This document shows positions 1 through 64,000 of a stretch of 64,000 nt of DNA, piece after piece (position 1 is the first letter of the stretch; each line of letters opens with the position of its first letter). The notes below the pieces were generated by a model. That model ran no database searches. It saw nothing but the letters and a program-made list of their open reading frames with translations, and had not been told where the DNA came from. The translations under genes were made by a program, and so were the position numbers. The stretch lies in assembly GCF_003058225.1 (NCBI RefSeq), contig NZ_QBUG01000002.1, positions 372,001 through 436,000 of the forward strand. The letters run 5' to 3'. The DNA comes from Promicromonospora sp. AC04 (GTDB lineage Bacteria; Actinomycetota; Actinomycetes; Actinomycetales; Cellulomonadaceae).

Positions 1-1
1 G

Positions 2-1057
2 GTGGTGCCGTGCTTCAACTACGGCCGGTTCCTGCCGCAGACCGTCGGCAGCCTCGTCACCCAGGCGGGCGTTGACGTCGAGGTGATCATCGTCGACGAC
101 GCCTCGACCGACGACAGCCTGGTCGTGGCACGTGAGCTGGCCGCCCGGCACCCGGGCGTGCACGTCGTCGCGAACCCGCGGAACGCGGGCCAGGTCGAGT
201 CCTTCAACCGGGGCTGGGAGCGCAGCACGGGCGAGCTCGTCGTGCGGCTGGACGCTGACGACCTGCTGCCGCCCGGCGCGCTCGCGCGCGCGGCGGCAGT
301 GCTGGAGCAGCACCCGGAGGTCGGGCTGGTCTACGGCCACCCGCACCACTTCGACGACGGGACGACGCCGGAGCCGGCGCTCGGCGACCTGACCTGGACC
401 GTCTGGGACGGGCGCGAGTGGCTGGCCGAGCGGTGCCGGACCGGCGTCAGCTGCATCACCTCCCCCGAGGTGGTCATGCGCGCCGACCTGCTCAAGGACG
501 TCGGGCCGCTGGACCCGCGGCTGCGGTTCACGATGGACGTGGAGATGTGGCTGCGGCTCGCCGCCGTCGGCGACGTCGCCTACGTGGGCGGCGCCGACCA
601 GGCGCTGCACCGCGAGCACGCGGGCAGCCTGAGCGTGAACGAGGGGTCCGGCGCGCTGCTGGACCTGCGGGCGCGCGCGGACGCGTACGACCGGCTGTTC
701 GCCAACGTCGGCGACCGGCTCCCCGACGCGCGAGCGCTGCACGACCGGGCGCGCGCCGCGCTGGCCCGGGACGCGCTGCGGTACGCGGCGGCGGCCGCCG
801 ACCGGCGGGAGCCGCCCTCGAGCAGCTCGTCCGGGGACCACTCGGCAGCGGTCTATCTGGCGCTTGCGGCCGACGTCTGGCCGCCGTCCCGCTCGTGGCC
901 GTTGACCGCGCGCGTCGTCAAGCGGGCGAGGCAGAGGGAGCGGGCGGACCGCGCCGGGCAGGGCCGCCGACCCGGACCGGGCGCCGTCGCCCGCCGGGTG
1001 GCCCGCCGCGCCCGCACCGAGCTGATGTACCTGCGCTGGGCTACGTCCGGCCTGTGA
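2..1057 (+). CDS. Glycosyltransferase family 2 (5' end outside window)
   Basis: The reading frame is open from the first bases and the protein begins inside the conserved GT-A start (VPCFNYGRFLPQTVGSL), so the true start lies upstream and the gene is partial. GT2 hallmarks follow: IIVDDASTDDS near residue 30 (nucleotide-sugar binding) and the DXD-type metal motif RLDADDLL near residue 79. The C-terminal third is Arg/Ala-rich and not diagnostic. The enzyme should transfer a sugar from an NDP-sugar to a lipid-linked glycan at the inner face of the membrane. A second glycosyltransferase starts 16 bases downstream on the same strand and is probably in the same operon. Confidence 0.9.
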   Translation: MVPCFNYGRFLPQTVGSLVTQAGVDVEVIIVDDASTDDSLVVARELAARHPGVHVVANPRNAGQVESFNRGWERSTGELVVRLDADDLLPPGALARAAAVLEQHPEVGLVYGHPHHFDDGTTPEPALGDLTWTVWDGREWLAERCRTGVSCITSPEVVMRADLLKDVGPLDPRLRFTMDVEMWLRLAAVGDVAYVGGADQALHREHAGSLSVNEGSGALLDLRARADAYDRLFANVGDRLPDARALHDRARAALARDALRYAAAAADRREPPSSSSSGDHSAAVYLALAADVWPPSRSWPLTARVVKRARQRERADRAGQGRRPGPGAVARRVARRARTELMYLRWATSGL

Positions 1058-1073
1058 CCGAGGAGACCTGCCG

Positions 1074-2291
1074 ATGAACCGGCTGACCAGAGCTACCGCG
1101 AAGATCCGCCGCCTGCGCCGTGCGGGCGTCCGCGGGGTGGCGCAGCGCGCCGCCGCCCGCGCCTACCGGGCCACCGACGCCCGCTCGCTGAGCTTCCAGC
1201 TCGACGCCGCGGACATCGCCGGCCGGGTCCCGGTCGCGCTGCCCGTGCCGGTCTCCACGCTGGTGGACCGGCCGCTGACCGTGGGGTGGGTGACGTCCCC
1301 GCCCGCCGCGGGCTCGGGCGGGCACACCACCCTGTTCCGCATGGTCGAGGGGCTCGAGGCGCGGGGACACCGGTGCGTCGTGTTCCTGTACGACCGGCAC
1401 GGCCTGGACATCGCCCAGCGGACCGAGGAGCTGCGGAGCGGCTGGCCCGGTGTGCGCGCCGAGGTCAGGGACGCGCGCGCGGGCATCAGCGGCGTCGACG
1501 CGGTGGTGGCGTCGTCGTGGGAGTCCGCCCACGTCGTCCTGGCCCACTGCCGCAAGCCCGCCCACCGGCTGTACTTCGTGCAGGACTACGAGCCGTACTT
1601 CTACCCGCGCGGGTCGGAGTACGAGCTGGCGGCCATGACGTACCGGTTCCCGTTCCGCCGCATCGCGCTCGGCGACATGGTGGCCGGCTGCCTCCGGTCC
1701 GAGCTGGGGCAGGACAGCGACGTCGTCCCGTTCGGGTGCGACACCCGCACCTACCACCTCCCCCGGGAGGAGACGCCCCGGTCCGGGGTGGTGCTCTACG
1801 CGAAGCCCGACGTCGGCCGCCGGGGCTACCTGCTGGCCGCCCTGGCGCTGGAGCGCTTTCACCGCGCGCACCCGGACCAGGAGATCCACGTCTACGGCTC
1901 GCAGCCGACGGATCTGCCGGTCCCGGTGACGTTCCACGGCCGCCTCACGCCCGCGGAGCTCAACACCCTCTACGGGCGCGTCACAGCGGGCATCGCGATG
2001 TCGTTCACCAACATCTCGCTCGTGGCGGAGGAGATGCTCGCGGCCGGCGTCGTACCCGTCGTCAACGACTCGCCGCTGGCCCGCGCGGACCTGTCCAACC
2101 AGTACGTCGCGTGGGCCGAGCCGACGGCGGCGGGCATCGCCGCCGAGCTCGTCGCCGCCGTCGAGCGACCGGACGTCGCGACGTACGCCGAGAAGGCCGC
2201 CGCGAGCGTCGTCGGCCGGTCGTGGGCTCCTGCGCAGGAGCTGGTCGCCCGGATCGTGGAGGACGAGGTCCGTGGCACAGCCCGGGTGTGA
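1074..2291 (+). CDS. WsaF-like glycosyltransferase (GT-B fold)
   Basis: This 405-residue protein has the N-terminal GT-B signature SGGHTTLFRMVEGLEARGH, a middle YFVQDYEPYFYPRG segment, and a C-terminal donor-binding half with FHGRLTPAELNTLY and the acidic stretch SLVAEEMLAAG. This layout is typical of the WsaF rhamnosyltransferase type of bacterial polysaccharide clusters; the sugar transferred cannot be read from sequence. The ATG has AGGAG ten bases upstream. It follows the preceding glycosyltransferase closely and ends three bases before the stop of a convergent Wzz-like gene. Family assignment is good; rhamnose specificity is only a guess. Confidence 0.85.
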   Translation: MNRLTRATAKIRRLRRAGVRGVAQRAAARAYRATDARSLSFQLDAADIAGRVPVALPVPVSTLVDRPLTVGWVTSPPAAGSGGHTTLFRMVEGLEARGHRCVVFLYDRHGLDIAQRTEELRSGWPGVRAEVRDARAGISGVDAVVASSWESAHVVLAHCRKPAHRLYFVQDYEPYFYPRGSEYELAAMTYRFPFRRIALGDMVAGCLRSELGQDSDVVPFGCDTRTYHLPREETPRSGVVLYAKPDVGRRGYLLAALALERFHRAHPDQEIHVYGSQPTDLPVPVTFHGRLTPAELNTLYGRVTAGIAMSFTNISLVAEEMLAAGVVPVVNDSPLARADLSNQYVAWAEPTAAGIAAELVAAVERPDVATYAEKAAASVVGRSWAPAQELVARIVEDEVRGTARV

Positions 2292-2294
2292 CGG

Positions 2295-2999
2295 TCAGGC
2301 CGCTCTTGCCGGCTCGGTGTCCGGTGCGGTCGCCTGCGCGGTGTCGGACTCGGTGTCGGGCGCGCGGCCCGGCCGCCGGGAGCGCGCCTCGAGCAGCACC
2401 ATGACGGCGAACGTGGCGCAGACGCCGAGCACGCCGGTCATCCCCACGCTCCGGGCCCGCGACCCCTGCACCTGGTGGACGACCGTCGACTCCGGGGCGA
2501 CCGTCACGCTGATGCGGTTGACGGGCGCCACCCCGGCGTCGCGCTGCAGCCGGCTCAGCTCGGTGGCGATCCGCGCGACTATCGCGTTCTGCCGGTCCGC
2601 GACCTCCTCGGGGGTGGCCGCCACCACCTCGACGTACAGGACCTGCTCGGCGAAGTGGGTGGCCCACTGACCGCCCGTGTCCGGCAGCCGGACCGACCAG
2701 CCGTCGCGTACCCCCTCACCGACGAGCGTCGCGTCCGGGGAGGCGTACTTGGTGACCTTGCCGGGCCCGGCGACCGCCTTGGCGACCACGCCGGCCGTGA
2801 TGATCAGGTCCTCGGAGGTGGTGCGCAGCGCGTTCGGGTAGGCCTGGCTCGACGGCGCCAGGAAGACCACCTGCGTGCGGCTGAAGTAGACGCCGTCGTC
2901 CAGCGTGGTGGCGTAGGCGAGGCCGAGCGTCACGACGGCGCCCACTACCAGGACGGGCCAGCGCCGCAGCGCCAGACGGACCAGATCCCACAGCGTCAT
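2295..2999 (-). CDS. Wzz-like chain-length membrane protein
   Basis: The start is ATG at 2999 (MTLWDLVRLALRRWP), chosen because GGAGGG stands at SD distance in front of it; the open frame continues upstream without support. The 234-residue protein has an N-terminal membrane helix (about residues 13-32, WPVLVVGAVVTLGLAYATTL), a periplasmic-type middle region, a second helix near residue 195 (VGMTGVLGVCATFAVMVLL) and a short Arg/Glu cytoplasmic tail. That is the Wzz/YveK polysaccharide co-polymerase topology. No BY-kinase domain is attached. It is divergent from a second Wzz-like gene across 124 bases. Role in polymer length control is inferred from topology and neighbours. Confidence 0.75.
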   Translation of the reverse strand: MTLWDLVRLALRRWPVLVVGAVVTLGLAYATTLDDGVYFSRTQVVFLAPSSQAYPNALRTTSEDLIITAGVVAKAVAGPGKVTKYASPDATLVGEGVRDGWSVRLPDTGGQWATHFAEQVLYVEVVAATPEEVADRQNAIVARIATELSRLQRDAGVAPVNRISVTVAPESTVVHQVQGSRARSVGMTGVLGVCATFAVMVLLEARSRRPGRAPDTESDTAQATAPDTEPARAA

Positions 3000-3123
3000 C
3001 GGCCCTCCGGAAATTCTCGGAGCGGGCGAAATTTGCGCGGGAATTCCGCGACTCATTCTTTTCCCGCCCTCGGCACGATACCTTTGTCGAGCGCGGCGTG
3101 ATACGCCCGGAAAGGGTGAACAA
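3000..3123. promoter_or_regulatory. Divergent promoter region between two Wzz-like genes
   Basis: This 124-base spacer is visibly less GC-rich than its surroundings and must contain promoters for both directions. It holds A/T patches (GGAAATTC, CGAAATTTG), the 8-bp palindrome GGAATTCC at 3040-3047, and GGGTGAA at 3114-3120 directly before the rightward start. The last also overlaps the expected SD position, so its regulatory meaning is ambiguous. I could not fix a -10/-35 pair with confidence. Confidence 0.5.
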
Positions 3124-3945
3124 ATGTCATTCCTTGACGTGATCGCAGCTCTGGGCCGCCAGTGGTTGGTACTGGTGACCGGGCTGCTCGCGACCGCGGC
3201 GCTGGCCTGGGGGGTCACCGTCGTGTCCCCACCTGTGTACACCGCGCGCGCCCTGGTCGTGCTGGTGCCCTCCGAGCAGCTCGTGGGCGAGGGCGGCAAC
3301 CCGTTCCTGGCGCTCGGCGGTCTCGACCTCCCGGCCCGCGTGGTCGTCGCGTACTACGAGAGCGACGTCGCCCACGACAGGTTCGCGTCCGGGTCGCCCG
3401 ACGCCGAGTACGTGGTCGCCATCGAGGAGTCCACGCGCGGGCCGGTGATCGCCATCGACGTGACGGACGCGACCCCGCAGGCCACTCTCAAGACGCTGGA
3501 CCAGCTCACCGCGTCGATACCCGTCGAGCTGCAGCGCCTCCAGGACGAGGTGGACGTCCCGAAGAGCTCCATCATGTCCACGCTGGTGCTCGCGAAGGAC
3601 GAACGGACCAAGACCGACTCGAGCGACATGGTCCGCCTGCTCATCGCCGCGGTGAGCGGTGGCCTGGTGCTCACCGGCATCGCCGCCGTGGGACTCGACG
3701 GGATCCGGCGCAGCCGCCGCGCACGGAAGCAGGCTCCGGTCACCGGTCCCCCGGTCATCGGCCCGCCGCTCATCGGCCCGCCCGTCGGGCCCCCGGTCGG
3801 GCAGCAGGTCGGGCAACGGGTCCCCGTGCAGACCGTGCGGTTCCCGCCGATCACCACCCCGCCGTTGCGCAACCCGCCCCCGGACGCCCGCGAGCGCCAC
3901 CCGGACGACGCGCCGGCCAAGGCATCCACCGCGGACTCCCGGTGA
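3124..3945 (+). CDS. Wzz-like chain-length membrane protein with Pro-rich tail
   Basis: The 273-residue protein starts MSFLDVIAALGRQW and has a membrane helix at about residues 15-37, an extracytoplasmic middle, a second helix near 180-198 and a cytoplasmic tail. The tail contains a Gly-Pro-Pro repeat (GPPVIGPPLIGPPVGPPVG, about residues 217-235). This is Wzz/co-polymerase topology without a tyrosine kinase domain. It is one half of a divergent Wzz pair and overlaps the next gene by four bases (GTGA), so it is translationally coupled to the polymerase-like gene. The Pro-rich tail is an unusual addition that might bind a partner. Confidence 0.75.
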   Translation: MSFLDVIAALGRQWLVLVTGLLATAALAWGVTVVSPPVYTARALVVLVPSEQLVGEGGNPFLALGGLDLPARVVVAYYESDVAHDRFASGSPDAEYVVAIEESTRGPVIAIDVTDATPQATLKTLDQLTASIPVELQRLQDEVDVPKSSIMSTLVLAKDERTKTDSSDMVRLLIAAVSGGLVLTGIAAVGLDGIRRSRRARKQAPVTGPPVIGPPLIGPPVGPPVGQQVGQRVPVQTVRFPPITTPPLRNPPPDARERHPDDAPAKASTADSR

Positions 3946-5276
3946 CGCACGCCCGGCCGCCCGTGTCGGTGCGTCATGCCGCGCCGGGGGCCGGGGTGCG
4001 GCGCGGTGTGCAGTTCGACGCGGTCACGTGGCTGTCGATCTACCTGGTGCTGCTGTTCGCCGTCCCGTCCCGGCTGGTGTTCCAGCCGCTGGGCAGCGCA
4101 GGGGCGCCGTCGATGGTGTTCGGGCTCGCGGGCCTGGTGCTGTGGGTGCTCATGGGGGTGGCCGCGACCCGGACCTCGCCTGGACGGCCCCGTTCGATCC
4201 GCATAGCGCTGGGCGCGTTCGTGTTCAGCGCCGGTGTCACGTACGTCATCGCGATGTCGCGGCCCATCGTGTCCGGCGAGATCAGCCCCGCGGACGTTGC
4301 CCTTCTGGCGCTGCTCGCCTGGTCCGGCACGCTGCTCCTGGCGCACGACGGGGTCACCTCGCCGGAGCGGCTCGACGTGCTCGTGTGGCGGCTGGCGCTG
4401 GCGGGCGGCGCGCTGGCGGTGCTCGGCATCGCGCAGTTCGCGCTCGGCGAGCTCTTCGTGGACCAGATCACCGTGCCCGGCCTGACCCCTACCGGCCCGT
4501 TCGAGTTCACGGAGCGCAACGGCAGGTACCGGCCCCCTGGTACGGCGACCCACCCGATCGAGTACGGCGTGCTCGTGGCGATGCTGCTGCCGCCGGCCCT
4601 GCACGTCGCGTTCCAGCACACCGAACGCCCCCGCCTCCTGCGCTGGGCGCCCGCCGTGGCCCTGCTGGTGCTGATCCCGCTGACCGGGTCCCGCTCCACC
4701 TATGTCGGGGTCGCGATCGCCGTCGCCGTGCTCGTCATCGGCTGGCCCGGCCCCCGGCGGCGGGCGCTGCTGGCCATCGGCGCGGTGGGCACCGTCGCCA
4801 TGCTCGTCGCCGCGCCCGGGCTCGCGGCATCGATGCTCGGCCTGTTCACCGACGCCGACCAGGACCCGAGCGTCGCCTCCCGGACCAGCTCGTTCGACGC
4901 CGCCGGCGAGTTCATCGCCCGCGACCCGCTGTTCGGCCGCGGCCTGGGCACGTTCCTGCCCACGTACCGGATCTTCGACAACCAGTACCTGCTGCTCCTG
5001 GTGACGGTGGGCGTGGTGGGCACGGCGCTGTTCGTCGGGCTCTGGCTGGCCACGCTCCGCGTCCTGCTGCACGTGCAGTCGACCAGCGAGGACGACCGGA
5101 CGCGCAGCCTCGCGACGGCCCTGGCCGCATCGGTCTCGTCGGGATTCGTCAGCCTGTTGTTCTTCGACGCCTTCGCGTTCCCGATGACGATGGGCACGCT
5201 GTTCCTCCTGATCGGGCTCTCCGGCGCGCTGCGCGACCACACGCTCAGGGCAGCTTCCCGGGAATCACCCGGATAA
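3942..5276 (+). CDS. O-antigen polymerase/ligase family (Wzy/WaaL-like) membrane protein
   Basis: I take GTG at 3942, overlapping the upstream stop as GTGA, giving 444 residues (MTHARPPVSVRH). The protein has about ten hydrophobic segments and, in the middle, a larger loop with RYRPPGTATHPIEYG followed by LTGSRSTYVGV, as in the Wzy_C/O-antigen ligase superfamily. The late FGRGLGTFLPTYRIFDNQYL segment is also typical. Such enzymes polymerise or transfer lipid-linked glycan repeats at the outer face of the membrane. Coupling to a Wzz-like gene favours polymerase over ligase, but the two cannot be separated by sequence alone. Confidence 0.82.
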   Translation: MTHARPPVSVRHAAPGAGVRRGVQFDAVTWLSIYLVLLFAVPSRLVFQPLGSAGAPSMVFGLAGLVLWVLMGVAATRTSPGRPRSIRIALGAFVFSAGVTYVIAMSRPIVSGEISPADVALLALLAWSGTLLLAHDGVTSPERLDVLVWRLALAGGALAVLGIAQFALGELFVDQITVPGLTPTGPFEFTERNGRYRPPGTATHPIEYGVLVAMLLPPALHVAFQHTERPRLLRWAPAVALLVLIPLTGSRSTYVGVAIAVAVLVIGWPGPRRRALLAIGAVGTVAMLVAAPGLAASMLGLFTDADQDPSVASRTSSFDAAGEFIARDPLFGRGLGTFLPTYRIFDNQYLLLLVTVGVVGTALFVGLWLATLRVLLHVQSTSEDDRTRSLATALAASVSSGFVSLLFFDAFAFPMTMGTLFLLIGLSGALRDHTLRAASRESPG

Positions 5277-5326
5277 TCACCCGCGTCCGCATTCCCCGGC
5301 CGCGAGTAGTCGTCCACGATAAAGAA

Positions 5327-5980
5327 ATGATCAATCTCTGCTTTCACGGGATCGGAACGCCACCTGCCGGCGTCCCGGCCGAGGAGGCTGCGTACTGGAT
5401 CGGGGGCGACACGTTCCGTCGGGTCCTGGACCGGGTCGCCGACCGTCCGGACGTGCGGCTGACCTTCGACGACGGCAACGACTCCGACGTCACGGTGGCC
5501 CTGCCGGAGCTGGTCGACCGGGGGCGGGTCGCCGAGTTCTTCGTCATCGCGGGCCGCCTCGGGCGCCCCGGCTCGCTGGCGGCCGCCGACGTACGGCGGC
5601 TGCGCCTGGCCGGGATGGGCGTCGGGTCGCACGGCCTGCACCACCGGGTCTGGCGCAGGCTGAGCCAGGCGGACCAGCACGAGGAGCTCGTGGTCGCCCG
5701 CAGCTGGCTGGAGGAGGTCCTGGGCGAGCCGGTGAGCACGGCGGCGTGCCCGCTCGGCCGGTACGACCGCGCGACCCTGGCCGCGCTGCGCCGGCTGCGC
5801 TACACCCGCGTCTACACCAGCGACCGGGCACTGGCCCGGCCGGGCACCTGGCGACAGGCCCGGTTCAGCCTCCGTTCCGGCGACACGGCCGACGACGTCG
5901 GCGGCTGGCTCCAGCACGGCGACCGTTATCCCGCGCGGCTCGCGGACTCGGCGCGGACGTTCGTCAAGGGGCTGCGCTGA
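5327..5980 (+). CDS. Polysaccharide deacetylase family protein
   Basis: ATG at 5327 gives 217 residues beginning MINLCFHGIGTPP. The NodB-homology fold is visible: VRLTFDDGNDSD (metal- and base-supplying Asp pair, about residues 44-53) and GSHGLHHRVW (the HxxxH-type metal-binding motif, about residues 97-107). Later ACPLGRYD replaces the usual motif 3. It is short compared with secreted deacetylases and has no clear signal peptide, so it may act on a lipid-linked intermediate in the cytoplasm. It lies 50 bases after the Wzy-like gene and its stop overlaps the next start by one base. Similar deacetylases occur in exosortase-linked exopolysaccharide clusters. Confidence 0.82.
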   Translation: MINLCFHGIGTPPAGVPAEEAAYWIGGDTFRRVLDRVADRPDVRLTFDDGNDSDVTVALPELVDRGRVAEFFVIAGRLGRPGSLAAADVRRLRLAGMGVGSHGLHHRVWRRLSQADQHEELVVARSWLEEVLGEPVSTAACPLGRYDRATLAALRRLRYTRVYTSDRALARPGTWRQARFSLRSGDTADDVGGWLQHGDRYPARLADSARTFVKGLR

Positions 5981-6921
5981 TGGCGGGTCCGAGTGCCGTC
6001 GATGGTCCCGGCGGCCTCGGCACCGACCCCGAGGTCGCCGCCGTCGTCGTCACGTACAACAGCGCACGCCACGTCGGCGACCTGCTGGACAGCCTGCCCG
6101 CGGCGTTCGGGGACGTCACGTACCGGGCCGTCGTGGTCGACAACGGCTCGACGGACGAGACGGTGGCGCTGCTGCGCGCCAGGGACGACTGCACAGTCGT
6201 CGAGAGCGTGAACGACGGGTACGGCGCCGGCATGAACCGCGCAGTGCGGCATGCACCCCGGGCCGGGACGATCCTGGTGCTCAACCCCGACGCCCTGCTC
6301 GACCCGGAGGCAGTGCCCCGGATGCTGCGCGTGCTGCGCCGGCCGGGCGTCGGCATCGTCGCGCCCCGTACGCGGGAGGCCGACGGTCGGTTGTCGCCGA
6401 CGCTGCGCCGCACGCCGACAGTCGCTCGCGTCGGCGGGCTGAGCTTCACCCGCATCCCGTGGTTCGCCGAACGGATCGACGACCCGCGCGCCTACACCGC
6501 CGAGCGCGCCGTCGACTGGGCGGTCGGGTCGATCTGGCTGCTCTCCCGGGAGTGCTTCGACACGCTGGGCGGGTTCGACGAGTCGTACTTCCTGTACTCG
6601 GAGGAGACGGACTTCGCGCTCCGGGCCCGGGACGCGGGCTGGGCCACCGTGTACACGCCGCTGGCCGGCGGTATGCACATCGGCGGCGGGTCGGGCACCA
6701 GCCACGAGACCCACACGATGCAGATGCTGAACCGGGTCCGGCTGGTCCGACGGCGCAGCGGGACCCCGGCCGCCTGGGTGTACTTCGCGGGAACCCTGCT
6801 CATCGAGCTGCGCCGCGCCGTCCTGGGCCACCGCGCGTCGTGGCCCACGCTGCGCGCGCTGGTCCGCCCCGCCCTCCGCCCGGCGGTGCTCGGCGCGAGC
6901 GACGCGGTGCTGCCGCGATGA
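5980..6921 (+). CDS. Glycosyltransferase family 2 (rhamnosyltransferase-like)
   Basis: ATG at 5980 shares its first base with the preceding stop (TGATG), giving 313 residues. GT2 features are clear: VAAVVVTYNSARHVGDLLDSL at the start, VVDNGSTDETVALL, LNPDALLDPEAV as the DXD-like site, and GGFDESYFLYSEETDFALRAR, the acceptor-side motif common in WbbL-type rhamnosyltransferases. It is cytoplasmic and probably adds one sugar to the repeat unit. It overlaps the next glycosyltransferase by four bases (ATGA), so the three genes from 5327 are one translationally coupled block. Confidence 0.9.
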   Translation: MAGPSAVDGPGGLGTDPEVAAVVVTYNSARHVGDLLDSLPAAFGDVTYRAVVVDNGSTDETVALLRARDDCTVVESVNDGYGAGMNRAVRHAPRAGTILVLNPDALLDPEAVPRMLRVLRRPGVGIVAPRTREADGRLSPTLRRTPTVARVGGLSFTRIPWFAERIDDPRAYTAERAVDWAVGSIWLLSRECFDTLGGFDESYFLYSEETDFALRARDAGWATVYTPLAGGMHIGGGSGTSHETHTMQMLNRVRLVRRRSGTPAAWVYFAGTLLIELRRAVLGHRASWPTLRALVRPALRPAVLGASDAVLPR

Positions 6922-7841
6922 GGCACCTCGCGTCAGGGGAGCCGGGAACGCCCGGGGAACCGGCATCGTCCGGGGAGCCGGCATCGCCTGGGAAGCCGGC
7001 GTCGCCCGGACGGCCCGTCGCCTCGGTGATCGTTCCGGCCCATGACGAGGAACGCACGATCGGCCGCCTCCTCGACGCCCTGTGCGCCGTCCCGGGGCAG
7101 CTGGAGGTCGTCGTCGCGTGCAACGGGTGCACGGACGGGACTGCGTCCGTTGCCGCGCGGTACCCGGTCACGGTGCTCGACCTGCCCGAGCCCTCCAAGG
7201 CGCGCGCGCTGCGCGCCGCCGACGAGGTGGCCCAGGCGTTCCCGCGGGTCTACCTCGACGCCGACGTGGAGATCACCGCCGACGGCGTGGCCCGGCTCGC
7301 GGCCGCCGTCGGCCCGGGTGGCGCGGTCGTCGCAGCCGCCCGGCGGACCATGCCCCGCACGGGGGTCTCGCTTCCGGCCCGCTGGTACTACGACGTGTGG
7401 GAGGCACTGCCGACGGTGCGTTCGGGCCTGTTCGGGCGCGGGGTCCTGGCCATGTCCGAGGACGGCGTGCGCCGGATCGGGGCGCTGCCCGAGATGATGG
7501 CCGACGACCTGGTGCTCTCGGAGGCGTTCGCGCCCGCCGAGCGCACGATCGTGGACGACGTCGCGGTCGTCGTGCACCCGGCGCGCACCCTGCGTGACCT
7601 CGTCCGACGCCGTGCGCGCGTGACGACCGGCAACGTCCAGGCGGACCGGGCCGGCCTGCGCACGCCCGAGGCGCGCACGACCCCCGGCGACCTCTGGCTG
7701 GTAGTGCGAGAGCGGCCGGGGCTGGCGCTGCGGGTCCCGTTCTTCCTCGGCGTCGTGCTGGCCGGGCGGTTCCGGGCCCGCACCGCCGTCCGCCAGGGTG
7801 ACTTCACCACGTGGGAGCGGGACGCGAGCTCCCGGGTGTGA
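6918..7841 (+). CDS. Glycosyltransferase family 2 with repeat-rich N-terminus
   Basis: The start ATG at 6918 overlaps the previous stop (ATGA), giving 307 residues. The first 32 residues are a low-complexity run of GEPASPG-like units. The enzyme fold then begins at VASVIVPAHDEERTIGRLLDAL, with VVACNGCTDGTASVAARY and the DXD-type VYLDADVEI. The last 60 residues are basic and partly hydrophobic (ALRVPFFLGVVLAGRF), possibly a membrane anchor. It closes the first operon block; a 23-bp perfect palindrome follows 89 bases later. The acceptor is unknown. Confidence 0.88.
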   Translation: MRHLASGEPGTPGEPASSGEPASPGKPASPGRPVASVIVPAHDEERTIGRLLDALCAVPGQLEVVVACNGCTDGTASVAARYPVTVLDLPEPSKARALRAADEVAQAFPRVYLDADVEITADGVARLAAAVGPGGAVVAAARRTMPRTGVSLPARWYYDVWEALPTVRSGLFGRGVLAMSEDGVRRIGALPEMMADDLVLSEAFAPAERTIVDDVAVVVHPARTLRDLVRRRARVTTGNVQADRAGLRTPEARTTPGDLWLVVRERPGLALRVPFFLGVVLAGRFRARTAVRQGDFTTWERDASSRV

Positions 7842-7930
7842 CCAGTGGTCACCTCGTCGGGTCGTCATCGAACCTAAACGTCGTGTCCCTGTCCATCACC
7901 GCGAACCGCAAGTTGATGACGGTCGGACCC

Positions 7931-7990
7931 GCCGAACCGAAACGACACGCCGAAGTGTCATCAGCCATCGGCGTGTCGTTTCGGTTCGGC
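7931..7990. terminator. 23-bp perfect inverted repeat, probable bidirectional terminator
   Basis: Left arm 7931-7953 (begins GCCGAACCGAAACGACACG) and right arm 7968-7990 are exact reverse complements around a 14-base loop. There is no U-tract. Its place 89 bases after a glycosyltransferase stop, before a convergent gene, fits an actinobacterial hairpin terminator. Half-arm copies (TTTCGGTTCG) are repeated just downstream, so it could equally be a repeat-element copy. Confidence 0.65.
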
Positions 7991-8096
7991 AAACGAGAGC
8001 ACAGGCAGGTTTCGGTTCGGCGCGTCAGAGCGAGCGCAGGTTTCGGTTCGACATGCGAACCGCAGTGGCGGCCGATCACAGCACGCTTGCCCGGCC

Positions 8097-8236
8097 GAGA
8101 CCCGAGACCCGATACCGGAGACCCCAGACCCCAGACCCCAGACCCAAGACCCAAGACCCAAGACCCGGGACTCGAGACCCGAGACCCGAGACCCGAGACC
8201 CGAGACCCGAGACCCGAGACCCGAGACCCGAGACCC
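8097..8236. repeat. Heptanucleotide tandem array (GAGACCC)n
   Basis: Twenty consecutive 7-base units run without a break. Two GAGACCC lead, then a degenerate unit (GATACCG), one GAGACCC, three CAGACCC, three AAGACCC, one GGGACTC, then nine identical GAGACCC units. The block order (C-, A-, then G-started units) shows stepwise local expansion. It ends 10 bases before the stop codon of the convergent gene. Confidence 0.95.
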
Positions 8237-8246
8237 GACCAAACCG

Positions 8247-9182
8247 CTAGGACCCGCCCCCGCGACACGGATCGAGCGCCCCCACCGACTTCGTCCGACC
8301 GGAGCCCGTCACGGTCACCACATGGGACCGTCGGACGGCGACGTCGGGACAGCTGACCTCGACCGCGGCGTAGCCCCAGCTGCCCTTGACCACCTGGAGG
8401 TTGCGCACCGTCCCGTGGGTGCCCGCCCGGAACGGGTAGCCGCCACCGCGGACGAGCAGGCCATCGATCGACAGCGACGTGTTGCCCTGGCCGTCCGGGT
8501 AGAAGAACGGGGCGTTCCCGGGGCAGTTGGCGCGTTCGCGCAGCGTGATGGTCGTCATGCGCACCACGAGCCGGCCGCCGTTGTACCCCTGGATGCCGTC
8601 GCCGTGCCAGTCCCGGCACGCATGGGGCGGTTCGATCCGGATGAAGCTGTCGGCGACGGTCACGCCGCCGCAGTGCTTGGACCCGACCCGGATCCCCTCG
8701 GGGACACCGTCGATCTTGACGTCGCGGACGGTGAACCCCCCGTTGCCGATGACGGGCAGGTCGGTCTCACCGGAGCGGCCGGTGCTCACGAACGTCGAGC
8801 GCTCGATCAGCAGCCCGGACCCGCACTTGCCGTTCACGTCGTTGATCACCACGGCGTTGACAGCCTGCACCCGCCGCAGCGTCACGTTCCGCGCGGCGAC
8901 GTAGACGACGCCGTTCCGGATCCGCAGGTCCTTGACCACCGTCCCCGCCTTGCGGATCCAGAGGTCCCCGGTGTGGGTCTTCTTCGGCGACCAGCCGGGC
9001 GGGAGGCCCGCGCTCCTCACGGTGGGGAACGTGGTAGGCGGCCCGGTCGACGTCGTCCCCGCAGACGCGGGCGGTGCCGCCTGTGCCACCGGTGCCGGCG
9101 CAGGCTGCGAGGCCGCGACCGTCCCGGCGACGACGAGCACACCGATCCCGGCGAGCACAGCACGACGAGGGAATTTCCACAT
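8247..9182 (-). CDS. Secreted parallel beta-helix repeat protein, function unknown
   Basis: ATG at 9182 has GGAGG eight bases upstream. The 311-residue product starts MWKFPRRAVLAGIGVLVVAGTV, a signal peptide whose RRAVLAG stretch could be a Tat signal, followed by an Ala/Pro/Thr-rich linker to about residue 55. The rest is made of short beta-helix turns (TVVKDLRIRNGVVYVAARNVTLRRV, LLIERSTFV, GVTVADSFIRIE) as in pectate-lyase-like right-handed helices. I see no catalytic set of a named lyase family. It is inside the exopolysaccharide cluster, so a role in binding or trimming the polymer outside the cell is possible. Four cysteines in the helix part could form disulfides. Confidence 0.75.
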   Translation of the reverse strand: MWKFPRRAVLAGIGVLVVAGTVAASQPAPAPVAQAAPPASAGTTSTGPPTTFPTVRSAGLPPGWSPKKTHTGDLWIRKAGTVVKDLRIRNGVVYVAARNVTLRRVQAVNAVVINDVNGKCGSGLLIERSTFVSTGRSGETDLPVIGNGGFTVRDVKIDGVPEGIRVGSKHCGGVTVADSFIRIEPPHACRDWHGDGIQGYNGGRLVVRMTTITLRERANCPGNAPFFYPDGQGNTSLSIDGLLVRGGGYPFRAGTHGTVRNLQVVKGSWGYAAVEVSCPDVAVRRSHVVTVTGSGRTKSVGALDPCRGGGS

Positions 9183-9319
9183 AGAAGCGCCTCCACCGGC
9201 ATGCTGGCACGCCGTTCAGTACCGGACAACCGGAAAAAGGCTAACAACGACAGGATGATTTTCGCCGCAGGCCACGCTTTCACCCTCTTCCTGCCGTTCC
9301 CGGTAGTGCGCACCGGCGG

Positions 9320-9325
9320 GATAAT
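9320..9325 (+). promoter_or_regulatory. -10 element GATAAT for leaderless GNAT mRNA
   Basis: GATAAT ends seven bases before the GTG at 9333, the spacing expected if transcription begins at or next to the start codon. TTTCACCC stands at 9278-9285 upstream, and further copies of the same motif lie inside the first codons (GGGTGAA at 9392-9398). Confidence 0.6.
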
Positions 9326-9332
9326 TGCTGGT

Positions 9333-10205
9333 GTGCCGGTCGCCCAGAATGTTCTCACCCTCCCGATCACCACGGACGATCTTTCCCGTGTGGGTGAATT
9401 TCTCAGCGTCCACCTCGACAACAGCCTCACGCCCGGACAATGGGCACATTCGCTGCGCCCCACGTGGACCACGAGCCACCCCGACCACGGGTTCCTGCTC
9501 GAGTCCGACGGCCTGGTCGTCGGCGTGTACGCCGCGTTCTACTCCGAGACCCGGACGGCGGACGACCGGCAGCGCGCGGTGTGCAACCTCGCGGCGTGGT
9601 GCGTCCTGGACGAGTTCCGCCACCACTCGCTGCGGCTGGTGCGCGCGATGCTCGCCCAGCGCGACCGCGAGCTGACCGATCTCTCCCCGAGCGGCACCGT
9701 GGTGCCCCTGAACGAGCGGCTCGGCTTCCGTCACGTCGACACGGCGGGCGCGCTGGTGGTCAACCTCCCCCTGCCCACACGGCGGCGCGTGCGCCTCCTG
9801 ACCGGGCGCGCAGACATCGAGGCCGTGCTCTCGGGCGCCGACCTGGCCGCGTACCGCGACCACGCAGACTCCCCTGCCGCGCGGCACGTGGTGGCCGTGG
9901 TCGACGGGCGACCGTGCTGGGTGGTGTTCCGCGCGGTCCGGCGTAAGGGGCTCCGCCTGTTCGCGTCCGTCCTGCACGTGAGCGACCGCGACCTGTTCCG
10001 CGCCACCGCACCCGCGGTGTACCGGCACATCCTGCTCGCACACGGGCTGCCGTTCACCCTGGTGCAGACCCGCGTCTCCGGCCCCGGTCCATGGCACTCA
10101 GTGCCACTGTCCGCGCAGCGGCCGGCCATGTACCTGAGCCGCACGGGGGAGCCGCCGGAATCGGTCACGTACCTGTACAGCGAGCTGACCCAGGTGCCGT
10201 GGTGA
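9333..10205 (+). CDS. GNAT-fold acyltransferase of the exopolysaccharide cluster
   Basis: I choose GTG at 9333 (MPVAQNVLTLPITTDDL) because GATAAT is seven bases in front; an in-frame ATG at 9255 would add 26 unsupported residues. The 290-residue protein carries an N-terminal GNAT-like core with NLAAWCVLDEFRHHSLRLVRAML (the acyl-CoA pyrophosphate loop region) and VPLNERLGFRHVDT (the C-terminal GNAT strand-helix). About 130 further residues follow with a possible second half-domain (ARHVVAVVDGRPCWVVF). The substrate is unknown. It lies directly before an AMP-ligase, PLP decarboxylase and ACP trio, so it is a candidate for transferring the acyl group that trio makes. That link is inference. Confidence 0.7.
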   Translation: MPVAQNVLTLPITTDDLSRVGEFLSVHLDNSLTPGQWAHSLRPTWTTSHPDHGFLLESDGLVVGVYAAFYSETRTADDRQRAVCNLAAWCVLDEFRHHSLRLVRAMLAQRDRELTDLSPSGTVVPLNERLGFRHVDTAGALVVNLPLPTRRRVRLLTGRADIEAVLSGADLAAYRDHADSPAARHVVAVVDGRPCWVVFRAVRRKGLRLFASVLHVSDRDLFRATAPAVYRHILLAHGLPFTLVQTRVSGPGPWHSVPLSAQRPAMYLSRTGEPPESVTYLYSELTQVPW

Positions 10206-10456
10206 AATGCGCTCCGCAAGGTGAAACCAGTGCCCTGAGGCACAATTCACGACACATATCACCCTCTTGGCAGGGCTATATTCAAACGCTTCTCCATAGA
10301 TTCACCTCTGGCGTTTCACCCCGAGCTATTCGCATCTCGCCAACAATGCCGGCCAGCGATCCATTTTCACCCTTTTCGCGGTTCACCCGCTTTTCGGCCT
10401 GATTCACCCGGCGCCCGCCTGACGGAAATGGCAGCGCTCGCTCTACCGTGATTCAT
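10206..10456 (+). promoter_or_regulatory. Regulatory region with clustered TTCACC motifs and promoter of the ligase operon
   Basis: Five TTCACC(C) copies begin at 10301, 10315, 10366, 10382 and 10403, and GGTGAAACC lies at 10220-10228. GTTCACCCGCT at 10381 matches ten of eleven positions of the direct-repeat unit published for Streptomyces PhoP boxes. TCACCC is also compatible with a BldD half-site. TACCGT at 10444-10449 ends seven bases before GTG 10457 and is the probable -10 box. No gene is seen in the region. Confidence 0.6.
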
Positions 10457-12070
10457 GTGACCGCCATCCATCAGCTCCTGGAGCAGCAGGCGCGGATCCG
10501 CCCCGGTGCCCCGGCACTGTCCGCCCGAGACGCGACCCTTACCTACGCACAGCTGTGGCACGCCGTTCAGGAGGCCGGGTCCCATCTCGCCGGGCTCGGC
10601 GTGGCTCGCCACGACCGCGTGGCGGTCTATCTGGAGAAGCGGTTCGAGACGGTGGCGGCACTCTGGGGCACCTCGGTGGCCGGCGCCGTCTTCGTCCCCG
10701 TCAACCCGCTGCTCAAGGGCAAGCAGGTCGCCCACGTCGTCCGCGACTCGGGCGCCCGGGTGCTGGTCACCTCGGCCGGTCGGCTGGCCGCCGTGCGCGA
10801 CCATCTCGGGGACACCGGGCTCACCACTGTGCTGCTCGTGGACCAGCCCGACGGCGCGGCCCCGGCGGGCTCGGGCGCGGAGCCGGACGGCCTCACCATC
10901 CGCTCCTGGGCCACAGCGCCCGACGGCGACGCGCCCCCCGTCGACGCCCCACCCGCCGAGGCACCGCCGTCGGGCCCCGACACGGATATCGCGGCGATCC
11001 TGTACACCTCCGGCAGCACCGGCGCGCCCAAGGGTGTAGTCCTGTCGCACCGCAACCTGGTCGTTGGCGCCACCAGCGTCTCCGGCTACCTGGGCAACAC
11101 GGCCGACGACGTCCTGCTGGCCGTGCTGCCCCTGAGCTTCGACGCGGGCCTGAGCCAGCTGACCACCGCGTTCGCCGTCGGCGCCCACGTGGTGCTGCTG
11201 GACTACCTGCTCCCCCGCGACGTCCCCGCCGTCTGCGAGAAGTACGGCGTCACCGGCATCACCGGTGTACCGCCCCTGTGGACGCAGCTGGCGACGGTGG
11301 ACTGGCCGCAGCGCGCCCGGCAGGCGCTGCGGTACTTCGCGAACACGGGCGGGCGCATGCCCCGGTCGCTCCTGGTCGAGCTGCGCGAGCTGTTCCCCGC
11401 CTCGGTGAAGCCGTACCTGATGTACGGCCTCACGGAGGCGTTCCGCTCCACCTACCTCGACCCCGCCCAGGTGGATCTCCGGCCCGACTCGATCGGCCGG
11501 GCGATCCCGAACGCGGAGGTCCTGGTGCTGCGCTCGGACGGCACCCGGTGCGGCCCCGGGGAGCCGGGCGAGCTGGTGCACCGCGGCAGCCTCGTCGCGC
11601 TCGGCTACTGGAACGACCCGGAGCGCACGGCGGCGCGGTTCCGCCCCGTGCCCGGGTACGACGAGCCCTGGCGGGCAGCCCCCGAGCCGGCCGTGTGGTC
11701 CGGCGACACTGTGGTGCAGGACGCCGAGGGATACCTCTACTTCGTCGGCCGCGCGGACGAGATGATCAAGACCTCCGGGTACCGGGTCAGCCCCACCGAG
11801 GTGGAGGAGGCGGCCCTCGGCACCGGTCTGGTCCGCGAGGTCGTCGCCCTCGGCGTGCCCGACGCCCGCCTGGGCCAGCGGATCGTGCTCGTCGCCGCGG
11901 CACCGGAGCCCGTCGACACGGACCGGCTGGTCAAGGAGATGCGGCAGTCGCTCCCCACGTTCATGCTGCCGGCGGAGGTCCGGCTGGTCGACACGCTGCC
12001 CCGCACCCCGAACGGCAAGCTCGACCGTCCCACGGTCCGCGCCCGTGTCACCGCGCAGGTGACCAAGTGA
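10457..12070 (+). CDS. AMP-forming acyl/aminoacyl ligase, exosortase A-associated family type
   Basis: GTG at 10457 is taken as start because TACCGT ends seven bases before it; GTG 10448 would add three residues. The 537-residue enzyme has the ANL-superfamily set: YTSGSTGAPKGVV (about residues 182-194), YGLTEA, the RGSLVALGYW segment, and the C-terminal catalytic lysine in PNGKLDR (K521). Such enzymes adenylate a carboxylic acid and load it on CoA or a carrier protein. The sequence resembles the ligase family named from exosortase A loci (TIGR03098). It overlaps the decarboxylase gene by four bases, and an ACP gene follows, so the likely acceptor is that ACP. The acid substrate is unknown. 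Confidence 0.88.
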   Translation: MTAIHQLLEQQARIRPGAPALSARDATLTYAQLWHAVQEAGSHLAGLGVARHDRVAVYLEKRFETVAALWGTSVAGAVFVPVNPLLKGKQVAHVVRDSGARVLVTSAGRLAAVRDHLGDTGLTTVLLVDQPDGAAPAGSGAEPDGLTIRSWATAPDGDAPPVDAPPAEAPPSGPDTDIAAILYTSGSTGAPKGVVLSHRNLVVGATSVSGYLGNTADDVLLAVLPLSFDAGLSQLTTAFAVGAHVVLLDYLLPRDVPAVCEKYGVTGITGVPPLWTQLATVDWPQRARQALRYFANTGGRMPRSLLVELRELFPASVKPYLMYGLTEAFRSTYLDPAQVDLRPDSIGRAIPNAEVLVLRSDGTRCGPGEPGELVHRGSLVALGYWNDPERTAARFRPVPGYDEPWRAAPEPAVWSGDTVVQDAEGYLYFVGRADEMIKTSGYRVSPTEVEEAALGTGLVREVVALGVPDARLGQRIVLVAAAPEPVDTDRLVKEMRQSLPTFMLPAEVRLVDTLPRTPNGKLDRPTVRARVTAQVTK

Positions 12071-13329
12071 CCGCGCAGCCGCTGGTCGCACCGGTCGAGG
12101 CTGTCGCCCCGCACCCGGCCGTTGCGGCCGTGCCGGTGGCGGGCGACGAGGTGGTAGTGGGCGGCGTGCCGCTGACACGCCTGGCGGCCCGCGTGGGGTC
12201 CACGCCGTTCTTCGCCTACGACCGGCAGCGCATCAGCGACCGGGTCGGCGAGGTCCGGGCCGCGTTCGGCGACGCGGTGCGTCTCGGGTACGCCGTCAAG
12301 GCCAACCCGATGCCCGCCGTCGTGCAGCACCTGGCCGGGCTCGTCGACGCGCTCGACGTCGCCTCCGCCCGGGAGATGCACACCGCCCTGGACACCGGGA
12401 CGACACCGGACCGGATCAGCTTCGCGGGTCCCGGCAAGACGCCGGAGGAGATCCGCTCGGCGGTCGCGGCAGGCGTGCTGATCGAGCTCGAGTCGCAGAC
12501 CGAGGCACACCGGGTCGTCGCCGCCGGGGAAGGCCTCGGCGTCGTCCCGCGGGTGGCGGTCCGCGTCAACCCGGACTTCGCCGTGCGCGGCTCGGGAATG
12601 CGCATGTCGGGCGGCCCGCAGCAGTTCGGCGTCGACGCCGAACAGGTCCCCGACCTGCTCCGTTACCTGACGGCGACCGGCGTGGACATGACCGGCTTCC
12701 ACGTCTTCGCCGGGTCGCAGAACCTCGACGCCGAGCGGATCGCCGACGCCCAGCGCGCCACGGCCGACCTCGTGGTCACGCTCGCCGATCACGTACCCGG
12801 CCCGGTGCGATACGTGAACCTGGGCGGCGGCCTCGGCATCCCGTACTTCCCGAAGGACCGGCCCGTCGACCTGGGCCGCGTGGGCGAGAGCCTCGCGGCG
12901 GTGGTCGCCGAGCGAATAGCCCCGGCGCTGCCCGACGCCGACGTCCACATCGAGCTGGGCCGGTACCTCGTCGGCGAGGCCGGCTACTACGTGACCCGCG
13001 TGATCGACCGCAAGGTCTCGCGCGGGCGCACCTACCTGGTGGTCGACGGCGGCATGCACCACCAGCTCGCCGCGTCGGGAAACCTCGGGCAGGTGATCCG
13101 GCGCAACTACCCGGTGCTCGTCGGCGACCACATGGCGGTGCGCGACACCGAGCAGGCGACAGTCGTCGGCTGCCTGTGCACACCCCTCGACCTGCTGGCC
13201 GACGACGTCCCGCTGCCCCGCGCAGAGCCCGGCGACCTCGTCGTGGTGCTCCAGGCCGGGGCCTACGGCCTGACCGCGAGCCCTACCGCGTTCCTCGGCC
13301 ACCCGGCACCCGCCGAAGTGCTGGTCTGA
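12067..13329 (+). CDS. PLP-dependent decarboxylase, exosortase A-associated family type
   Basis: GTG at 12067 overlaps the ligase stop (GTGA), giving 420 residues. It belongs to the alanine racemase-fold group of Orn/DAP/Arg decarboxylases: YAVKANPMP carries the PLP lysine (K78), followed by FHVFAGSQ, the phosphate-binding NLGGGLGIPY, ELGRYLVGEAGYYV and the late CTPLD and GAYGLTASPTAFLGH motifs. It fits the family named for exosortase A clusters (TIGR03099). In butirosin synthesis a related enzyme (BtrK) decarboxylates an aminoacyl group already bound to an ACP. Linkage here to a ligase and an ACP supports a similar reaction, though free meso-DAP or ornithine decarboxylation is not excluded. 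Confidence 0.88.
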   Translation: MTAQPLVAPVEAVAPHPAVAAVPVAGDEVVVGGVPLTRLAARVGSTPFFAYDRQRISDRVGEVRAAFGDAVRLGYAVKANPMPAVVQHLAGLVDALDVASAREMHTALDTGTTPDRISFAGPGKTPEEIRSAVAAGVLIELESQTEAHRVVAAGEGLGVVPRVAVRVNPDFAVRGSGMRMSGGPQQFGVDAEQVPDLLRYLTATGVDMTGFHVFAGSQNLDAERIADAQRATADLVVTLADHVPGPVRYVNLGGGLGIPYFPKDRPVDLGRVGESLAAVVAERIAPALPDADVHIELGRYLVGEAGYYVTRVIDRKVSRGRTYLVVDGGMHHQLAASGNLGQVIRRNYPVLVGDHMAVRDTEQATVVGCLCTPLDLLADDVPLPRAEPGDLVVVLQAGAYGLTASPTAFLGHPAPAEVLV

Positions 13330-13397
13330 CCACCTGACATCCGCCTGACCTCCACCCGGCAGCATCCGAGAACCGACCATCCGACAGGGGAGAAACG

Positions 13398-13700
13398 ATG
13401 AGCAGCGACGTGACACAGGGCCCAGCCGGCCCGTCCAGTGGGACTGCAGGCGACGTGACGCTCGCCGACGTGCTCGAGGTGCTCGGCAAGGTCCTCGGGA
13501 TCGAGGACCGCGTGGGCGCGTTCGACGCCGGCACGCCCCTCTTCGGCGACCTGCCGGAGCTGGACTCGCTGGCCGTCCTGGAGCTCGTGACGACGCTCGA
13601 GGACCGGTTCGCGATAACGGTGGACGACGACGAGCTCACCGGGGGGCTGCTGGAGACCGCCGGCACCCTGCACGCGTTCGTCCGCGACCGGGCCCGGTGA
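13398..13700 (+). CDS. Acyl carrier protein
   Basis: The 100-residue acidic protein has a flexible N-terminus, then a carrier fold with LADVLEVLGKVLGI, the phosphopantetheine attachment site ELDSLAVLELVTTLED (Ser57) and the last helix GTLHAFVRDRAR. GGGGAGA precedes the ATG at SD distance. It follows the decarboxylase by 68 bases and precedes an acyltransferase by 10, so it is most likely dedicated to this cluster rather than to fatty-acid synthesis. It should carry the group activated by the upstream ligase. Confidence 0.9.
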   Translation: MSSDVTQGPAGPSSGTAGDVTLADVLEVLGKVLGIEDRVGAFDAGTPLFGDLPELDSLAVLELVTTLEDRFAITVDDDELTGGLLETAGTLHAFVRDRAR

Positions 13701-13710
13701 CGGGCGCGCC

Positions 13711-14361
13711 ATGAGTACGGACAGCAGGGTGGCAACGGACAGCACGGCACCGGCTCGGATCCTCGGCTCGGCCGACGTCGACGAGCGCGCCACGATCGGC
13801 GTCGGCACCACCATCTGGCACCTCGCCCAGGTGCGGGAGGACGCCGTCGTCGGCGCCGGCTGCACGGTGGGGCGCGGCGCGTACGTCGGGCCGGGCGTGC
13901 GGGTCGGCGACGGCTGCAAGCTGCAGAACTACGCCCTGGTCTACGAGCCGGCCGTGCTGGAGGACGGCGTGTTCGTGGGCCCGGCCGTCGTGCTGACCAA
14001 CGACCTGTATCCGCGCGCGATCACCCCGGACGGCGCGGTCAAGACCACCGACGACTGGCAGGCCGTAGGCGTCACCATCCGGACCGGAGCCGCGATCGGC
14101 GCCCGGGCCGTGTGCGTGGCGCCGGTGACCATCGGCCGGTGGGCCACCGTGGCGGCCGGGGCGGTCGTGACCACCGACGTGCCGGACTTCGCGCTCGTCG
14201 CCGGCGTGCCCGCGCGCCGCATCCGCTGGGTGGGCCGCGCCGGCGTACCGCTGGAACGCACCGGCCCGGAGGGCTGGCGGTGTCCCGCGACCGGGGACGA
14301 GTTCACCGAGGCGGACGGGGTCCTGCGCGAAGCGGACAAGAGCGTCTCTTTTCGCGAATGA
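13711..14361 (+). CDS. Left-handed beta-helix (hexapeptide) N-acyltransferase, WbpD/WlbB-like
   Basis: The 216-residue protein has continuous hexapeptide turns (ATIGVGTTIWHLAQVREDAVVGAGCTVG onward) and the WHLAQVRE and LTNDLYPRA segments of acyltransferases that acetylate 3-amino sugars on UDP-hexoses. The C-terminus AGVPARRIRWVG is standard for the fold. It then has an unusual tail, GWRCPATGDEFTEADGVL, in which only one Cys is present, so it is not a zinc knuckle. The start ATG lies 10 bases after the ACP stop. It may use acetyl-CoA, or the group held by the neighbouring ACP; the latter is inference. Confidence 0.85.
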   Translation: MSTDSRVATDSTAPARILGSADVDERATIGVGTTIWHLAQVREDAVVGAGCTVGRGAYVGPGVRVGDGCKLQNYALVYEPAVLEDGVFVGPAVVLTNDLYPRAITPDGAVKTTDDWQAVGVTIRTGAAIGARAVCVAPVTIGRWATVAAGAVVTTDVPDFALVAGVPARRIRWVGRAGVPLERTGPEGWRCPATGDEFTEADGVLREADKSVSFRE

Positions 14362-14676
14362 ACGCTCATCCGGCATTTCTTTCCAGATTCGTAACGGGTG
14401 GATGAAAAGAGCACACGCACCTGTTCCAGGCCTTTTTTCGCCCATTCTTCGAAACGGGTGAAGCCTCGGGTGAAACGGCCTCGATAAGGCGACAGGGCGC
14501 CGCAGCCCTCTTATTATCGAATGAGGAAATACCAAGAGAACCGGACGCAGACACCGCTCCCGAAGCTGTCTTTACCAGGCCCGGACTACTAACCCCCGGC
14601 TCCACAGGCGCTCCACGCGCCGCGCTCGAATGCGCTCCAAAACTTGTCCTTGATCCGAGGGAAGAAAGGATTCGAC
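14362..14676 (+). promoter_or_regulatory. 315-base leader of the sugar transferase gene, with GGGTGAA motifs
   Basis: No gene is visible. The segment is less GC-rich than its neighbours and carries GGGTGAA at 14456-14462 and GGGTGAAA at 14468-14475, a looser GGGTGGATGAAA at 14396-14407, and another GGGTGAA at 14735-14741 just inside the gene. These are the reverse complement of the TTCACCC copies before the ligase gene. The GTG at 14677 has an SD-like AAGAAAGGA, so this transcript has a leader, unlike many others here. Confidence 0.5.
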
Positions 14677-16257
14677 GTGGCGAGCCAGACGGTAGACGGC
14701 GGTTTCGAAATTCGCCCTCAGACGACCGAGCAATGGGTGAAGAATCACGCGTCGCGCGGTTTTCACGATCCCCGCGCCACACGCGCCCACCCGCAATGGC
14801 AGATGCAGTATCGCCTGCGGCTGCGGTTGACGGACGCGGCGGTCGTGGTCGGCTCCGCCGTCGTCGCCTACGTCCTGGACGCGACCCTGCTGTTCGGTGC
14901 GCCCGGGCACCCGGGGCCGCTCCGGTCGATCGCCGTGCCTGCCATGGTGGCGGCGGTCTGGATCGCGGCGCTGGCCCTGCGCAGCTCGTACGACCTGCGC
15001 GTCGTGGGCCGGGACCACACGGAGTACCTGCGGATCTTCGGCGCCACGTGGACGTCGGTGAGCGTGCTCGTGCTCCTGGCGTGGCTCACCACGTTCGTCG
15101 AGGCCCGGGACGTGCTCGCGCAGGCCGTCGCGCTGCCGCTCGGGCTCGCCGGGCTGATCGGGTCCCGCTACACCTGGCGCCAGTGGGTGGCGCGCACCCG
15201 GCGGCGGGGCAGGGGCTGCATGACGCCCGTCCTGGTGGTCGGGCACCGCGAACAGGCCGAGCGCGTGATCAGGAGGCTCAACGGCTCACCCCAGCAGGGG
15301 TACGTGGTGGTGGGCGCCTGCCTGCCGTCCGACGAGACCTCGGCGGATGGGACGCCGTCCGGCACGCCGCGGCCCTGGGACGGGCTGCCCGGCGACGAGG
15401 TCGGCGGCGTGCCCGTGCTGGGCGACCTGTCCCGGGTCGGCGAGGCGGCGGCGCTCGTCCGCGCGAGCGCCGTAGCGGTGAGCGCGTCCGACAGCATCAC
15501 GACCGACGTCGTGCGTCAGCTCGGCTGGCAGCTCGAACGGGTCGGCGTCGACCTCATGCTCACCGCGGAGCTGGCCGACGTCGCGCCCGCCCGCGTCAGC
15601 GTCTCCCCCGCGTCGGGCATCTCGCTGCTGCACGTGGCGGCGCCCGAGTTCAAGGGGCCCAAGTTCCGCGTGAAACAAACCATGGACTGGCTGCTCGCCG
15701 CCGTGCTGACGCTGCTCGCGTCGCCGGCGCTGGTGGGCGTGGGGCTCGCCGTGGCACTGACCAGCAAGGGCGGGCTGTTCTACCTGTCGGAGCGCGTGGG
15801 GCGCAACGGCAAGATCTTCCGGATGATCAAGTTCCGCACCATGCGGGTCGGCGCCGACCGGGAGGTGACGACGCTCGCCGCCGGGAACGACGCGGCGGGC
15901 CCGCTGTTCAAGATGCGCACCGACCCGCGCATCACCGGCGTGGGCCGGATCCTGCGCCGGTACTCCCTCGACGAGCTGCCGCAGCTCTTCAACGTGCTGA
16001 GCGGGCAGATGAGCCTCGTGGGCCCGCGGCCGGCGCTCCCGCACGAGGTGGCGAAGTACGAGGAGCGCATGCGGCGCAGGCTCCTGGTCAAGCCGGGCAT
16101 GACGGGGATGTGGCAGGTCTCCGGCCGGTCCGACCTGCCCTGGGAGGAGGCGGTGCGGCTCGACGTCTACTACGCCGAGAACTGGACGCCGCTGCAGGAC
16201 CTGGCCATCCTTGGCCAGACCGCCCGCGCGGTCGTCTCGGGCCGCGGCGCCTACTGA
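14677..16257 (+). CDS. Exopolysaccharide biosynthesis polyprenyl-phosphate sugar transferase
   Basis: GTG 14677 (MASQTVDGGFEIRPQ) is preferred over TTG 14644 because AAGAAAGGA stands in front; this gives 526 residues. There are about four N-terminal membrane segments, a nucleotide-binding-like middle (PVLVVGHREQAERVIRRL), a further membrane helix (WLLAAVLTLLASPALVG), and the bacterial sugar transferase domain. That domain shows FRMIKFRTM, YSLDELPQLFNVLSGQMSLVGPRP (catalytic Asp-Glu) and KPGMTGMWQVSGRSD. It should start repeat-unit assembly by moving a sugar-1-phosphate from UDP-sugar to undecaprenyl phosphate. It is last in the cluster and is followed four bases after the stop by a 21-bp palindrome. 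Confidence 0.93.
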   Translation: MASQTVDGGFEIRPQTTEQWVKNHASRGFHDPRATRAHPQWQMQYRLRLRLTDAAVVVGSAVVAYVLDATLLFGAPGHPGPLRSIAVPAMVAAVWIAALALRSSYDLRVVGRDHTEYLRIFGATWTSVSVLVLLAWLTTFVEARDVLAQAVALPLGLAGLIGSRYTWRQWVARTRRRGRGCMTPVLVVGHREQAERVIRRLNGSPQQGYVVVGACLPSDETSADGTPSGTPRPWDGLPGDEVGGVPVLGDLSRVGEAAALVRASAVAVSASDSITTDVVRQLGWQLERVGVDLMLTAELADVAPARVSVSPASGISLLHVAAPEFKGPKFRVKQTMDWLLAAVLTLLASPALVGVGLAVALTSKGGLFYLSERVGRNGKIFRMIKFRTMRVGADREVTTLAAGNDAAGPLFKMRTDPRITGVGRILRRYSLDELPQLFNVLSGQMSLVGPRPALPHEVAKYEERMRRRLLVKPGMTGMWQVSGRSDLPWEEAVRLDVYYAENWTPLQDLAILGQTARAVVSGRGAY

Positions 16258-16260
16258 TTC

Positions 16261-16321
16261 GTTGTGGGCGCGACCGTTGCGCCTAAACCGGGCACGAAGT
16301 CGCAACGGTCGCGCCCACAAC
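16261..16321. repeat. Palindromic repeat, copy 1 (21-bp perfect arms)
   Basis: Arms 16261-16281 (begins GTTGTGGGCGCGACC) and 16301-16321 are exact reverse complements around a 19-base loop. It lies four bases after the sugar transferase stop and 12 bases before the stop of the convergent methyltransferase, so it can end transcription from both sides. A second copy with an identical left arm stands at 17188-17248. Confidence 0.85.
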
Positions 16322-16332
16322 CACGAGACCAG

Positions 16333-17142
16333 TCAGGGCTTCTGCCAGACCGACACGTGGGCCGTCGAGTCGGCGGTGAACGGCGACCGGTCCCAGCCCG
16401 CCCAGCGGTCCCGGAGCCGCAGCCCGGCGATCCGCGCCATGAGGTCCATCTCGGCGGGCCAGGCGTACCGGAACGGGACCGACCGGAACCGTCCCGCGCC
16501 GTCCGTGGTCACGGTCACGTGGTTCGACGAGAACAGCTGCGTCACGACGTCGTACCGGTCGAAGCCCACGTAGCCGCCGCCCGCCGCACCCGGCGCGACC
16601 GTGAACGGGACCGTGTCCTGGCCCGGCGGGAGGCGCCGCAGGTCCGGCACGCCGACCTCGATGAGGAACAGCCCGCCGGGCCGCAGGTGCGCCGCCGCGT
16701 TGCGGAAGACGTCGACCTGCCCGTCCTGGGTGGTGACGTTGCTGATCGTGTTGAACACGAGGTAGGCCAGCGAGAAGTCGCCCGGCACGACGGCGTCGCC
16801 GAACCCGTCGAACCGGGTGGACGTCATGTCGCCGATCGTCACGCCGACGTCCTGCCCGCCGGGCTTGCCGGCGATCCGCGCGGCCATGGCCCGGCTGAGC
16901 TCGATGCCGCCGACCTGGACGCCGCGAGCGGCCAGCGGCGCCGCGATGCGGCCGGTGCCGACGGCGAGCTCCAGCACGGGACCGCCGTCGGCGAGCTCCT
17001 CCAGCAGGTCGACGGCGGGCGTCACGACCTCCGGAGCGTTCGCGCCGCCCGGTCCGTCGTAGCCGGCGGCCACGCTCTCGGGGAACTGCCCGTCGGCGGG
17101 GTCGTCGGCAGGGTGGGCACTGGGGTGCGCGTCGTCGGTCAC
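16333..17142 (-). CDS. Class I SAM-dependent methyltransferase
   Basis: GTG at 17142 (MTDDAHPSAHP) is chosen: TAGCGT ends seven bases upstream on this strand, fitting a leaderless mRNA. The 269-residue protein has the Rossmann SAM motif GPVLELAVGTGRIAAPLAARG, motif II-like VGVTIGDMTSTRFDG, and a post-motif LRPGGLFLIEVGVPDL. It resembles small-molecule methyltransferases; the acceptor is unknown. It is a single gene flanked on both sides by copies of the same palindromic repeat, so it is probably a free-standing insertion-like unit between the exopolysaccharide cluster and housekeeping genes. Confidence 0.8.
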   Translation of the reverse strand: MTDDAHPSAHPADDPADGQFPESVAAGYDGPGGANAPEVVTPAVDLLEELADGGPVLELAVGTGRIAAPLAARGVQVGGIELSRAMAARIAGKPGGQDVGVTIGDMTSTRFDGFGDAVVPGDFSLAYLVFNTISNVTTQDGQVDVFRNAAAHLRPGGLFLIEVGVPDLRRLPPGQDTVPFTVAPGAAGGGYVGFDRYDVVTQLFSSNHVTVTTDGAGRFRSVPFRYAWPAEMDLMARIAGLRLRDRWAGWDRSPFTADSTAHVSVWQKP

Positions 17143-17187
17143 GGCCCCGACGCTATGCCCGACGACGGAGCCAGACCCACCTCTTTT

Positions 17188-17248
17188 GTTGTGGGCGCGA
17201 CCGTTGCGCCTATGACGGACACGTTGTCGCAACGGTCACGCCCACAAC
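17188..17248. repeat. Palindromic repeat, copy 2
   Basis: The left arm 17188-17208 is identical to that of copy 1. The right arm 17228-17248 differs at one base, giving C/A against the rightward RNA but a G-U pair in the leftward RNA. The 19-base loop is partly conserved too (CCTA, CGG, CACG at matching places). It lies upstream of the methyltransferase and before the stop of the GNAT gene. Confidence 0.85.
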
Positions 17249-17260
17249 CAAGACCGCAGG

Positions 17261-17734
17261 TCAGCCCCGTACCAGCCGCATCGGCGTGTGCGGGATGCCG
17301 TCCTCCAGGAACTCGTCGCCGTCCGCCGCGAACCCGTGCTTGCCGTACCAGCGCGTCAGCGGTGACTGGGCGTCGAGCAGGACGTCGCGGTCGTCACCCG
17401 CGTCGTCGACGTACTTCAGCGCCGCGCGCATGATCTCGTCGGACAGGCCCTTGCCCCGCGCCCCCTTGACCAGGGCCACGCGGCCGATGCGCCAGACGTC
17501 GCCGTCGTCGAGCACGCGTGCGGTGCCGAGCACGCGGGTCCCGCCGTCGGACACGGAGTCGGGCGCCGCCTCCCCGAGCATCACCAGCTGCATGGTGGTG
17601 GGCTCGAGGTCGCGCCCGTCGAGGTCCTCGTAAGGGCAGTCCTGCTCGACGACGAACACGTCCTGGCGCAGCTTCCAGACCCCATAGGCGATGGTGACGT
17701 CGAGCTGGGCGAGCGGGGTGGTAATGATCTGCAC
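17261..17734 (-). CDS. ElaA-like GNAT family N-acetyltransferase
   Basis: GTG at 17734 gives 157 residues. YGVWKLRQDVFVVEQDCPYEDLDGRDLEPTT at the start is the hallmark of the ElaA subfamily, and RIGRVALVKGARGKGLSDEIM carries the acetyl-CoA pyrophosphate loop (R/Q-x-x-G-x-G/A form). The fold ends with WYGKHGFAADGDEFLEDGIPH. The substrate of ElaA proteins is not established. The gene lies 13 bases downstream of the S9 peptidase stop on the same strand, so the two may be cotranscribed. No TANNNT box is seen at the leaderless distance. Confidence 0.88.
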   Translation of the reverse strand: MQIITTPLAQLDVTIAYGVWKLRQDVFVVEQDCPYEDLDGRDLEPTTMQLVMLGEAAPDSVSDGGTRVLGTARVLDDGDVWRIGRVALVKGARGKGLSDEIMRAALKYVDDAGDDRDVLLDAQSPLTRWYGKHGFAADGDEFLEDGIPHTPMRLVRG

Positions 17735-17747
17735 GGGGTAGATGCTC

Positions 17748-19805
17748 TCACCCGACCGGCAGGTGCCGCTTCCACCAGTCGAGGATCACCTCGAAGCGCT
17801 GCTGCCGGTGCCGCGGGCGCCCGGACCGGGACAGCTCGTGGTTCTCCCCCGGGAAGACCACCAGCTCCGTCTCGACGCCGTGCTGCTTGAGCGTCGAGTA
17901 GTAGCGCTCCGCCTGGGACAGCGGGCAGCGCAGGTCCAGCTCGGAGTGCAGCACGAGCGTGGGCGTGGTCACCTGCCCGGCGACGGCCTGCGGCGACTGC
18001 GCGACCACCCGCTCCGGCTTCTCGCCCACGTACTCCAGGCCGAAGAACGAGCCGATGTCGCTGGTCCCGAAGAACGCGTCCGGGTCGAGGAACCCGCGCT
18101 CCACTATCGCGCCGGCGAACCGGTGGTCGTGCGCGATGGTCCAGGCCGTGAGGTACCCGCCGTACGAGCCGCCCAGAACGCCCACGCGGGACCCGTCCAG
18201 CCGTCCGTCCGCGGCGACCGCCCCGTCCAGGAAGTCCAGCACGTCGTTCAGGTCGACGGTGCCCATGGCCTGCCGGATCGTCCGGCCGTGCGCCTGCCCG
18301 TAACCGGCCGAGCCGCGCGGGTTGCAGTACACGACGGCATACCCGGCGTCGACCAGCACCTGCGTCTCGTCGAACAGCCCCACGTCGTAGGACGCGTAGG
18401 GGCCGCCGTGGATCATCAGGAGGGTCGGGTGCGTGCCGGTGCCCTCGGGCACCGCGACCCAGCCGTGCACGGGATACCCGTCGCGCCCGGTCACGGTCAG
18501 CTCGGTGGGGGTGACGACGCCGGCCGCACGCAGCGGCGCGGAGAAGTCCGTCCGACGCCGCGGCTCGCCGCCCCCGGCACCGGTCAGGTCCACGACCGCC
18601 AGCTCGCCGTAGCTGCCCGGGTCCCCGTACGCGACGGCGACCGTGCCACCCCCGACGTCGAACCCCGATACGACGACGTCGCCGCTGGTCAGCTGGGTTG
18701 TGACCCCGTCGTCGGCGATCCGGACCAGCTGCTGGGTGCCCCGGCTCGCGAGGGCGAGCAGCACGCCGCCGTCCGCCAGCGGCAGGGGTTCACCGCCGAG
18801 CTCCTGCGTCTCGGGGTCCGTGAGCCGACGCGGCTCGGGGTCGGCCCATGCGGACACCACGTACAGCGCGGCGTTGCGGGCCACGAAGTCCTTGCCCTCG
18901 GGGCCGAGGTCCTGCGCGAGCACGTACAGCTCCCCGCCCGGACCGAACGCGATCGCCTGCGGGCCGAGCTCGCCGAGCTCGACCTCGGAACCGCCGCCGG
19001 CCGCACCGGCACCCAGCGGCAGCACACGCAGGATGCTGCGGAACGCCTGCCCCGCGCCCTGCTCGCGCTCGGCGAGCACGGCGATCGAGCCGCCGTCGGG
19101 CGTGAAGGCGATGCCGCTGTGGTCGACGTCGTCAGTGGTCACCCGCCGCGGCTCCGGCACCGTGGGCCGGGGCTCGGCCGGGCCCTGCGCGGTCGGGACG
19201 GGCTGGACCACGGGCTCGGCGTCGACCTCGGGCACGTCGACGAGGAACGCGTGCTGCGGGCGGTCGCGGTGGTAGCCCAGGCCGTTGCGCGTCCAGCTCC
19301 ACTCGGTGATGCGGCGCGGCCCCTCCGCGCCGGGCGCGATGCCCTCCACCGAGCCGTACCGGCCCGGCGCGGGCTCGCGGCTCAGGAACGCGAGGCGCTT
19401 GCCGTCGGGCGACCAGCGGAAGTCGGTCACGCCGAGCTTGCGGTCCGTCACCTGCACGGCCTCGCCGCCGTCGGTCGGCAGCACCCAGAGCTGCGCGGCG
19501 GCCTGCGGCTCCGCCCGCAGGAAGGCGACCAGGGCGCCGTCGGGAGAGAAGCGCGGCTCGGTGTCGCGGAAGCCGCGGGTGATCCGGCGGGGCGTGTCCC
19601 CGGTCGAGCCTGCGCCGCCGGCCGAGCCGGCCGAGCCGGCCGAGCCGGCCGAGCCCGTCGAGACCAGGGGCACCCGCCAGAGCTGGCCCACTGCGGCGTC
19701 GGCGTCGAGGTCGGGGCGGGTCACGGCCACGACTGCCCAGGTTCCGTCCGGGTGGACGGCGGGCCGGGAGACGGTGCGGATCAGGGGGAGGTCGGCTGCC
19801 TGCAT
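17748..19805 (-). CDS. S9 family serine peptidase (acylaminoacyl/prolyl oligopeptidase type)
   Basis: ATG at 19805 has TAATGT seven bases upstream, a leaderless arrangement. The 685-residue enzyme has an N-terminal beta-propeller with repeated WSPDGKRLAFLS-like blades and a C-terminal alpha/beta-hydrolase. The catalytic serine is in GGSYGGY (Ser547), the acid in HSELDLRCPL and the histidine in GENHEL. It should cleave short peptides in the cytoplasm. The N-terminal propeller carries a Ser-Ala-Gly repeat (STGSAGSAGSAGSAGG) encoded by four 9-bp units at 19621-19656, likely a slippage product in a surface loop. It is divergent from a thioesterase over a 24-base gap. Confidence 0.92.
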   Translation of the reverse strand: MQAADLPLIRTVSRPAVHPDGTWAVVAVTRPDLDADAAVGQLWRVPLVSTGSAGSAGSAGSAGGAGSTGDTPRRITRGFRDTEPRFSPDGALVAFLRAEPQAAAQLWVLPTDGGEAVQVTDRKLGVTDFRWSPDGKRLAFLSREPAPGRYGSVEGIAPGAEGPRRITEWSWTRNGLGYHRDRPQHAFLVDVPEVDAEPVVQPVPTAQGPAEPRPTVPEPRRVTTDDVDHSGIAFTPDGGSIAVLAEREQGAGQAFRSILRVLPLGAGAAGGGSEVELGELGPQAIAFGPGGELYVLAQDLGPEGKDFVARNAALYVVSAWADPEPRRLTDPETQELGGEPLPLADGGVLLALASRGTQQLVRIADDGVTTQLTSGDVVVSGFDVGGGTVAVAYGDPGSYGELAVVDLTGAGGGEPRRRTDFSAPLRAAGVVTPTELTVTGRDGYPVHGWVAVPEGTGTHPTLLMIHGGPYASYDVGLFDETQVLVDAGYAVVYCNPRGSAGYGQAHGRTIRQAMGTVDLNDVLDFLDGAVAADGRLDGSRVGVLGGSYGGYLTAWTIAHDHRFAGAIVERGFLDPDAFFGTSDIGSFFGLEYVGEKPERVVAQSPQAVAGQVTTPTLVLHSELDLRCPLSQAERYYSTLKQHGVETELVVFPGENHELSRSGRPRHRQQRFEVILDWWKRHLPVG

Positions 19806-19829
19806 GAGCCGGACATTACCCTTGCCACC
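19806..19829. promoter_or_regulatory. Back-to-back leaderless promoters with overlapping -10 boxes
   Basis: The whole gap between two divergent start codons is 24 bases. Leftward TAATGT (19818 to 19813) ends seven bases before ATG 19805. Rightward TACCCT (19817-19822) ends seven bases before ATG 19830. The two hexamers share the two bases 19817-19818, so both promoters cannot be occupied together. Confidence 0.7.
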
Positions 19830-20384
19830 ATGTCCGAAACACAAGAGTCCGACGCCTCGGCGAGCGCTCCCGCGGCCTGGGGCGAGCCGCGCACCCGCGA
19901 GCTGACCTGGTACGACCCCATGCAGATCGCGGCCCAGGTCCCGCTGATGTCCGGCATCGAGTTCCTCGGCCAGATCCGGGACGGCGTCCTTCCCCCGCCG
20001 CCGATCACCGAGCACTTCGGCCTCGACATCGTCGACGTGGAGGAGGGCCGCGTCACGTTCACGTGCACGCCGGACGAGTCCGCGTACAACCCGATCGGCA
20101 CGGTGCACGGCGGCGTCGTGTGCACGCTGCTGGACACGGTGTGCGGCTGCGCCATGCAGTCGGTGCTGCCCCAGGGCAAGGGCTACACGTCGGTCGAGAT
20201 CAAGGTGAGCTACCTCAAGGCCGTGCGCGGCGACGGCGGCGCGCTCACCGCCGAGGGCACGGTGACCAAGGCCGGTTCCCGCGTCGGGTTCACCGAGGGC
20301 GTGGTGCGGGACGCGAGCGGCGCAGTGGTGGCCACGGCGTCGAGCACGCTGCTGGTGTTCGACCTCCCGGCCCCGCGCGTGTGA
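19830..20384 (+). CDS. PaaI/hotdog-fold thioesterase
   Basis: The 184-residue protein contains the hotdog-fold PaaI signature YNPIGTVHGGVVCTLLDTVCGCAMQSVLP (HGG turn plus catalytic-side acidic helix), then YTSVEIKVSYLKAV and the strand ALTAEGTVTKAGSRVGFTEGVVRD. Such enzymes hydrolyse acyl- or aryl-CoA thioesters in the cytoplasm. The first 60 residues are an extra N-terminal segment not needed for the fold. ATG 19830 is supported by TACCCT seven bases upstream. A hairpin terminator follows at 20379-20410, partly inside the last codons. Confidence 0.88.
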   Translation: MSETQESDASASAPAAWGEPRTRELTWYDPMQIAAQVPLMSGIEFLGQIRDGVLPPPPITEHFGLDIVDVEEGRVTFTCTPDESAYNPIGTVHGGVVCTLLDTVCGCAMQSVLPQGKGYTSVEIKVSYLKAVRGDGGALTAEGTVTKAGSRVGFTEGVVRDASGAVVATASSTLLVFDLPAPRV

Positions 20385-20410
20385 GAGGAAGGTCCGCTTC
20401 CAGCTCACAC
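20379..20410. terminator. Hairpin between convergent thioesterase and DUF456 genes
   Basis: GTGTGAG (20379-20385) pairs with CTCACAC (20404-20410), and inside it GGAAG (20387-20391) pairs with CTTCC (20397-20401). The left arm includes the thioesterase stop. The 17 bases at 20388-20404 recur in reverse at 25534-25550, within the palindrome between cysH and cysG. Confidence 0.7.
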
Positions 20411-20413
20411 ACC

Positions 20414-20896
20414 TCAGGTGAGGAAGAGGCCAACCACCCAGGCGCCCGCGGCGATCAATGAGCCCGCAAGCTGAACGCCGATCGTGATCAGGGTCGCCTG
20501 GACGGCCGCCTTGGTGGCGCCCCAGGCCGCCGACACGTCCCTGCGGCGCGCCCACTCCAGCAGGAAGATCGCGGCGACGAAGAACAGGAACAGGCCGATC
20601 ACGGGGACCACGAAGAACCCGATGATGCCCGCGATGCCGCCGACGGCGAGCGTCAGCACCGGCACCTCGGCCTTGCGCATGTGCTTGCCGGCCAGGATCC
20701 ACTGGGCGACCTCGGCGACCGCTATCGCGACAGCGGCGATGCTGAACACGACCCACGCCTCGACCCCGCCGGTAAAGATTGCCCACACGAGAATGCCACC
20801 CAGCACGAGCACCGCGCCCGGCAACACCTGAACGACGATGCCGACCAGTCCAGCCAGGATTGCCACACCGACGAGTACTTCTGCCCAAACGTCCAC
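20414..20896 (-). CDS. DUF456 family membrane protein
   Basis: GTG at 20896 has TAAGGT six bases upstream, so it looks leaderless. The 160-residue protein has about five hydrophobic segments, with the DUF456 features LPGAVLVLGGILVWAIFTGG near residues 25-45, QWILAGKHMRKAEVPVLTLAVGGIAGIIGFF in the middle and a long amphipathic tail. The family is integral to the membrane and its function is unknown. It is divergent from the arylamine N-acetyltransferase gene, with a pair of 15-base direct repeats between the two promoters. Confidence 0.88.
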   Translation of the reverse strand: MDVWAEVLVGVAILAGLVGIVVQVLPGAVLVLGGILVWAIFTGGVEAWVVFSIAAVAIAVAEVAQWILAGKHMRKAEVPVLTLAVGGIAGIIGFFVVPVIGLFLFFVAAIFLLEWARRRDVSAAWGATKAAVQATLITIGVQLAGSLIAAGAWVVGLFLT

Positions 20897-20988
20897 GGCC
20901 GAACCTTAGCGGTCGCGCGGCGGCTGCTCGATCAAACCCGGCTGCTCGATCAAAACGGACAGAGCGAAACATGTCTACCCTGCTCGGC
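20897..20988. promoter_or_regulatory. Divergent promoter region with 15-base direct repeat
   Basis: GGCTGCTCGATCAAA is present twice, at 20922-20936 and 20940-20954 (18-base spacing). Flanking it are the leftward -10 TAAGGT (20908 to 20903) and the rightward -10 TACCCT (20976-20981, seven bases before ATG 20989). The repeats lie over the expected -35 positions, so they may be operator sites. Confidence 0.6.
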
Positions 20989-21831
20989 ATGACGCGTGAA
21001 GTGGCCGGCTACCTGGCCCGACTCGGCCTCGACGAGCGGCCTCCGGCGACCATCGCGACCATGTTCGAGATCCACCGGCGGCATGCCGAGCGGATCCCGT
21101 ACGAGAACCTGCACACCATGCTCGGTAGCCCGCCGGCCATCGACGCGGAGGCGACGCTGGTCCGGGTGGCGGCGGGCGGAAACGCCGGCTACTGCTTCCA
21201 CCACAACGGGATCATGACCGTGGCGCTGCGGGCACTCGGCTACGACGTCGTGCCCGCGTGGGGACACAACTGGGACACCGACGCCGAGCGGCGGGACGTG
21301 CACGTCGGGCATCTGGCGCTGTACGTCCGGGGGCTCCCCACCGACGACAACCCCGACGGCCTCTGGTGGCCCGACGTCGGCTGCGGTGACGGCCTCCACG
21401 AACCGCTCCCGCTGATCGCGGGCGAGCACCGGCAGGGCCCGTTCACCTATCGGCTCGAGCTGCGCGACGGCGGCTGGACGTTCCACCACGACGCCAAGGG
21501 CAGCTTCGGTGCCGTGGACCTCTTCGACGAGGAGCTGACGCCGGAGCAGGAGACGGCCGCGCACCGCCGTCTCACCCATCCGGCCAGCGGGGCGTATGCC
21601 CGCAAGCTGGTCGTCCAGCGACGCCTGCCCGACGCCGCGGAGACCCTGCGAGGCTGCCTGTTCACCCGGACCGGGTCGCGCACGGAGAAGGTCGAGCTGA
21701 CGGCGTATGACGACTGGCGGGACGCACTCCGGACGCTGGGTGTCGCACTGCAAGGCATTGACGACGTCGCGCTGCGCGGCCTGTTCGTCCGCAGCCTGGC
21801 CGCCCACCGGGAGTGGATGGCGACCAGGTAG
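20989..21831 (+). CDS. Arylamine N-acetyltransferase (NAT)
   Basis: ATG 20989 is preferred over ATG 20971 because TACCCT ends seven bases before it; the 280-residue length equals that of bacterial NATs. The catalytic triad is readable: Cys69 in GNAGYCFHHNG, His108 in HVGHLALYV and Asp129 in WWPDVGCGDG. The usual RGG before the Cys is replaced by AGGNAG, a mild deviation. The N-terminal RIPYENLHTML is also a NAT motif. The enzyme acetylates arylamines, hydrazines or pathway aryl-amines using acetyl-CoA in the cytoplasm; the natural substrate here is unknown. Confidence 0.92.
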   Translation: MTREVAGYLARLGLDERPPATIATMFEIHRRHAERIPYENLHTMLGSPPAIDAEATLVRVAAGGNAGYCFHHNGIMTVALRALGYDVVPAWGHNWDTDAERRDVHVGHLALYVRGLPTDDNPDGLWWPDVGCGDGLHEPLPLIAGEHRQGPFTYRLELRDGGWTFHHDAKGSFGAVDLFDEELTPEQETAAHRRLTHPASGAYARKLVVQRRLPDAAETLRGCLFTRTGSRTEKVELTAYDDWRDALRTLGVALQGIDDVALRGLFVRSLAAHREWMATR

Positions 21832-21858
21832 CGGTGAGGCGCGTCAGCCGTCAGGCGA

Positions 21859-22212
21859 TCAGTTCCAGAACACCGCGACCAGGATGTTCACCAGGGTCAG
21901 GCCCAGCACGGAACCCTTGAGGCCCGGGGACACGTCCTCGCCCTTGCGGACGGCGAGCACGGCCAGCACGGCCACGGCGAGCGCGATGACCAGCTTGACG
22001 CCGATCTTCGCCATCGACGGACCGCCGTCGTCCCAGAGGCCGCCCATCTCCGCGATGCCGACCATGATCACGCCGGCGACCACGGCGCCCATAGCGCCGT
22101 GCGAGACGCCCTTGTACAGGGCCTTGGTGCGCATCGACGCGATCGAGCCGCCGAACACGAGGGCCCAGCTCGCGAAGTGCAGGAACACGAAGACGTTGTA
22201 GAGAAACTCCAT
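21859..22212 (-). CDS. Small integral membrane protein
   Basis: ATG at 22212 has TAGGCT seven bases upstream, so it looks leaderless. The 117-residue protein has four hydrophobic segments: MEFLYNVFVFLHFASWALVFGGSI, AMGAVVAGVIMVGIAEMGG, KLVIALAVAVLAVLAV and GSVLGLTLVNILVAVFW. It resembles the conserved actinobacterial membrane proteins annotated only as hypothetical; I do not recognise a function. It is convergent with the NAT gene, with 27 bases between stops, and a large palindrome lies about 100 bases upstream. Confidence 0.82.
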   Translation of the reverse strand: MEFLYNVFVFLHFASWALVFGGSIASMRTKALYKGVSHGAMGAVVAGVIMVGIAEMGGLWDDGGPSMAKIGVKLVIALAVAVLAVLAVRKGEDVSPGLKGSVLGLTLVNILVAVFWN

Positions 22213-22310
22213 GCCCGGCAGCCTATCCGCGGCGGGGGTTCGCAGACCCCGAAAAACGCGCGTCCGACGCGGTAGTGACATGTGCCACGAGGCATTGAAC
22301 AGCTTCCCAT

Positions 22311-22376
22311 GAGGTCGGCAGTTGGCATCGAGATCGGTCCAGGCCTGTGCCGATCTCGATGCCAACGGCCGACCTC
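22311..22376. repeat. 27-bp inverted repeat (26/27 paired)
   Basis: Arms 22311-22337 (begins GAGGTCGGCAGTTGGC) and 22350-22376 pair with one mismatch around a 12-base loop. It lies between two divergently transcribed units, not downstream of a gene on either strand, so termination is not an obvious role. Confidence 0.85.
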
Positions 22377-22541
22377 GAGGGGGGCTGCAGGGCAACCTGC
22401 TGGGCGCGGCATGCGAGAGCTGGACAACGGCGCTCGTCGCCAATTCCTACTGGTTTGGTCGGGAAATACATAGGCAACATCGATGTGGCCGATAGACATC
22501 CACTATGTGGACGACCTCTTCCGCGCTCTATCAGCGGCGGT

Positions 22542-22547
22542 TAACGT
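22542..22547 (+). promoter_or_regulatory. -10 box TAACGT of the sulfite reductase leader
   Basis: TAACGT ends exactly seven bases before ATG 22555 of the Cys-rich leader peptide, so the mRNA probably begins at that ATG. Confidence 0.65.
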
Positions 22548-22554
22548 CGTCGCC

Positions 22555-22659
22555 ATGACCAAGGCAGCGCGCATCCTCCTCGTGACCACTCGTCACGAGA
22601 TGCGAATGTGTGCCATGCCGACACGTGCCTGCGACGGCTGTCGCAGCTGTCAGCTCTGA
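22555..22659 (+). CDS. Cys-rich leader peptide upstream of sulfite reductase (putative attenuator uORF)
   Basis: This 34-codon frame was found by reading the leader directly. It starts ATG ACC AAG GCA and ends with four Cys codons, three of them in CDGCRSCQL just before TGA. TAACGT ends seven bases before the ATG, so it is leaderless. In mycobacteria, leaderless polycysteine uORFs attenuate downstream cysteine/sulfur assimilation operons. Position 157 bases before sulfite reductase, base pairing potential in the spacer and clustered Cys codons fit the same mechanism: low charged tRNA-Cys stalls the ribosome and permits downstream expression. The peptide probably has no function of its own. 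Confidence 0.7.
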   Translation: MTKAARILLVTTRHEMRMCAMPTRACDGCRSCQL

Positions 22660-22816
22660 CGCGCTCCTTCGCCCCTGCAAGGTCAGCGCGCGCCGCCGGC
22701 CCGAAGCGCTGAGTCCCTGGTCATCCACGGGAACCGGCCTCCTGCGCCCGTACGACGCGCACAACTCCCCCAGCTAGCTCCACGCCCGCGCGCCCCGCAC
22801 GAACAGGACCCCGCCC

Positions 22817-24562
22817 ATGGTGAGCACGGCCCCCACCCCGCCCGAGACCCAAGCACCAGCCCGTCGCACACCCACGACGTCGAAGCGGCCCGCCCGCCCG
22901 AACGGCCAGTGGAAGGTCGACGGCACCGCCCCGCTGAACCACAACGAGGAGTTCAAGCAGGAGTCCGACCCGCTGGCCGTGCGCGACCGCATCGAGCAGG
23001 TCTACGCCAAGGAGGGCTTCTCCTCCATCACCGACGACGACCTGCACGGCCGGTTCCGCTGGTGGGGCCTGTACACGCAGCGCAAGCCCGGGATCGACGG
23101 CGGCAAGACCGCCACGCTGGAGCCGCACGAGCTCGAGGACGAGTTCTTCATGCTGCGGGTCCGGATCGACGGCGGAGCGCTGAGCACCGAGCAGCTGCGC
23201 ACCATCGCGGGCATCAGCACCGAGTTCGGCCGGGGGTCGGCGGACATCACCGACCGGCAGAACATCCAGCTGCACTGGATCGAGGTCGGGGCGGTGCCGG
23301 AGATCTGGCGCCGGCTGGAGTCCGTCGGGCTGAGCACCACGGAGGCCTGCGGCGACGTCCCGCGCGTCATCCTCGGCAGCCCGGTGGCGGGCGTCGCGAA
23401 GGACGAGCTGATCGACCCGACGCCGGTGATCGAGGAGATCCAGGAGCGGTTCATCGGGGACCCGGCGCTGGCGAACCTGCCGCGCAAGTTCAAGTCGGCC
23501 ATCACGGGCCACCCGAGCCTGGACGTGGTGCACCAGATCAACGACATCTCGTTCGTCGGCGTCGACCACCCGGAGCTGGGGATCGGCTACGACGTCTGGG
23601 TGGGCGGCGGGCTGTCCACGGCGCCGCGCCTCGCGGAGCGGCTGGGCGTGTTCGTCACGGCCGCGGAGGCGCCCGACGTCTGGCACGGTGTGATCCGCAT
23701 CTTCCGCGACTACGGCTACCGCCGGCTGCGCAACAAGGCGCGCCTGAAGTTCCTGCTCGCCGACTGGGGTGTCGAGAAGTTCCGCCAGGTCCTGGAGGAG
23801 GAGTACCTGGGCCGCAAGCTGCCCGACGGCGTCGCGCCGCCGTCGCCCACCGAGCTGGGCCCGGACGAGCGTGGTGACCACGTGGGGATCCACGAGCAGC
23901 ACGACGGCCTCTTCTACATCGGCGCCGCGCCCACCGTGGGCCGCGTCTCGGGCGAGACGCTCGCGAAGCTCGCGGACCTCGCCGAGGCGCACGGCAGCCG
24001 CCGCGTCCGCCTGACGCCGCAGCAGAAGCTGCTGGTCCTGGACGTCCCGAAGGACGAGGTGGAGCCGCTCGTCGCCGGCCTGGACGAGCTCGGCCTGCAG
24101 GCCCGGCCGAGCATCTTCCGCCGGAACACGATCGCCTGCACCGGCATCGAGTACTGCAAGCTCGCGATCGTCGAGACCAAGGCGACGTCGGCAGCGGCGA
24201 TCACGCAGCTCGAGGAGCGGCTGGGGGACCTGAACAACCTCAAGCCCCTGAGCCTGCACGTCAACGGCTGCCCCAACTCGTGCGCGCGCATCCAGACGGC
24301 CGACATCGGCCTCAAGGGCCAGCTCGTGATGGACGACGACGGCAACCAGGTGCCCGGCTTCCAGGTGCACCTCGGCGGCGGCCTCACGGCTCCGGACCGG
24401 GACGACGCCGGGCTCGGGCGCACGGTGCGCGGGCTCAAGGTGACCGCCGACGGGATCGGCGACTACGTGGAGCGGGTCGTGCGCCGGTACGACGCGGACC
24501 ACGACGGTGAAGAGACGTTCGCCCAGTGGGCACACCGCGCCGACGAGGAGGCTCTGCGATGA
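22817..24562 (+). CDS. sirA: Assimilatory ferredoxin-sulfite (nitrite/sulfite) reductase
   Basis: The 581-residue protein has the two-fold ferredoxin-like/[4Fe-4S]-siroheme architecture. The cluster and siroheme cysteines are Cys441 and Cys447 (ACTGIEYCK) and Cys485 and Cys489 (NGCPNSCAR). FGRGSADITDRQNIQLHWIE and TTEACGDVPR are siroheme-side motifs; the Tyr in WWGLYTQRKPG and the Cys in TTEACGD match the residues cross-linked in the mycobacterial enzyme. It reduces sulfite to sulfide in six electrons. cysH overlaps it by four bases and cysG (siroheme synthesis) follows, so sulfite is the likely substrate rather than nitrite. A Cys-rich leader upstream suggests cysteine-responsive control. 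Confidence 0.94.
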   Translation: MVSTAPTPPETQAPARRTPTTSKRPARPNGQWKVDGTAPLNHNEEFKQESDPLAVRDRIEQVYAKEGFSSITDDDLHGRFRWWGLYTQRKPGIDGGKTATLEPHELEDEFFMLRVRIDGGALSTEQLRTIAGISTEFGRGSADITDRQNIQLHWIEVGAVPEIWRRLESVGLSTTEACGDVPRVILGSPVAGVAKDELIDPTPVIEEIQERFIGDPALANLPRKFKSAITGHPSLDVVHQINDISFVGVDHPELGIGYDVWVGGGLSTAPRLAERLGVFVTAAEAPDVWHGVIRIFRDYGYRRLRNKARLKFLLADWGVEKFRQVLEEEYLGRKLPDGVAPPSPTELGPDERGDHVGIHEQHDGLFYIGAAPTVGRVSGETLAKLADLAEAHGSRRVRLTPQQKLLVLDVPKDEVEPLVAGLDELGLQARPSIFRRNTIACTGIEYCKLAIVETKATSAAAITQLEERLGDLNNLKPLSLHVNGCPNSCARIQTADIGLKGQLVMDDDGNQVPGFQVHLGGGLTAPDRDDAGLGRTVRGLKVTADGIGDYVERVVRRYDADHDGEETFAQWAHRADEEALR

Positions 24563-25419
24563 CCGCTCTGTCCGAAGCTCCGACGTCCTCTCTTTCGCTC
24601 TCCGGGCCGGGCCAGGGGGTGAACCCGCGCCTGGCGCGGGTGCGCGCCCGCGCCGCCGCCCGCGAGAGCATCCGTGCCATGCGTCCGGCCGCCCGGGCCA
24701 AGCGCCGCCGTCGGACCGCCGAGGAGCTGCGCGCCGTGGTGGAGCGCGGGCAGGCGCAGCTCAACGCGTCGTCCGAGAGCCCCGAGGCGGACGCCCACGC
24801 CGTCATCGCGTGGGCCGTGCGCGAGTTCGGGCCGTACCTGGCGGTGGCCTCCTCGATGCAGGACACCGTCCTGTCGCACCTCGTGTCCGAGCAGTTCCCG
24901 TTCGTGGACGTCCTGTTCGGCGACACCGGCTACCACTTCGCGGAGACGCTCGGCACGCGTGGCGCTGTCGAGATCGAGCTCGACGTGAACGTCGTGGACG
25001 TGCGCCCTGAGCTGACCGTGGCCGAGCAGGACGCCAAGTACGGGCCGAAGCTGCACGACCGCGACCCCGAGGCATGCTGCGCGATGCGCAAGGTCGCGCC
25101 CATGAAGAAGGCGCTGGAGGGCTACGAGGCGTGGGCCACCGGCGTGCGCCGCGAGGAGACGGCGGCGCGCGCCAACGCGCCGCTCGTGAGCTGGGACGAG
25201 CGCAACGGCGTGGTGAAGATCAACCCGATCGCCGCGTGGACCGATGATCAGGTCGCGGAGTACGCCGGCCGGCACGGCCTCGTGGTGAACCCGCTGCTCG
25301 CCGACGGCTACCCGTCGGTCGGCTGCGAGCCGTGCACCGCGCGGCCGCTGCCGGGCGAGGACGCGCGCTCGGGCCGCTGGGCCGGGCTCGACAAGGACGA
25401 GTGCGGCCTCCATGTCTGA
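24559..25419 (+). CDS. cysH: Adenylylsulfate/phosphoadenylylsulfate reductase
   Basis: ATG 24559 overlaps the sulfite reductase stop (ATGA); 286 residues. The PAPS-reductase fold begins near residue 95 with LAVASSMQDTVLSHLV and FVDVLFGDTGYHFAETL. The cysteine set is that of the [4Fe-4S] adenylylsulfate-type enzyme: Cys173-Cys174 (CCAMRKV), Cys256 and Cys259 (GCEPCTARP) and the catalytic Cys282 in DECGLH. The first 90 residues are a basic Arg/Ala extension. It reduces activated sulfate to sulfite using thioredoxin. The cysD/cysN sulfurylase genes expected beside it are not in the window. Confidence 0.94.
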   Translation: MTALSEAPTSSLSLSGPGQGVNPRLARVRARAAARESIRAMRPAARAKRRRRTAEELRAVVERGQAQLNASSESPEADAHAVIAWAVREFGPYLAVASSMQDTVLSHLVSEQFPFVDVLFGDTGYHFAETLGTRGAVEIELDVNVVDVRPELTVAEQDAKYGPKLHDRDPEACCAMRKVAPMKKALEGYEAWATGVRREETAARANAPLVSWDERNGVVKINPIAAWTDDQVAEYAGRHGLVVNPLLADGYPSVGCEPCTARPLPGEDARSGRWAGLDKDECGLHV

Positions 25420-25472
25420 CGCCGAACGGGTTGGCCTGGACTGGCAGGTCGGGCGAGACGGCCGGAGCGGCG

Positions 25473-25548
25473 AGGTCCGCTTCGACCAAGCGCTTACGCA
25501 TGCTTTCGGGCCGCAGAGCATGCGTAAGTGCTTGCTGGAAGCGGACCT
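25473..25548. repeat. 32-bp inverted repeat between cysH and cysG
   Basis: Arms 25473-25504 (begins AGGTCCGCTTCGACC) and 25517-25548 pair at 29 of 32 positions around a 12-base loop. It fills most of the gap inside what looks like one operon. The right arm contains, in reverse, the 17-base sequence also found at 20388-20404. It may lower read-through into cysG or stabilise the upstream mRNA 3' end. Confidence 0.85.
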
Positions 25549-25587
25549 TCGTTCGCCGACGGCGGCGCTGACCGGGAGGGCGGGCTC

Positions 25588-26850
25588 ATGACCCACGAGA
25601 TCTACCCGCTGGGGCTCAAGGTTGCCGGGAGACTCGTCGTCGTGGTCGGCGGCGGGCCCGTCGCCGCGCGCCGTGTCCGGTCGCTCGTCGAGGCGGGCGC
25701 GCGGGTGCGCGTCGTCGCGCCGCACTCTGCCCTCGCCGAGCATGGGATCTCCGTCGCGTCCGAGACCCTCGGGCCCTCGGATGAACCGCAGCCGGCGAGC
25801 GTGCAGTGGGTCCGGCGCGAGTACCGGACGGGAGACCTCGAGGGTGCGTGGCTCGCGCACACCGCGACGGGTTCGGCCGAGGCGGACCGCCAGGTGGCCG
25901 ACGACGCCGAGCGCTCCCGGATCTTCTGCGTCAGCGCTGGTGACGCGACCGTGGGCACCGCGTGGGTCCCTGCGGTAGCGCGCACCCCTTTGACCGACGG
26001 CGGCGAGGTGACCGTCTCGGTGACCGCCGGCCGGGATCCGCGCCGCGCGCAGGCAATCCGGGACGCCGTCGCGGCCCAGCTCCAGTCGGGCGCCCTGCCG
26101 CTGCGCCGACACCGCGAGTTAGAGCGTCCCCTCGGCCGCGTCTGGCTCGTCGGCGGCGGCCCCGGCGACCCGGGGCTCATCACGGCCCGCGGCCGCGCGG
26201 TCCTGGCACAGGCCGACGTCGTGATCGTGGACCGGCTCGGCCCGCGCGCCCTGCTCGAAGAGCTCGCGCCCGAGGTCGAGGTCATCGACGTCGGCAAGAC
26301 CAGCGGCAACCACCCGGTGCCGCAGCACGAGATCAACGCGCTGCTGATCCAGCACGCCCAGGCGGGGCGCGACGTCGTGCGCCTCAAGGGCGGCGACCCG
26401 TACGTGCTCGGCCGCGGCGGCGAGGAGCTCGCGGCCTGCCGCGTGGCTGGCATCGAGGTCGAGGTAGTGCCGGGCGTGACCAGCGCTGTGTCCGTTCCGG
26501 CGGCAGTGGGCATCCCGGTGACCCACCGCGGCGTCGCGCGCGGCTTCAGCGTCCTGACCGGGCACGACGGCGCCGCTGAGGTGCCGGGTGGGCCTGACCA
26601 CACGCTCGTGCTGCTCATGGGCGTCACCCACCTGGCCGATGCGGCCGAGGCCCTCATCACGGACGACCGCCCCGCCGACACCCCGGCCGCCGTGGTGGAG
26701 GACGGCTACGGCACCGGCCAGCGCGTCACCGTAGGCACGCTTGCAACCATCGCGGAGCACGCCGCCGAAGTCGGAGTCCGACCGCCCGCGGTGATCGTGG
26801 TCGGCGCGGTAGTCCGCCTCTCGCCCGCCTGGGCCCAACAAGCTCGTTGA
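25588..26850 (+). CDS. cysG: Siroheme synthase (precorrin-2 dehydrogenase / uroporphyrinogen-III methyltransferase)
   Basis: ATG 25588 with GGGAGGG upstream gives 420 residues. The N-terminal half is the NAD-dependent dehydrogenase/ferrochelatase (GRLVVVVGGGPVAARRVRSLVEAGARV). The C-terminal half, from about residue 180, is the SAM-dependent uroporphyrinogen-III methyltransferase: VWLVGGGPGDPGLITARGRAVL, RLKGGDPYVLGRGGEEL and VVPGVTSAVSVPA. The order is that of CysG. It makes the siroheme cofactor for the sulfite reductase upstream. It is separated from cysH by 168 bases with a palindrome. A second palindrome begins over its stop codon. Confidence 0.95.
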   Translation: MTHEIYPLGLKVAGRLVVVVGGGPVAARRVRSLVEAGARVRVVAPHSALAEHGISVASETLGPSDEPQPASVQWVRREYRTGDLEGAWLAHTATGSAEADRQVADDAERSRIFCVSAGDATVGTAWVPAVARTPLTDGGEVTVSVTAGRDPRRAQAIRDAVAAQLQSGALPLRRHRELERPLGRVWLVGGGPGDPGLITARGRAVLAQADVVIVDRLGPRALLEELAPEVEVIDVGKTSGNHPVPQHEINALLIQHAQAGRDVVRLKGGDPYVLGRGGEELAACRVAGIEVEVVPGVTSAVSVPAAVGIPVTHRGVARGFSVLTGHDGAAEVPGGPDHTLVLLMGVTHLADAAEALITDDRPADTPAAVVEDGYGTGQRVTVGTLATIAEHAAEVGVRPPAVIVVGAVVRLSPAWAQQAR

Positions 26851-26910
26851 GTGCTGGGTAGTCCGCCGGCGCGAAGGCCACCAACCTGGCGGACAACCCA
26901 GCACTCAACG
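26845..26910. terminator. 23-bp inverted repeat at the cysG stop
   Basis: Arms 26845-26867 (begins CGTTGAGTGCTGGGT) and 26888-26910 pair at 22 of 23 positions around a 20-base loop. The left arm contains the cysG stop codon TGA; the right arm ends 27 bases before the stop of the convergent small-protein gene. Probable bidirectional terminator. Confidence 0.75.
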
Positions 26911-26936
26911 TATTTCCTCGGAACCGGCACGGCGCG

Positions 26937-27182
26937 CTACCTCGGCCAGAACAACAAAGCGATCGCCGCTCCCGCAAATAATGCACCGGCAACTGTCCAC
27001 GTGACTGAGAGCCGAATCGCCAGCTCTCGTGGAGTGCCACTCCACGCGTTTGAACTCCGGTAGTACCGCGGCATGGTGTCGAAATACCTCTGGTAACGCT
27101 CGCCCCAATCGTCCGGGCGCCGAAGTCCCAGCACCCCGACCAGGACCAGCGCTGAGCCGACGACAAGCGGGATCAGATTCAT
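26937..27182 (-). CDS. Small membrane protein, unknown function
   Basis: ATG at 27182 gives 81 residues (MNLIPLVVGSALVLVGVLGL); GTG 27197 would add five. I prefer the ATG because GTGAGGG lies at SD distance. There are two membrane helices, residues 2-20 and about 60-78 (TVAGALFAGAAIALLFW), joined by a polar segment with RYQRYFDTMPRYYRSSNAW. No family is recognised. It lies upstream of nothing on its strand except the convergent cysG end and is transcribed in the same direction as the histidine kinase pair, 105 bases after the regulator stop. Confidence 0.65.
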   Translation of the reverse strand: MNLIPLVVGSALVLVGVLGLRRPDDWGERYQRYFDTMPRYYRSSNAWSGTPRELAIRLSVTWTVAGALFAGAAIALLFWPR

Positions 27183-27287
27183 ATTGGACGCCCTCACCAG
27201 TGGATAAACTTGCCGACCGAGCAGCCGACCGAACTCGCGGCCAGCTACCCAGCAACAGCGCCGACGGAGCCCCCGCCCAACCCCGGC

Positions 27288-27983
27288 TCAAAGAAGCCGA
27301 CGAGCCACCGCCCACCGCGTCAGCTCGTACCGCGACGACAGCTGCAGCTTCCGCAGCACCGCGGACACGTGGGTCTCCACGGTCTTGATCGAGATGAACA
27401 GCTCGCTCGCGACCTCCCGGTACGAATACCCGCGCGCGATGAGCCGCATGACCTCCTGCTCGCGCTTCGAGAGGCGGTCGAGCTCGTCGTCGGCCACGGC
27501 TATGTCGTTCGCGGACGCGCCGAACGCGTCCAGCACGAACCCGGCCAGCCGCGGCGAGAAGACGGCGTCGCCCCCGGCCACCTGCACCACCGCCGACGAC
27601 AGCTCCGACGGCGCGATGTTCTTCGTGACGTAGCCGCGCGCCCCGGCCCGGATCACGGAGACGACGTCCTCCGCGGCGTCGGACACGGAGAGAGCGAGGA
27701 ACCGCACGCCCTCGCCCAGCAGGTCGGCGCAGCGCTGCACAACCTCCGCGCCACCGCCGCCGTTGCCGCCGGGCAGGTGCACGTCGAGCAGCACCACGGG
27801 CGGGCGGTGCTCGTGCACCTGCGCCACCGCGGTGTCGACATCGGACGCCTCGCCCACCACCGTCACCCGGTCGTCCAGGGAGGCGCGCACGCCCGTGCGG
27901 AACAGATGGTGGTCGTCCACGAGCACCACGGGTACCGGGAGGGAAACCATCCCGCCGCCCGACGCCGTCGCCTGGGTAGTCAT
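27288..27983 (-). CDS. NarL/LuxR-family response regulator (envelope stress pair)
   Basis: ATG at 27983 overlaps the kinase stop (ATGA); 231 residues. The receiver domain has the acidic pocket VLVDDHHLF, the phosphoacceptor Asp67 in VVLLDVHLPGG and the switch lysine in GYVTKNIAP. The C-terminal LuxR helix-turn-helix is LSKREQEVMRLIARGYSYREVASELFISIKTVETHVSAVLRKL. A short insertion (GGNGGGG) lengthens the loop after the phosphorylation site. With the PspC-domain kinase it forms a two-component system likely sensing membrane state and acting on the divergent pspC-like gene. Confidence 0.92.
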   Translation of the reverse strand: MTTQATASGGGMVSLPVPVVLVDDHHLFRTGVRASLDDRVTVVGEASDVDTAVAQVHEHRPPVVLLDVHLPGGNGGGGAEVVQRCADLLGEGVRFLALSVSDAAEDVVSVIRAGARGYVTKNIAPSELSSAVVQVAGGDAVFSPRLAGFVLDAFGASANDIAVADDELDRLSKREQEVMRLIARGYSYREVASELFISIKTVETHVSAVLRKLQLSSRYELTRWAVARRLL

Positions 27984-29389
27984 CTTGTCGCGCCTTCCGC
28001 TGTGGTGGGCACAGCGCTGGGAGCCGTAGCGGCCCGCGCCCTGCCGTTCTTGTCGTTCTTCTTCTCGCCGTTCGCCGACGTCTTCTCCAGCGGCATCCGG
28101 AGCCGGACCTCGGTGCCCCAGCCCTCGCGGCTGACGACCTCGGCGGTGCCGCCGCGCCGGCGGACCCGGCCGAGGATCGACTCCCGGACGCCGAACCGGT
28201 CCAGCGCGATCTCGTCGAGGTCGAACCCGTCGCCCCGGTCGCGGACGAACACCTCGGCCACCGCGTCGGTGACCTCGAGGTAGACCGAGACCGGCGGCCG
28301 CCCGTGCTTGAAGGCGTTGAGCAGGGCCTCGCGCGCGGCCTGCAGCAGCGCGGCCGTGTACTCGGTGGGCGGGCAGTCGCCCACCACCACCGTCTCGACG
28401 GTGAGCGGCGCGACGGCGTCCTCGATCTCGGCGACCAGCTCCTTCAGCTCGGCAGCCACCGACGTGCCGGGCTCGCGCCGGTCGTCGTACAGCCATCCGC
28501 GCAGCTCCCGCTCCTGGGCGCGGGCCATGCGCGACACGGCCTCCGGGTCGGAGGCCTGCGCACGGATCAGGGCGAGGGTCTGGAGCACCGAGTCGTGCAG
28601 GTGGGCGGCGATGTCGGCGCGCTCGGACTCGCGGGCGCGGGCGGCGCGCTCGTCGCCGAGCTGCCGCACGAGCCGGATCCACCACGGCACGGACACCAGC
28701 ACCACGCCGGCGACCATGGCCACCGACGCGACGGTGGCCTGCATCAGCACGCTCACGGGGGTGTCCTGGCCCACGAGCATCAGGACGCCGAGCATGGTGA
28801 GCACGACGCCGCCGGCGAGCCGCAGCAGCGCCGTCCGCGACCGCAGGCCGGTGCCAGTGCCACCCACCCACCGGTCCCGCTCGGTCGCGTCGATCTGGCT
28901 CCACGCCAGAGCCACGCCGCCGAGCCCGATGAGCGCCGGAAGCACCCACGACGCCACCGGGTCCCAGTCGGCGCGGATCGCGACCAGGAGCGCCGCGCTC
29001 GACAGCAGCACCACGCCGATCCAGATGTCCCGCACCGCGAGCCGCGACACCGGCCCGGACAGCCGCATGCGCTCGGCGAGCGATGCGGCGGACCGCGCCT
29101 CCGCGGCATCGGGTTCGGCACCTGGGGTCAGGCGCGGGGCGAGCCGACGGCGTTCGGTGGGCACGACGTCGGGCACGGAGGGGACGCCGGCGGGGATCGT
29201 CACCCACCAGAAGACGTAGGCCACCAGGCCGGCCCCCGCGAACCCGGTGAGCACCATGAACACGATCCGGACCACCCACACGGGCAGGCCCGTGTGCGCT
29301 GCCAGGCCGGCGGCCACGCCGGCCACCCAGCGGCCGCTGTAACCCGGTCCGGCCTTGCCGGGCCGGCGGAGGGTGAGTCGTTGGTTCAC
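27980..29389 (-). CDS. PspC-domain sensor histidine kinase
   Basis: GTG at 29389 gives 469 residues (MNQRLTLRRPGKAGPGYSG). A PspC domain occupies about residues 15-75 (WVAGVAAGLAAHTGLPVWVVRIVFMVL, then FWWVTIP), followed by further membrane segments near 120-140, 150-165, 190-206 and 215-235. The dimerisation/phosphoacceptor region is ADIAAHLHDSVLQTLALIR (His265), and the ATPase has DRGDGFDLDE and GWGTEVRLRMPL. Fusion of PspC to a HisKA_3 kinase is a known actinobacterial arrangement for envelope stress. It is coupled to the LuxR-type regulator and divergent from a second PspC protein. Confidence 0.9.
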   Translation of the reverse strand: MNQRLTLRRPGKAGPGYSGRWVAGVAAGLAAHTGLPVWVVRIVFMVLTGFAGAGLVAYVFWWVTIPAGVPSVPDVVPTERRRLAPRLTPGAEPDAAEARSAASLAERMRLSGPVSRLAVRDIWIGVVLLSSAALLVAIRADWDPVASWVLPALIGLGGVALAWSQIDATERDRWVGGTGTGLRSRTALLRLAGGVVLTMLGVLMLVGQDTPVSVLMQATVASVAMVAGVVLVSVPWWIRLVRQLGDERAARARESERADIAAHLHDSVLQTLALIRAQASDPEAVSRMARAQERELRGWLYDDRREPGTSVAAELKELVAEIEDAVAPLTVETVVVGDCPPTEYTAALLQAAREALLNAFKHGRPPVSVYLEVTDAVAEVFVRDRGDGFDLDEIALDRFGVRESILGRVRRRGGTAEVVSREGWGTEVRLRMPLEKTSANGEKKNDKNGRARAATAPSAVPTTAEGATR

Positions 29390-29525
29390 CCCCTGATCGT
29401 CACATGTCCGAAGGCCCCTGAACACGCCTAGGGGCGGATCTCAGGGTCTCGCGCCGGGGTAACCAGGGTCGGTTCAGGGCAGGTCCCGATGCCGGATGCG
29501 CCGCCGGGCGACCAGCATGGATGTC
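29390..29525. promoter_or_regulatory. Divergent control region with CCCTGA/TCAGGG motifs
   Basis: CCCTGA occurs at 29391-29396 and 29416-29421, and its reverse complement TCAGGG at 29441-29446 and 29474-29479. Centre spacings are 25, 25 and 33 bases, arranged as two inward-facing pairs. A small hairpin (GCCCCT at 29414-29419 with AGGGGC at 29430-29435) overlaps them. The region lies between the kinase operon and the pspC-like gene, so it is a candidate binding array for the encoded regulator. Confidence 0.5.
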
Positions 29526-31178
29526 ATGAGCACCGACGAGACGCGTCCCGAGGACGCCACGAGTGAGCCGGGCGGCCCGGCGGACGCCGGGTCGGTCGGC
29601 CCGGACGCCAGTTATGCCGGCCCGTCAGTAGAACCGGCAGCCAACCCAGCAGTTGACCCAGCGGCCGGCCCGACGGTCGACCCTGCACCTGTCGCCCCCG
29701 GGCAGCGCCCCTACCCGGAGTCCGGCTTCTTCGCCTCGATCCGCCGCGGCCTGTTCCCGCGTTCCGACCAGCGCTGGGTGGGCGGCGTCGCCGGCGGCCT
29801 CGCCGAGCGGATCGGCTGGGACCCGCTGCTGGTGCGCGGCCTGCTGATCGTGAGCTTCTTCCTCGGCGGGCTCGGCCTGATCCTGTACGGCGTCGGCTGG
29901 GCGCTGCTCCCCGAGCGCGACGGCCGCATCCACCTGCAGGAGGCGATGCGCGGCAACTTCGACGTCGCGATGCTCGGCGCGGTGGCCGTGCTCCTCAGCG
30001 GCTTCGCCTGGGGCGGCCCGCTGGGCTGGTGGGACGACGGCGACGGCTGGGGCTGGCTCTCCGTCTTCTTCTGGCTGGCCGTCCTCGGTGTGCTGCTCTA
30101 CCTGATCGTCCAGGGCGTGCAGCGCCAGCGCGACAACAACGCGACCAGGCAGCAGGGCGCCGTCGCAGGCAGCCCCGGCACGCCCCCGGCAGGCACCTCG
30201 ACCGGCACGCCGGTGCCCGGTACCCCCGCGCCCGGCGCCACGTCCGGGACCGGCACGCCCGCACCGTTCACCCCCGCACCGCCGGTCGATTATCCCCGGC
30301 GGACCGACGGCCTGGTCTACGCGACCGGCGCCGGCCCCGCGCCGTACCGGCAGCCGCAGCCGCAGTACCGGCCCGGCCCGGTCCACCCCCCGCAGCCCGT
30401 CTACACCGCGCCCCCGCGCCCCCGGGTCTCGCGTGGCCCCGGCGGCGCCGCCGTCGGCATCACGCTCGGCGTGATCCTGCTGGCGGGAGCCCTGCTCCTG
30501 GCCGCCCACCGCCTGAACAGCGGGAGCTACCTGCCCGACGGCGTCGAGTTCATGGCGGCATGGCTGGGCATCGGGACCGTCGTGCTCGGCTTCGCGATCC
30601 TCGTGTCGGGCCTGCGCGGCCGCACCAGCGGCGTGCTCGGGTTCTTCGCGATCGTCGCCCTGCTGTTCGGCTTCGGGTACGTGGTCGTCGCGGACAGCGT
30701 CGACGCGCGTTGGGTGGACGACGCCGTCGTGAGCGGCCGCGAGATCGAGGGCCTCGTGACCGACAACAACAACCCGGACGCGGCGGCCATCACCGAGGGC
30801 ACGATCACCGTGAACACCATCCGCGAGGCGGAGGACGGCTTCTACGTCCGCTGGGGCGACCCGACCATCGATCTGTCGGAGCTCAACCTGTCCAAGGTCG
30901 AGCCCGGCGATCCCGTCGTGGTGCCCATCCAGCTCGGGGCCGGCTCGACCGTCGTGATCGTCCCCGAGGACGTGCCGGTCGAGGCGAACGCCTACCTCGC
31001 CGCCGGAACCGTCCAGTGGAACGTCGACGACCAGGACCGCTCCGCGAGCGGCGTCGGCTCCGACGACTACTTCGCGAGCGACGAAGTCGGCGACGACGGC
31101 GCCGTGCTCAGCCTCCAGATCGAGGCCGGCGCGGGCGAGGTCGTCGTGTCCGAGACCACCTCAGGGAGCACGCCATGA
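29526..31178 (+). CDS. PspC-domain membrane protein with LiaF-like C-terminal domain
   Basis: I take ATG 29526 (MSTDETRPEDATSEPGG, 550 residues); ATG 29496 or 29517 are possible. A disordered acidic/Pro N-terminus (about 60 residues) is followed by the PspC domain (RWVGGVAGGLAERIGWDPLLVRGLLIVSFFL), two more helices, a Pro/Gly/Thr-rich linker, three more helices (to VVVADSV) and an exported beta-rich tail from about residue 400. The tail resembles LiaF/DUF2154-type domains (VDDAVVSGREIEGLV, PEDVPVEANAYLAAGTV). It likely senses or buffers membrane stress and may signal to the divergent PspC-kinase. It overlaps the next gene by four bases. Confidence 0.82.
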   Translation: MSTDETRPEDATSEPGGPADAGSVGPDASYAGPSVEPAANPAVDPAAGPTVDPAPVAPGQRPYPESGFFASIRRGLFPRSDQRWVGGVAGGLAERIGWDPLLVRGLLIVSFFLGGLGLILYGVGWALLPERDGRIHLQEAMRGNFDVAMLGAVAVLLSGFAWGGPLGWWDDGDGWGWLSVFFWLAVLGVLLYLIVQGVQRQRDNNATRQQGAVAGSPGTPPAGTSTGTPVPGTPAPGATSGTGTPAPFTPAPPVDYPRRTDGLVYATGAGPAPYRQPQPQYRPGPVHPPQPVYTAPPRPRVSRGPGGAAVGITLGVILLAGALLLAAHRLNSGSYLPDGVEFMAAWLGIGTVVLGFAILVSGLRGRTSGVLGFFAIVALLFGFGYVVVADSVDARWVDDAVVSGREIEGLVTDNNNPDAAAITEGTITVNTIREAEDGFYVRWGDPTIDLSELNLSKVEPGDPVVVPIQLGAGSTVVIVPEDVPVEANAYLAAGTVQWNVDDQDRSASGVGSDDYFASDEVGDDGAVLSLQIEAGAGEVVVSETTSGSTP

Positions 31179-31813
31179 CCGAGAACAAGAACGACCGCGA
31201 GAACCAGAGCGAGATCCCCGGCCGGCCCGAGGGCCAGGACACGAGCGAAGACATGGACCACAAGACTACAGAAGACCCCGACACCACCGAGGTGCTGCCT
31301 GCTCAGGCCACCCCGCCCACGCAGAAGATCGCGCTGGACGCCACCCCGCAGACGCCGGAGAGCCCGGCGCCCGAGGGCGAGGTGCACCCCGCCTACGGCG
31401 TCGCCGCGGCACGGGTCGAGGCGGAGGCTGAGGCAGCCACCGTCCACGACGCCCCCGCGGCGGACGACACCGACCTGCTCGCCCCGTTGCGCGACCCGGT
31501 GCCCCAGGTGCCGGCCACGCCCGCGGCGACCACTCCGGCGTCGGGCAGCGGGCCGGATCCGGCCCAGCCCACGCTGACGCAGCCTGCTCAGCCTGCTCAG
31601 CCCGGCCAGCAGGCGACCCAGGTCGCCCCCAAGCGCGGCCCGCGTGTAGGGACGGCGGTGTGGGGCCTGATCGTGATCGCGGTCGGGCTGGGGATCCTGG
31701 CGATCGCGGCCGGCGTGGTGTTCGACCTGGGCGCCGCCCTGATCGTGCTGCTGGGCGCGGCGGGCGTGATCCTCGTCGTCGGCTCGGTGGTCTCCAGCTT
31801 CAAGCGACGCTAG
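31175..31813 (+). CDS. Membrane protein with long disordered N-terminus
   Basis: ATG 31175 overlaps the pspC-like stop (ATGA), so it is coupled to it; 212 residues. The first 150 residues are charged, then Pro/Ala/Thr/Gln-rich with short QPAQPAQPGQQ repeats and no predicted fold. They end in two closely spaced helices (VGTAVWGLIVIAVGLGILAIAAGVVF and AALIVLLGAAGVILVVGSVV) and a basic FKRR tail. I do not recognise a family; it is probably an accessory of the envelope-stress module. Its stop codon shares the palindrome CTAG with the stop of the convergent gene. Confidence 0.75.
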   Translation: MTENKNDRENQSEIPGRPEGQDTSEDMDHKTTEDPDTTEVLPAQATPPTQKIALDATPQTPESPAPEGEVHPAYGVAAARVEAEAEAATVHDAPAADDTDLLAPLRDPVPQVPATPAATTPASGSGPDPAQPTLTQPAQPAQPGQQATQVAPKRGPRVGTAVWGLIVIAVGLGILAIAAGVVFDLGAALIVLLGAAGVILVVGSVVSSFKRR

Positions 31814-32253
31814 GGCGTCCCGCCCAGCTTCCGCAGTGCGCCCCCGATCACTGCCAGGACGATCCCGAGCCCGATCACCAGGGCGCAGATCCCGAACGCG
31901 ACCACCGAGGTGAAGAGCGACGCCCGCAGGAAGGACGCGTTCATCACGGTGTCGCGGACGGGATCGTCCTGTTCCAGCTCGGCGTAGGTGGCCCCGCCGG
32001 ACGCCTCGAGGGCATGGTGGTTGATGATGTCCGCCTGCGCGTAGGCCGTGAGCGGGCCCTGCACCTGCTGACCTGCGAAGACCCCGCCCAGGAAGGTGGA
32101 GTCGTCGGAGACCGTGATGTTCTCGGCCGAGAGCTGGCTCGCCACGAGGATCCACACGGCGATCCCGGCCAGGATCATGACGATCCCGGCGACGATCGAG
32201 AACGAACCGGCGCCCTTGACGCCTTTGACAGGGACGTTCGTGTAGTCGGTCAT
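31810..32253 (-). CDS. Two-helix membrane protein, unknown function
   Basis: ATG 32253 has TAGCGT six bases upstream and appears leaderless. The 147-residue protein has a helix at about residues 17-39 (FSIVAGIVMILAGIAVWILVA), an extracytoplasmic loop of about 70 residues (ENITVSDDSTFLGGVFAGQQVQGPLTAYAQADIINHHALEASGG), and a second helix at about 115-140. Homologues of this type are often labelled aromatic ring-opening dioxygenase LigA in databases, but there is no dioxygenase fold here. It is divergent from a GT4 gene and convergent with the preceding membrane protein, sharing CTAG. Confidence 0.8.
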   Translation of the reverse strand: MTDYTNVPVKGVKGAGSFSIVAGIVMILAGIAVWILVASQLSAENITVSDDSTFLGGVFAGQQVQGPLTAYAQADIINHHALEASGGATYAELEQDDPVRDTVMNASFLRASLFTSVVAFGICALVIGLGIVLAVIGGALRKLGGTP

Positions 32254-32333
32254 GCATCCACGCTAAGTTCGCATCGGCCGCACCGCGCGGCGTGACCCCG
32301 AGCGGGGCGGCCGCCGGTGCGAGGATGACCAGC

Positions 32334-33497
32334 GTGCGCATCACCCACGTGTCGGACACTTACCTGCCGCTGCTCGGCGGGATCGAGGCCCAGGTAAGCC
32401 GCCTCGCCGCCCAGCAGGTCGCGGCAGGGCACGACGTCGAGGTCATCACCACCACCCCTGCCGCCCCCGGCGTGCGCGGGGTGAGCACGGCCGTCGAGGA
32501 CGGCGTCACCGTGCACCGCATCGCCGCGCGCGTCCCAGGTGGCTGGCCGATCCACCCGCGTTCCACCGCCCACGTGACCCGCCACCTCCGGGAGGCGATC
32601 GCCCGGGGCGAGCGGCCCGACGTCGTGCACCTGCACATGGGTGTGCTCGCCCCCACCGTGCAGGGCGCGCTGCGGCCCGTGACCCGGCTGGGGCTGCCGG
32701 CGGTGCTGACCGTGCACAGCGTGTGGAACGGGGCATGGCGGCTGTTCGCGGCGGCCGACGCCGTCGCGGGGTGGTCGCGCTGGCCCGTGCGCTGGTCGGC
32801 GGTGAGCGAGCTGACCGCGGCGCCGTTGCGCCGGCTCGTGCGCACCCCGGCCGGCGGGGCCGACGTCGCGATCCTGCCCAACGGCCTCGACCTGGATGCC
32901 TGGCGGGTGCCGCGCACCGAACGGGGAGCGCGGCCCGAGGGCTCGGCCGTGCACGTCGTGGCGGCCGCGCGCTTCGCGCCGCGCAAGCGGATGCTGCCGC
33001 TGCTCGCGGCGACCGCCGCTGCCGTCGCCGAGCTCCCGGACGGCGCGCTGTTCGTGACGTTGGCGGGCGACGGCCCACAGCGGACGGCGATGCGGCGGTT
33101 CATCGAGGAGCACGGGCTGCGCGACGTCGTCTCCCTGCCCGGGCGCCTCACCGCCACCGAGCTCAAGCGGCTCTACGCACGCGCCGACATCTTCGCCGCG
33201 CCGTCCCCCGACGAGGCCTTCGGCATCGCCGCGCTCGAGGCCCAGGCCGCAGGCCTCACCGTGATCGCCCACGCCGACTCGGGCGTGGCCGAGCGCGTGG
33301 TCGACAGCGCCACCGGCCTCCTGGTGCCAGACGACGACGCCCTGGCGCCGGCGCTCGTACGGCTCGTGACCGAACCCGGCCTGCTGGACGCGCTGCTGGC
33401 GCGAGCCGCTACCCCGCCGTCGGGCGTGGCGTGGCCGGAGGTCCTGGCCGCGACGGATCGTGCCTACGAGGAGGCGGCGGTGCTGGCCCGCGCGTAG
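32334..33497 (+). CDS. Glycosyltransferase family 4
   Basis: GTG 32334 (MRITHVSDTYLPLLGGIE) gives the normal GT4 N-terminus; ATG 32325 would add three residues. GAGGAT ends seven bases before the GTG and may be a weak -10. The 387-residue enzyme has the acceptor-side GGIEAQVSRLA, a linker with ILPNGLDLDAW, and the donor-side VAAARFAPRKRMLPLL, GRLTATELKRLYARADIFAAPSPDEAFGIAALEAQAAG with the EX7E pair. It transfers a nucleotide-activated hexose (often GDP-mannose) to a lipid or glycan. It stands alone, away from the exopolysaccharide cluster. Confidence 0.9.
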   Translation: MRITHVSDTYLPLLGGIEAQVSRLAAQQVAAGHDVEVITTTPAAPGVRGVSTAVEDGVTVHRIAARVPGGWPIHPRSTAHVTRHLREAIARGERPDVVHLHMGVLAPTVQGALRPVTRLGLPAVLTVHSVWNGAWRLFAAADAVAGWSRWPVRWSAVSELTAAPLRRLVRTPAGGADVAILPNGLDLDAWRVPRTERGARPEGSAVHVVAAARFAPRKRMLPLLAATAAAVAELPDGALFVTLAGDGPQRTAMRRFIEEHGLRDVVSLPGRLTATELKRLYARADIFAAPSPDEAFGIAALEAQAAGLTVIAHADSGVAERVVDSATGLLVPDDDALAPALVRLVTEPGLLDALLARAATPPSGVAWPEVLAATDRAYEEAAVLARA

Positions 33498-33628
33498 ACG
33501 ACGGTTGCTAGGGCCTGTTTCGGAACTTCTCCCTCTTGGGCTGCTCTCCCGCGTTCTACTCGTTGCCGGTGCCGCGCACCAGTGCCAGACTGGCGATTGG
33601 CGTGGGTCTCTACAAGGAGGTGGAGAGG

Positions 33629-36600
33629 ATGCGCGGCGGGCTCATCGGATCTCTGGCAGGTGCGGTCGTGACCGTCATGTGCGCGGCGGGACTGACGGCC
33701 GCGGCGGCTACACCCACGGCGGCGGGACGAGATCCCGATCGGCTGGATGCCTACACGGCGACCGTCGCTCCGTCCGAGATGGCGGCGATCGCCCAGGAGG
33801 GCTTCGACCTGAGCGGCCGGCGTCTCGTCGAGGGCGGGGTCGAGCTCGACCTCGTCCTGACCAAGGGGCAGGCCGCCCGGCTCGAGGCCCGGGGCGTCGA
33901 CGTCGAGCTCACCCGTGTCAAGGGTGGCAAGACCGTCCGCCAGTTCGCGGCCCAACAGGCCGCCGACGGCTTCAGCGTCTGGCGCTCGTTCGACGAGACC
34001 GGCGGCATCCGTGACCAGCTCTACGCCGCGGCCCGCAGGAACCCCCAGCTGGTGAAGCTCGAGGTCCTCGGCCACACCGAACAGGGTCGCGAGATCATCG
34101 CGGTCAAGCTGACCCAGGGCGCTCGCGAGGTACCGGACGGTGCGCGGCCGGCGGCCCTCTACAGCTCGACCCAGCACGCGCGGGAATGGATCTCCACCGA
34201 GGTCAACCGGCGGCTGATGAACCACTACATCGACGGGTGGCGGGCCAACGACCGGGAGATCCGCAAGCTCCTGCAGACGACCGAGCTCTGGTTCGTCCTC
34301 GTGGCCAACCCCGACGGCTACCAGTACACGTTCGAGCACGAGCGGCTGTGGCGGAAGAACCTCCGCGACAACAACGGAGACGGGCAGACCCAGGTCGGCG
34401 ACGGCGTCGACCCCAACCGCAACTTCCCCAGCCACTGGGGCTACGACGAGGAGGGGTCGTCCTCGATCCAGTCCAGCGACACCTACCGAGGCCCGGCGCC
34501 GCTGTCGGAGCCGGAGACCCGGGCGATGGTCGGGCTTCTCGACCGGATCGGGTTCGCGTTCCAGGTCAACTGGCACTCGGCCGGCCAGTGGCTGCTCTAC
34601 GCCGAGGGCTGGCAGACCGGCACACCGACCGCGGATGACCCGATCTACTACGCGATGTCCGGCAACCTGGACGACCCGGCGATCGACGAGTTCCATCCGG
34701 GTCTGAGCTCGGACGTTCTGTATGTCACCAACGGTGAGACCACCGACTACGCGCACGCGGCGACCGGCGCCTTGGCGTGGACACCGGAGCTGTCCGAGGG
34801 CTGCGACGGCTGCGGCTTCGTGTTCCCTGACGACCCGGCGCTGGTGGAAGCGGAGTTCCAGCGCAACCTCCCGTTCGCGCACTCGGTGGCCCGCTCGGCG
34901 GTCGACCCCGACGACCCGAAGACTGTCACCGGGATCCAGACCGAGCCGTTCTACATCGAGAGCGACGACCCCTACAAGCGCGGCAATCCGGGAGTCCACC
35001 TGAGCTTCGCCAGGTCGTACGGCGACCCGCAGCCCGTTGCGGTGATCGCCAAGCGCAGCCTCGGCGCTGTCGAGGTGAAGTACCGCATCAACGGCGGGGC
35101 CACGCAGTCGGCGCCCACATCGGAGTGGGACGGCGGGTCGACGTACGACCCGGCGTCGGTCTACTACCGCCAGATGCGCGGCGTCGTGACCGGCACCGAC
35201 CCGGGCGATTCGGTCGAGGTCTGGTTCGAGGGCGGCGGTCAGCGGAGTGATTCGTTCACCTACCAGGCCGTGTCCGAGAACGGTCACCGCACGCTCGTGG
35301 TGGCGGCCGAGGACTACACCGGGGCCTCTCCGGCGCAGGATCCGGCGGGCCCGCACTTCGCGGACCAGTACGTCGATGCCCTGGCCGCCAACGGCCAGGA
35401 GGCCGACGTCTACGACATCGACGCCGCCGGGCGGATCGCCCCGGATGCCCTCGGAGTGCTCAGCCACTACGACGCGGTGATCTGGGAGACCGGCAACGAC
35501 CTGGTGACCCGCACCGCCGGGCGCGGTGGCGGCAACGTGGACCGGCTGGCGATCGACGAGCTGCTGGAGTTCCGCTCGTACCTGAACGAGGGAGGCAAGG
35601 TGCTCCTCGCAGGCGACTCCGCCGGCCAGCAGTACTCCAATGCCGCCATCAGCAGCCAGTTGTACGACCCCAAGGGCGAGATCGCCTGCAACCCGCTTCC
35701 GGCGGGTACGGACCCGCGGCGCTGCCTGCCCTCGTTCGGCTCGTTTTTCGGTGGCGACGGCACCAACGACGTTCTGCAGTACTACCTGGGCGGGTACGTC
35801 GCCGTGGCCAATGACGGTCACGTCGATGGCGTCGCGTTCGACTCGGTGGGCGTCGACGACCCGTTCACGGGCCTCGAGTGGGGCCTCGACGATCCCGACT
35901 TCGCAGGTAACCCGTTGCGTAGGTCGTCGTTCCTCGCCACCAGCGGAATCCTTCCGGTCGACCAGTACAAGCAGTTCGAGAGCTGGCCGTCGGCGCGGTA
36001 CGACAAGCCGGGCGGGCCGTTCGACCCACACACCGGCGAGCAGTACGTCTACTCGCAGATCGCTGACGTCTCCTACAAGCGGCTCACGCGCGAGATCGCC
36101 GTGCCGGCAGCCGGTGGGCCGCTGACGTTCTGGACGTCGTACGACACCGAGGCGGCATGGGACCACCTGTTCGTGGAGGCGCGCACGCCTGGCGGGGACA
36201 ACTGGACGACACTGCCGGACGCCAACGGGCACACGACGACAGCGACCGGCGACAGCTGCGCCGCGGGGTGGGTCACGCTGCACCCGCAGCTCGCGTACTA
36301 CCAGACCTGGGACGGCGTCGAAACGTGCACCGCGACCGGTACCACCGGGGCCTGGAACGCCGCGAGCGGCAACTCCGGCGGCTGGCAGGAGTGGAGCGTC
36401 GACCTCTCGGCATACGCCGGCGAAACCGTCGAGATCTCCATCGCCTACGCCAGCGACTGGGGGGTACAGGGCATCGGCGTCTTCCTCGACGACATCACGC
36501 TCCCCGACGGAACCAGCACCTCGTTCGAGACCGGCCTGGACGGCTGGACGATCGCTGGACCGCCTGAGGGCAGCGCACCCAACGTCAACACCTTCACCCG

Positions 36601-36742
36601 GACCGACGCCTCGGGCTTCCCGGTCGGCAACGCGATCTCCACGCCGCACTCGCTGCTGCTGGGGTTCGGACTGGAGGGCGTCACGACCGACGCCGAACGC
36701 AACGCGGTGATGGAACGGGCGCTCGACCATCTGCTGGAGTAG
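33629..36742 (+). CDS. Large secreted M14 zinc carboxypeptidase
   Basis: ATG 33629 has a perfect AAGGAGG eight bases upstream. The 1037-residue product has a signal peptide (to about residue 32, ending ATPTAAG), a propeptide-like region, and an M14 domain from about residue 110. Zinc ligands are His183 and Glu186 (HAREW) and His316 (VNWHSAG), the substrate Arg is in DPNRNFPSHWG, and the catalytic Glu387 is in TPELSEG. After it come about 600 residues including a Rossmann-like segment (GHRTLVVAAEDYTGASPAQD, then GGKVLLAGDSAGQQY) and a C-terminal jelly-roll-like part. It should trim C-terminal residues from extracellular peptides. Confidence 0.9.
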   Translation: MRGGLIGSLAGAVVTVMCAAGLTAAAATPTAAGRDPDRLDAYTATVAPSEMAAIAQEGFDLSGRRLVEGGVELDLVLTKGQAARLEARGVDVELTRVKGGKTVRQFAAQQAADGFSVWRSFDETGGIRDQLYAAARRNPQLVKLEVLGHTEQGREIIAVKLTQGAREVPDGARPAALYSSTQHAREWISTEVNRRLMNHYIDGWRANDREIRKLLQTTELWFVLVANPDGYQYTFEHERLWRKNLRDNNGDGQTQVGDGVDPNRNFPSHWGYDEEGSSSIQSSDTYRGPAPLSEPETRAMVGLLDRIGFAFQVNWHSAGQWLLYAEGWQTGTPTADDPIYYAMSGNLDDPAIDEFHPGLSSDVLYVTNGETTDYAHAATGALAWTPELSEGCDGCGFVFPDDPALVEAEFQRNLPFAHSVARSAVDPDDPKTVTGIQTEPFYIESDDPYKRGNPGVHLSFARSYGDPQPVAVIAKRSLGAVEVKYRINGGATQSAPTSEWDGGSTYDPASVYYRQMRGVVTGTDPGDSVEVWFEGGGQRSDSFTYQAVSENGHRTLVVAAEDYTGASPAQDPAGPHFADQYVDALAANGQEADVYDIDAAGRIAPDALGVLSHYDAVIWETGNDLVTRTAGRGGGNVDRLAIDELLEFRSYLNEGGKVLLAGDSAGQQYSNAAISSQLYDPKGEIACNPLPAGTDPRRCLPSFGSFFGGDGTNDVLQYYLGGYVAVANDGHVDGVAFDSVGVDDPFTGLEWGLDDPDFAGNPLRRSSFLATSGILPVDQYKQFESWPSARYDKPGGPFDPHTGEQYVYSQIADVSYKRLTREIAVPAAGGPLTFWTSYDTEAAWDHLFVEARTPGGDNWTTLPDANGHTTTATGDSCAAGWVTLHPQLAYYQTWDGVETCTATGTTGAWNAASGNSGGWQEWSVDLSAYAGETVEISIAYASDWGVQGIGVFLDDITLPDGTSTSFETGLDGWTIAGPPEGSAPNVNTFTRTDASGFPVGNAISTPHSLLLGFGLEGVTTDAERNAVMERALDHLLE

Positions 36743-36901
36743 GAGGAGTCAGACCTGTACGTGGCCGCTGAAGCGAGGGCTTCCCAGGGCATGATCCTTT
36801 CTAGAACTTGAACATTCTGGAACGCGGAGGTTCTGCGGGTCAGAGTGTCGCGCCGGCCAGTTTCTGGTGCGGCGGCGCTGACGCGCCGATAGCCTCCCGG
36901 G
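36743..36901 (+). promoter_or_regulatory. Promoter region with 16-base-spaced direct repeats before the prepilin peptidase
   Basis: TTCTAGAAC (36799-36807), TTCTGGAAC (36815-36823) and TTCTGCGGG (36831-36839) start at exact 16-base intervals. TAGCCT at 36890-36895 ends six bases before ATG 36902 as a leaderless -10 box. The repeats lie about 50-100 bases upstream of the start, a usual activator or repressor position. Confidence 0.55.
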
Positions 36902-37528
36902 ATGAGTCCCACCGAACCGGCTGCGACGAGCCCGGCTGAGCCCTTCGTCGTCCGCCACTACCGGCGCGCCCGGGCCGAGGTGGGTCCGTACGCGCGGACG
37001 ATCGGCGTCGTTGCCATGGTGGCAGTGGTGTGGGCCGTCTGGGCGAGCGGCCCGGGCTGGCTGACGCCGGCGTATCTCGTGCTCGCGATCGCGGGCTCGG
37101 CGCTCGGGGTGATCGACGCGCACACCCACCGGCTGCCGAACGCGCTGGTGTTTCCCCTGACCTGGGCGACGGCGGCGCTGCTGGCGGTGGCCGCCCTCGG
37201 CGCCGGCACGTGGGGGACGTTCGGCCGGGCAGTGCTGGGCGGGCTCGCGTTCTTCGCCCTCTACCAGGTGCTGTACCTGGTGGCCCCGCGCGGTGGGATC
37301 GGGTACGGCGACGTCAAGCTCGCCCTGAGCCTGGGTGCGTTCATGGGTTGGCACTCGTGGGCCATGCTCCTGGTCGGCGTCTTCGCCGCACACATCCTGG
37401 CCGGCGTGGTCGCGATGGTCCTGCTGCTCGGGCGGCGCGCGGGCTGGAAGACGGGCATCGCGTTCGGGCCGTACCTGCTGCTGGGCACCGTGGTGGGACT
37501 GACCTGGGCGCGGATGACCGGCTGGTGA
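36902..37528 (+). CDS. A24 prepilin peptidase (TadV/PilD-like, no methylase domain)
   Basis: The 208-residue membrane protein has about seven hydrophobic segments and both aspartyl protease motifs: Asp in GVIDAHTHRLPN near residue 76 and GYGDVKLALSLG near residue 137. The N-terminal zinc/methyltransferase domain of PilD is absent, as usual for small actinobacterial prepilin peptidases. It would cleave leader peptides of type IV or Tad-type pilins at the cytoplasmic face. No pilin or Tad gene is nearby. TAGCCT six bases before the ATG indicates a leaderless mRNA. Confidence 0.88.
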   Translation: MSPTEPAATSPAEPFVVRHYRRARAEVGPYARTIGVVAMVAVVWAVWASGPGWLTPAYLVLAIAGSALGVIDAHTHRLPNALVFPLTWATAALLAVAALGAGTWGTFGRAVLGGLAFFALYQVLYLVAPRGGIGYGDVKLALSLGAFMGWHSWAMLLVGVFAAHILAGVVAMVLLLGRRAGWKTGIAFGPYLLLGTVVGLTWARMTGW

Positions 37529-37707
37529 TCCGCCGGCATCGCACGCACGAAAGGGCGCAGCAGAAGAAGGAATTGCCGAAAGGATAATTCACCAAATAAT
37601 AGACACATTCGGGGGTGAAATTGGCTTCTGGGTATCAATTATCGCCCATGTTCCTCGTGATTCACTGACCGGCATCACCACGTTGCCGGCTGACATGAGG
37701 AGCACTC
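37529..37707 (+). promoter_or_regulatory. A/T-rich promoter region of the small secreted protein
   Basis: This 179-base gap is notably A/T-rich around 37570-37650. It contains TTCACC at 37588-37593 and GGGTGAAA at 37613-37620 facing each other with a 19-base spacer. The same motif is clustered before the exopolysaccharide genes. GAGGAG precedes the ATG at 37708. Confidence 0.5.
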
Positions 37708-38271
37708 ATGAGGAACGACGGACGCTTTACCCGAACGCTCCGGACCCGGCTGACGGCCGTGGCCTCCGGGGCGTTGCTGCTGGTGGCACTCGGCGCCGCA
37801 GCCCCCGCGACGGCGCGGACCGCCGGCGACCAGAGCCCCGCAGACGTGCAGGTCGAAGAGGTCACCTCGAGCTCGCCGGTGATGGTCGAGGACCTGGAGG
37901 CCGCGCCCGCCAGCGTGACCGCGACGTACTACTGCGCGGTCCGCGACGGCACGTTCGGGTGTCAGAGCGGCACCCCCGGAGACGGCCTCGTGGTCACCGA
38001 GCTGTTCCAGAGCGCCGAGTTCGGCGGGTGGCGCATCGTCGTCTTCAACCCGGCCTACTCGGTCGGGTGCACAAGCGGTACCGCCGACAACGAGGGCGGC
38101 GCGAACCTCGGCACATACGCGAACCAGGTCAGCTCGGTGAAGACGTACAACCATTGCGACGTCAAGCTCTTCGACAGCAACAACAAGACCGGCGCCAGCA
38201 CCGCATTCATCGACCGCGACAACAACCTCGGCACGTTCAACGACCGGGCGAATTCCTTCCGGATCTCGTGA
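37708..38271 (+). CDS. Secreted small protein, beta/gamma-crystallin or I36-inhibitor-like
   Basis: The 187-residue protein has a signal peptide (RTRLTAVASGALLLVALGAAAPATA, cleavage near residue 36), an acidic spacer, then a compact C-terminal domain of about 110 residues with four cysteines (YYCAVRDGTFGCQSG, VGCTSG, NHCDVKLF). The ending SNNKTGASTAFIDRDNNLGTFNDRANSFRIS resembles the repeating strand motif of bacterial crystallin-like proteins and the peptidase inhibitor I36 family. Calcium binding or protease inhibition is possible but not shown. GAGGAG gives a good SD start. Confidence 0.7.
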   Translation: MRNDGRFTRTLRTRLTAVASGALLLVALGAAAPATARTAGDQSPADVQVEEVTSSSPVMVEDLEAAPASVTATYYCAVRDGTFGCQSGTPGDGLVVTELFQSAEFGGWRIVVFNPAYSVGCTSGTADNEGGANLGTYANQVSSVKTYNHCDVKLFDSNNKTGASTAFIDRDNNLGTFNDRANSFRIS

Positions 38272-38297
38272 TCTTCTGATCTCCCAGCCAGGAGAGA

Positions 38298-38335
38298 CCT
38301 GCGGCCCCGCCCCGAAGAAGGGACGGGGCCGCAGG
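38298..38335. terminator. Bidirectional hairpin terminator after the secreted protein gene and guaA
   Basis: CCTGCGGCCCCG (38298-38309) and CGGGGCCGCAGG (38324-38335) are perfect complements around a 14-base loop. It lies between two convergent genes, 26 bases after one stop and 3 bases before the other. Confidence 0.85.
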
Positions 38336-38338
38336 ACG

Positions 38339-39931
38339 TCACTCCCACTCGATGGTGCCCGGCGGCTTGCTCGTCACGTCGAGCACCACACGGTTGACCT
38401 CACGCACCTCGTTGGTGATGCGCGTCGAGATGGTCGACAGCACGTCGTAGGGCAGCCGGGTCCAGTCCGCCGTCATCGCGTCCTCGGACGAGACCGGGCG
38501 CAGCACGATCGGGTGGCCGTAGGTGCGGCCGTCGCCCTGGACGCCCACGGAGCGGACGTCGGCGAGCAGCACCACGGGGCACTGCCAGATCTCGTTGTCG
38601 AGGCCGGCCTTCGTCAGCTCCTCGCGGGCGATCGCGTCGGCGCGGCGCAGGATCTCCAGGCGCTCTGCCGTGATCTCGCCGACGATCCGGATGCCCAGGC
38701 CCGGGCCGGGGAACGGCTGGCGCGAAACGATCTCCTCGGGCACGCCGAGCTCGCGACCCACCGCGCGGACCTCGTCCTTGAACAGGGTGCGCAGCGGCTC
38801 GACCAGCTCGAAGTCCAGGTCGTCGGGCAGGCCGCCCACGTTGTGGTGGCTCTTGATGTTGGCCGCGCCCTCGCCGCCGCCGGACTCCACGACGTCCGGG
38901 TACAGCGTGCCCTGCACGAGGAACTTGACCTCCTCGCCGTGCGCGCCCGCCTCGGCCACGATGTCGCGCTGCGCGTCCTCGAACACGCGGATGAACTCGC
39001 GGCCGATGATCTTGCGCTTGGTCTCCGGGTCGCTGACACCGGCGAGCGCCGTCAGGAAGCGCTCCTTCTCGTCGCGGACGATCAGGCGGACGCCGGTCGA
39101 GGCCACGAAGTCGTTCTCGATCTGCTCGACCTCGCCGGCCCGCATGAGGCCGTGGTCCACGTGCACGCAGGTGAGCTGGTCGCCCACGGCCTGCTGCACG
39201 AGCGCGGCGGCGACGGCGGAGTCGACGCCGCCGGACAGCGCGCAGATGACGCGGGCGTCGCCGATCTGCGCCTTGATGGCCGCGACCTGGTCGGCGATGA
39301 CGTTGCCGGGCGTCCAGTCGGGGGCCAGCCCGGCGCCGTCGTACAGGAAGTGCTCGAGCACCTGCTGGCCGTGCGCGGAGTGCCGCACCTCGGGGTGCCA
39401 CTGCACGCCGTAGAGGCGGCGGCGGGTGTCCTCGAACGCGGCGACGGGCGAGCCGTCCGACGTCGCGAGCACCTCGAAGCCGACCGGCGCCTTGTGCACG
39501 GCGTCGCCGTGGCTCATCCAGGCGGTCTGGTGCTCGGGGGTGTCGGCGAGGAGCACGCCGGAGGAGCACACCTCGACCTCGGTCCCGCCGAACTCGCTCA
39601 GGCCCGTCTGCGCCACCTCGCCGCCGAGCGCCTGCGCCATGGCCTGGAAGCCGTAGCAGATGCCCATGACGGGCACGCCGGCCTCGAAGAGCTTGGGGTC
39701 CACGAACGGGGCGCCGGCCGCGTACACGGACGAGGGGCCGCCGGACAGGATGATGGCCGCGGGGTTCTTGGCGAGCATCTGCTCGACGGTGAACGTGTGC
39801 GGCACGATCTCCGAGTACACCTTGGCCTCGCGCACGCGGCGCGCGATCAGCTGGGCGTACTGCGCGCCGAAGTCGACGACGATGACCGGGCGGGGGGTCT
39901 GCGGCTGGTTCTCAGGGGCAGTGGACGACAC
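38339..39931 (-). CDS. guaA: GMP synthase (glutamine-hydrolysing)
   Basis: GTG 39931 has TAGACT six bases upstream, consistent with a leaderless mRNA. The 530-residue enzyme has the class I glutamine amidotransferase domain ([18 protein letters not shown] with the nucleophile Cys, and [13 protein letters not shown] with the His-Glu pair), then the PP-loop ATP pyrophosphatase ([19 protein letters not shown]) and the C-terminal dimer domain ending PPGTIEWE. It converts XMP to GMP with glutamine and ATP. Length and all motifs are those of the housekeeping enzyme. Confidence 0.98.
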
Positions 39932-40049
39932 CCGGCAAGTCTATGTGCCCGACGACGCCCCGGCGCCCCACAGCGGAGTTACCTCCCGCACGCCGGCGCC
40001 GGCCCGTCCGCCGGCCCGGCCCGGCTGCTCGCCACGGCCGGGCCGGGGA

Positions 40050-41198
40050 TCACCACTCCGCGAACGAGCCGTCCTCGTGCCGCCAGACCGGGTTGCGCCA
40101 CCGGTGCCCTTCCACGGCCCGCTCGCGGACGTAGTCCTCGTTCACCTCGATGCCGAGGCCGGGCCCCCGGGGGATGGTGACCGAGCCGTCCTCGTACGCG
40201 AACACACCCGGGTCGACGAGGTAGTCCAGCAGGTCGTTCGCCTTGTTGTAGTGGATGCCCAGGCTCTGCTCCTGGATCACCGCGTTGTAGGCGACGGCGT
40301 CGAGCTGCAGGCAGGCGGCCAGCGCGATCGGGCCGAGCGGGCAGTGCGGGGCGACGGCGATGTCGTAGGCCTCCGCCATCGCGGCGATCTTGCGGACCTC
40401 GGTGATGCCGCCGGCGTGGGAGAGGTCGGGCTGGATGATGTCGACGACGCCCGAGGTGATGACGTGCTTGAAGTCCCACCGGGAGTACAGCCGTTCCCCG
40501 AGGGCGATCGGCGTGGCCGAGTTCCGGAGCACGTCGGCGATCCCGTCGACGTGCTCGGAGAGCACCGGCTCCTCGACGAACATCAGGTGGTAGGGCTGCA
40601 GGGCGTCGAGCAGCACGCGCGCCATCGGGCGGTGCACCCGCCCGTGGAAGTCGACGCCGATGCCGATGTCCGGCCCGACGGCGTCGCGGACCGCCGCGAC
40701 GTTGGCGACCACCTTCTCCACCTTGTCGCGCGAGTCGACGTACTGCAGCTCCTCCGGCCCGTTCATCTTGACCGCGGAGAAGCCCCGCTCGACGGCGTCC
40801 TTCGCCTGGGCAGCGGTCTCGGCGGGGCGGTCGCCGCCGATCCACGAGTAGACCTTGATCCGGTCGCGCAGGCGGCCGCCCAGCAGGTCGTGCACGGGCA
40901 CGCCGAGCGCCTTGCCCTTGATGTCCCAGAGCGCCTGGTCGATGCCGGCCAGCGCGCTCATGTGGATGCCGCCGCCGCGGTAGAACCCGGAGCGGTACAG
41001 GACGGTCCAGTGCTCCTCGATCCGGCGGGGGTCCTTGCCGATCAGGTAGTCGGACAGCTCCTCGACGGCGGCGGCCACGCTGGCCGCGCGCCCCTCCAGG
41101 ACCGGCTCGCCCCAGCCCACGATCCCCTCGTCGGTCTCGATCTTGAGGAAGAGCCACCGGGGCGGGACGGCGAATGTCGTCATCGACGTGATCTTCAC
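40050..41198 (-). CDS. dgoD: D-galactonate dehydratase (enolase superfamily)
   Basis: GTG 41198 with AAAGG upstream gives 382 residues. Mandelate-racemase-type features are in order: VKMNGPEE, the metal ligands in [15 protein letters not shown] and [12 protein letters not shown], and the catalytic His in [14 protein letters not shown]. The spacing and the DFHGR and APHCPLGP motifs are those of galactonate dehydratase, which forms 2-dehydro-3-deoxy-D-galactonate. It is the last gene of the dgoK-dgoA-dgoD operon, separated from dgoA by 97 bases that include an imperfect palindrome. Confidence 0.93.
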
Positions 41199-41231
41199 GG
41201 CTTACCTTTCGTCAACGGTCTTGGGTTCGTC

Positions 41232-41297
41232 GAGATCTGGTGTTGGTGCCGGGATCTGGTGGTGCGCCGCCAGATCTCACCGGGATCACCAGATCTC
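41232..41297. repeat. Imperfect inverted repeat between dgoA and dgoD
   Basis: GAGATCTGGTG (41232-41242) pairs with CACCAGATCTC (41287-41297), and inner GATCTGG and CCAGATC copies add a second stem. The outer right arm overlaps the dgoA stop. It could reduce dgoD expression or protect the dgoKA mRNA end. Confidence 0.75.
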
Positions 41298-41898
41298 AGC
41301 GCCAGATCCCCACCAGGTGGGCGGCCCGCGCCCCGACCACGTCCGGTGCGTCGCCCGGGCGGTAGAGGGACGTGCCGATGCCTGCGCCGGATGCGCCGGC
41401 GCGTGCCCAGTCGGCGAGGTTCGCGGCGTCGACACCCCCGACGGGGACGAGCCCGGTGCCTGGAGGCAGGACGCTGGCCCAGGCCCGCATCCCGTCGATG
41501 CCGACGGCCGTGCTGGGAAAGAGCTTGATCGCGCGTGCGCCGGCTTCCAGCGCGGCGAACGCCTCGGTCGGCGTCGCCGCCCCCGGGTAGCTCTCCAGCC
41601 CGAGCCGCACCGTCTCGGCGACGACGTCGGCCCGGGTGTTCGGCGAGACGATGAGCGAGGCACCGGCGTCGGCGGCCCGCCGGACGTCGTCCGGGGTGAG
41701 CACGGTGCCTGCCCCGACCCGGCGCCCTGCCGGACCGGCCGCGCGGATCCGGCGGATGGACTCCAGCGGGTCCGGGGAGTTGAGCGGCACCTCGACGGCG
41801 TCGAACCCCGCCGCGAAGACGGCCTCCGCCACGGCGACGGCGTCGGCGGGCGACACCCCGCGAAGGATGGCGACGAGGCCGGTGGGACGGGACGTCAT
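41296..41898 (-). CDS. dgoA: 2-dehydro-3-deoxy-6-phosphogalactonate aldolase
   Basis: ATG 41898 overlaps the dgoK stop by three bases (ATGA). The 200-residue class I aldolase shows VAILRGVSPADAVAVAEAVFAAGFDAVEVPL, VGAGTVLTPDDV, IVSPNT and the Schiff-base lysine in ARAIKLFPS, followed by VPVGGVDAANLADW. It splits KDPGal to pyruvate and glyceraldehyde-3-phosphate. Linkage to dgoK and dgoD identifies galactonate rather than gluconate as the substrate. Confidence 0.94.
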   Translation of the reverse strand: MTSRPTGLVAILRGVSPADAVAVAEAVFAAGFDAVEVPLNSPDPLESIRRIRAAGPAGRRVGAGTVLTPDDVRRAADAGASLIVSPNTRADVVAETVRLGLESYPGAATPTEAFAALEAGARAIKLFPSTAVGIDGMRAWASVLPPGTGLVPVGGVDAANLADWARAGASGAGIGTSLYRPGDAPDVVGARAAHLVGIWR

Positions 41899-42911
41899 GA
41901 GGGCTGCTCCTCCGCCGTCAGGACAGATGCCGGGGTGGCCGTCGGGGTGAGCGAGGCCAGGCCTGCGTCGAGGGCGATGCGCCAGAGCCCGTGGACCGCG
42001 GCGTCCTCCTCGACGATGCGGACGGACACGCCGCCGCGCTCCAGCGCGAGGCGGTACCGGTCCTCGGTCGACGGGGGCCCGCACAGCGCGACGACGGCGG
42101 CCGGGTCGCCGCGCAGCGCATGCCGGACCTCGGCGCCGATCAGCAGCCCGGAGACGTAGTCGGCCACCTCCGCGGAGCCGAGCCGGCCGGCCAGCACGAG
42201 CGGTCGCGCCGTGAAGAGCAGCGCGGACAGGCCGCGCTCGTCCCCGTGCGCCGCCTCGGCCTCGAGCCCGCGCGCGAAGGCGGCCGATGCCTTGGGGCCG
42301 ACCTCCCCGGTCGCCAGCCGCGCGAGGATGCTGTCCCGCATCAGCAGGCCGTACAGCTCGCCGGTCATCGCGGTGGTGAAGCCGGTGACGCGGTCGCCGT
42401 CGAGGCGCACCCACTTCGAGTGCGTGCCGGGAAGCACCACGGTCTCGGGGCGGTCCGCGGCAGTGGCGAGCGCACCGACGAGCTGCACCTCCTCGCCCCG
42501 CATGACGTCCGGGTCGGGTCCGGCGTCCCGCAGGCCGGGAACGATGTGGACCACGGAGTCGCCGGCGGGCACCACCGTCAGCCGGTCCGCGAGGCCGCTG
42601 AGCTCAGCGGGGACGTCGAGGTACCCGGCCTCGGCCCAGCCGTGGTTCGAACCCGCCATCCCCGCGCACAGGACGGGGATGCCGGGATGCTCATCGAGCC
42701 AGGGCCGGCACAGCCACGCGAACGTCGCCTCGAACGCCGCGGCCCGCGCCCGTGCGGAGTCGGTTCGCTCCGAGACCGTCAGGGCGCCGTCGGCCGTCCG
42801 GACGCTGTCAAGCACCGAGCCCGTGCCGTCCAGGAGCCACGCGCGAAACGTCGTCGTTCCCCAGTCGAGGGCTACCAGTGCGGCGTCGCGCCTCGGTGCG
42901 TCATCAGCCAT
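41895..42911 (-). CDS. dgoK: 2-dehydro-3-deoxygalactonokinase
   Basis: ATG 42911 has TAACGT seven bases upstream, a leaderless start. The 338-residue protein begins ALVALDWGTTTFRAWLLDGTG (ASKHA-type phosphate motif) and has CAGMAGSNHGW, VVLPGTHSKWVRLDG and TAMTGELYGLL, all characteristic of DgoK. It phosphorylates 2-dehydro-3-deoxygalactonate. It is first in the operon and divergent from an IclR regulator, with two tandem operator-like sites in the 69-base spacer. Confidence 0.95.
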   Translation of the reverse strand: MADDAPRRDAALVALDWGTTTFRAWLLDGTGSVLDSVRTADGALTVSERTDSARARAAAFEATFAWLCRPWLDEHPGIPVLCAGMAGSNHGWAEAGYLDVPAELSGLADRLTVVPAGDSVVHIVPGLRDAGPDPDVMRGEEVQLVGALATAADRPETVVLPGTHSKWVRLDGDRVTGFTTAMTGELYGLLMRDSILARLATGEVGPKASAAFARGLEAEAAHGDERGLSALLFTARPLVLAGRLGSAEVADYVSGLLIGAEVRHALRGDPAAVVALCGPPSTEDRYRLALERGGVSVRIVEEDAAVHGLWRIALDAGLASLTPTATPASVLTAEEQPS

Positions 42912-42980
42912 GCTCCGGACGTTAGAGGCGGGATCCCGACTATCTGAACCGCGTCCCGATTATCGGGATACGGTGTGCCG
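42912..42980. promoter_or_regulatory. dgo operator/promoter region, divergent and leaderless both ways
   Basis: Two 15-base sites lie 20 bases apart: TCCCGACTATCTGAA (42934-42948) and TCCCGATTATCGGGA (42954-42968, a near-perfect palindrome). They fill the space between the leftward -10 TAACGT (42924 to 42919) and the rightward -10 TACGGT (42969-42974). The second site touches the iclR -10 box. They are the expected binding sites of the IclR-family protein, controlling dgoK and itself. Confidence 0.75.
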
Positions 42981-43829
42981 ATGGCCGTCCCACCCGACGC
43001 CCCCGCGCCGCGAGCGCTCGCCCCCACGGGCGAGCCGGTGTCGCGCGCACACGACGGGATCGCCTCCGCTCCCCCGGGCACGCAGACCCTCGCGCGGGGC
43101 ATCGCGATCGTCAACGCCGTCTCCCGCGGCCGGACCCGCCTGCGCGACATCGCGGAGGAGACCGGCGTCGGGCGCAGCACCACCCACCGCCTCCTCCAGC
43201 TCCTCCTGGCGACCGGCTACCTGCGGCAGCTCGACGACGGCGCCTACGCGCTCGGCCCCGCCCTCATCGAGCTCGGCTACCAGGCCCTGCAGGAGAACCC
43301 GGTCACCGGTGTGGCCGCCCCGGTGCTGCGCGCGCTCGCGGACCGTGTGCACGACACGGTCCACCTCGCCATCGAGGGCCGCGGGCAGGTGCTCTACCTC
43401 GACAAGATCCCGGGAACGCGCGGGGCGGTGATGCGCTCGCAGATCGGGCACCGCATGCCGCTGACCCGTACGGGGATCGGCAAGGCGCTCCTCCTGGACA
43501 GCCCCGGGCGCTGGAGCGAGCGGTTCCTCGCCGAGCGGCCGGCGGGGGCCGGGCACGGGCTGGAGCACGACGTGCTCACCGCCGACGCGTTCGTGCAGGT
43601 CATGGAGGCTTCGGCCGGTCGGGGGGTGGCCTTCGACCTCGAGGAGAACGAGCCGGGCATCCTCTGCGTCGCGGCGCCGGTGCGCGACACGTCGGGCTCG
43701 ATAGTCGCCGCGATCAGCGTCACGGCGACCCGCCCCTACATGCCGCCCGAGCGGCTCGAGACGCTCGCGCCGATAGTGCAGGACGCCGCCGCCCGGATCT
43801 CGACGGGCCTGGGCTGGCGAGCGACGTAG
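42981..43829 (+). CDS. IclR-family transcriptional regulator of the dgo operon
   Basis: ATG 42981 is taken because TACGGT ends six bases before it. The 282-residue protein has a disordered N-terminus of about 35 residues, the winged helix (ARGIAIVNAVSRGRTRLRDIAEETGVGRSTTHRLLQLLLATGYLRQ) and the IclR effector domain (LALRALADRVHDTVHLAIEGRGQVLYLDKIPG region and RTGIGKALL). Known dgo operons of enterobacteria use a GntR-type DgoR, so an IclR protein here is a different solution. The effector is probably galactonate or KDGal; this is inferred from position. Confidence 0.9.
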   Translation: MAVPPDAPAPRALAPTGEPVSRAHDGIASAPPGTQTLARGIAIVNAVSRGRTRLRDIAEETGVGRSTTHRLLQLLLATGYLRQLDDGAYALGPALIELGYQALQENPVTGVAAPVLRALADRVHDTVHLAIEGRGQVLYLDKIPGTRGAVMRSQIGHRMPLTRTGIGKALLLDSPGRWSERFLAERPAGAGHGLEHDVLTADAFVQVMEASAGRGVAFDLEENEPGILCVAAPVRDTSGSIVAAISVTATRPYMPPERLETLAPIVQDAAARISTGLGWRAT

Positions 43830-43905
43830 GGTGGGCCGCGGATCACTGAACGCAGCATTGGCGCTCCGATGACCCGTTCCGAAGACCGCGTGCTAATCTC
43901 GTTAC

Positions 43906-43975
43906 AGCCTCCCCCCAAGGGGTGTGAGGAAGTGAAGCCGGGACCCCCTGATGGACGTCAGGAGCCCGGCATCGC
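43906..43975 (+). ncRNA. Candidate small RNA with two C-rich hairpins (6C-like)
   Basis: TAATCT at 43894-43899 could be a -10 box. Downstream lie two adjacent hairpins: 43908-43929 (CCTC/GAGG and CCCC/GGGG, with a run of six C) and 43937-43970 (GCCGGG/CCCGGC and CCTGA/TCAGG, with five C in the strand). Two neighbouring hairpins with C runs in about 70 bases are the hallmark of the actinobacterial 6C RNA. The region lies between convergent genes, so the second hairpin could instead be only a terminator. Confidence 0.45.
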
Positions 43976-43980
43976 GCATT

Positions 43981-44610
43981 TCAGGAGAGTTTGATGTCGA
44001 TCTCCCGAATCACGCTTCCTACGATCAGGCGCAACGCATCGTCCCCGTCGGATCGGTAAGCGTTGACGATGCCCGCAACGGCGTCCGGCACCCAGAGCAT
44101 CGGCTCCTCGTTGGGCAGCGCAAACTCGACACGGAGCGCCGATGAGACCACCGCCTTGCTGTAGAGGGCGGCTGCCATCGTCTTGTCCCGTGCATTCAAC
44201 GCCGGATGGCGGGACTCGAGAAGAACAGCGGTCACACCGATCTGGTCGAGTTCGTACAAGAGCCGCTCCATACACTGGCGCCTCGCACGTTCCTGCCGCT
44301 TGGAGTCCAGCGGAACTCCCACCACCACAATGTTGAATGCATCTAGCTCGGCGACGAGCGCTGCGATCTTCTCCTGACGAAGCTCCGACTCGTGCCTCCA
44401 GTGGAGCCGCCTCGCCTTCCCTTGCCGCAAGGCACGCAGACTGTCCCGGGTCTGCTCACAAGCGGAAGGGTCGGCTACTACGGCCGCCATCAGATAAATC
44501 CCCGGACGGCCATCCATCGGCCCCCGCATCGACTCGTCCACCCAAGCGTGCAGAGTGAACTCGTCGGCGTCAGGAGATTGGGGATCCACTGCAGGATCAT
44601 CCCCCAGCAA
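43981..44610 (-). CDS. DUF3800-like protein
   Basis: The frame starts at TTG 44610 (209 residues); a later GTG with GGGGGA upstream is also possible. The N-terminal FTLHAWVDESMRG and RLHWRHES, the middle VVVGVPLDSKRQ, and the late DAVAGIVNAYRSDGDDAL are the acidic and His positions of the DUF3800 family, a predicted RNase H-like fold. Function is unknown; members often occur with mobile or defence genes. The gene and its flank to about 44690 are less GC-rich than neighbours, suggesting transfer. Confidence 0.7.
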   Translation of the reverse strand: MLGDDPAVDPQSPDADEFTLHAWVDESMRGPMDGRPGIYLMAAVVADPSACEQTRDSLRALRQGKARRLHWRHESELRQEKIAALVAELDAFNIVVVGVPLDSKRQERARRQCMERLLYELDQIGVTAVLLESRHPALNARDKTMAAALYSKAVVSSALRVEFALPNEEPMLWVPDAVAGIVNAYRSDGDDALRLIVGSVIREIDIKLS

Positions 44611-44697
44611 ACGCCCTCATACCAGTTCAGTAGCTATTGCATATACGCAACACCTAACATGTAGGTCGCAAAGGTCGTACTTGCAGCCGCTTAGCAA

Positions 44698-44712
44698 CCG
44701 CCCCGGAGGCGG
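44698..44712. terminator. Short hairpin after the ABC exporter operon
   Basis: CCGCC (44698-44702) and GGCGG (44708-44712) pair around CCGGA, four bases past the leftward stop of the ABC gene at 44717. Small but G/C-only; weak evidence. Confidence 0.45.
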
Positions 44713-44716
44713 CCCG

Positions 44717-46462
44717 CTACTCGTGCTGCCAGCTGTGCCAGAGCCGTGCGTAGTCGCCGCCCGCCGCGACCAGCTCCTCGTGCGGGCCGATCTCGGTGAT
44801 GCGGCCGCCGTCGAGCACCGCGACCCGGTCGGCGTCGTGCGCCGTGTGCAGGCGGTGGGCGATGGCCACTACCGTGCGCCCGTCGAGCACCGCGTTGAGC
44901 GAGCGCTCCAGGTGCCGGGCCGCGCGCGGGTCCAGCAAGGAGGTCGCCTCGTCGAGGACGAGCGTGTGCGGGTCGAGCAGCACCAGCCGCGCGAGCGCGA
45001 CCTGCTGCGCCTGCGCCGGGGTGAGCTTGTACCCACCGGAGCCGACCTCCGTGGCGAGACCGTCGTCGAGCGCCTCCACCCACCCGTGCGCGTCCACGGC
45101 ACGCAGCGCGTCCATCAGCTCGGCGTCGTCCGCCTCGATCTTGGCCAGCCGCAGGTTCTCCGCCAGCGACCCCACGAACACGTGGTGCTCCTGGGTCACG
45201 AGCGCCACGTGCTTGCGCAGGTCCTCCAGCGGCAGGTCCACCAGCGGTACGTCGCCGACCTTCACCGTGCCGCCCGTGGGCGGGTGGATGCCGGCCAGCA
45301 TGCGGCCGAGGGTCGACTTGCCCGAGCCCGACGGCCCGACGATCGCCAGCCGCTCCCCCACCCTGAGGTCGAGGTCGATGCCGTGCAGCACGTCCGTGCC
45401 CTCGCGATAGGCATAGCGCACCTCGGCGCCGCGCACCTGCTCGTCCTCGGGCACGGCCTCGCCCGCCGTGCGGTCCATCGGCACGAGCCGGACGCCGATG
45501 ATGCGGGACAGGGACGTCGCGGCCACCTGGATCTCGTCCAGCCAGAAGATGAGCTCCCAGACCGGGCCCTGCAGCTGATAGGTGTACATGACGATGGTCG
45601 CGACCATGCCGATGGTCACGGTGCCCTCGGAGGCCAGGAACCCACCCCACACGAGCACCGCGATGGGCGCGATCATGAAGGCGAAGTCCACGCCCGGGAA
45701 CAGCACGGTCCGCAGGTTGAGCGTCCCGCGCTCGGCCTCGAACGCCTCGTGCAGGTCGTCGTCGCCGCGCGTCGTGCGCCGTCGGCCGATCTTCAGCGCG
45801 TCGATCGTGCGCGCGCCCTCGACGGACTCGGTGACCGTGCCGTCGAGCCGCGCGTACGCCGCGGACTCCCGCTGGTAGGCCGGGGTGGCCCGCTTCAGGT
45901 ACCAGCGGGCCACCACGACCAGCACCGGCGCGCCGACGAACATCGCGATCGCCACGAGCGGCGACACCAGGAGGCTCATCGCGGACGTCAGCACGAGCGT
46001 CACCACCGCGATCACCAGCCGCGGGACGCCGAAGCGCACCGCGTTCTGGATGCGGCTGACGTCACGGGTCGTGCGGGCGATGAGGTCGCCGGTCCCGGCG
46101 GTCTCGACCGTGGACAGCGGCAGGGACGTGATGGTCTCGATGAACTCCTCGCGCATGTCCGCGAACACCGTCTCGCCGAACACCATGGCGCGGCGCTGCG
46201 CGAACCGGGTGATCAGCGCCTGCAGCACGATCGCGGCGGCGGCCACGAGCACCAGGTTTCGCGCCACCTCGAGGGTGGTCCCGTTCGTCACGGCGTCGAC
46301 GAGCTTGCCCAGCACGAACGGGCCGACCAGACCGGCCAGGGCCGCCACCGTGTTCGCCACGGTGATGACGATCAGGGGCGCCCGGTGCCGTCCGAGCAGC
46401 TTGCGCGTGTACCGCCAGGTCTCGGCGGCATCGGCGATCGGCAGGATCTTTCCCGTGCTCAT
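44717..46462 (-). CDS. Heterodimeric ABC exporter subunit with intact Walker sites
   Basis: ATG 46462 overlaps the partner stop (ATGA); 581 residues. Six membrane helices (about residues 30-320) precede an ATPase with a canonical Walker A (GPSGSGKSTLGRML), Q-loop region, Walker B and catalytic Glu (HTLVLDEATSLLD) and H-loop (VVAIAHRLHT). The signature motif is altered: LTPAQAQQ in place of LSGGQ. Its partner has the reverse defects, so the two form one good and one degenerate ATP site, as in TM287/288-type exporters. The cargo (drug, lipid or peptide) is unknown. Confidence 0.92.
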   Translation of the reverse strand: MSTGKILPIADAAETWRYTRKLLGRHRAPLIVITVANTVAALAGLVGPFVLGKLVDAVTNGTTLEVARNLVLVAAAAIVLQALITRFAQRRAMVFGETVFADMREEFIETITSLPLSTVETAGTGDLIARTTRDVSRIQNAVRFGVPRLVIAVVTLVLTSAMSLLVSPLVAIAMFVGAPVLVVVARWYLKRATPAYQRESAAYARLDGTVTESVEGARTIDALKIGRRRTTRGDDDLHEAFEAERGTLNLRTVLFPGVDFAFMIAPIAVLVWGGFLASEGTVTIGMVATIVMYTYQLQGPVWELIFWLDEIQVAATSLSRIIGVRLVPMDRTAGEAVPEDEQVRGAEVRYAYREGTDVLHGIDLDLRVGERLAIVGPSGSGKSTLGRMLAGIHPPTGGTVKVGDVPLVDLPLEDLRKHVALVTQEHHVFVGSLAENLRLAKIEADDAELMDALRAVDAHGWVEALDDGLATEVGSGGYKLTPAQAQQVALARLVLLDPHTLVLDEATSLLDPRAARHLERSLNAVLDGRTVVAIAHRLHTAHDADRVAVLDGGRITEIGPHEELVAAGGDYARLWHSWQHE

Positions 46463-48273
46463 GCCGCGCCTCCTTCCTGTGCGTTGGTGGCGCCCAGCAG
46501 CTCGTCGAGCTCGGCGTCCAGGTCGTCGTCGTCCAGCGAGCGGCCTACCACCCGCCGGTAGCGGGCGGCCTCGCGCCCGCCCTCGGCGTTCGGTGGCAGG
46601 TCCAGCAGGTCGCGGTGCGTCCCGTGCGTGACGACGCTCCCGTCGTCCAGGAAGATCACGTCGTCCACGTGGTCGAGCACCAGGGGGCTAGCGGTGACGA
46701 TCAGGGTCGTCCGGCCCCGACGCCACTCGGTGAGGCGCTGCGCGATGCGCGCCTCGGTGTGCGCGTCGACCGCCGAGGTGGGCTCGATCAGCACCAGGAT
46801 CTCCGGGTCGGTGAGCAGCGCCCGGGCGAGCGCCACCCGCTGCCGCTGACCGCCGGACAGCGAGCGCCCCTTCTCCGGGATCTCGCCCTCGATGCCGTCC
46901 GGCAGGGACTCCAGCACGTCGTGCGCGTCGGCGATGTGCATGGCGCGCAGCAGCGCCTCCGCGTTCGCGGTGTCCCGTACGTCGAGCTCGCCCGCGAGCC
47001 GGCCCGAGAACAGCGCCGGGGTCGCGTCCGCGACCACTATCCGGTCCCGCAGCTCCTGCTTGTCGAGGTCGGTCAGCCGGACGCCGCCGAGCGTGACCGG
47101 GGTGCCGGTCTCCGCCTCGTCGTCGTACCGGCCCATCCGGATCGCGACCTGCGCCGACTCGTCCGGGTCGGCGCTGACCAGCGCGACGACCCGGCCGGGC
47201 TGGAGCGCGACGCCCGTCGTCTCGTCGACCAGCGGCACGTCGGCCGGCGGCATGGTCGCCGTCGGCTGCTCGGCGCCGGTGGCGGGCACGACCTGCAGCA
47301 CCTTGACGACCTTGCCCGCGGCGACGTGTGCCTTGGTCACGACGTTGACGGACTGGACCAGCAGGTGCACGGGCCACGACAGGAACGACGCGTACCCGTA
47401 GAACGCGACGAGCTGGCCCGTGGTGATCCGCCCGGCGATGGCCTCCGCCGCGCCGAGGTACACGACCAGCGCGATGAACAGCCCGGGCAGCAGGATCTGC
47501 AGGGCGTCGAGCACCGACTGCGTGCCCGCGACGTCGACGCCCGCCTGCCGGACCTTCTGCGACTGCGTCCGGTACCGGCCCGTGAAGACCTTCTCCCCGC
47601 CGATGCCGCGCAGGATGCGCAGCCCGGAGACGGTGTCCGCGCCGAGCGTGGTGAGCCGCCCCTGCGCGTCGCGCTGGTTCTTCTGGTGCTTCTGCAGCGG
47701 CTTGACCAGCAGCGCGAGGATCGCGGCGACCACGGGCAGGCCGAGCGCGATGACGAGGCCCAGCGTGAGCGACTGCGTGAGCATCAGCACCACCACGATG
47801 CCGTAGGTGGCGACGCTGCCGATGGTCTGCGCGGCGATGCCGAAGACCTCGCCGATGCGCATCGTGTCGTTCGCCACCGAGGACACGACCTCGCCCGTGG
47901 GCAGCTCCTTGGTGATGTTCTGCCCCGACCGGGACACGGTGCGCGTCACGAGCTGCGACGTGCGGAACGCGGCGTGCATCCAGGCAGTGATGTCCCACCG
48001 GTGGCCGATCGCGTTCGAGGCGATCCAGAGAAGGCCGACACCCAGCATGGTGCCCGCCCAGGTCCACGTGGTGCGGTCGAGACCGGACGCGCTCGCGCTG
48101 TCGATGATCCGCCCCAGCAGGAACGGCTGGAAGGCGCTGCACGCGAACGAGAACACGCCGAAGAACATCGCCACGAGCAGCACCCGCACCTGCTTCCGGG
48201 CAAGCCACAGGAGCAGGGTGAGGGGCCCGCGCAGCGGCGGGGTGCCGGGATCGGCAAAGGGGAGGGGGCGCAC
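46459..48273 (-). CDS. Heterodimeric ABC exporter subunit with degenerate ATP site
   Basis: GTG 48273 is chosen because TACGGT ends seven bases upstream; ATG 48303 would add ten residues. The 604-residue protein has six membrane helices and an ATPase whose Walker A is lost (VVALVSADPDESAQVAIRM instead of GxxGxGKST). Walker B lacks its Asp (LVLIEPTSAVD) and the H-loop His is replaced (LIVTASPLVLD), while the signature LSGGQRQR is perfect. The C-terminus carries an acidic tail (DDDDLDAELDELLG). It must pair with the subunit downstream, to which it is translationally coupled. Confidence 0.92.
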   Translation of the reverse strand: MRPLPFADPGTPPLRGPLTLLLWLARKQVRVLLVAMFFGVFSFACSAFQPFLLGRIIDSASASGLDRTTWTWAGTMLGVGLLWIASNAIGHRWDITAWMHAAFRTSQLVTRTVSRSGQNITKELPTGEVVSSVANDTMRIGEVFGIAAQTIGSVATYGIVVVLMLTQSLTLGLVIALGLPVVAAILALLVKPLQKHQKNQRDAQGRLTTLGADTVSGLRILRGIGGEKVFTGRYRTQSQKVRQAGVDVAGTQSVLDALQILLPGLFIALVVYLGAAEAIAGRITTGQLVAFYGYASFLSWPVHLLVQSVNVVTKAHVAAGKVVKVLQVVPATGAEQPTATMPPADVPLVDETTGVALQPGRVVALVSADPDESAQVAIRMGRYDDEAETGTPVTLGGVRLTDLDKQELRDRIVVADATPALFSGRLAGELDVRDTANAEALLRAMHIADAHDVLESLPDGIEGEIPEKGRSLSGGQRQRVALARALLTDPEILVLIEPTSAVDAHTEARIAQRLTEWRRGRTTLIVTASPLVLDHVDDVIFLDDGSVVTHGTHRDLLDLPPNAEGGREAARYRRVVGRSLDDDDLDAELDELLGATNAQEGGAA

Positions 48274-48363
48274 GACAACCACCGTACGGAGGACCACTGA
48301 CATTGATCCACGCTTTATCCACACGGCAGAGGCCACCCCGGAAAAGGCATATCCTCGAATGTT

Positions 48364-48771
48364 GTGAGTACCCCTCAGACTGCTCCCGAGATCTCCGCCG
48401 AGGCGGCCGCTACCGCGATCCGCAAGGCCCGTGGCGCCATGGCCCGGTACCGCTTCATGGCGATCCTGACCGGTGTCATGCTGCTGATCCTCTGCGTCGA
48501 GCTGGGCATCAAGTACGGCCTGGGCGCGCTGACCGACGTCGACGGCGTGATGCCGTTCATCGCGTGGGTGCCGTTCGCGCACGGCTGGATCTACGTGGCG
48601 TACCTGGTCACCGTCGCCGACCTGTGGTCGAAGATGCGCTGGGGCTTCGGCCGCCTGATCACGATGGTGCTCGCCGGCGTGGTCCCGGTGATGTCGTTCG
48701 TACTGGAGAAGAAGATCCACGGCGAGGCCGAGGCGAAGCTCGCCGCGCTCGAGGCGCGCTACCTGTCCTGA
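48364..48771 (+). CDS. DUF3817 family membrane protein
   Basis: GTG 48364 gives 135 residues; TATCCT ends eight bases upstream as a possible -10 of a near-leaderless mRNA. Three helices are visible, starting at RYRFMAILTGVMLLILCVELGIKYGLG, then PFAHGWIYVAYLVTVADL and RLITMVLAGVVPVMSFVLE. MPFIAWVPFAHGWIY and RFMAILTG are typical of DUF3817. A charged C-terminal helix (KKIHGEAEAKLAALEARY) is cytoplasmic. Function is unknown. Confidence 0.88.
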   Translation: MSTPQTAPEISAEAAATAIRKARGAMARYRFMAILTGVMLLILCVELGIKYGLGALTDVDGVMPFIAWVPFAHGWIYVAYLVTVADLWSKMRWGFGRLITMVLAGVVPVMSFVLEKKIHGEAEAKLAALEARYLS

Positions 48772-48798
48772 CCTGGCCGGCCCGGTGGCCCGACGGCG

Positions 48799-49614
48799 TC
48801 AGGCCTCGTGCCGCCGGTCCAGCTCCGCCCGCAGCCTCGGGCCGAGCAGCGCGGTGATCTCCGCTGCGCCGGGCTCGTCCTCGTAGGGCAGCATCTCGAC
48901 GAGCCCGACGGCGATCAGGTCGTCGACGTCGGCGTCGGACCCGAGCTCGGCCTCGAGGAGCCCGAGGACGGCCCGCACCTCCACCGCGGGGTCCGGGCTC
49001 GTGGAGGTGTACAGCCGGAGCGCCTCGGCCCGGTCCTCCTCGGGCCAGTCGTCGTCGATCCCGAGGGACGCGCCGCCGGTCAGCAGCGCGACCTCGCGCT
49101 GCGCGACGTCGCCCAGGAACGGGTGGGCCAGCACCTCGCGGTGGTACCCGTACCGCTGCTCGTCGGCGAGCGGCCCCAGCGCGGGCACCGCCCGGAGCAG
49201 CCGGTCCAGGAATGCGGCGACCGCGGGCTCGTTGCGGTGGTCACGGTCCTGGTCGAGAGCCGCGCGGAGCCGCGTACCGAGCGCGTCGGCGATCTCGCCG
49301 TGCGGCTCGCCGGGCGAGGGAACGTGGATCAGGTAGGCGCTGACGACGTCCTCGCTGACGACCGGCCGCCCGGCCTCCAGCTCCGTGCCCAGCGCGATCA
49401 TCGCGTCCCGCGCCGCCGGGTCTCCCGCCCGCACCCGGACCATGAGCTCCGCCGAGACCAGCTCCATGACGAACCCGTCGGTCATCAGCTCGGCCTCGAG
49501 CCCGGCGTCGGTAGCGGCCCGCACCTCGCTCCCAGCGACCTCCCCCGCGAGCGGCACTGCGCGCGCCAGATCCGCCCACCAGGCGGATCCGGTCCAGGAT
49601 CCGGTGTCAGTCAT
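48799..49614 (-). CDS. Uncharacterised acidic protein
   Basis: ATG 49614 (MTDTGSWTGSAWWADL) gives 271 residues; GTG 49623 would add three. It is strongly acidic and mostly helical, with no signal peptide, membrane helix or metal motif. Features include ELVSAELMVRVRAGDPAARDAMIALGTELEAG and EQRYGYHREVLAHPFLGDVAQREVALL. I do not recognise a family. It is convergent with the DUF3817 gene and divergent from the MalY-type gene. Compositional and length coherence support it as a real gene. Confidence 0.7.
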   Translation of the reverse strand: MTDTGSWTGSAWWADLARAVPLAGEVAGSEVRAATDAGLEAELMTDGFVMELVSAELMVRVRAGDPAARDAMIALGTELEAGRPVVSEDVVSAYLIHVPSPGEPHGEIADALGTRLRAALDQDRDHRNEPAVAAFLDRLLRAVPALGPLADEQRYGYHREVLAHPFLGDVAQREVALLTGGASLGIDDDWPEEDRAEALRLYTSTSPDPAVEVRAVLGLLEAELGSDADVDDLIAVGLVEMLPYEDEPGAAEITALLGPRLRAELDRRHEA

Positions 49615-49705
49615 CGTCGGCACCGCCGAACGTGATCATTCGCCCATCCTCGCGCATCCGTGGGCACCCGCACAGGAAACGAGCGGCACCTGCTTCAATG
49701 CAAGC

Positions 49706-50875
49706 GTGAACGCCCACGCTTTTGACGCCCTCACGGCCGACCGCCTCCGCGAGAACGGCAGCCTCAAGTGGACGGCCTTTCCCGACGCGATCGGGGCCTG
49801 GGTCGCGGAGATGGACTTCCCGATCGCGCCCCCGATCGCCGCCGCGCTGCACGACGCCGTGGACCGCAGCATGCTCGGCTATCTCCCGCACGGCCTCGTG
49901 ACGGGCACGTCAGAGGCGTACGCGGCGTTCGCCGCCGACCGGTACTCCTGGACGGTGGACCCGGAACGGGTGCGCGCGGTGTCCGACGTGCTGACCGCGC
50001 TGGTGCACACCATCGAGCACTTCTCGCGCCCCGGTTCGCCGGTCATCGTGCCCACCCCCTCGTACATGCCGTTCCAGACCCTGCCGGGCGAGCTGGGCCG
50101 CGAGCTCATCCAGGTCCCGATGCGGCGCGACGCCGACGGCCGGTACACGTACGACCTGGACGCGCTCGACGCCGCGTTCCGCGCGGGCGGGCACCTGCTG
50201 GTGCTGTGCAACCCGCACAACCCGATCGGCCGGGTCCTCGAGCCCGACGAGATGCTGGCCGTCGCCGAGGTCGTCGACCGCCACGGCGGGCGCGTCTTCT
50301 CCGACGAGATCCACGCCCCGCTGGTCTACCCGGGCCGCCGGCACGTCCCGTACGCATCCCTGAACGAGACGACGGCGGGCCACACCCTCACCGCGACCTC
50401 GGCCTCGAAGGCGTGGAACCTGCCGGGCCTCAAGTGCGCGCAGGTCGTCCTGTCCAACGACACGGACGTGAAGCTCTGGAACGAGGCGGGCGCCGAACGC
50501 ATCGAGGAGGGCGCGTCGACGCCGGGCGTGCTGGCCAACCGGGTCGCCTACGCCGAGGGCCGGGACTGGCTGGACGACCTCGTCGCCTACCTGCACGGCA
50601 ACGTCACGCGGCTGGGCGAGCTGCTCGACGGGACCGGGATCGGCTACCGCGCACCCGAGGGGACGTACCTGACCTGGCTGGACTGCCGGGGTCTGGACCT
50701 CCCGGGCGGGCCCGCGAGCGCGGCCGTCTGGTTCCACGAGCAGGCGGGCGTCGCCCTGATCGACGGCGCCCTGTGCGGCGCGGCCGGTCAGGGTTTCGTG
50801 CGGCTCAACGCGGCGATGCCCCGCCCGATCCTGGAGCGGGCGGTCGGCCGGATGCTGGAGAGCATCAAGAGCTGA
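49706..50875 (+). CDS. MalY/PatB-type PLP-dependent C-S lyase (cystathionine beta-lyase)
   Basis: GTG 49706 gives 389 residues of fold-type I aminotransferase. WTAFPDAIGAWVAEMDFPIAPPIAAAL near the start, GYLPHGLVTGTSEAYAAFAADRY, LCNPHNPIGRV, VFSDEIHAPLVYPG and the PLP lysine K235 in ATSASKAWNLPGLKCAQ are MalY/PatB signatures. The reaction is beta-elimination of cystathionine or cysteine. GTYLTWLDCRGL and VRLNAAMPRPILERAV end the domain. It converges with the SURF1 gene, with three bases between stops. Confidence 0.93.
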   Translation: MNAHAFDALTADRLRENGSLKWTAFPDAIGAWVAEMDFPIAPPIAAALHDAVDRSMLGYLPHGLVTGTSEAYAAFAADRYSWTVDPERVRAVSDVLTALVHTIEHFSRPGSPVIVPTPSYMPFQTLPGELGRELIQVPMRRDADGRYTYDLDALDAAFRAGGHLLVLCNPHNPIGRVLEPDEMLAVAEVVDRHGGRVFSDEIHAPLVYPGRRHVPYASLNETTAGHTLTATSASKAWNLPGLKCAQVVLSNDTDVKLWNEAGAERIEEGASTPGVLANRVAYAEGRDWLDDLVAYLHGNVTRLGELLDGTGIGYRAPEGTYLTWLDCRGLDLPGGPASAAVWFHEQAGVALIDGALCGAAGQGFVRLNAAMPRPILERAVGRMLESIKS

Positions 50876-50878
50876 GGC

Positions 50879-51781
50879 TCAGGCCGACGGCAGGCCCGCG
50901 ATGCCCGTGCCGGCGTCGGTGGGCTCGCCGCCCCGGCGTCCGCCGGCCATCTCGTCGCGCACCAGGCGGACCCACAGGAGCACGGCGAACCCGCCGAACA
51001 CCCACCACTGCAACGCGTAGAAGATGTTCTGCAGGTTGGCGCCCGAGCCGCCGTCGATGGTGGGGCGCGGCAGGGCGGCGACCCCGCCGTCCTCGGGTGA
51101 GCCCGGCCCCTGGGTCGCCACGAGGTAGCCCGTGTAGATCGGCCCGCCCCACTCGTTGACGAGCGCGCTCAGGGCGATCTGCTCGGTCTGCCCGTCCACC
51201 ACGGCGGCGCTGCCCGACGTCGACTCGCCCACCTGCAGCCACCCTGTCAGCGTGACCTCGCCGGTCGGCAGGGTGAGCGCCTCGGCGTCGGCGGGTGTGG
51301 CCACCCAGCCCTGGACCACCGCGAGCACGGGGGCGCCGGAGAGGTCGGCCCAGGACGCGCCGCCCGTCCCGTCGTCGGACACCCGGAAGGGGGTCAGGAC
51401 GAGGTAGCCGGTGCGCCCCTCCAGTGCGCGGCCGGGGACCACCAGCGATCCGGCGGGCTCGAACTCGCCGGTCACCCGGACCTCGCGGCCCACGAGCTCG
51501 CCGGGGAAGCTCTCCTGCGGTGCGAGCACGTCGCCCAGCGCGGACGGCCCGGCCGCCGCGGCCTCGGCCGCCTCCTGCTGCGCGGCCAGCTCCGCTCGCT
51601 CGTACGCCCGGTCCAGCTGCCAGGCGCCCAGCCGGCCGCACACGAGCGCTGCCAGCACGAACACGAGCAGCAGCCCGATCATGCGGGGCTGCCGGGCGAC
51701 CTGGAGGAAGGTGCGTCGCTCGGTGCTCGGGTCGGCGTCGATCACCCTCGGATCGGGTGTGCTGGGGGCACTGGCAGGCAT
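50879..51781 (-). CDS. SURF1 family cytochrome oxidase assembly protein
   Basis: ATG 51781 has TACCGT seven bases upstream and appears leaderless. The 300-residue protein has an N-terminal helix (RMIGLLLVFVLAALVCGRLGAWQLDRA, the SURF1 W-Q-x-x-R site), a long extracytoplasmic domain (GREVRVTGEFEPAGSLVVPGRALEGRTGYLVLTPFRV, VVQGWVATPADA) and the second helix NIFYALQWWVFGGFAVLLWVRLVRDE near the C-terminus. It helps insert heme a or assemble cytochrome oxidase. The middle Ala/Glu-rich loop is longer than usual. Confidence 0.92.
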   Translation of the reverse strand: MPASAPSTPDPRVIDADPSTERRTFLQVARQPRMIGLLLVFVLAALVCGRLGAWQLDRAYERAELAAQQEAAEAAAAGPSALGDVLAPQESFPGELVGREVRVTGEFEPAGSLVVPGRALEGRTGYLVLTPFRVSDDGTGGASWADLSGAPVLAVVQGWVATPADAEALTLPTGEVTLTGWLQVGESTSGSAAVVDGQTEQIALSALVNEWGGPIYTGYLVATQGPGSPEDGGVAALPRPTIDGGSGANLQNIFYALQWWVFGGFAVLLWVRLVRDEMAGGRRGGEPTDAGTGIAGLPSA

Positions 51782-51958
51782 AACCTCAACGGTAACCGCC
51801 GCGGACCGGTCGGCGGCACAGGTGACCGGGACAACCTGCACACGTCACAGATCAGCGAGCCGCGCGGTCGTCTCGCGGGCAGGACGGTTCTGCGTTCGAA
51901 TGAACGGGCAGCAACCCGGCACGGATCCCGCACGTAACTCGCAGTAGGAGCGTGAGCG

Positions 51959-54451
51959 ATGACCACGACAGCAGTCCCCGACTCTCCGGCCACCCGATGG
52001 CGCGCCACCGGCGTCGCCGAGCTGGAGCCCGCCGAGCTGGAACGGATCGACGCGTGGTGGCGGGCCGCCAACTACCTCTCGGTCGGCCAGATCTACCTGC
52101 TCGACAACCCGCTCCTGCGCGAGCCCCTCACCCCCGACCACGTGAAACCACGGCTGCTCGGCCACTGGGGCACGACGCCAGGCCTGAACTTCCTGTACGC
52201 GCACCTGAACCGCGCCATCAAGGAGCGGCAGCAGGAGACGGTCTACGTCACGGGCCCCGGCCACGGCGGGCCGGGCCTGGTCGCCTCCGCGTACCTGGAC
52301 GGCACCTACTCCGAGGTCTACAGCGACATCACCGAGGACGCCGAGGGCGTGCGGCGCCTGTTCCGGCAGTTCTCGTTCCCGGGCGGCATCCCGAGCCACG
52401 TCGCGCCGGAGACGCCCGGGTCGATCCACGAGGGCGGCGAGCTCGGCTACTCCCTCAGCCACGCCTACGGCGCGGTCTTCGACAACCCCGACCTGCTGGT
52501 CGCGGCGGTGGTGGGCGACGGCGAGGCCGAGACCGGGCCGCTCGCCACCTCCTGGCACTCGAACAAGTTCATCAACCCGGCCCAGGACGGCGTCGTCCTG
52601 CCGATCCTGCACCTCAACGGCTACAAGATCGCGAACCCGACGGTCCTGGCGCGCATCGCGCCACGGGAGCTGAACGACCTCATGGTCGGGTACGGGCACA
52701 GGCCGTACTTCTTCGACGGCGGGTACGACGAGGCCGAGCCGCCGCTCGAGACGCACCGCCGGTTCGCGGCCCTGCTCGACGAGGTCCTCGACGAGATCGC
52801 CGCGATCAAGAGCCGGGCCGCGAAGGGCGATCTCAGCCGCCCGATGTGGCCGATGATCGTGTTCCGCACACCCAAGGGGTGGAGCGGCCCGGCGGAGATC
52901 GACGGCAAGAAGACCACGGGGTCGTGGCGCGCGCACCAGGTGCCGCTCGCGAACGCGCGGGACACCCAGGAGCACCTGAAGGTCCTGGAGGACTGGCTGC
53001 GGTCCTACCGGCCGGAAGAGCTGTTCGACGCCGACGGCCGCGTGCTGCCCGAGATCACCGCGCTCGCGCCGGAGGGCGCGCTGCGGATGAGCGCCAACCC
53101 GCACGCGAACGGCGGGCTGCTCCTCAAGGACCTGCGCCTGCCGGACTTCCGCGACTACGCGGTGGACGTCCCGGTCCCCGGCGGGTCGACGTCGGAGGCG
53201 CCGCGCGTGCTGGGCCAGTGGCTCACCGACGTGATCCGGCTGAACCCCGACAACTTCCGCATCTTCGGGCCGGACGAGACGGCGTCGAACCGGCTGCAGG
53301 CCGTGTACGAGGTGACGAACAAGCAGTGGAACGCCGAGTACATCGGGCCGGAGGTGGACGAGCACATGGCCCGCGCGGGCCGTGTCATGGAGATGCTGAG
53401 CGAGCACCAGGTGCAGGGCTGGCTGGAGGGTTACCTCCTGACCGGCCGGCACGGCCTGCTGACGAGCTACGAGGCGTTCATCCACATCGTCGACTCGATG
53501 TTCAACCAGCACGCCAAGTGGCTCAAGGTAACCAACGACATCCCGTGGCGGCGGCCCATCGCGTCCCTGAACTACCTGCTGTCCAGCCACGTCTGGCGCC
53601 AGGACCACAACGGGTTCAGCCACCAGGACCCCGGGTTCATCGACCACGTGGTGAACAAGAAGGCGGAGATCGTCCGGGTTTACCTCCCGCCGGACGCCAA
53701 CACCCTGCTGTCCACCTACGACCACTGCCTGCGCAGCCGCCAGTACGTGAACGTCGTCGTCGCGGGCAAGCAGCCGGCGCCCAACTTCCTCGACATGCCG
53801 ACGGCGATCGAGCACTGCACGCGCGGCCTCGGCATCTGGGAGTGGGCGGGCACCGAGGTGGCGGGCGAGAAGCCCGACGTCGTCCTGGGCTGCGCGGGCG
53901 ACGTGCCGACCCTGGAGGTGCTCGCCGCGGCGGACATCCTGCGCCGGGAGCTGCCCGACCTCAAGGTGCGCGTGGTGAACGTCGTCGACCTCATGCGGCT
54001 GCAGGACGCCAAGGAGCACCCGCACGGCCTCACCGACTCCGAGTTCGACGGGCTGTTCACGAACGACCGGCCGGTGGTGTTCGCCTACCACGGCTACCCG
54101 TGGCTCATCCACCGCCTCACCTACCGCCGCACGGGCCACGTCCACTGGCACGTGCGCGGCTACAAGGAGGAGGGCACGACGACGACGCCGTTCGACATGG
54201 TCATGCTCAACGACCTGGACCGGTACCACCTGGTGATCGACGTCATCGACCGGGTGCCGTCGCTCGGCAGCGCGCAGGCCGGGCTGCGCCAGCGCATGCA
54301 GGACGCGCGGCTGCGCGCCCGCTCCTGGACCCGCGAGCACGGCGACGACATCCCCGAGGTGCGCGACTGGGTCTGGCCGGCGGCGCTCGAGGGTGGTACC
54401 GGGTCTCAGGTACTCGCGGCTACGCTCGACACCGGCGGAGACAACGAGTAG
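51959..54451 (+). CDS. xfp: Xylulose-5-phosphate/fructose-6-phosphate phosphoketolase
   Basis: ATG 51959 has AGGAG eleven bases upstream; 830 residues, the usual family length. ThDP-enzyme motifs include [31 protein letters not shown], the ThDP/Mg site [24 protein letters not shown] and [20 protein letters not shown]. It splits xylulose-5-P (and often fructose-6-P) with phosphate to acetyl phosphate plus glyceraldehyde-3-P or erythrose-4-P. pta and ackA follow at 16 bases and by overlap, forming a route from sugar phosphate to acetyl phosphate, then acetyl-CoA or acetate with ATP. Confidence 0.97.
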
Positions 54452-54467
54452 AACCACGGAGCTGAAC

Positions 54468-56585
54468 TTGACCGGCGAAACCCGCAGCATCGTCATTGCA
54501 TCCCCCGAGGGCGAGAGCGGAAAGTCGACGGTCGCGCTGGGCGTCCTCGACCTGCTCGTCCGCAAGGGTCAGCGGGTCGGGGTCTTCCGGCCGGTGTCGC
54601 GCGCGACCGAGGCCGAGAGCACGAGCGGCGAACGCGACCACGTGCTGGAGCTCCTCCTGGAGCACGACGGCGTCGACATCGCGTACGACGACGCCGTCGG
54701 CGTGACGTATGCCGACCTGCACACCGACCCGGAGGATGCGCTGAGCCGCATCGTGGCCCGGTTCCACGAGCTGGCGGCGCGCTGCGACTCGGTGGTGATC
54801 CTCGGCACCGACTACACCGACGTCGCGGGCCCCACCGAGCTCTCGTTCAACGCGCGCATCGCGGCCAACCTGGGCGCGCCCGTGCTGCTCGTGGTGTCGG
54901 GCCGCGAGCGCACGCCGGAGGGCGTACGCGCCCTGGCCGACGTGAGCCTCGCGGAGCTGGCGGCCCACCACGCGCAGGCGATCGGGCTGGTCGTCAACCG
55001 CGCGGACACGCACAGCGCGCTGGACGTGCGGACCCTGCTGGCCGAGGCCCAGCCCGACCTCCCGGTGTGGACCATCCCGGAGGAGCCGTTCCTGCAGGCC
55101 CCGACGGTGGGCCAGCTGCTGGAGGCCGTGGACGGCAAGCTCGTCCTGGGTGACCCGGAGCTGCTGGGCCGCGAGGCGCTCGAGCTGCAGGTGGGCGCCA
55201 TGAGCTTCGAGCACCTGCTGGAGCGGCTGACCGACGGCGCCGTCATCATCACCCCGGGCGACCGGACCGACCTGCTCATCGGCCTGCTCGCCACGCACAT
55301 GACGCCGTCGTTCCCGTCGCTGGCCGGGATCATCCTGAACGGCGGGTTCTATCCGAAGGGCCGCCCGGCGGAGCTGCTGGAGGCGATGCGCCCCAAGCTG
55401 CCGATCATCACCACCGACCTGGGCACCTACCGCACGGCCCGCGCGGCGGCGGAGGCCCGCGGACGCGTGGACAAGAGCTCGGTGCGCAAGGTGGAGACCG
55501 CCCGCGCCCTGTTCGAGCGCAACGTCGACTCCGGCGCGCTGGCGGCCCGCCTCGACCTGCCGCGGCCGCAGGTGGTCACGCCGCTCATGTTCGAGTACCA
55601 GCTGATCGAGCGGGCCCGCGGCGACCGCCGCCACATAGTGCTCCCGGAGGGCGGGGACGACCGGATCCTGCGCGCCGCGTCCACCGTGCTGGCCCGGCAG
55701 ATCGCGGACCTCACGATCCTGGGCGAGGCGGAGCCGGTCCGCGCCCGCGCCGCCGAGCTGGGCCTCGACATCGAGGCCGCCCGCGTGCTGTCGCCGCACG
55801 ACCCCGACCACGTGGAGAAGTTCGCCGCCGAGTACACGCGGCTGCGCGCGCACAAGGGCATGACGGTCGAGCGTGCGCGCGAGATCGTCACCGACGTCTC
55901 CTACTTCGGCACGATGATGGTGCACCTGGGCCTCGCCGACGGCATGGTCTCGGGCGCCGCGCACTCGACGGCCCACACCATCCGGCCGTCGTTCGAGATC
56001 ATCAAGACGAAGCCGGGTACGTCTTCGGTGTCCTCGGTGTTCCTCATGTGCCTCGAGGACCGCGTGCTTGTGTACGGCGACTGCGCGGTCATCCCCGACC
56101 CGACGTCGGACGAGCTCGCCGACATCGCGGTCTCGTCGGCGGCCACCGCCAGGCAGTTCGGCGTGGAGCCGCGCATCGCGATGCTGTCCTACTCCACGGG
56201 CACCTCCGGCACGGGCGCCGACGTCGACAAGGTCCGCACCGCGACGGAGCTCGTTCGCGAGCGCATCGCCAAGGCCGACATGGACCTCCACGTCGAGGGC
56301 CCCATCCAGTACGACGCGGCCGTCGACGCCTCGGTCGCCGCGTCCAAGCTGCCCGGGTCCGACGTCGCCGGGCGCGCCACCGTGTTCGTCTTCCCAGACC
56401 TGAACACGGGCAACAACACGTACAAGGCGGTGCAGCGGTCGGCGGGCGCGGTCGCCGTCGGGCCGGTGCTGCAGGGTCTGAACAAGCCCGTGAACGACCT
56501 GTCCCGCGGCGCGCTGGTCCAGGACATCGTGAACACCGTGGCGATCACCGCCATCCAGGCGCAGAGCAAGGAGCCCACCGCATGA
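54468..56585 (+). CDS. pta: Phosphate acetyltransferase (with P-loop and DRTGG domains)
   Basis: TTG 54468 (MTGETRSIVIASPEGESGKS) is the start that fits the fold: GGAG lies upstream and the N-terminal P-loop-like domain begins at once. The 705-residue long-form protein has the AAA-like N-terminal domain, a DRTGG-like middle (VGAMSFEHLLERLTDGAVIITPGDRTDLL) and the catalytic C-terminal half from about residue 375 (VTPLMFEYQLIERARGDRRHIVLPEGGDDRILRAAS; SSVFLMCLEDRVLVYGDCAV; NTGNNTYKAVQRSAGA). It interconverts acetyl phosphate and acetyl-CoA. It is the middle gene of xfp-pta-ackA. Confidence 0.96.
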   Translation: MTGETRSIVIASPEGESGKSTVALGVLDLLVRKGQRVGVFRPVSRATEAESTSGERDHVLELLLEHDGVDIAYDDAVGVTYADLHTDPEDALSRIVARFHELAARCDSVVILGTDYTDVAGPTELSFNARIAANLGAPVLLVVSGRERTPEGVRALADVSLAELAAHHAQAIGLVVNRADTHSALDVRTLLAEAQPDLPVWTIPEEPFLQAPTVGQLLEAVDGKLVLGDPELLGREALELQVGAMSFEHLLERLTDGAVIITPGDRTDLLIGLLATHMTPSFPSLAGIILNGGFYPKGRPAELLEAMRPKLPIITTDLGTYRTARAAAEARGRVDKSSVRKVETARALFERNVDSGALAARLDLPRPQVVTPLMFEYQLIERARGDRRHIVLPEGGDDRILRAASTVLARQIADLTILGEAEPVRARAAELGLDIEAARVLSPHDPDHVEKFAAEYTRLRAHKGMTVERAREIVTDVSYFGTMMVHLGLADGMVSGAAHSTAHTIRPSFEIIKTKPGTSSVSSVFLMCLEDRVLVYGDCAVIPDPTSDELADIAVSSAATARQFGVEPRIAMLSYSTGTSGTGADVDKVRTATELVRERIAKADMDLHVEGPIQYDAAVDASVAASKLPGSDVAGRATVFVFPDLNTGNNTYKAVQRSAGAVAVGPVLQGLNKPVNDLSRGALVQDIVNTVAITAIQAQSKEPTA

Positions 56586-57814
56586 GCACCGTCCTCGTCC
56601 TGAACTCCGGGTCCTCCTCCCTGAAGTACCAGCTGGTCGACCCGGCCTCGGGGGAGGCCGTGGCCGGTGGCATCGTCGATCGCATCGGGCAGGCCGCGGG
56701 CACGGTCGAGCACGAGAGCAAGGGCGAGCAGGTGGTGCGCGACCAGGCGGTGTCCGACCACGACGAGGCGCTGCGGACCGTCGTCGGCCTGTTCGACGAG
56801 GTGGGGCCGTCGCTGGCCGAGGCAGGCATCGTCGCCGTCGGGCACCGGGTGGTGCACGGCGGCGAGGTGTTCTCCGCCCCCACCCTGATCGACGACGACG
56901 CCGTGGAGGCGATCCGCGCGCTGATCCCCCTCGCCCCGCTGCACAACCCGGCCAACGTGACCGGCATCGAGGTGGCGCGCGAGCTGCTGCACGTGCCGCA
57001 CGTCGCGGTGTTCGACACCGCGTTCTTCGCGACGCTCCCGCCGGCCGCCTCCACGTACGCGCTGGACCGCAAGGTCGCCGCCGAGCACGGCGTGCGGCGC
57101 TACGGCTTCCACGGCACGTCGCACCAGTTCGTGTCATCCGCAGTGGCCGCGCACCCGGCCGTCGTCGAGAAGCTGGCGGCCGCGGGCCGCGGGCCCGAGA
57201 CGCTGCGGCAGGTGGTGCTGCACCTGGGCAACGGGGCGTCGGCGTCGGCGATCCTGGGCGGCCGGCCGCTCGACACGTCGATGGGCCTGACCCCGCTCGA
57301 GGGCCTCGTCATGGGCACCCGTTCCGGTGACGTGGACCCGGGCGTCATCTTCCACCTGGTGCGCGGAGGGATGTCCGGCGACGAGGTCGACACCCTGCTC
57401 AACAAGCGCTCGGGCGTTCTCGGCCTGTCCGGGGTGAGCGACATGCGCGAGCTGCGCAAGCTCGTGGTCGACGGCGACGCGGACGCGCGCCTGGCGCTGG
57501 ACGTCTACCTGCACCGGCTGCGCAAGTACGTGGGCGCCTACGCGGCGGTGCTCGGCGGCATCGACGTGCTGACCTTCACCGCCGGCGTCGGCGAGAACGA
57601 TCACCGGGTCCGCTCGGGGGTGGTGCGGGACCTGAAGTTCCTCGGCCTGACCGTGGATCCGGTGCTGAACGAGGCCCGGTCGGACGAGGCTCGGGTGATC
57701 TCGGTCGAGCCCCGGCCGCGGGTCGAGCCGGTCGAGACTCCCCTGGTCATGGTCGTCCCGACCAACGAGGAGCTGGCTATCGCGCGGCAGGCCGCCGCCC
57801 TCGTCGAGGGCTGA
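56582..57814 (+). CDS. ackA: Acetate kinase
   Basis: ATG 56582 overlaps the pta stop (ATGA); 410 residues. The ASKHA kinase motifs are complete: VLVLNSGSSSLKYQLVD, VGHRVVHGGE, PLAPLHNP, YGFHGTSHQFVS, LHLGNGASA, SMGLTPLEGLVMGTRSGDVDPG and FTAGVGEND. Near the C-terminus the usual loop is replaced by SVEPRPRVEPVETP, encoded by a repeat-like GTCGAGCC/GTCGAGAC sequence (57703-57740). It forms ATP from acetyl phosphate. A GC-rich hairpin (57838-57872) ends the operon. Confidence 0.96.
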   Translation: MSTVLVLNSGSSSLKYQLVDPASGEAVAGGIVDRIGQAAGTVEHESKGEQVVRDQAVSDHDEALRTVVGLFDEVGPSLAEAGIVAVGHRVVHGGEVFSAPTLIDDDAVEAIRALIPLAPLHNPANVTGIEVARELLHVPHVAVFDTAFFATLPPAASTYALDRKVAAEHGVRRYGFHGTSHQFVSSAVAAHPAVVEKLAAAGRGPETLRQVVLHLGNGASASAILGGRPLDTSMGLTPLEGLVMGTRSGDVDPGVIFHLVRGGMSGDEVDTLLNKRSGVLGLSGVSDMRELRKLVVDGDADARLALDVYLHRLRKYVGAYAAVLGGIDVLTFTAGVGENDHRVRSGVVRDLKFLGLTVDPVLNEARSDEARVISVEPRPRVEPVETPLVMVVPTNEELAIARQAAALVEG

Positions 57815-57837
57815 CACCCCTCGGTCCCCAACCAGGA

Positions 57838-57872
57838 GGCGGCGCCCGGGGCTTGACGTCCGCGGCGCCGCC
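57838..57872 (+). terminator. Hairpin terminator after ackA
   Basis: GGCGGCGC (57838-57845) and GCGCCGCC (57865-57872) pair perfectly around a 19-base loop, 24 bases after the ackA stop. The loop holds TTGACGTC, a half-copy of the palindrome at 57893-57908. Confidence 0.7.
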
Positions 57873-57892
57873 GAGGAAGATCGCACCCGGAA

Positions 57893-57908
57893 ATGATGAC
57901 GTCAACAT
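57893..57908. promoter_or_regulatory. Operator-like palindrome upstream of the GH30 gene
   Basis: ATGATGACGTCAACAT is palindromic at 14 of 16 positions around TGACGTCA. It lies about 85 bases before the start of the secreted glycosidase, a likely site for a LacI-type or similar sugar-responsive repressor. No such regulator gene is adjacent. Confidence 0.5.
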
Positions 57909-57993
57909 CCGTTCGCTGACGAGCTGCTGTTCACGCCGGCATCCGCACCGCACGTCCTGACCCATCGCACTGGCGCGAGAGGAGGGCTCACTG

Positions 57994-60900
57994 ATGAGCT
58001 CGAGTACCCGAATTGCAGGACGACGGCGCGCAGGCGTCGTCATGGCGGCGAGCGCGCTGCTCGCGGCCGGGCTGGTCCCGGCGACGGCGAGCGCCCAGCC
58101 CGGCGCCGTCGCCGACGCCGCCTCGACGACCGCCGCGCCAGGGGTGACCGTGCGGCCGGACCCGTCGTACGCGGGCGAGCCCTTCGAAGGCTGGGGCACG
58201 AGCCTGGTGTGGTTCGCCAACGCCACCGGCGGCTACCCCGACGAGATCAAGAACGAGCTCGCCGACATGCTGTTCGGCGACGACGGGATGAACCTCAACA
58301 TCGCCCGGTACAACATCGGCGGCGGCAACGCCCCCGACGTGCCCGACTACCTGCGCGCCGGTGCCGCCGTCGACGGCTGGTGGCAGGCGCCCGACGGCAC
58401 CACGAGGGACGACGTCGACTGGTGGGACCCGGCGAACCCGGACCACTGGAACCCGGACGCCGACGCCACCCAGCGCTGGTGGGTGGACCGCATCAAGGAC
58501 GACATCACCCACTGGGAGACGTTCAGCAACTCCCCGCCGTGGTTCCAGACCGTCAGCGGTTACGTCTCCGGCGGCTTCAACGCGAACACCGACCAGCTCA
58601 AGCCCGAGAGCATCGACGACTTCGCCGCCTACGTCGTCGGCGCGACCGAGCGGCTCGAGGACGCACACGGCATCGACGTCGACACGATCGACCCGTTCAA
58701 CGAGCCGAACACCAACTACTGGGGCACCCAGCTCGGAGCCGACGGCAACCCGACCGGCGGCCGCCAGGAAGGCGCCCACATGGGCCCCGGCCTGCAGCAG
58801 CAGGTGATCCCGGCACTCGCGGACGCCATCGGCGGCTCGACGACGGACGCCGCGATCGCCGCGATGGACGAGACGAACCCGGGCCGGTTCGCCACGAACT
58901 GGAACGCCTACCCGGCGGCGGTGCGCGACCAGGTGTCCCAGCTCAACGTGCACACCTACGGCACCGGGCAGCGCACCACCGTGCGCGACATCGCCAAGGG
59001 CGAGGACAAGCCCCTGTGGATGAGCGAGGTCGGCGGCTCCTGGTCCAGCACCGGCCAGGACTTCGAGTCGATGGAGTCCGGCCTGGGCAGCGCGCACCAG
59101 ATAGTGGACGACCTGCGCGAGCTGGAACCGTCTGCGTGGGTCTTCTGGCAGCCCGTCGAGGACTACGACAACATGGCGCCCGGCGGCGAGAGCCCCGAGG
59201 GCGGCAACTGGGGCGAGATCCAGATCCCGTTCTCCTGCACCGCGCAGGACACGCTGGAGACCTGCCCCATCTACACGAACACCAAGTACTGGGTCACCCA
59301 GAACTTCACGCACTACATCGCGCCGGGTGACCGGCTGATCGGCGTGGACGACGCCGACAGCACCGCGGCGGTGTCCGCCTCGGGCTCCGGTGCGACCGTG
59401 GTGCACGTCAACGACACGACGGCGGAGCGCGAGGTCACCCTCGACCTCTCCGGCTTCGCGGACATCGCCGCGGGCGCGACCGTCACCCCCGTCGTGACCA
59501 GCGTCGACGGCTACCTCGTCGAGGGCGAGCCGGTGGCCGTGCAGGACGCCGCGGCGACGCTAACCGTGCCGGCGGAGTCGGTCACCACGTTCGTGGTCGA
59601 CGGCGCCTCCGGCGTCGCGGACGACGCCGAGCTGGCGCAGGACGGCCACGTGTACCGGCTCGACGGCGTCCAGTCCGGCCGCTCCCTGACGCCCGACGGC
59701 GACGGCGGCGTGCAGATCGCCACTGACGACCCCACCGCGGCCGAGCAGCTGTGGACGCTCGACGCCCTCGGCGCACCCGAGGGCTCCGGCTCCCACCGCA
59801 CGCGGTACGCCGTGACCAACGTCGGCACCGGCGAGCAGCTGGCGATCAGCGCGGACACGTCCGCCGTGCTCGTCGATGCCCCGGCCGACCCCGCCGACAC
59901 CCCGGACGCCGCCCGCTGGGTCCTGTCCACCACCGGAGACGGCACGTACACCCTGGTCAACGCGGTATCGGGCACCCTGCTCGAGGTGGGCGGGGAGGCC
60001 ACTGGCGACGGGTCGCCGGTCGGCACCTACCTCGCCAACTCCAACGCCAACCAGCGCTGGGCGATCGGAGACGAGACCGTGCTGGGCACCAGCCCGGTCG
60101 ACGTGTTCACCGTCCCCGGCACCACTCCGGAGCTGCCGCAGACCGTCACTCCCGTGTACCCGGGCGGCCCGCGGGGAGCGCTGCCCGTGACCTGGGACGT
60201 GCCCGGGGACGAGGCGTGGGCGCAGAAGGGGACCGTCGAGGTCCCCGGCACCGTGGCCGTCCCGGCGGGCGGCACGGTCGAGGCCACCGCCACCGTCGTC
60301 GTCGACACCCTGGTGCGGACCCTGCCCGCCAGCGGCGCGGCGTACGTGGGCGGCGATGCGGAGCTGCCCGCCGTCGTCTCCGCGGTCGCGTCCCGTGGCG
60401 CGACAGTGGTGCGGCCGGTGACGTGGGACGACGCGCCCGCCGGCGCGTTCGACGAGATCGGCGTGGTCGAGCTGACCGGGGCCGCCGACGCCGGCGACTC
60501 CACGACGCTGCCGGCGACCGTCCGGGTGCTGGTCACCGAGCCGGGCGAGACGAACGCGGCGCTCGTGGCCGGCACGACGGCGTCGGCCACCTACACCGAG
60601 CCCGGCTACCCGGTCGAACGAGTGATCAACGGCGACCTGAGCGACAAGGGCTGGTCCAACTGGCGCCCCGACGCCAAGAACGTCTCGGACACACTGACGG
60701 TGACCCTGCCGACGGAGCGCGACGTCACCCGCGTCGTCACCCGCTTCTACCGGGACGGCTCGCACCTCAGCTGGGCGAGCGCCGTGGCGCTCGAAGCCCG
60801 GGTCGACGGCGCGTGGCAGGCGGTCGGCGACCCGGTCCCGGTGACGTCCGACGGCGCCGCGCCGGTGGTCGACATCCCCGCCGACCTGCGCGCCGACGCC

Positions 60901-61275
60901 GTCCGGGTGGTGCTGACCGCCCGGGAGAACACGCACATGATCGTCAGCGAGATCGAGGTCATGGCGAAGGCGCCGGGTGAACCCTCGCCGGTCTGGGCGG
61001 CGTCGACGACGTATCGCGCCGGCGACGAGGTGTTCCACGACGGGGCGCACTACCGGGCGGCCTGGCGCACCCAGCAGGAACCGGGCACCTCGGTATATGG
61101 CGCGTGGCAGGAGATCGTCCGGTCCGGGGACGGCACCGCGGTCTGGACGGCGTCGCGGATCTTCACGAGAGGCGACGTCGTGGTGCACGACGGCGACCGG
61201 TACCGGGCGACGCGGATCACGCGTGGGCAGGAGCCCGGTGGGCGGCACGCGCCGTGGCAGGTGGTGCAGGGCTGA
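57994..61275 (+). CDS. Secreted multidomain GH30-type glycoside hydrolase
   Basis: ATG 57994 with GAGAGGAGG upstream; 1093 residues. A signal peptide (to about residue 36) is followed by a GH30-like (beta/alpha)8 barrel to about 440: EPFEGWGTSLVWFA, acid/base Glu237 in DPFNEPNTNYWG and nucleophile Glu345 in LWMSEVGGSW. Then come a beta-sandwich, a ricin-type lectin part with NQRWAIG (about 535-695), two Ig-like repeats with paired TVTPVYPGG and LPATVRV edges, an F5/8-type discoidin domain (about 845-990), and two C-terminal CBM5/12-like modules (PVWAASTTYRAGDEV and AVWTASRIFTRGDVV). It probably attacks beta-1,6-galactan or a related plant glycan. Confidence 0.9.
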   Translation: MSSSTRIAGRRRAGVVMAASALLAAGLVPATASAQPGAVADAASTTAAPGVTVRPDPSYAGEPFEGWGTSLVWFANATGGYPDEIKNELADMLFGDDGMNLNIARYNIGGGNAPDVPDYLRAGAAVDGWWQAPDGTTRDDVDWWDPANPDHWNPDADATQRWWVDRIKDDITHWETFSNSPPWFQTVSGYVSGGFNANTDQLKPESIDDFAAYVVGATERLEDAHGIDVDTIDPFNEPNTNYWGTQLGADGNPTGGRQEGAHMGPGLQQQVIPALADAIGGSTTDAAIAAMDETNPGRFATNWNAYPAAVRDQVSQLNVHTYGTGQRTTVRDIAKGEDKPLWMSEVGGSWSSTGQDFESMESGLGSAHQIVDDLRELEPSAWVFWQPVEDYDNMAPGGESPEGGNWGEIQIPFSCTAQDTLETCPIYTNTKYWVTQNFTHYIAPGDRLIGVDDADSTAAVSASGSGATVVHVNDTTAEREVTLDLSGFADIAAGATVTPVVTSVDGYLVEGEPVAVQDAAATLTVPAESVTTFVVDGASGVADDAELAQDGHVYRLDGVQSGRSLTPDGDGGVQIATDDPTAAEQLWTLDALGAPEGSGSHRTRYAVTNVGTGEQLAISADTSAVLVDAPADPADTPDAARWVLSTTGDGTYTLVNAVSGTLLEVGGEATGDGSPVGTYLANSNANQRWAIGDETVLGTSPVDVFTVPGTTPELPQTVTPVYPGGPRGALPVTWDVPGDEAWAQKGTVEVPGTVAVPAGGTVEATATVVVDTLVRTLPASGAAYVGGDAELPAVVSAVASRGATVVRPVTWDDAPAGAFDEIGVVELTGAADAGDSTTLPATVRVLVTEPGETNAALVAGTTASATYTEPGYPVERVINGDLSDKGWSNWRPDAKNVSDTLTVTLPTERDVTRVVTRFYRDGSHLSWASAVALEARVDGAWQAVGDPVPVTSDGAAPVVDIPADLRADAVRVVLTARENTHMIVSEIEVMAKAPGEPSPVWAASTTYRAGDEVFHDGAHYRAAWRTQQEPGTSVYGAWQEIVRSGDGTAVWTASRIFTRGDVVVHDGDRYRATRITRGQEPGGRHAPWQVVQG

Positions 61276-61285
61276 ACCGGGTGCG

Positions 61286-61339
61286 GACGGCGAGAGCCGG
61301 TGGCGAGGCATATGCGCATCGCCACCGGCTCTCGCCGTC
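61286..61339. terminator. 21-bp perfect inverted repeat after the GH30 gene
   Basis: Arms 61286-61306 (begins GACGGCGAGAGCCGG) and 61319-61339 are exact complements around a 12-base loop that itself contains the palindrome GCATATGC. It lies between convergent genes, 10 bases after one stop and 30 before the other; probable bidirectional terminator. Confidence 0.75.
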
Positions 61340-61369
61340 ATCTGTGCCAGCGCGAGGGCTGCAAGCTGA

Positions 61370-61798
61370 CTAGGCCGTCGTGTGCTCTACGACCGGAAGC
61401 CGTTCGACGATCGAACGCTCACGCGCCTGAGGAATGACGATCCCCAGATCCTGGCCGTCTTCGGTGACGGCATCCCAGACCGGGGTGCCTGGGTCGAGGA
61501 ACCACAGATCGCTCTTGTTGCGCGGGCGAGAGTCCCGGCTCTGCAGCTTTACCGCCAGCGAGTCGCCCGCCGGCTTGGTCCACACCAGGCGGCCGGACTC
61601 GTCCACGCTCACCTTGGCCTTGGTCCACTTCTTCTGCCGGGACAGGCCAGGAACCCGGCCGGAGCGCGCCCAGATGATGATCTGCACGAGGCCGGTGCCT
61701 GTGCGCTTGGCGGCTGCCCGGCGGAAAAGCCACTGCGCGCCGATCGCGGCGAGGCCGACAAACAAAGCGATGATCACAAACCCGATCACGGTATCCAT
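61370..61798 (-). CDS. Membrane-anchored small protein, unknown
   Basis: ATG 61798 with GGAAGAA upstream gives 142 residues. One N-terminal helix (VIGFVIIALFVGLAAIGAQWLF) is followed by a basic cytoplasmic part with KKWTKAKVSVDESGRLVWTKP and LGIVIPQARERSIVERLP, probably a small beta-domain. No family is recognised. It is at the edge of the lower-GC patch that includes the next gene and may be part of it. Confidence 0.65.
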   Translation of the reverse strand: MDTVIGFVIIALFVGLAAIGAQWLFRRAAAKRTGTGLVQIIIWARSGRVPGLSRQKKWTKAKVSVDESGRLVWTKPAGDSLAVKLQSRDSRPRNKSDLWFLDPGTPVWDAVTEDGQDLGIVIPQARERSIVERLPVVEHTTA

Positions 61799-61986
61799 AT
61801 GAAGTTCTTCCTGACTTGAACCGAATGTGCCACCGAACGAACTCACTCAACACAACGAAATTACTCCGCACATCCACACCCGTGGCGAACAACACATTCG
61901 TCGTCCCGCGATTATCACGGCACCGTTTCCACGAGCCTCCGCAAAATTGCACTCCTGGAGGCCCCTGCTGAGGTCACGAGATGAAA

Positions 61987-62619
61987 CTACGGGATCGCGA
62001 CCTCAAACCCGAGCTCCTTCGAGTACTGCTGAGCGTACCTACCTACGACGTCGCGGCCCGACTCCGGCCTACCCGCATTGTCACGTGACCCCGGAAGTGC
62101 TTCAATCCTATCCGCAACAGCCGCAACTAGCGCCGGATCAGCCAATTCACGAGCTAGAATAAGGGACTTAACGAGGCGCGATGGATAACTCGCAGGAGGA
62201 AGCCAGATGAATGTCTCATCGCCGTTCACATCAGCCTCGCTCATGAAAGCAAGACACAATTCGTTCCGATCTTTCACCTGCTGAAGACCAGAACAAATCT
62301 CTAAAGCCATCGGCTCCAATAATTCTCTCGCACCGGGCCACTCGAATCTGTTCGACCGAACAGGGTGCACCCCAACAGCGAATCTGCCGAACTTGGTCAG
62401 GCGCTGACCAAGTTTCTTGTCGTCAACAGCGAGGCGCCACTCCACAGTACCGTCACCCGCCCGAGCGACGGTGAGCATGTATTCCATAACCCCGTTGTCC
62501 CAAACGACCGAACCGGTGCGTGAAACTGAAGCGTCGGGGTCGATTAACCCCTGCCCCTGCAGATCACGGATTAGTTGCAATTTCGTCTTTGGTCTACTCA
62601 TCAGTAAATGCGCCACCAT
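61987..62619 (-). CDS. Hypothetical protein in lower-GC patch
   Basis: ATG 62619 gives 210 residues; ATG 62601 (MSRPKTKLQL) is also possible. It has no signal peptide or membrane helix. The N-terminal half reads as a small beta-rich domain (SVVWDNGVMEYMLTVARAGDGTVEWRL), the C-terminal half is helical. No family is recognised. Base composition of about 61830-62760 is clearly less GC-rich than the rest, with codon use to match, which suggests horizontal acquisition. No transposase or integrase is nearby. Confidence 0.6.
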   Translation of the reverse strand: MVAHLLMSRPKTKLQLIRDLQGQGLIDPDASVSRTGSVVWDNGVMEYMLTVARAGDGTVEWRLAVDDKKLGQRLTKFGRFAVGVHPVRSNRFEWPGARELLEPMALEICSGLQQVKDRNELCLAFMSEADVNGDETFIWLPPASYPSRLVKSLILARELADPALVAAVADRIEALPGSRDNAGRPESGRDVVGRYAQQYSKELGFEVAIP

Positions 62620-62857
62620 CGATGCGGGCTTTTCGAGACCGCAAGTGTCAATGCGATCACTCCAGCAACCAGGTCGCTGCCACCCGCACCAGGCCGAACA
62701 GCCACCGCCCGCCTCTCGCTCAAGGACGCCACACCACGTGACGCCATCAGACCGAGGAGGAATCTAAGGGGCTGAATGGGGCGCGCGTGACCAAAACCGA
62801 CCCTGGGGCGGGTGAGATCCAAAGATCACCCGCACCGTCGAGCGCTAACCTCGCTCC
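62620..62857 (+). promoter_or_regulatory. Promoter region of the DUF4031-HD gene with GGGTGA palindrome
   Basis: GCGGGTGA (62808-62815) and TCACCCGC (62826-62833) form an inverted repeat with a 10-base spacer just upstream of TAACCT (62846-62851), which ends six bases before GTG 62858. The palindrome covers the -35 position and may bind a regulator. The rest of the gap has no visible gene. Confidence 0.5.
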
Positions 62858-63769
62858 GTGACTCTCTTCATCGACCCGCCGGTCTGGCCCGCGCACGGGA
62901 CCCTGTTCTCCCACCTGGTCTCGGACGGGTCGCTGCAGGAGCTCCGCCTCTTCGCCCGGGCGGCCGAGGTGCCGGATCGCGCGCTCGACCTCGACCACTA
63001 CGACGTCCCGGCCGCGCGGTACGACGCGCTGGTCGCGGCGGGCGCCGTGCCCATCGAGGGCGGCGACCTGGCCCGGCGTCTCGCCGCCTCAGGGCTGCGC
63101 GTGTCGGGTGCCGAGCGGAACCGCGCCAAGCGGGCGACGCTCCTGACCCGCTGGGACACCCTGTGGGCCGACCCGGGCCTGGCCCGCAAGGCCGGCGAGG
63201 ACCTGGTCGACCGCTGGCGAGAGCCGCACCGCGTCTACCACTCGACCCTGCACCTGGCCGTCGCCCTGGACGCGCTGGACACCGTCGCGGCCGACGCCCG
63301 CGTCTCCGAGCGCGCGCTCTGGCGCGCCCGCCTCGCCCTGTGGTTCCACGACGCGGTGCACGACGGCGTCGCGCGGCAGGACGAGGAACGTTCGGCAGCG
63401 CTGGTGACCGAGCTGCTCGGCCCCCTCGCCGGGACCGGGGTCTCCGGCGAGGACGTCGACGAGATCGCACGTCTGGTCATGGTCACCGCCGACCACGACC
63501 CGGCGCCCGACGACGTCATTGGCGGCCTGGTCAGCGACGCCGACCTGGCCGTGCTGGGCGGCAGCCCCGCCGTCTACACGCGGTACACCCACCAGGTCCG
63601 CGCCGAGTACTGCGACGTGCCCGACCCGCTGTTCCGCGCCGGGCGGTCCGAGGTGCTGCGCATGCTCCTGGCCGGCGGCCCGCTGTTCCGCACCGCACCG
63701 GGCGCGGCTCGCTGGCAGGCCGCGGCGGAGGCGAACCTCCGCGCCGAGCTGGCGCTCCTGGCTGCCTGA
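62858..63769 (+). CDS. DUF4031-HD domain fusion protein
   Basis: GTG 62858 is supported by TAACCT six bases before it; 303 residues. Residues 1-80 match DUF4031 (FIDPPVWPAHGTLFSHLVSDGSLQELRLFA, LDLDHYDVP). Residues from about 95 form an HD-type phosphohydrolase-like region: WREPHRVYHSTLHLAVALDAL, the metal-site ALWFHDAVHDGV (HD pair) and a late VTADHDPAPDD and VSDADLAVLGG. The two are usually separate proteins or joined in actinobacteria. A nucleotide or small phosphate ester is the likely substrate; the actual one is unknown. Confidence 0.85.
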   Translation: MTLFIDPPVWPAHGTLFSHLVSDGSLQELRLFARAAEVPDRALDLDHYDVPAARYDALVAAGAVPIEGGDLARRLAASGLRVSGAERNRAKRATLLTRWDTLWADPGLARKAGEDLVDRWREPHRVYHSTLHLAVALDALDTVAADARVSERALWRARLALWFHDAVHDGVARQDEERSAALVTELLGPLAGTGVSGEDVDEIARLVMVTADHDPAPDDVIGGLVSDADLAVLGGSPAVYTRYTHQVRAEYCDVPDPLFRAGRSEVLRMLLAGGPLFRTAPGAARWQAAAEANLRAELALLAA

Positions 63770-63817
63770 CCTGGGTGATCACCCGGAGCAGCGCGAGGAC
63801 ACGGTAGCGTTCCGGTC

Positions 63818-64000
63818 GTGACTCCTCTCAAGGCCACCGCGATCGTCGCGGGTGTGCTCGCCGTCGCGTTCACCGTCCCCGTCGCCATCGTGCAGGCCAC
63901 CGGCCACGTCCGGGTGCGGCACGACTCGAGCGAGATCGAGAAGGCCGACGCCGTCGTCGTGCTCGGGGCCGGGCTCCGCGCCGACGGCACCCCGTCGACG
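63818..64000 (+). CDS. YdcF/SanA-type (DUF218) membrane protein, 3' end outside window
   Basis: GTG 63818 has TAGCGT seven bases upstream (63805-63810), a leaderless start. The 61 codons visible encode an N-terminal helix (KATAIVAGVLAVAFTVPVAIV) and EKADAVVVLGAGLRADGTPST, the opening strand and loop of DUF218/SanA proteins, which are linked to envelope barrier function. The gene continues beyond the window. Confidence 0.8.
   Translation, partial: MTPLKATAIVAGVLAVAFTVPVAIVQATGHVRVRHDSSEIEKADAVVVLGAGLRADGTPST

What the first reader, a model, noticed from the sequence alone, without database searches (positions are those of the whole stretch)
9333..14361. Ligase-PLP decarboxylase-ACP trio inside an exopolysaccharide cluster without exosortase
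An AMP-forming ligase and a PLP decarboxylase resembling the exosortase A-associated families overlap by four bases and are followed by an ACP (Ser57 site) and a hexapeptide acyltransferase. No exosortase or PEP-CTERM protein is visible. The set parallels BtrJ-BtrK-BtrI in butirosin synthesis, where an amino acid is loaded on an ACP and decarboxylated there. A possible reading is that this module makes a decarboxylated aminoacyl-S-ACP and decorates the polymer with an amine-bearing side chain. Sequence shows the families and order; the reaction is inferred.
Basis: partly seen in the sequence, partly recalled or inferred. Interest (0 to 1): 0.85.

Follow-up and report, generated by a model that had tools for sequence, protein, structure and literature searches.

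The report
Amino-acid decoration kit for exopolysaccharide
A soil actinobacterium carries, inside its slime-polysaccharide gene cluster, a compact enzyme set that probably loads an acidic amino acid on a small carrier protein, strips off CO2 and attaches the amine-bearing remainder to the polymer, a trick known so far from antibiotic pathways.

Summary
Window 10448-13700 encodes an AMP-forming ligase (TIGR03098, 714 bits, cut-off 592), a BtrK-like PLP decarboxylase (TIGR03099, 576 bits, cut-off 478) whose start overlaps the ligase stop, and an ACP with Ser57, in an exopolysaccharide cluster. The genome has no exosortase match.

The ligase keeps VinN's Asp230 and Arg331 (D232, R333; invariant in 43 relatives), so a side-chain-activated acidic amino acid is likelier than a fatty acid. 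BtrJ is ATP-grasp, so VinN-VinO-VinL is the better parallel. The hexapeptide transferase is not core: it follows the trio in 7 of 80 loci, all Promicromonospora.

The conserved partner went unmentioned: 9333-10205, a predicted tandem-GNAT acyltransferase, found in 61 of 80 loci. Among 248 genomes its strong matches fall in exactly the four with the ligase. A CE4 deacetylase (5327-5980) accompanies it in 53 of the 61.

Proposed: Asp/Glu-S-ACP, then beta-alanyl/GABA-S-ACP, then GNAT transfer to an amine that the deacetylase exposes: Nod-factor logic with a macrolactam-type donor. Association and pocket residues are shown; substrate, reactions and acceptor are inferred. New variant of a known kind.

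The parts
9333..10205 (+). Predicted tandem-GNAT acyltransferase, the conserved partner of the trio; proposed to transfer the aminoacyl group from the ACP
   Evidence: No Pfam or NCBIfam hit at E <= 0.01; AlphaFold2 model pLDDT 94.0, pTM 0.89; best Foldseek hits are tandem GNATs such as VipF and Eis, with NMT lower, probability 1.00 but TM-scores of only about 0.36-0.56 in the rows listed; homolog in 61 of 80 loci; in 248 genomes the four strong matches are the four ligase genomes
10448..12070 (+). ANL ligase (TIGR03098), proposed to load an acidic amino acid on the ACP through its side-chain carboxylate
   Evidence: 714.1 bits over cut-off; VinN D230/S299/R331 = D232/T300/R333, these columns invariant in 43 of 43
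12067..13329 (+). PLP decarboxylase (TIGR03099), BtrK-like
   Evidence: 575.8 bits over cut-off; profile A6 scores BtrK 381 bits, the next entries (annotated DAP decarboxylases) 258 and 244; CTPxD motif shared with BtrK and 6knh, CETxD in the DAP decarboxylase 2p3e
13398..13700 (+). Stand-alone acyl carrier protein, phosphopantetheine site Ser57
   Evidence: PF00550; Ser in 68 of 68 aligned; within 300 nt downstream of the decarboxylase in 69 of 80 loci
13711..14361 (+). Hexapeptide-repeat sugar acyltransferase; neighbour of the trio in Promicromonospora only
   Evidence: PF00132; NeuD/PglB model TIGR03570 76.5 bits, below its 160.8 cut-off; directly downstream in 7 of 80 loci, all Promicromonospora
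14677..16257 (+). Polyprenyl-phosphate sugar-1-phosphate transferase that starts the repeat unit
   Evidence: TIGR03025 365.7 bits over 295.55; PF02397
5327..5980 (+). CE4 polysaccharide deacetylase, no N-terminal signal peptide by inspection; proposed to expose the acceptor amine
   Evidence: PF01522 65 bits; D48, D49, H102, H106 invariant in 32 of 32 aligned; in 53 of 61 loci with the GNAT gene, 0 of 19 without; match at E <= 1e-25 in 4 of 248 genomes: 3 strong, all with ligase and GNAT, and one weaker without
5980..6921 (+). GT2 glycosyltransferase; its homolog lies directly downstream of the ACP in 6 of 9 alphaproteobacterial loci and a GT2 is fused to the ACP in one
   Evidence: PF00535; gene orders; fusion in L111
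4008..5276 (+). Wzy-type polymerase / O-antigen ligase family
   Evidence: PF04932 58 bits
3124..3945 (+). Wzz-like chain-length determinant
   Evidence: PF02706 24.6 bits, just under its 25.5 cut-off

Best explanation
An aminoacyl-ACP decoration module of an exopolysaccharide. (1) The ligase activates the side-chain carboxylate of an acidic amino acid, most likely L-aspartate and otherwise L-glutamate, as the acyl-AMP and loads it on Ser57-phosphopantetheine of the ACP. (2) The PLP decarboxylase removes the alpha-carboxylate on the carrier, giving beta-alanyl-S-ACP (or 4-aminobutyryl-S-ACP). (3) A cytosolic CE4 deacetylase exposes an amine on an N-acetylhexosamine of the lipid-linked repeat unit or its precursor. 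(4) The tandem-GNAT protein transfers the aminoacyl group from the ACP to that amine. The repeat unit is then flipped and polymerised, so the polymer carries primary amines. Shown: families, order, co-occurrence, pocket residues and the predicted GNAT fold. Inferred: the substrate, the decarboxylation, the transfer, the acceptor and the order of steps 3 and 4.
For: Curated models passed. Alignment to VinN: D230=D232, S299=T300, R331=R333, without a gap across the short loop that carries R331; these are the residues named for the amino and carboxyl groups in the bolagladin paper (passage); invariant in 43 of 43 ligases. Decarboxylase nearest to BtrK. Stop/start overlap in 73 of 74 adjacent pairs. 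GNAT model of high confidence, tandem GNAT hits. GNAT and ligase coincide in the same 4 of 248 genomes. All 61 GNAT loci hold at least 2 of 12 polysaccharide gene types. Deacetylase in 53 of 61 GNAT loci in varying order and strand, and strongly in 3 of 248 genomes, all three with the ligase. ACP fused to a GT2 glycosyltransferase in an Ensifer locus. Nine actinomycete loci without any of the 12 polysaccharide types hold the decarboxylase, the ligase beside it in 6; 8 of the 9 also hold a ketosynthase homolog (Pfam ketosynthase in 6 of 6 proteins tested), which fits an aminoacyl building block. In L131 and L133, where the usual ligase is missing, another AMP-binding protein lies next to the set.
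Against: No biochemistry and no polymer structure. VinN F231, which mutagenesis showed to matter for binding 3-MeAsp and Asp (passage), is A233 here and K330 is F332, so the pocket is not VinN's and the acid is not fixed. The CTPxD motif is not proof of ACP-bound substrate: 6knh, annotated as a probable DAP decarboxylase, has it too. The GNAT could use acetyl-CoA, or acylate the amine of the aminoacyl-ACP; no acyl-ACP-using GNAT stood out among the hits and TM-scores are modest. In L042 (genome G143) GNAT, ligase, decarboxylase and ACP stand together without any polysaccharide gene type in the 20 kb read. In 19 of 80 loci no GNAT was found in the stretch held: 9 PKS-type and 10 polysaccharide-type loci, four of these on stretches of 7-14 kb. 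In 8 of 61 GNAT loci no deacetylase was found, and ligase genome G616 has no deacetylase match at E <= 1e-25. L117 lacks the usual ligase and no substitute was identified. The loci share ancestry, so counts are not independent.
Confidence: 0.5

Rival explanations
1. Same aminoacyl-ACP, other role for the GNAT: it caps the free amine of beta-alanyl/GABA-S-ACP (for example with acetyl from CoA), and the capped acyl group is then passed to the sugar by another enzyme, such as a glycosyltransferase-linked step.
For: In vicenistatin the beta-aminoacyl-ACP is aminoacylated before transfer (passage), and N-acylation is proposed in bolagladin (passage). The best Foldseek hits of the GNAT include acetyl-CoA enzymes. 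An ACP-GT2 fusion exists.
Against: A capped group gives no reason for the deacetylase that accompanies the GNAT in 53 of 61 loci. In vicenistatin the cap is proposed to protect an amine during chain elongation, which is not needed here.
Confidence: 0.2
2. The aminoacyl-ACP is made for a small molecule or for another envelope polymer (lipid, peptidoglycan) and sits in polysaccharide clusters only by linkage.
For: Related enzymes occur in PKS-type loci and, in one actinobacterial family (f19), beside another tandem GNAT in 8 of 8 loci read and a FemX-like transferase in 4 of 8; VanW and beta-lactamase-like neighbours were seen in L047. In L042 the four genes stand without polysaccharide genes.
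Against: All 61 named loci with the window-type GNAT hold polysaccharide gene types: Wzy, Wzz and Wzx in many actinobacterial ones, glycosyltransferases in all 9 alphaproteobacterial ones and the deacetylase in 8 of these 9.
Confidence: 0.2
3. Ordinary fatty-acid activation plus a free DAP, ornithine or lysine decarboxylase, next to each other by chance.
For: Generic family names; NCBIfam calls the ligase an acyl-CoA ligase. A protein annotated as DAP decarboxylase, 6knh, shares the CTPxD motif.
Against: VinN-type residues invariant, decarboxylase much nearer to BtrK, ACP beside it in 69 of 80 loci, stop/start coupling in 73 of 74.
Confidence: 0.05

Closest known systems
VinN-VinL-VinO (vicenistatin) and related beta-amino acid starter systems; proposed BolO-BolC-BolN (bolagladin)
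   Same: ANL adenylating enzyme, stand-alone ACP and PLP decarboxylase acting on the ACP-bound acid (passages); VinN D230 and R331 kept
   Different: F231 is Ala and K330 is Phe here; polysaccharide context instead of PKS/NRPS; VinM and VinK counterparts were not looked for; a tandem GNAT and a CE4 deacetylase instead
BtrJ-BtrI-BtrK (butirosin)
   Same: BtrK is the nearest decarboxylase of known structure; it decarboxylates glutamyl-S-BtrI (passage), an iso-glutamyl thioester (passage)
   Different: BtrJ is ATP-grasp (passage), the ligase here is ANL; the other butirosin genes were not searched for
Exosortase A (XrtA/PEP-CTERM) associated ligase TIGR03098 and decarboxylase TIGR03099
   Same: Both models passed over cut-off; of 16 loci read from exosortase-positive genomes, 12 hold an ACP of 67 bits or more against a profile of these ACPs
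   Different: No exosortase in the genome; window-type decarboxylases lie in a supported group of 83 rows without the exosortase rows (SH-aLRT 99, quick tree); the window-type GNAT is in 0 of those 16 loci
Nod factor NodB/NodA
   Same: CE4 deacetylase plus an N-acyltransferase that takes an acyl group from an ACP (passage)
   Different: Donor is an amino acid on its own ACP; the target is proposed to be an exopolysaccharide; homology of the GNAT to NodA was not tested
Dlt system (D-alanylation of teichoic acid; recalled)
   Same: ANL ligase plus dedicated carrier protein that put an amine-bearing acyl group on a polymer
   Different: Amino acid proposed to be decarboxylated; transfer proposed in the cytosol by a GNAT; DltB and DltD were not searched for

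Membership tests
TIGR03098/TIGR03099 (exosortase A system-associated ligase and decarboxylase) | Scores over the curated cut-offs | tested here: met
   714.1 vs 592.35 and 575.8 vs 478.45 bits
TIGR03098/TIGR03099 (exosortase A system-associated ligase and decarboxylase) | Exosortase present in the genome | tested here: not met
   PF09721: no match at E <= 10. Relatives: of 49 genomes searched, 16 have some match at E <= 1 and 2 pass the cut-off, with partial matches of 25-31 bits. Contrast: 30 of 43 ligase-positive Pseudomonadota genomes
VinN-type beta-amino acid adenylating enzymes | Asp for the amino group (D230) and Arg for the carboxylate (R331) | tested here: met
   D232 and R333, 43 of 43
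VinN-type beta-amino acid adenylating enzymes | F231, S299, K330 | tested here: not met
   A233, T300 (conservative), F332
BtrK-type aminoacyl-ACP decarboxylases | Closest sequence relation among solved structures | tested here: met
   381 bits against 258 and 244 for the next entries. The CTPxD motif is shared but also present in 6knh
BtrK-type aminoacyl-ACP decarboxylases | Activity on aminoacyl-S-ACP and not on the free acid | not testable with these tools
   Needs enzyme assay
Butirosin BtrI-BtrJ-BtrK set | ATP-grasp ligase | tested here: not met
   PF00501 AMP-binding, 270 bits; BtrJ is ATP-grasp (passage)
GNAT superfamily, tandem type | Two GNAT domains | tested here: met
   By prediction only: model pLDDT 94; tandem GNATs lead the Foldseek list, probability 1.00, TM-scores about 0.36-0.56. 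No Pfam GNAT model hits the window protein; its homolog in L042 gives a sub-threshold Acetyltransf_9 match
NodA/NodB-like deacetylation and acylation | CE4 catalytic and metal motifs in the deacetylase | tested here: met
   PF01522; D48, D49, H102, H106 invariant in 32 of 32 aligned; roles of these residues recalled
NodA/NodB-like deacetylation and acylation | Homology of the acyltransferase to NodA | not tested
   No NodA sequence compared

The most novel reading that the evidence does not exclude
A widespread, exosortase-free route of polysaccharide aminoacylation that joins two known logics: antibiotic-type decarboxylation of an amino acid on its own ACP, and Nod-factor-type deacetylation followed by ACP-dependent N-acylation by a tandem GNAT. 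It would make exopolysaccharides with beta-alanyl or GABA amides, hence primary amines, in actinobacteria and rhizobia, by a route other than the Dlt route and tRNA-dependent transferases.
Probability: 0.4. Interest if true: 0.82.

Novelty: new variant of a known kind. Interest (0 to 1): 0.68.

Why it matters
Two hypothetical families named after the exosortase system would get a testable chemistry, and the name would prove misleading: here they form an exosortase-free branch with its own transferase. If right, it predicts amine-bearing exopolysaccharides in many soil bacteria, which would change charge, cation binding, adhesion and possibly plant interaction, and it supplies a compact set for putting amines on glycans. 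It would also suggest what the related enzymes do in exosortase clusters.

Tried and rejected
Hexapeptide protein as the transferase of the module: rejected as core, because it follows the trio in only 7 of 80 loci, all Promicromonospora; a role in this genus is not excluded. BtrJ parallel for the ligase: rejected (ATP-grasp, passage). Fatty acid/CoA ligase and free DAP/ornithine decarboxylase: disfavoured. Exosortase-linked function: rejected for this genome.

Substrate choice Asp or Glu: could not be settled. A short fragment search of the ligase pocket gave no hit at E <= 0.001; a longer fragment gave the VinN alignment. The profile search printed only gramicidin synthase alignments. The product of the PKS-type loci was not identified. 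The gene caller in my scripts is home-made; in 16 of 80 loci its calls showed no decarboxylase, so presence was counted by tblastn instead. A first count of the stop/start overlap, 74 of 75, included a non-adjacent pair and did not check for stops; the stricter recount, 73 of 74, replaces it. One search prints '60 nt' for the ligase distance; the script used 80.

Literature: I saw listings only, and of long result lists only the top: 1 of 1; 0; 15 of 59; 15 of 73; 10 of 177; 8 of 18; 8 of 49. None described this module in a polysaccharide cluster. The library holds open papers only. In the exosortase paper PMC1569441 none of six terms asked occurs.


Full report
WHAT IS THERE. The window is bases 372001-436000 of contig C2 of a 6.85 Mb actinobacterial assembly, 99.67% complete; its nearest named relatives are Promicromonospora (decarboxylase 85-90% identical by tblastn). 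A polysaccharide cluster runs from about 9.5 kb before the window to base 16257. Called and named with Pfam: glycosyltransferases, a Gfo/Idh oxidoreductase, an NAD epimerase, two DegT aminotransferases, a NeuD-like hexapeptide protein, a Wzx-like flippase, a Wzz-like protein, a Wzy-type polymerase, a CE4 deacetylase, and at the end the genes of the finding followed by the priming sugar transferase. The ligase and the decarboxylase pass TIGR03098 and TIGR03099 well over their cut-offs. They overlap by GTGA; this overlap, open in frame, is kept in 73 of 74 adjacent pairs tested. The ACP serine is kept in 68 of 68 aligned ACPs. The genome has no PF09721 match at E <= 10. The set is sporadic: 2 of 396 genomes of the phylum pass the TIGR03099 cut-off.

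WHAT THE ENZYMES LOOK LIKE. The decarboxylase is nearest to BtrK among solved structures (E 4e-73; the next entry 3.5e-44). With a 43-member profile BtrK scores 381 bits, the next entries 258 and 244. It has BtrK's CTPxD motif where the DAP decarboxylase 2p3e has CETxD, but 6knh, annotated as a probable DAP decarboxylase, has CTPxD as well, so the motif alone does not show an ACP-bound substrate. BtrK decarboxylates glutamyl-S-BtrI (passage of PMC7857480). The ligase fragment 170-361 finds VinN first (3wv4, 3wvn; these entries are VinN by PMC11253843, passage). Read on the printed alignment, VinN D230, F231, S299, K330, R331 correspond to D232, A233, T300, F332, R333 (the chain numbering is offset by 16, chosen because all five named residues then fit), without a gap across the loop that carries K330 and R331. 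D230 holds the amino group and S299/R331 are proposed for the carboxyl group (passages of PMC7756342, and PMC11253843). All five columns are invariant in 43 of 43 ligases. VinN activates the side-chain carboxylate, which leaves the alpha-carboxylate for the decarboxylase. Asp or Glu is therefore the expected substrate. Against a simple VinN reading, F231, which mutagenesis showed to matter, is Ala here, and K330 is Phe; the exact acid is open.

The gene at 9333-10205 has no Pfam or NCBIfam hit. A 52-sequence alignment (A4) gave a model of pLDDT 94.0 and pTM 0.89, whose best matches are tandem GNAT acyltransferases such as VipF and Eis, with N-myristoyltransferase lower in the list (probability 1.00, TM-scores about 0.36-0.56 in the 50 rows listed, so the fold class is clear and the closest relative is not). 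In 80 named loci fetched with the decarboxylase as query, tblastn found: ligase in 74, directly upstream within 80 bases in 68; ACP in 73, within 300 bases downstream in 69; the GNAT gene in 61, in 37 of them on the same strand within 2.6 kb upstream of the decarboxylase. The hexapeptide protein follows the trio in 7, all Promicromonospora. All 61 GNAT loci hold at least 2 of 12 polysaccharide gene types of the window's cluster. A test that does not depend on picking loci: of 248 genomes drawn from the order, 4 have the ligase at E <= 1e-140, and the GNAT profile gives 4 strong matches (299-409 bits) in the same four genomes, plus two at 19 bits. The chance of hitting the same four is 6.5e-9 if genomes were independent, which relatives are not. 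One exception to the polysaccharide setting: in L042 (genome G143) GNAT, ligase, decarboxylase and ACP stand in this order with none of the 12 types in the 20 kb read.

THE DEACETYLASE. Window 5327-5980 is a CE4 protein (PF01522) with D48, D49, H102 and H106 invariant in 32 of 32 aligned (the window's and 31 of the 53 found). It is found within the stretch held in 53 of the 61 loci with the GNAT gene and in 0 of the 19 without; 9 of those 19 are PKS-type, so 0 of 10 is the fairer figure, and four of the ten stretches are only 7-14 kb long. Its distance and strand relative to the GNAT vary and 24 of 53 lie within 3 kb, so this is not one frozen operon. A 32-member profile has, at E <= 1e-25, strong matches (309-318 bits) in 3 of 248 genomes, all with ligase and GNAT; the fourth ligase genome, G616, has none, and G459 has a partial match of 96 bits without the ligase.

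RELATIVES IN OTHER SETTINGS. Exosortase: of 49 genomes reached through 50 of the 80 loci (one not held), 16 have some match at E <= 1, 3 at E <= 0.001 and 2 pass the PF09721 cut-off, with partial matches of 25-31 bits. In 398 Pseudomonadota genomes 43 have the ligase at E <= 1e-140 and 30 of these 43 have an exosortase match over the cut-off. Of 20 loci read around those ligases, 16 come from exosortase-positive genomes and 4 from negative ones; the window-type GNAT is in 0 of 16 and in 1 of 4 (L179). L179 also shows GT2- and deacetylase-like genes after the ACP (by eye). One actinobacterial family, f19, has ACP, ligase and decarboxylase beside a different tandem GNAT in 8 of 8 loci read and a FemX-like protein in 4 of 8 (in L044 a 43-bit fragment besides). 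Nine loci of Streptomyces, Actinacidiphila, Pseudonocardia, Herbidospora and Saccharothrix hold the decarboxylase, 6 of them with the ligase detected beside it, and none of the 12 polysaccharide types; 8 of the 9 hold a ketosynthase homolog (ketosynthase domains by Pfam in 6 of 6 proteins tested from six of them, and a condensation domain in L095); L130 showed none. In a quick tree of 106 decarboxylases the window, the 80 named loci, L042 and L179 form a group of 83 (SH-aLRT 99), in which the PKS-type nine are one group (96); f19 is separate. The 13 rows that I labelled as exosortase rows fall outside the 83 and need not be one group; L189 and L190, also from exosortase-positive genomes, were labelled apart and fall elsewhere; the program warns of long branches. 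In L131 and L133 the usual ligase is missing and another AMP-binding protein lies next to GNAT, decarboxylase and ACP; L117 lacks it too, without an identified substitute. In the 9 alphaproteobacterial loci a GT2 gene follows the ACP directly in 6, and in L111 (Ensifer) the ACP is fused to a GT2 glycosyltransferase.

HOW IT PROBABLY WORKS. Load Asp or Glu by its side chain on the ACP, decarboxylate on the carrier, and hand the beta-alanyl or 4-aminobutyryl group to a sugar amine through the GNAT, after a deacetylase has exposed that amine. [quoted passage not shown] passage of PMC5080398). Families, order, co-occurrence and pocket residues are shown; each reaction is inferred. The main rival keeps the aminoacyl-ACP and lets the GNAT cap its amine.

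KNOWN OR NEW. The two enzyme families are named but are of the hypothetical-equivalog type. The chemistry is known from antibiotics. The exosortase-free polysaccharide module with its GNAT and deacetylase did not appear in the listings, of which only the top rows were seen, in a library of open papers. I rate it a new variant of a known kind.

LIMITS. Loci were fetched with a query made from the window and one relative, so they lean to this branch. Counts share ancestry. Papers were seen as passages or listings only. No reaction was tested.

Noticed in passing
window 16262-16320 and 17189-17247: Two copies of an inverted repeat with arm CGCAACGGTCGCGCCCACAA; 4 arm matches in the window against 0.02 expected, 11 exact arms in the genome, 0 for the reversed control. 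A REP-like or terminator-like element.
   Followed up: partly
window 8095-8238: Array of about 20 copies of the 7-mer CCGAGAC between the glycosyltransferase and the secreted-protein gene.
   Followed up: no
window 8247-9182, minus strand: Probable secreted protein of about 311 aa without a Pfam or NCBIfam hit at E <= 0.01; homologs in 23 of 80 loci, 22 of them with the GNAT gene. Possibly a polymer-acting enzyme.
   Followed up: no
L111:11277-12491: ACP fused to a GT2 glycosyltransferase in Ensifer.
   Followed up: partly
L131:7632-9065 and L133:11471-12898: A divergent AMP-binding protein lies next to GNAT, decarboxylase and ACP where the usual ligase is missing.
   Followed up: partly
L043-L050 (family f19): ACP-ligase-decarboxylase with another tandem GNAT and, in half of the loci, a FemX-like transferase; suggests a link to peptidoglycan or another envelope polymer.
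   Followed up: partly
L095, L103, L114, L115, L125, L127, L129, L132: Close relatives of the decarboxylase, in five of these eight with the ligase detected beside it, in loci with ketosynthase homologs; product unknown.
   Followed up: partly
L042 (genome G143): GNAT-ligase-decarboxylase-ACP as an isolated set without polysaccharide gene types in 20 kb, beside genes with Spondin_N and FUSC_2 domains.
   Followed up: partly
L109: Contig labelled Stenotrophomonas maltophilia whose decarboxylase falls among Microbacteriaceae rows; likely contamination or recent transfer.
   Followed up: no
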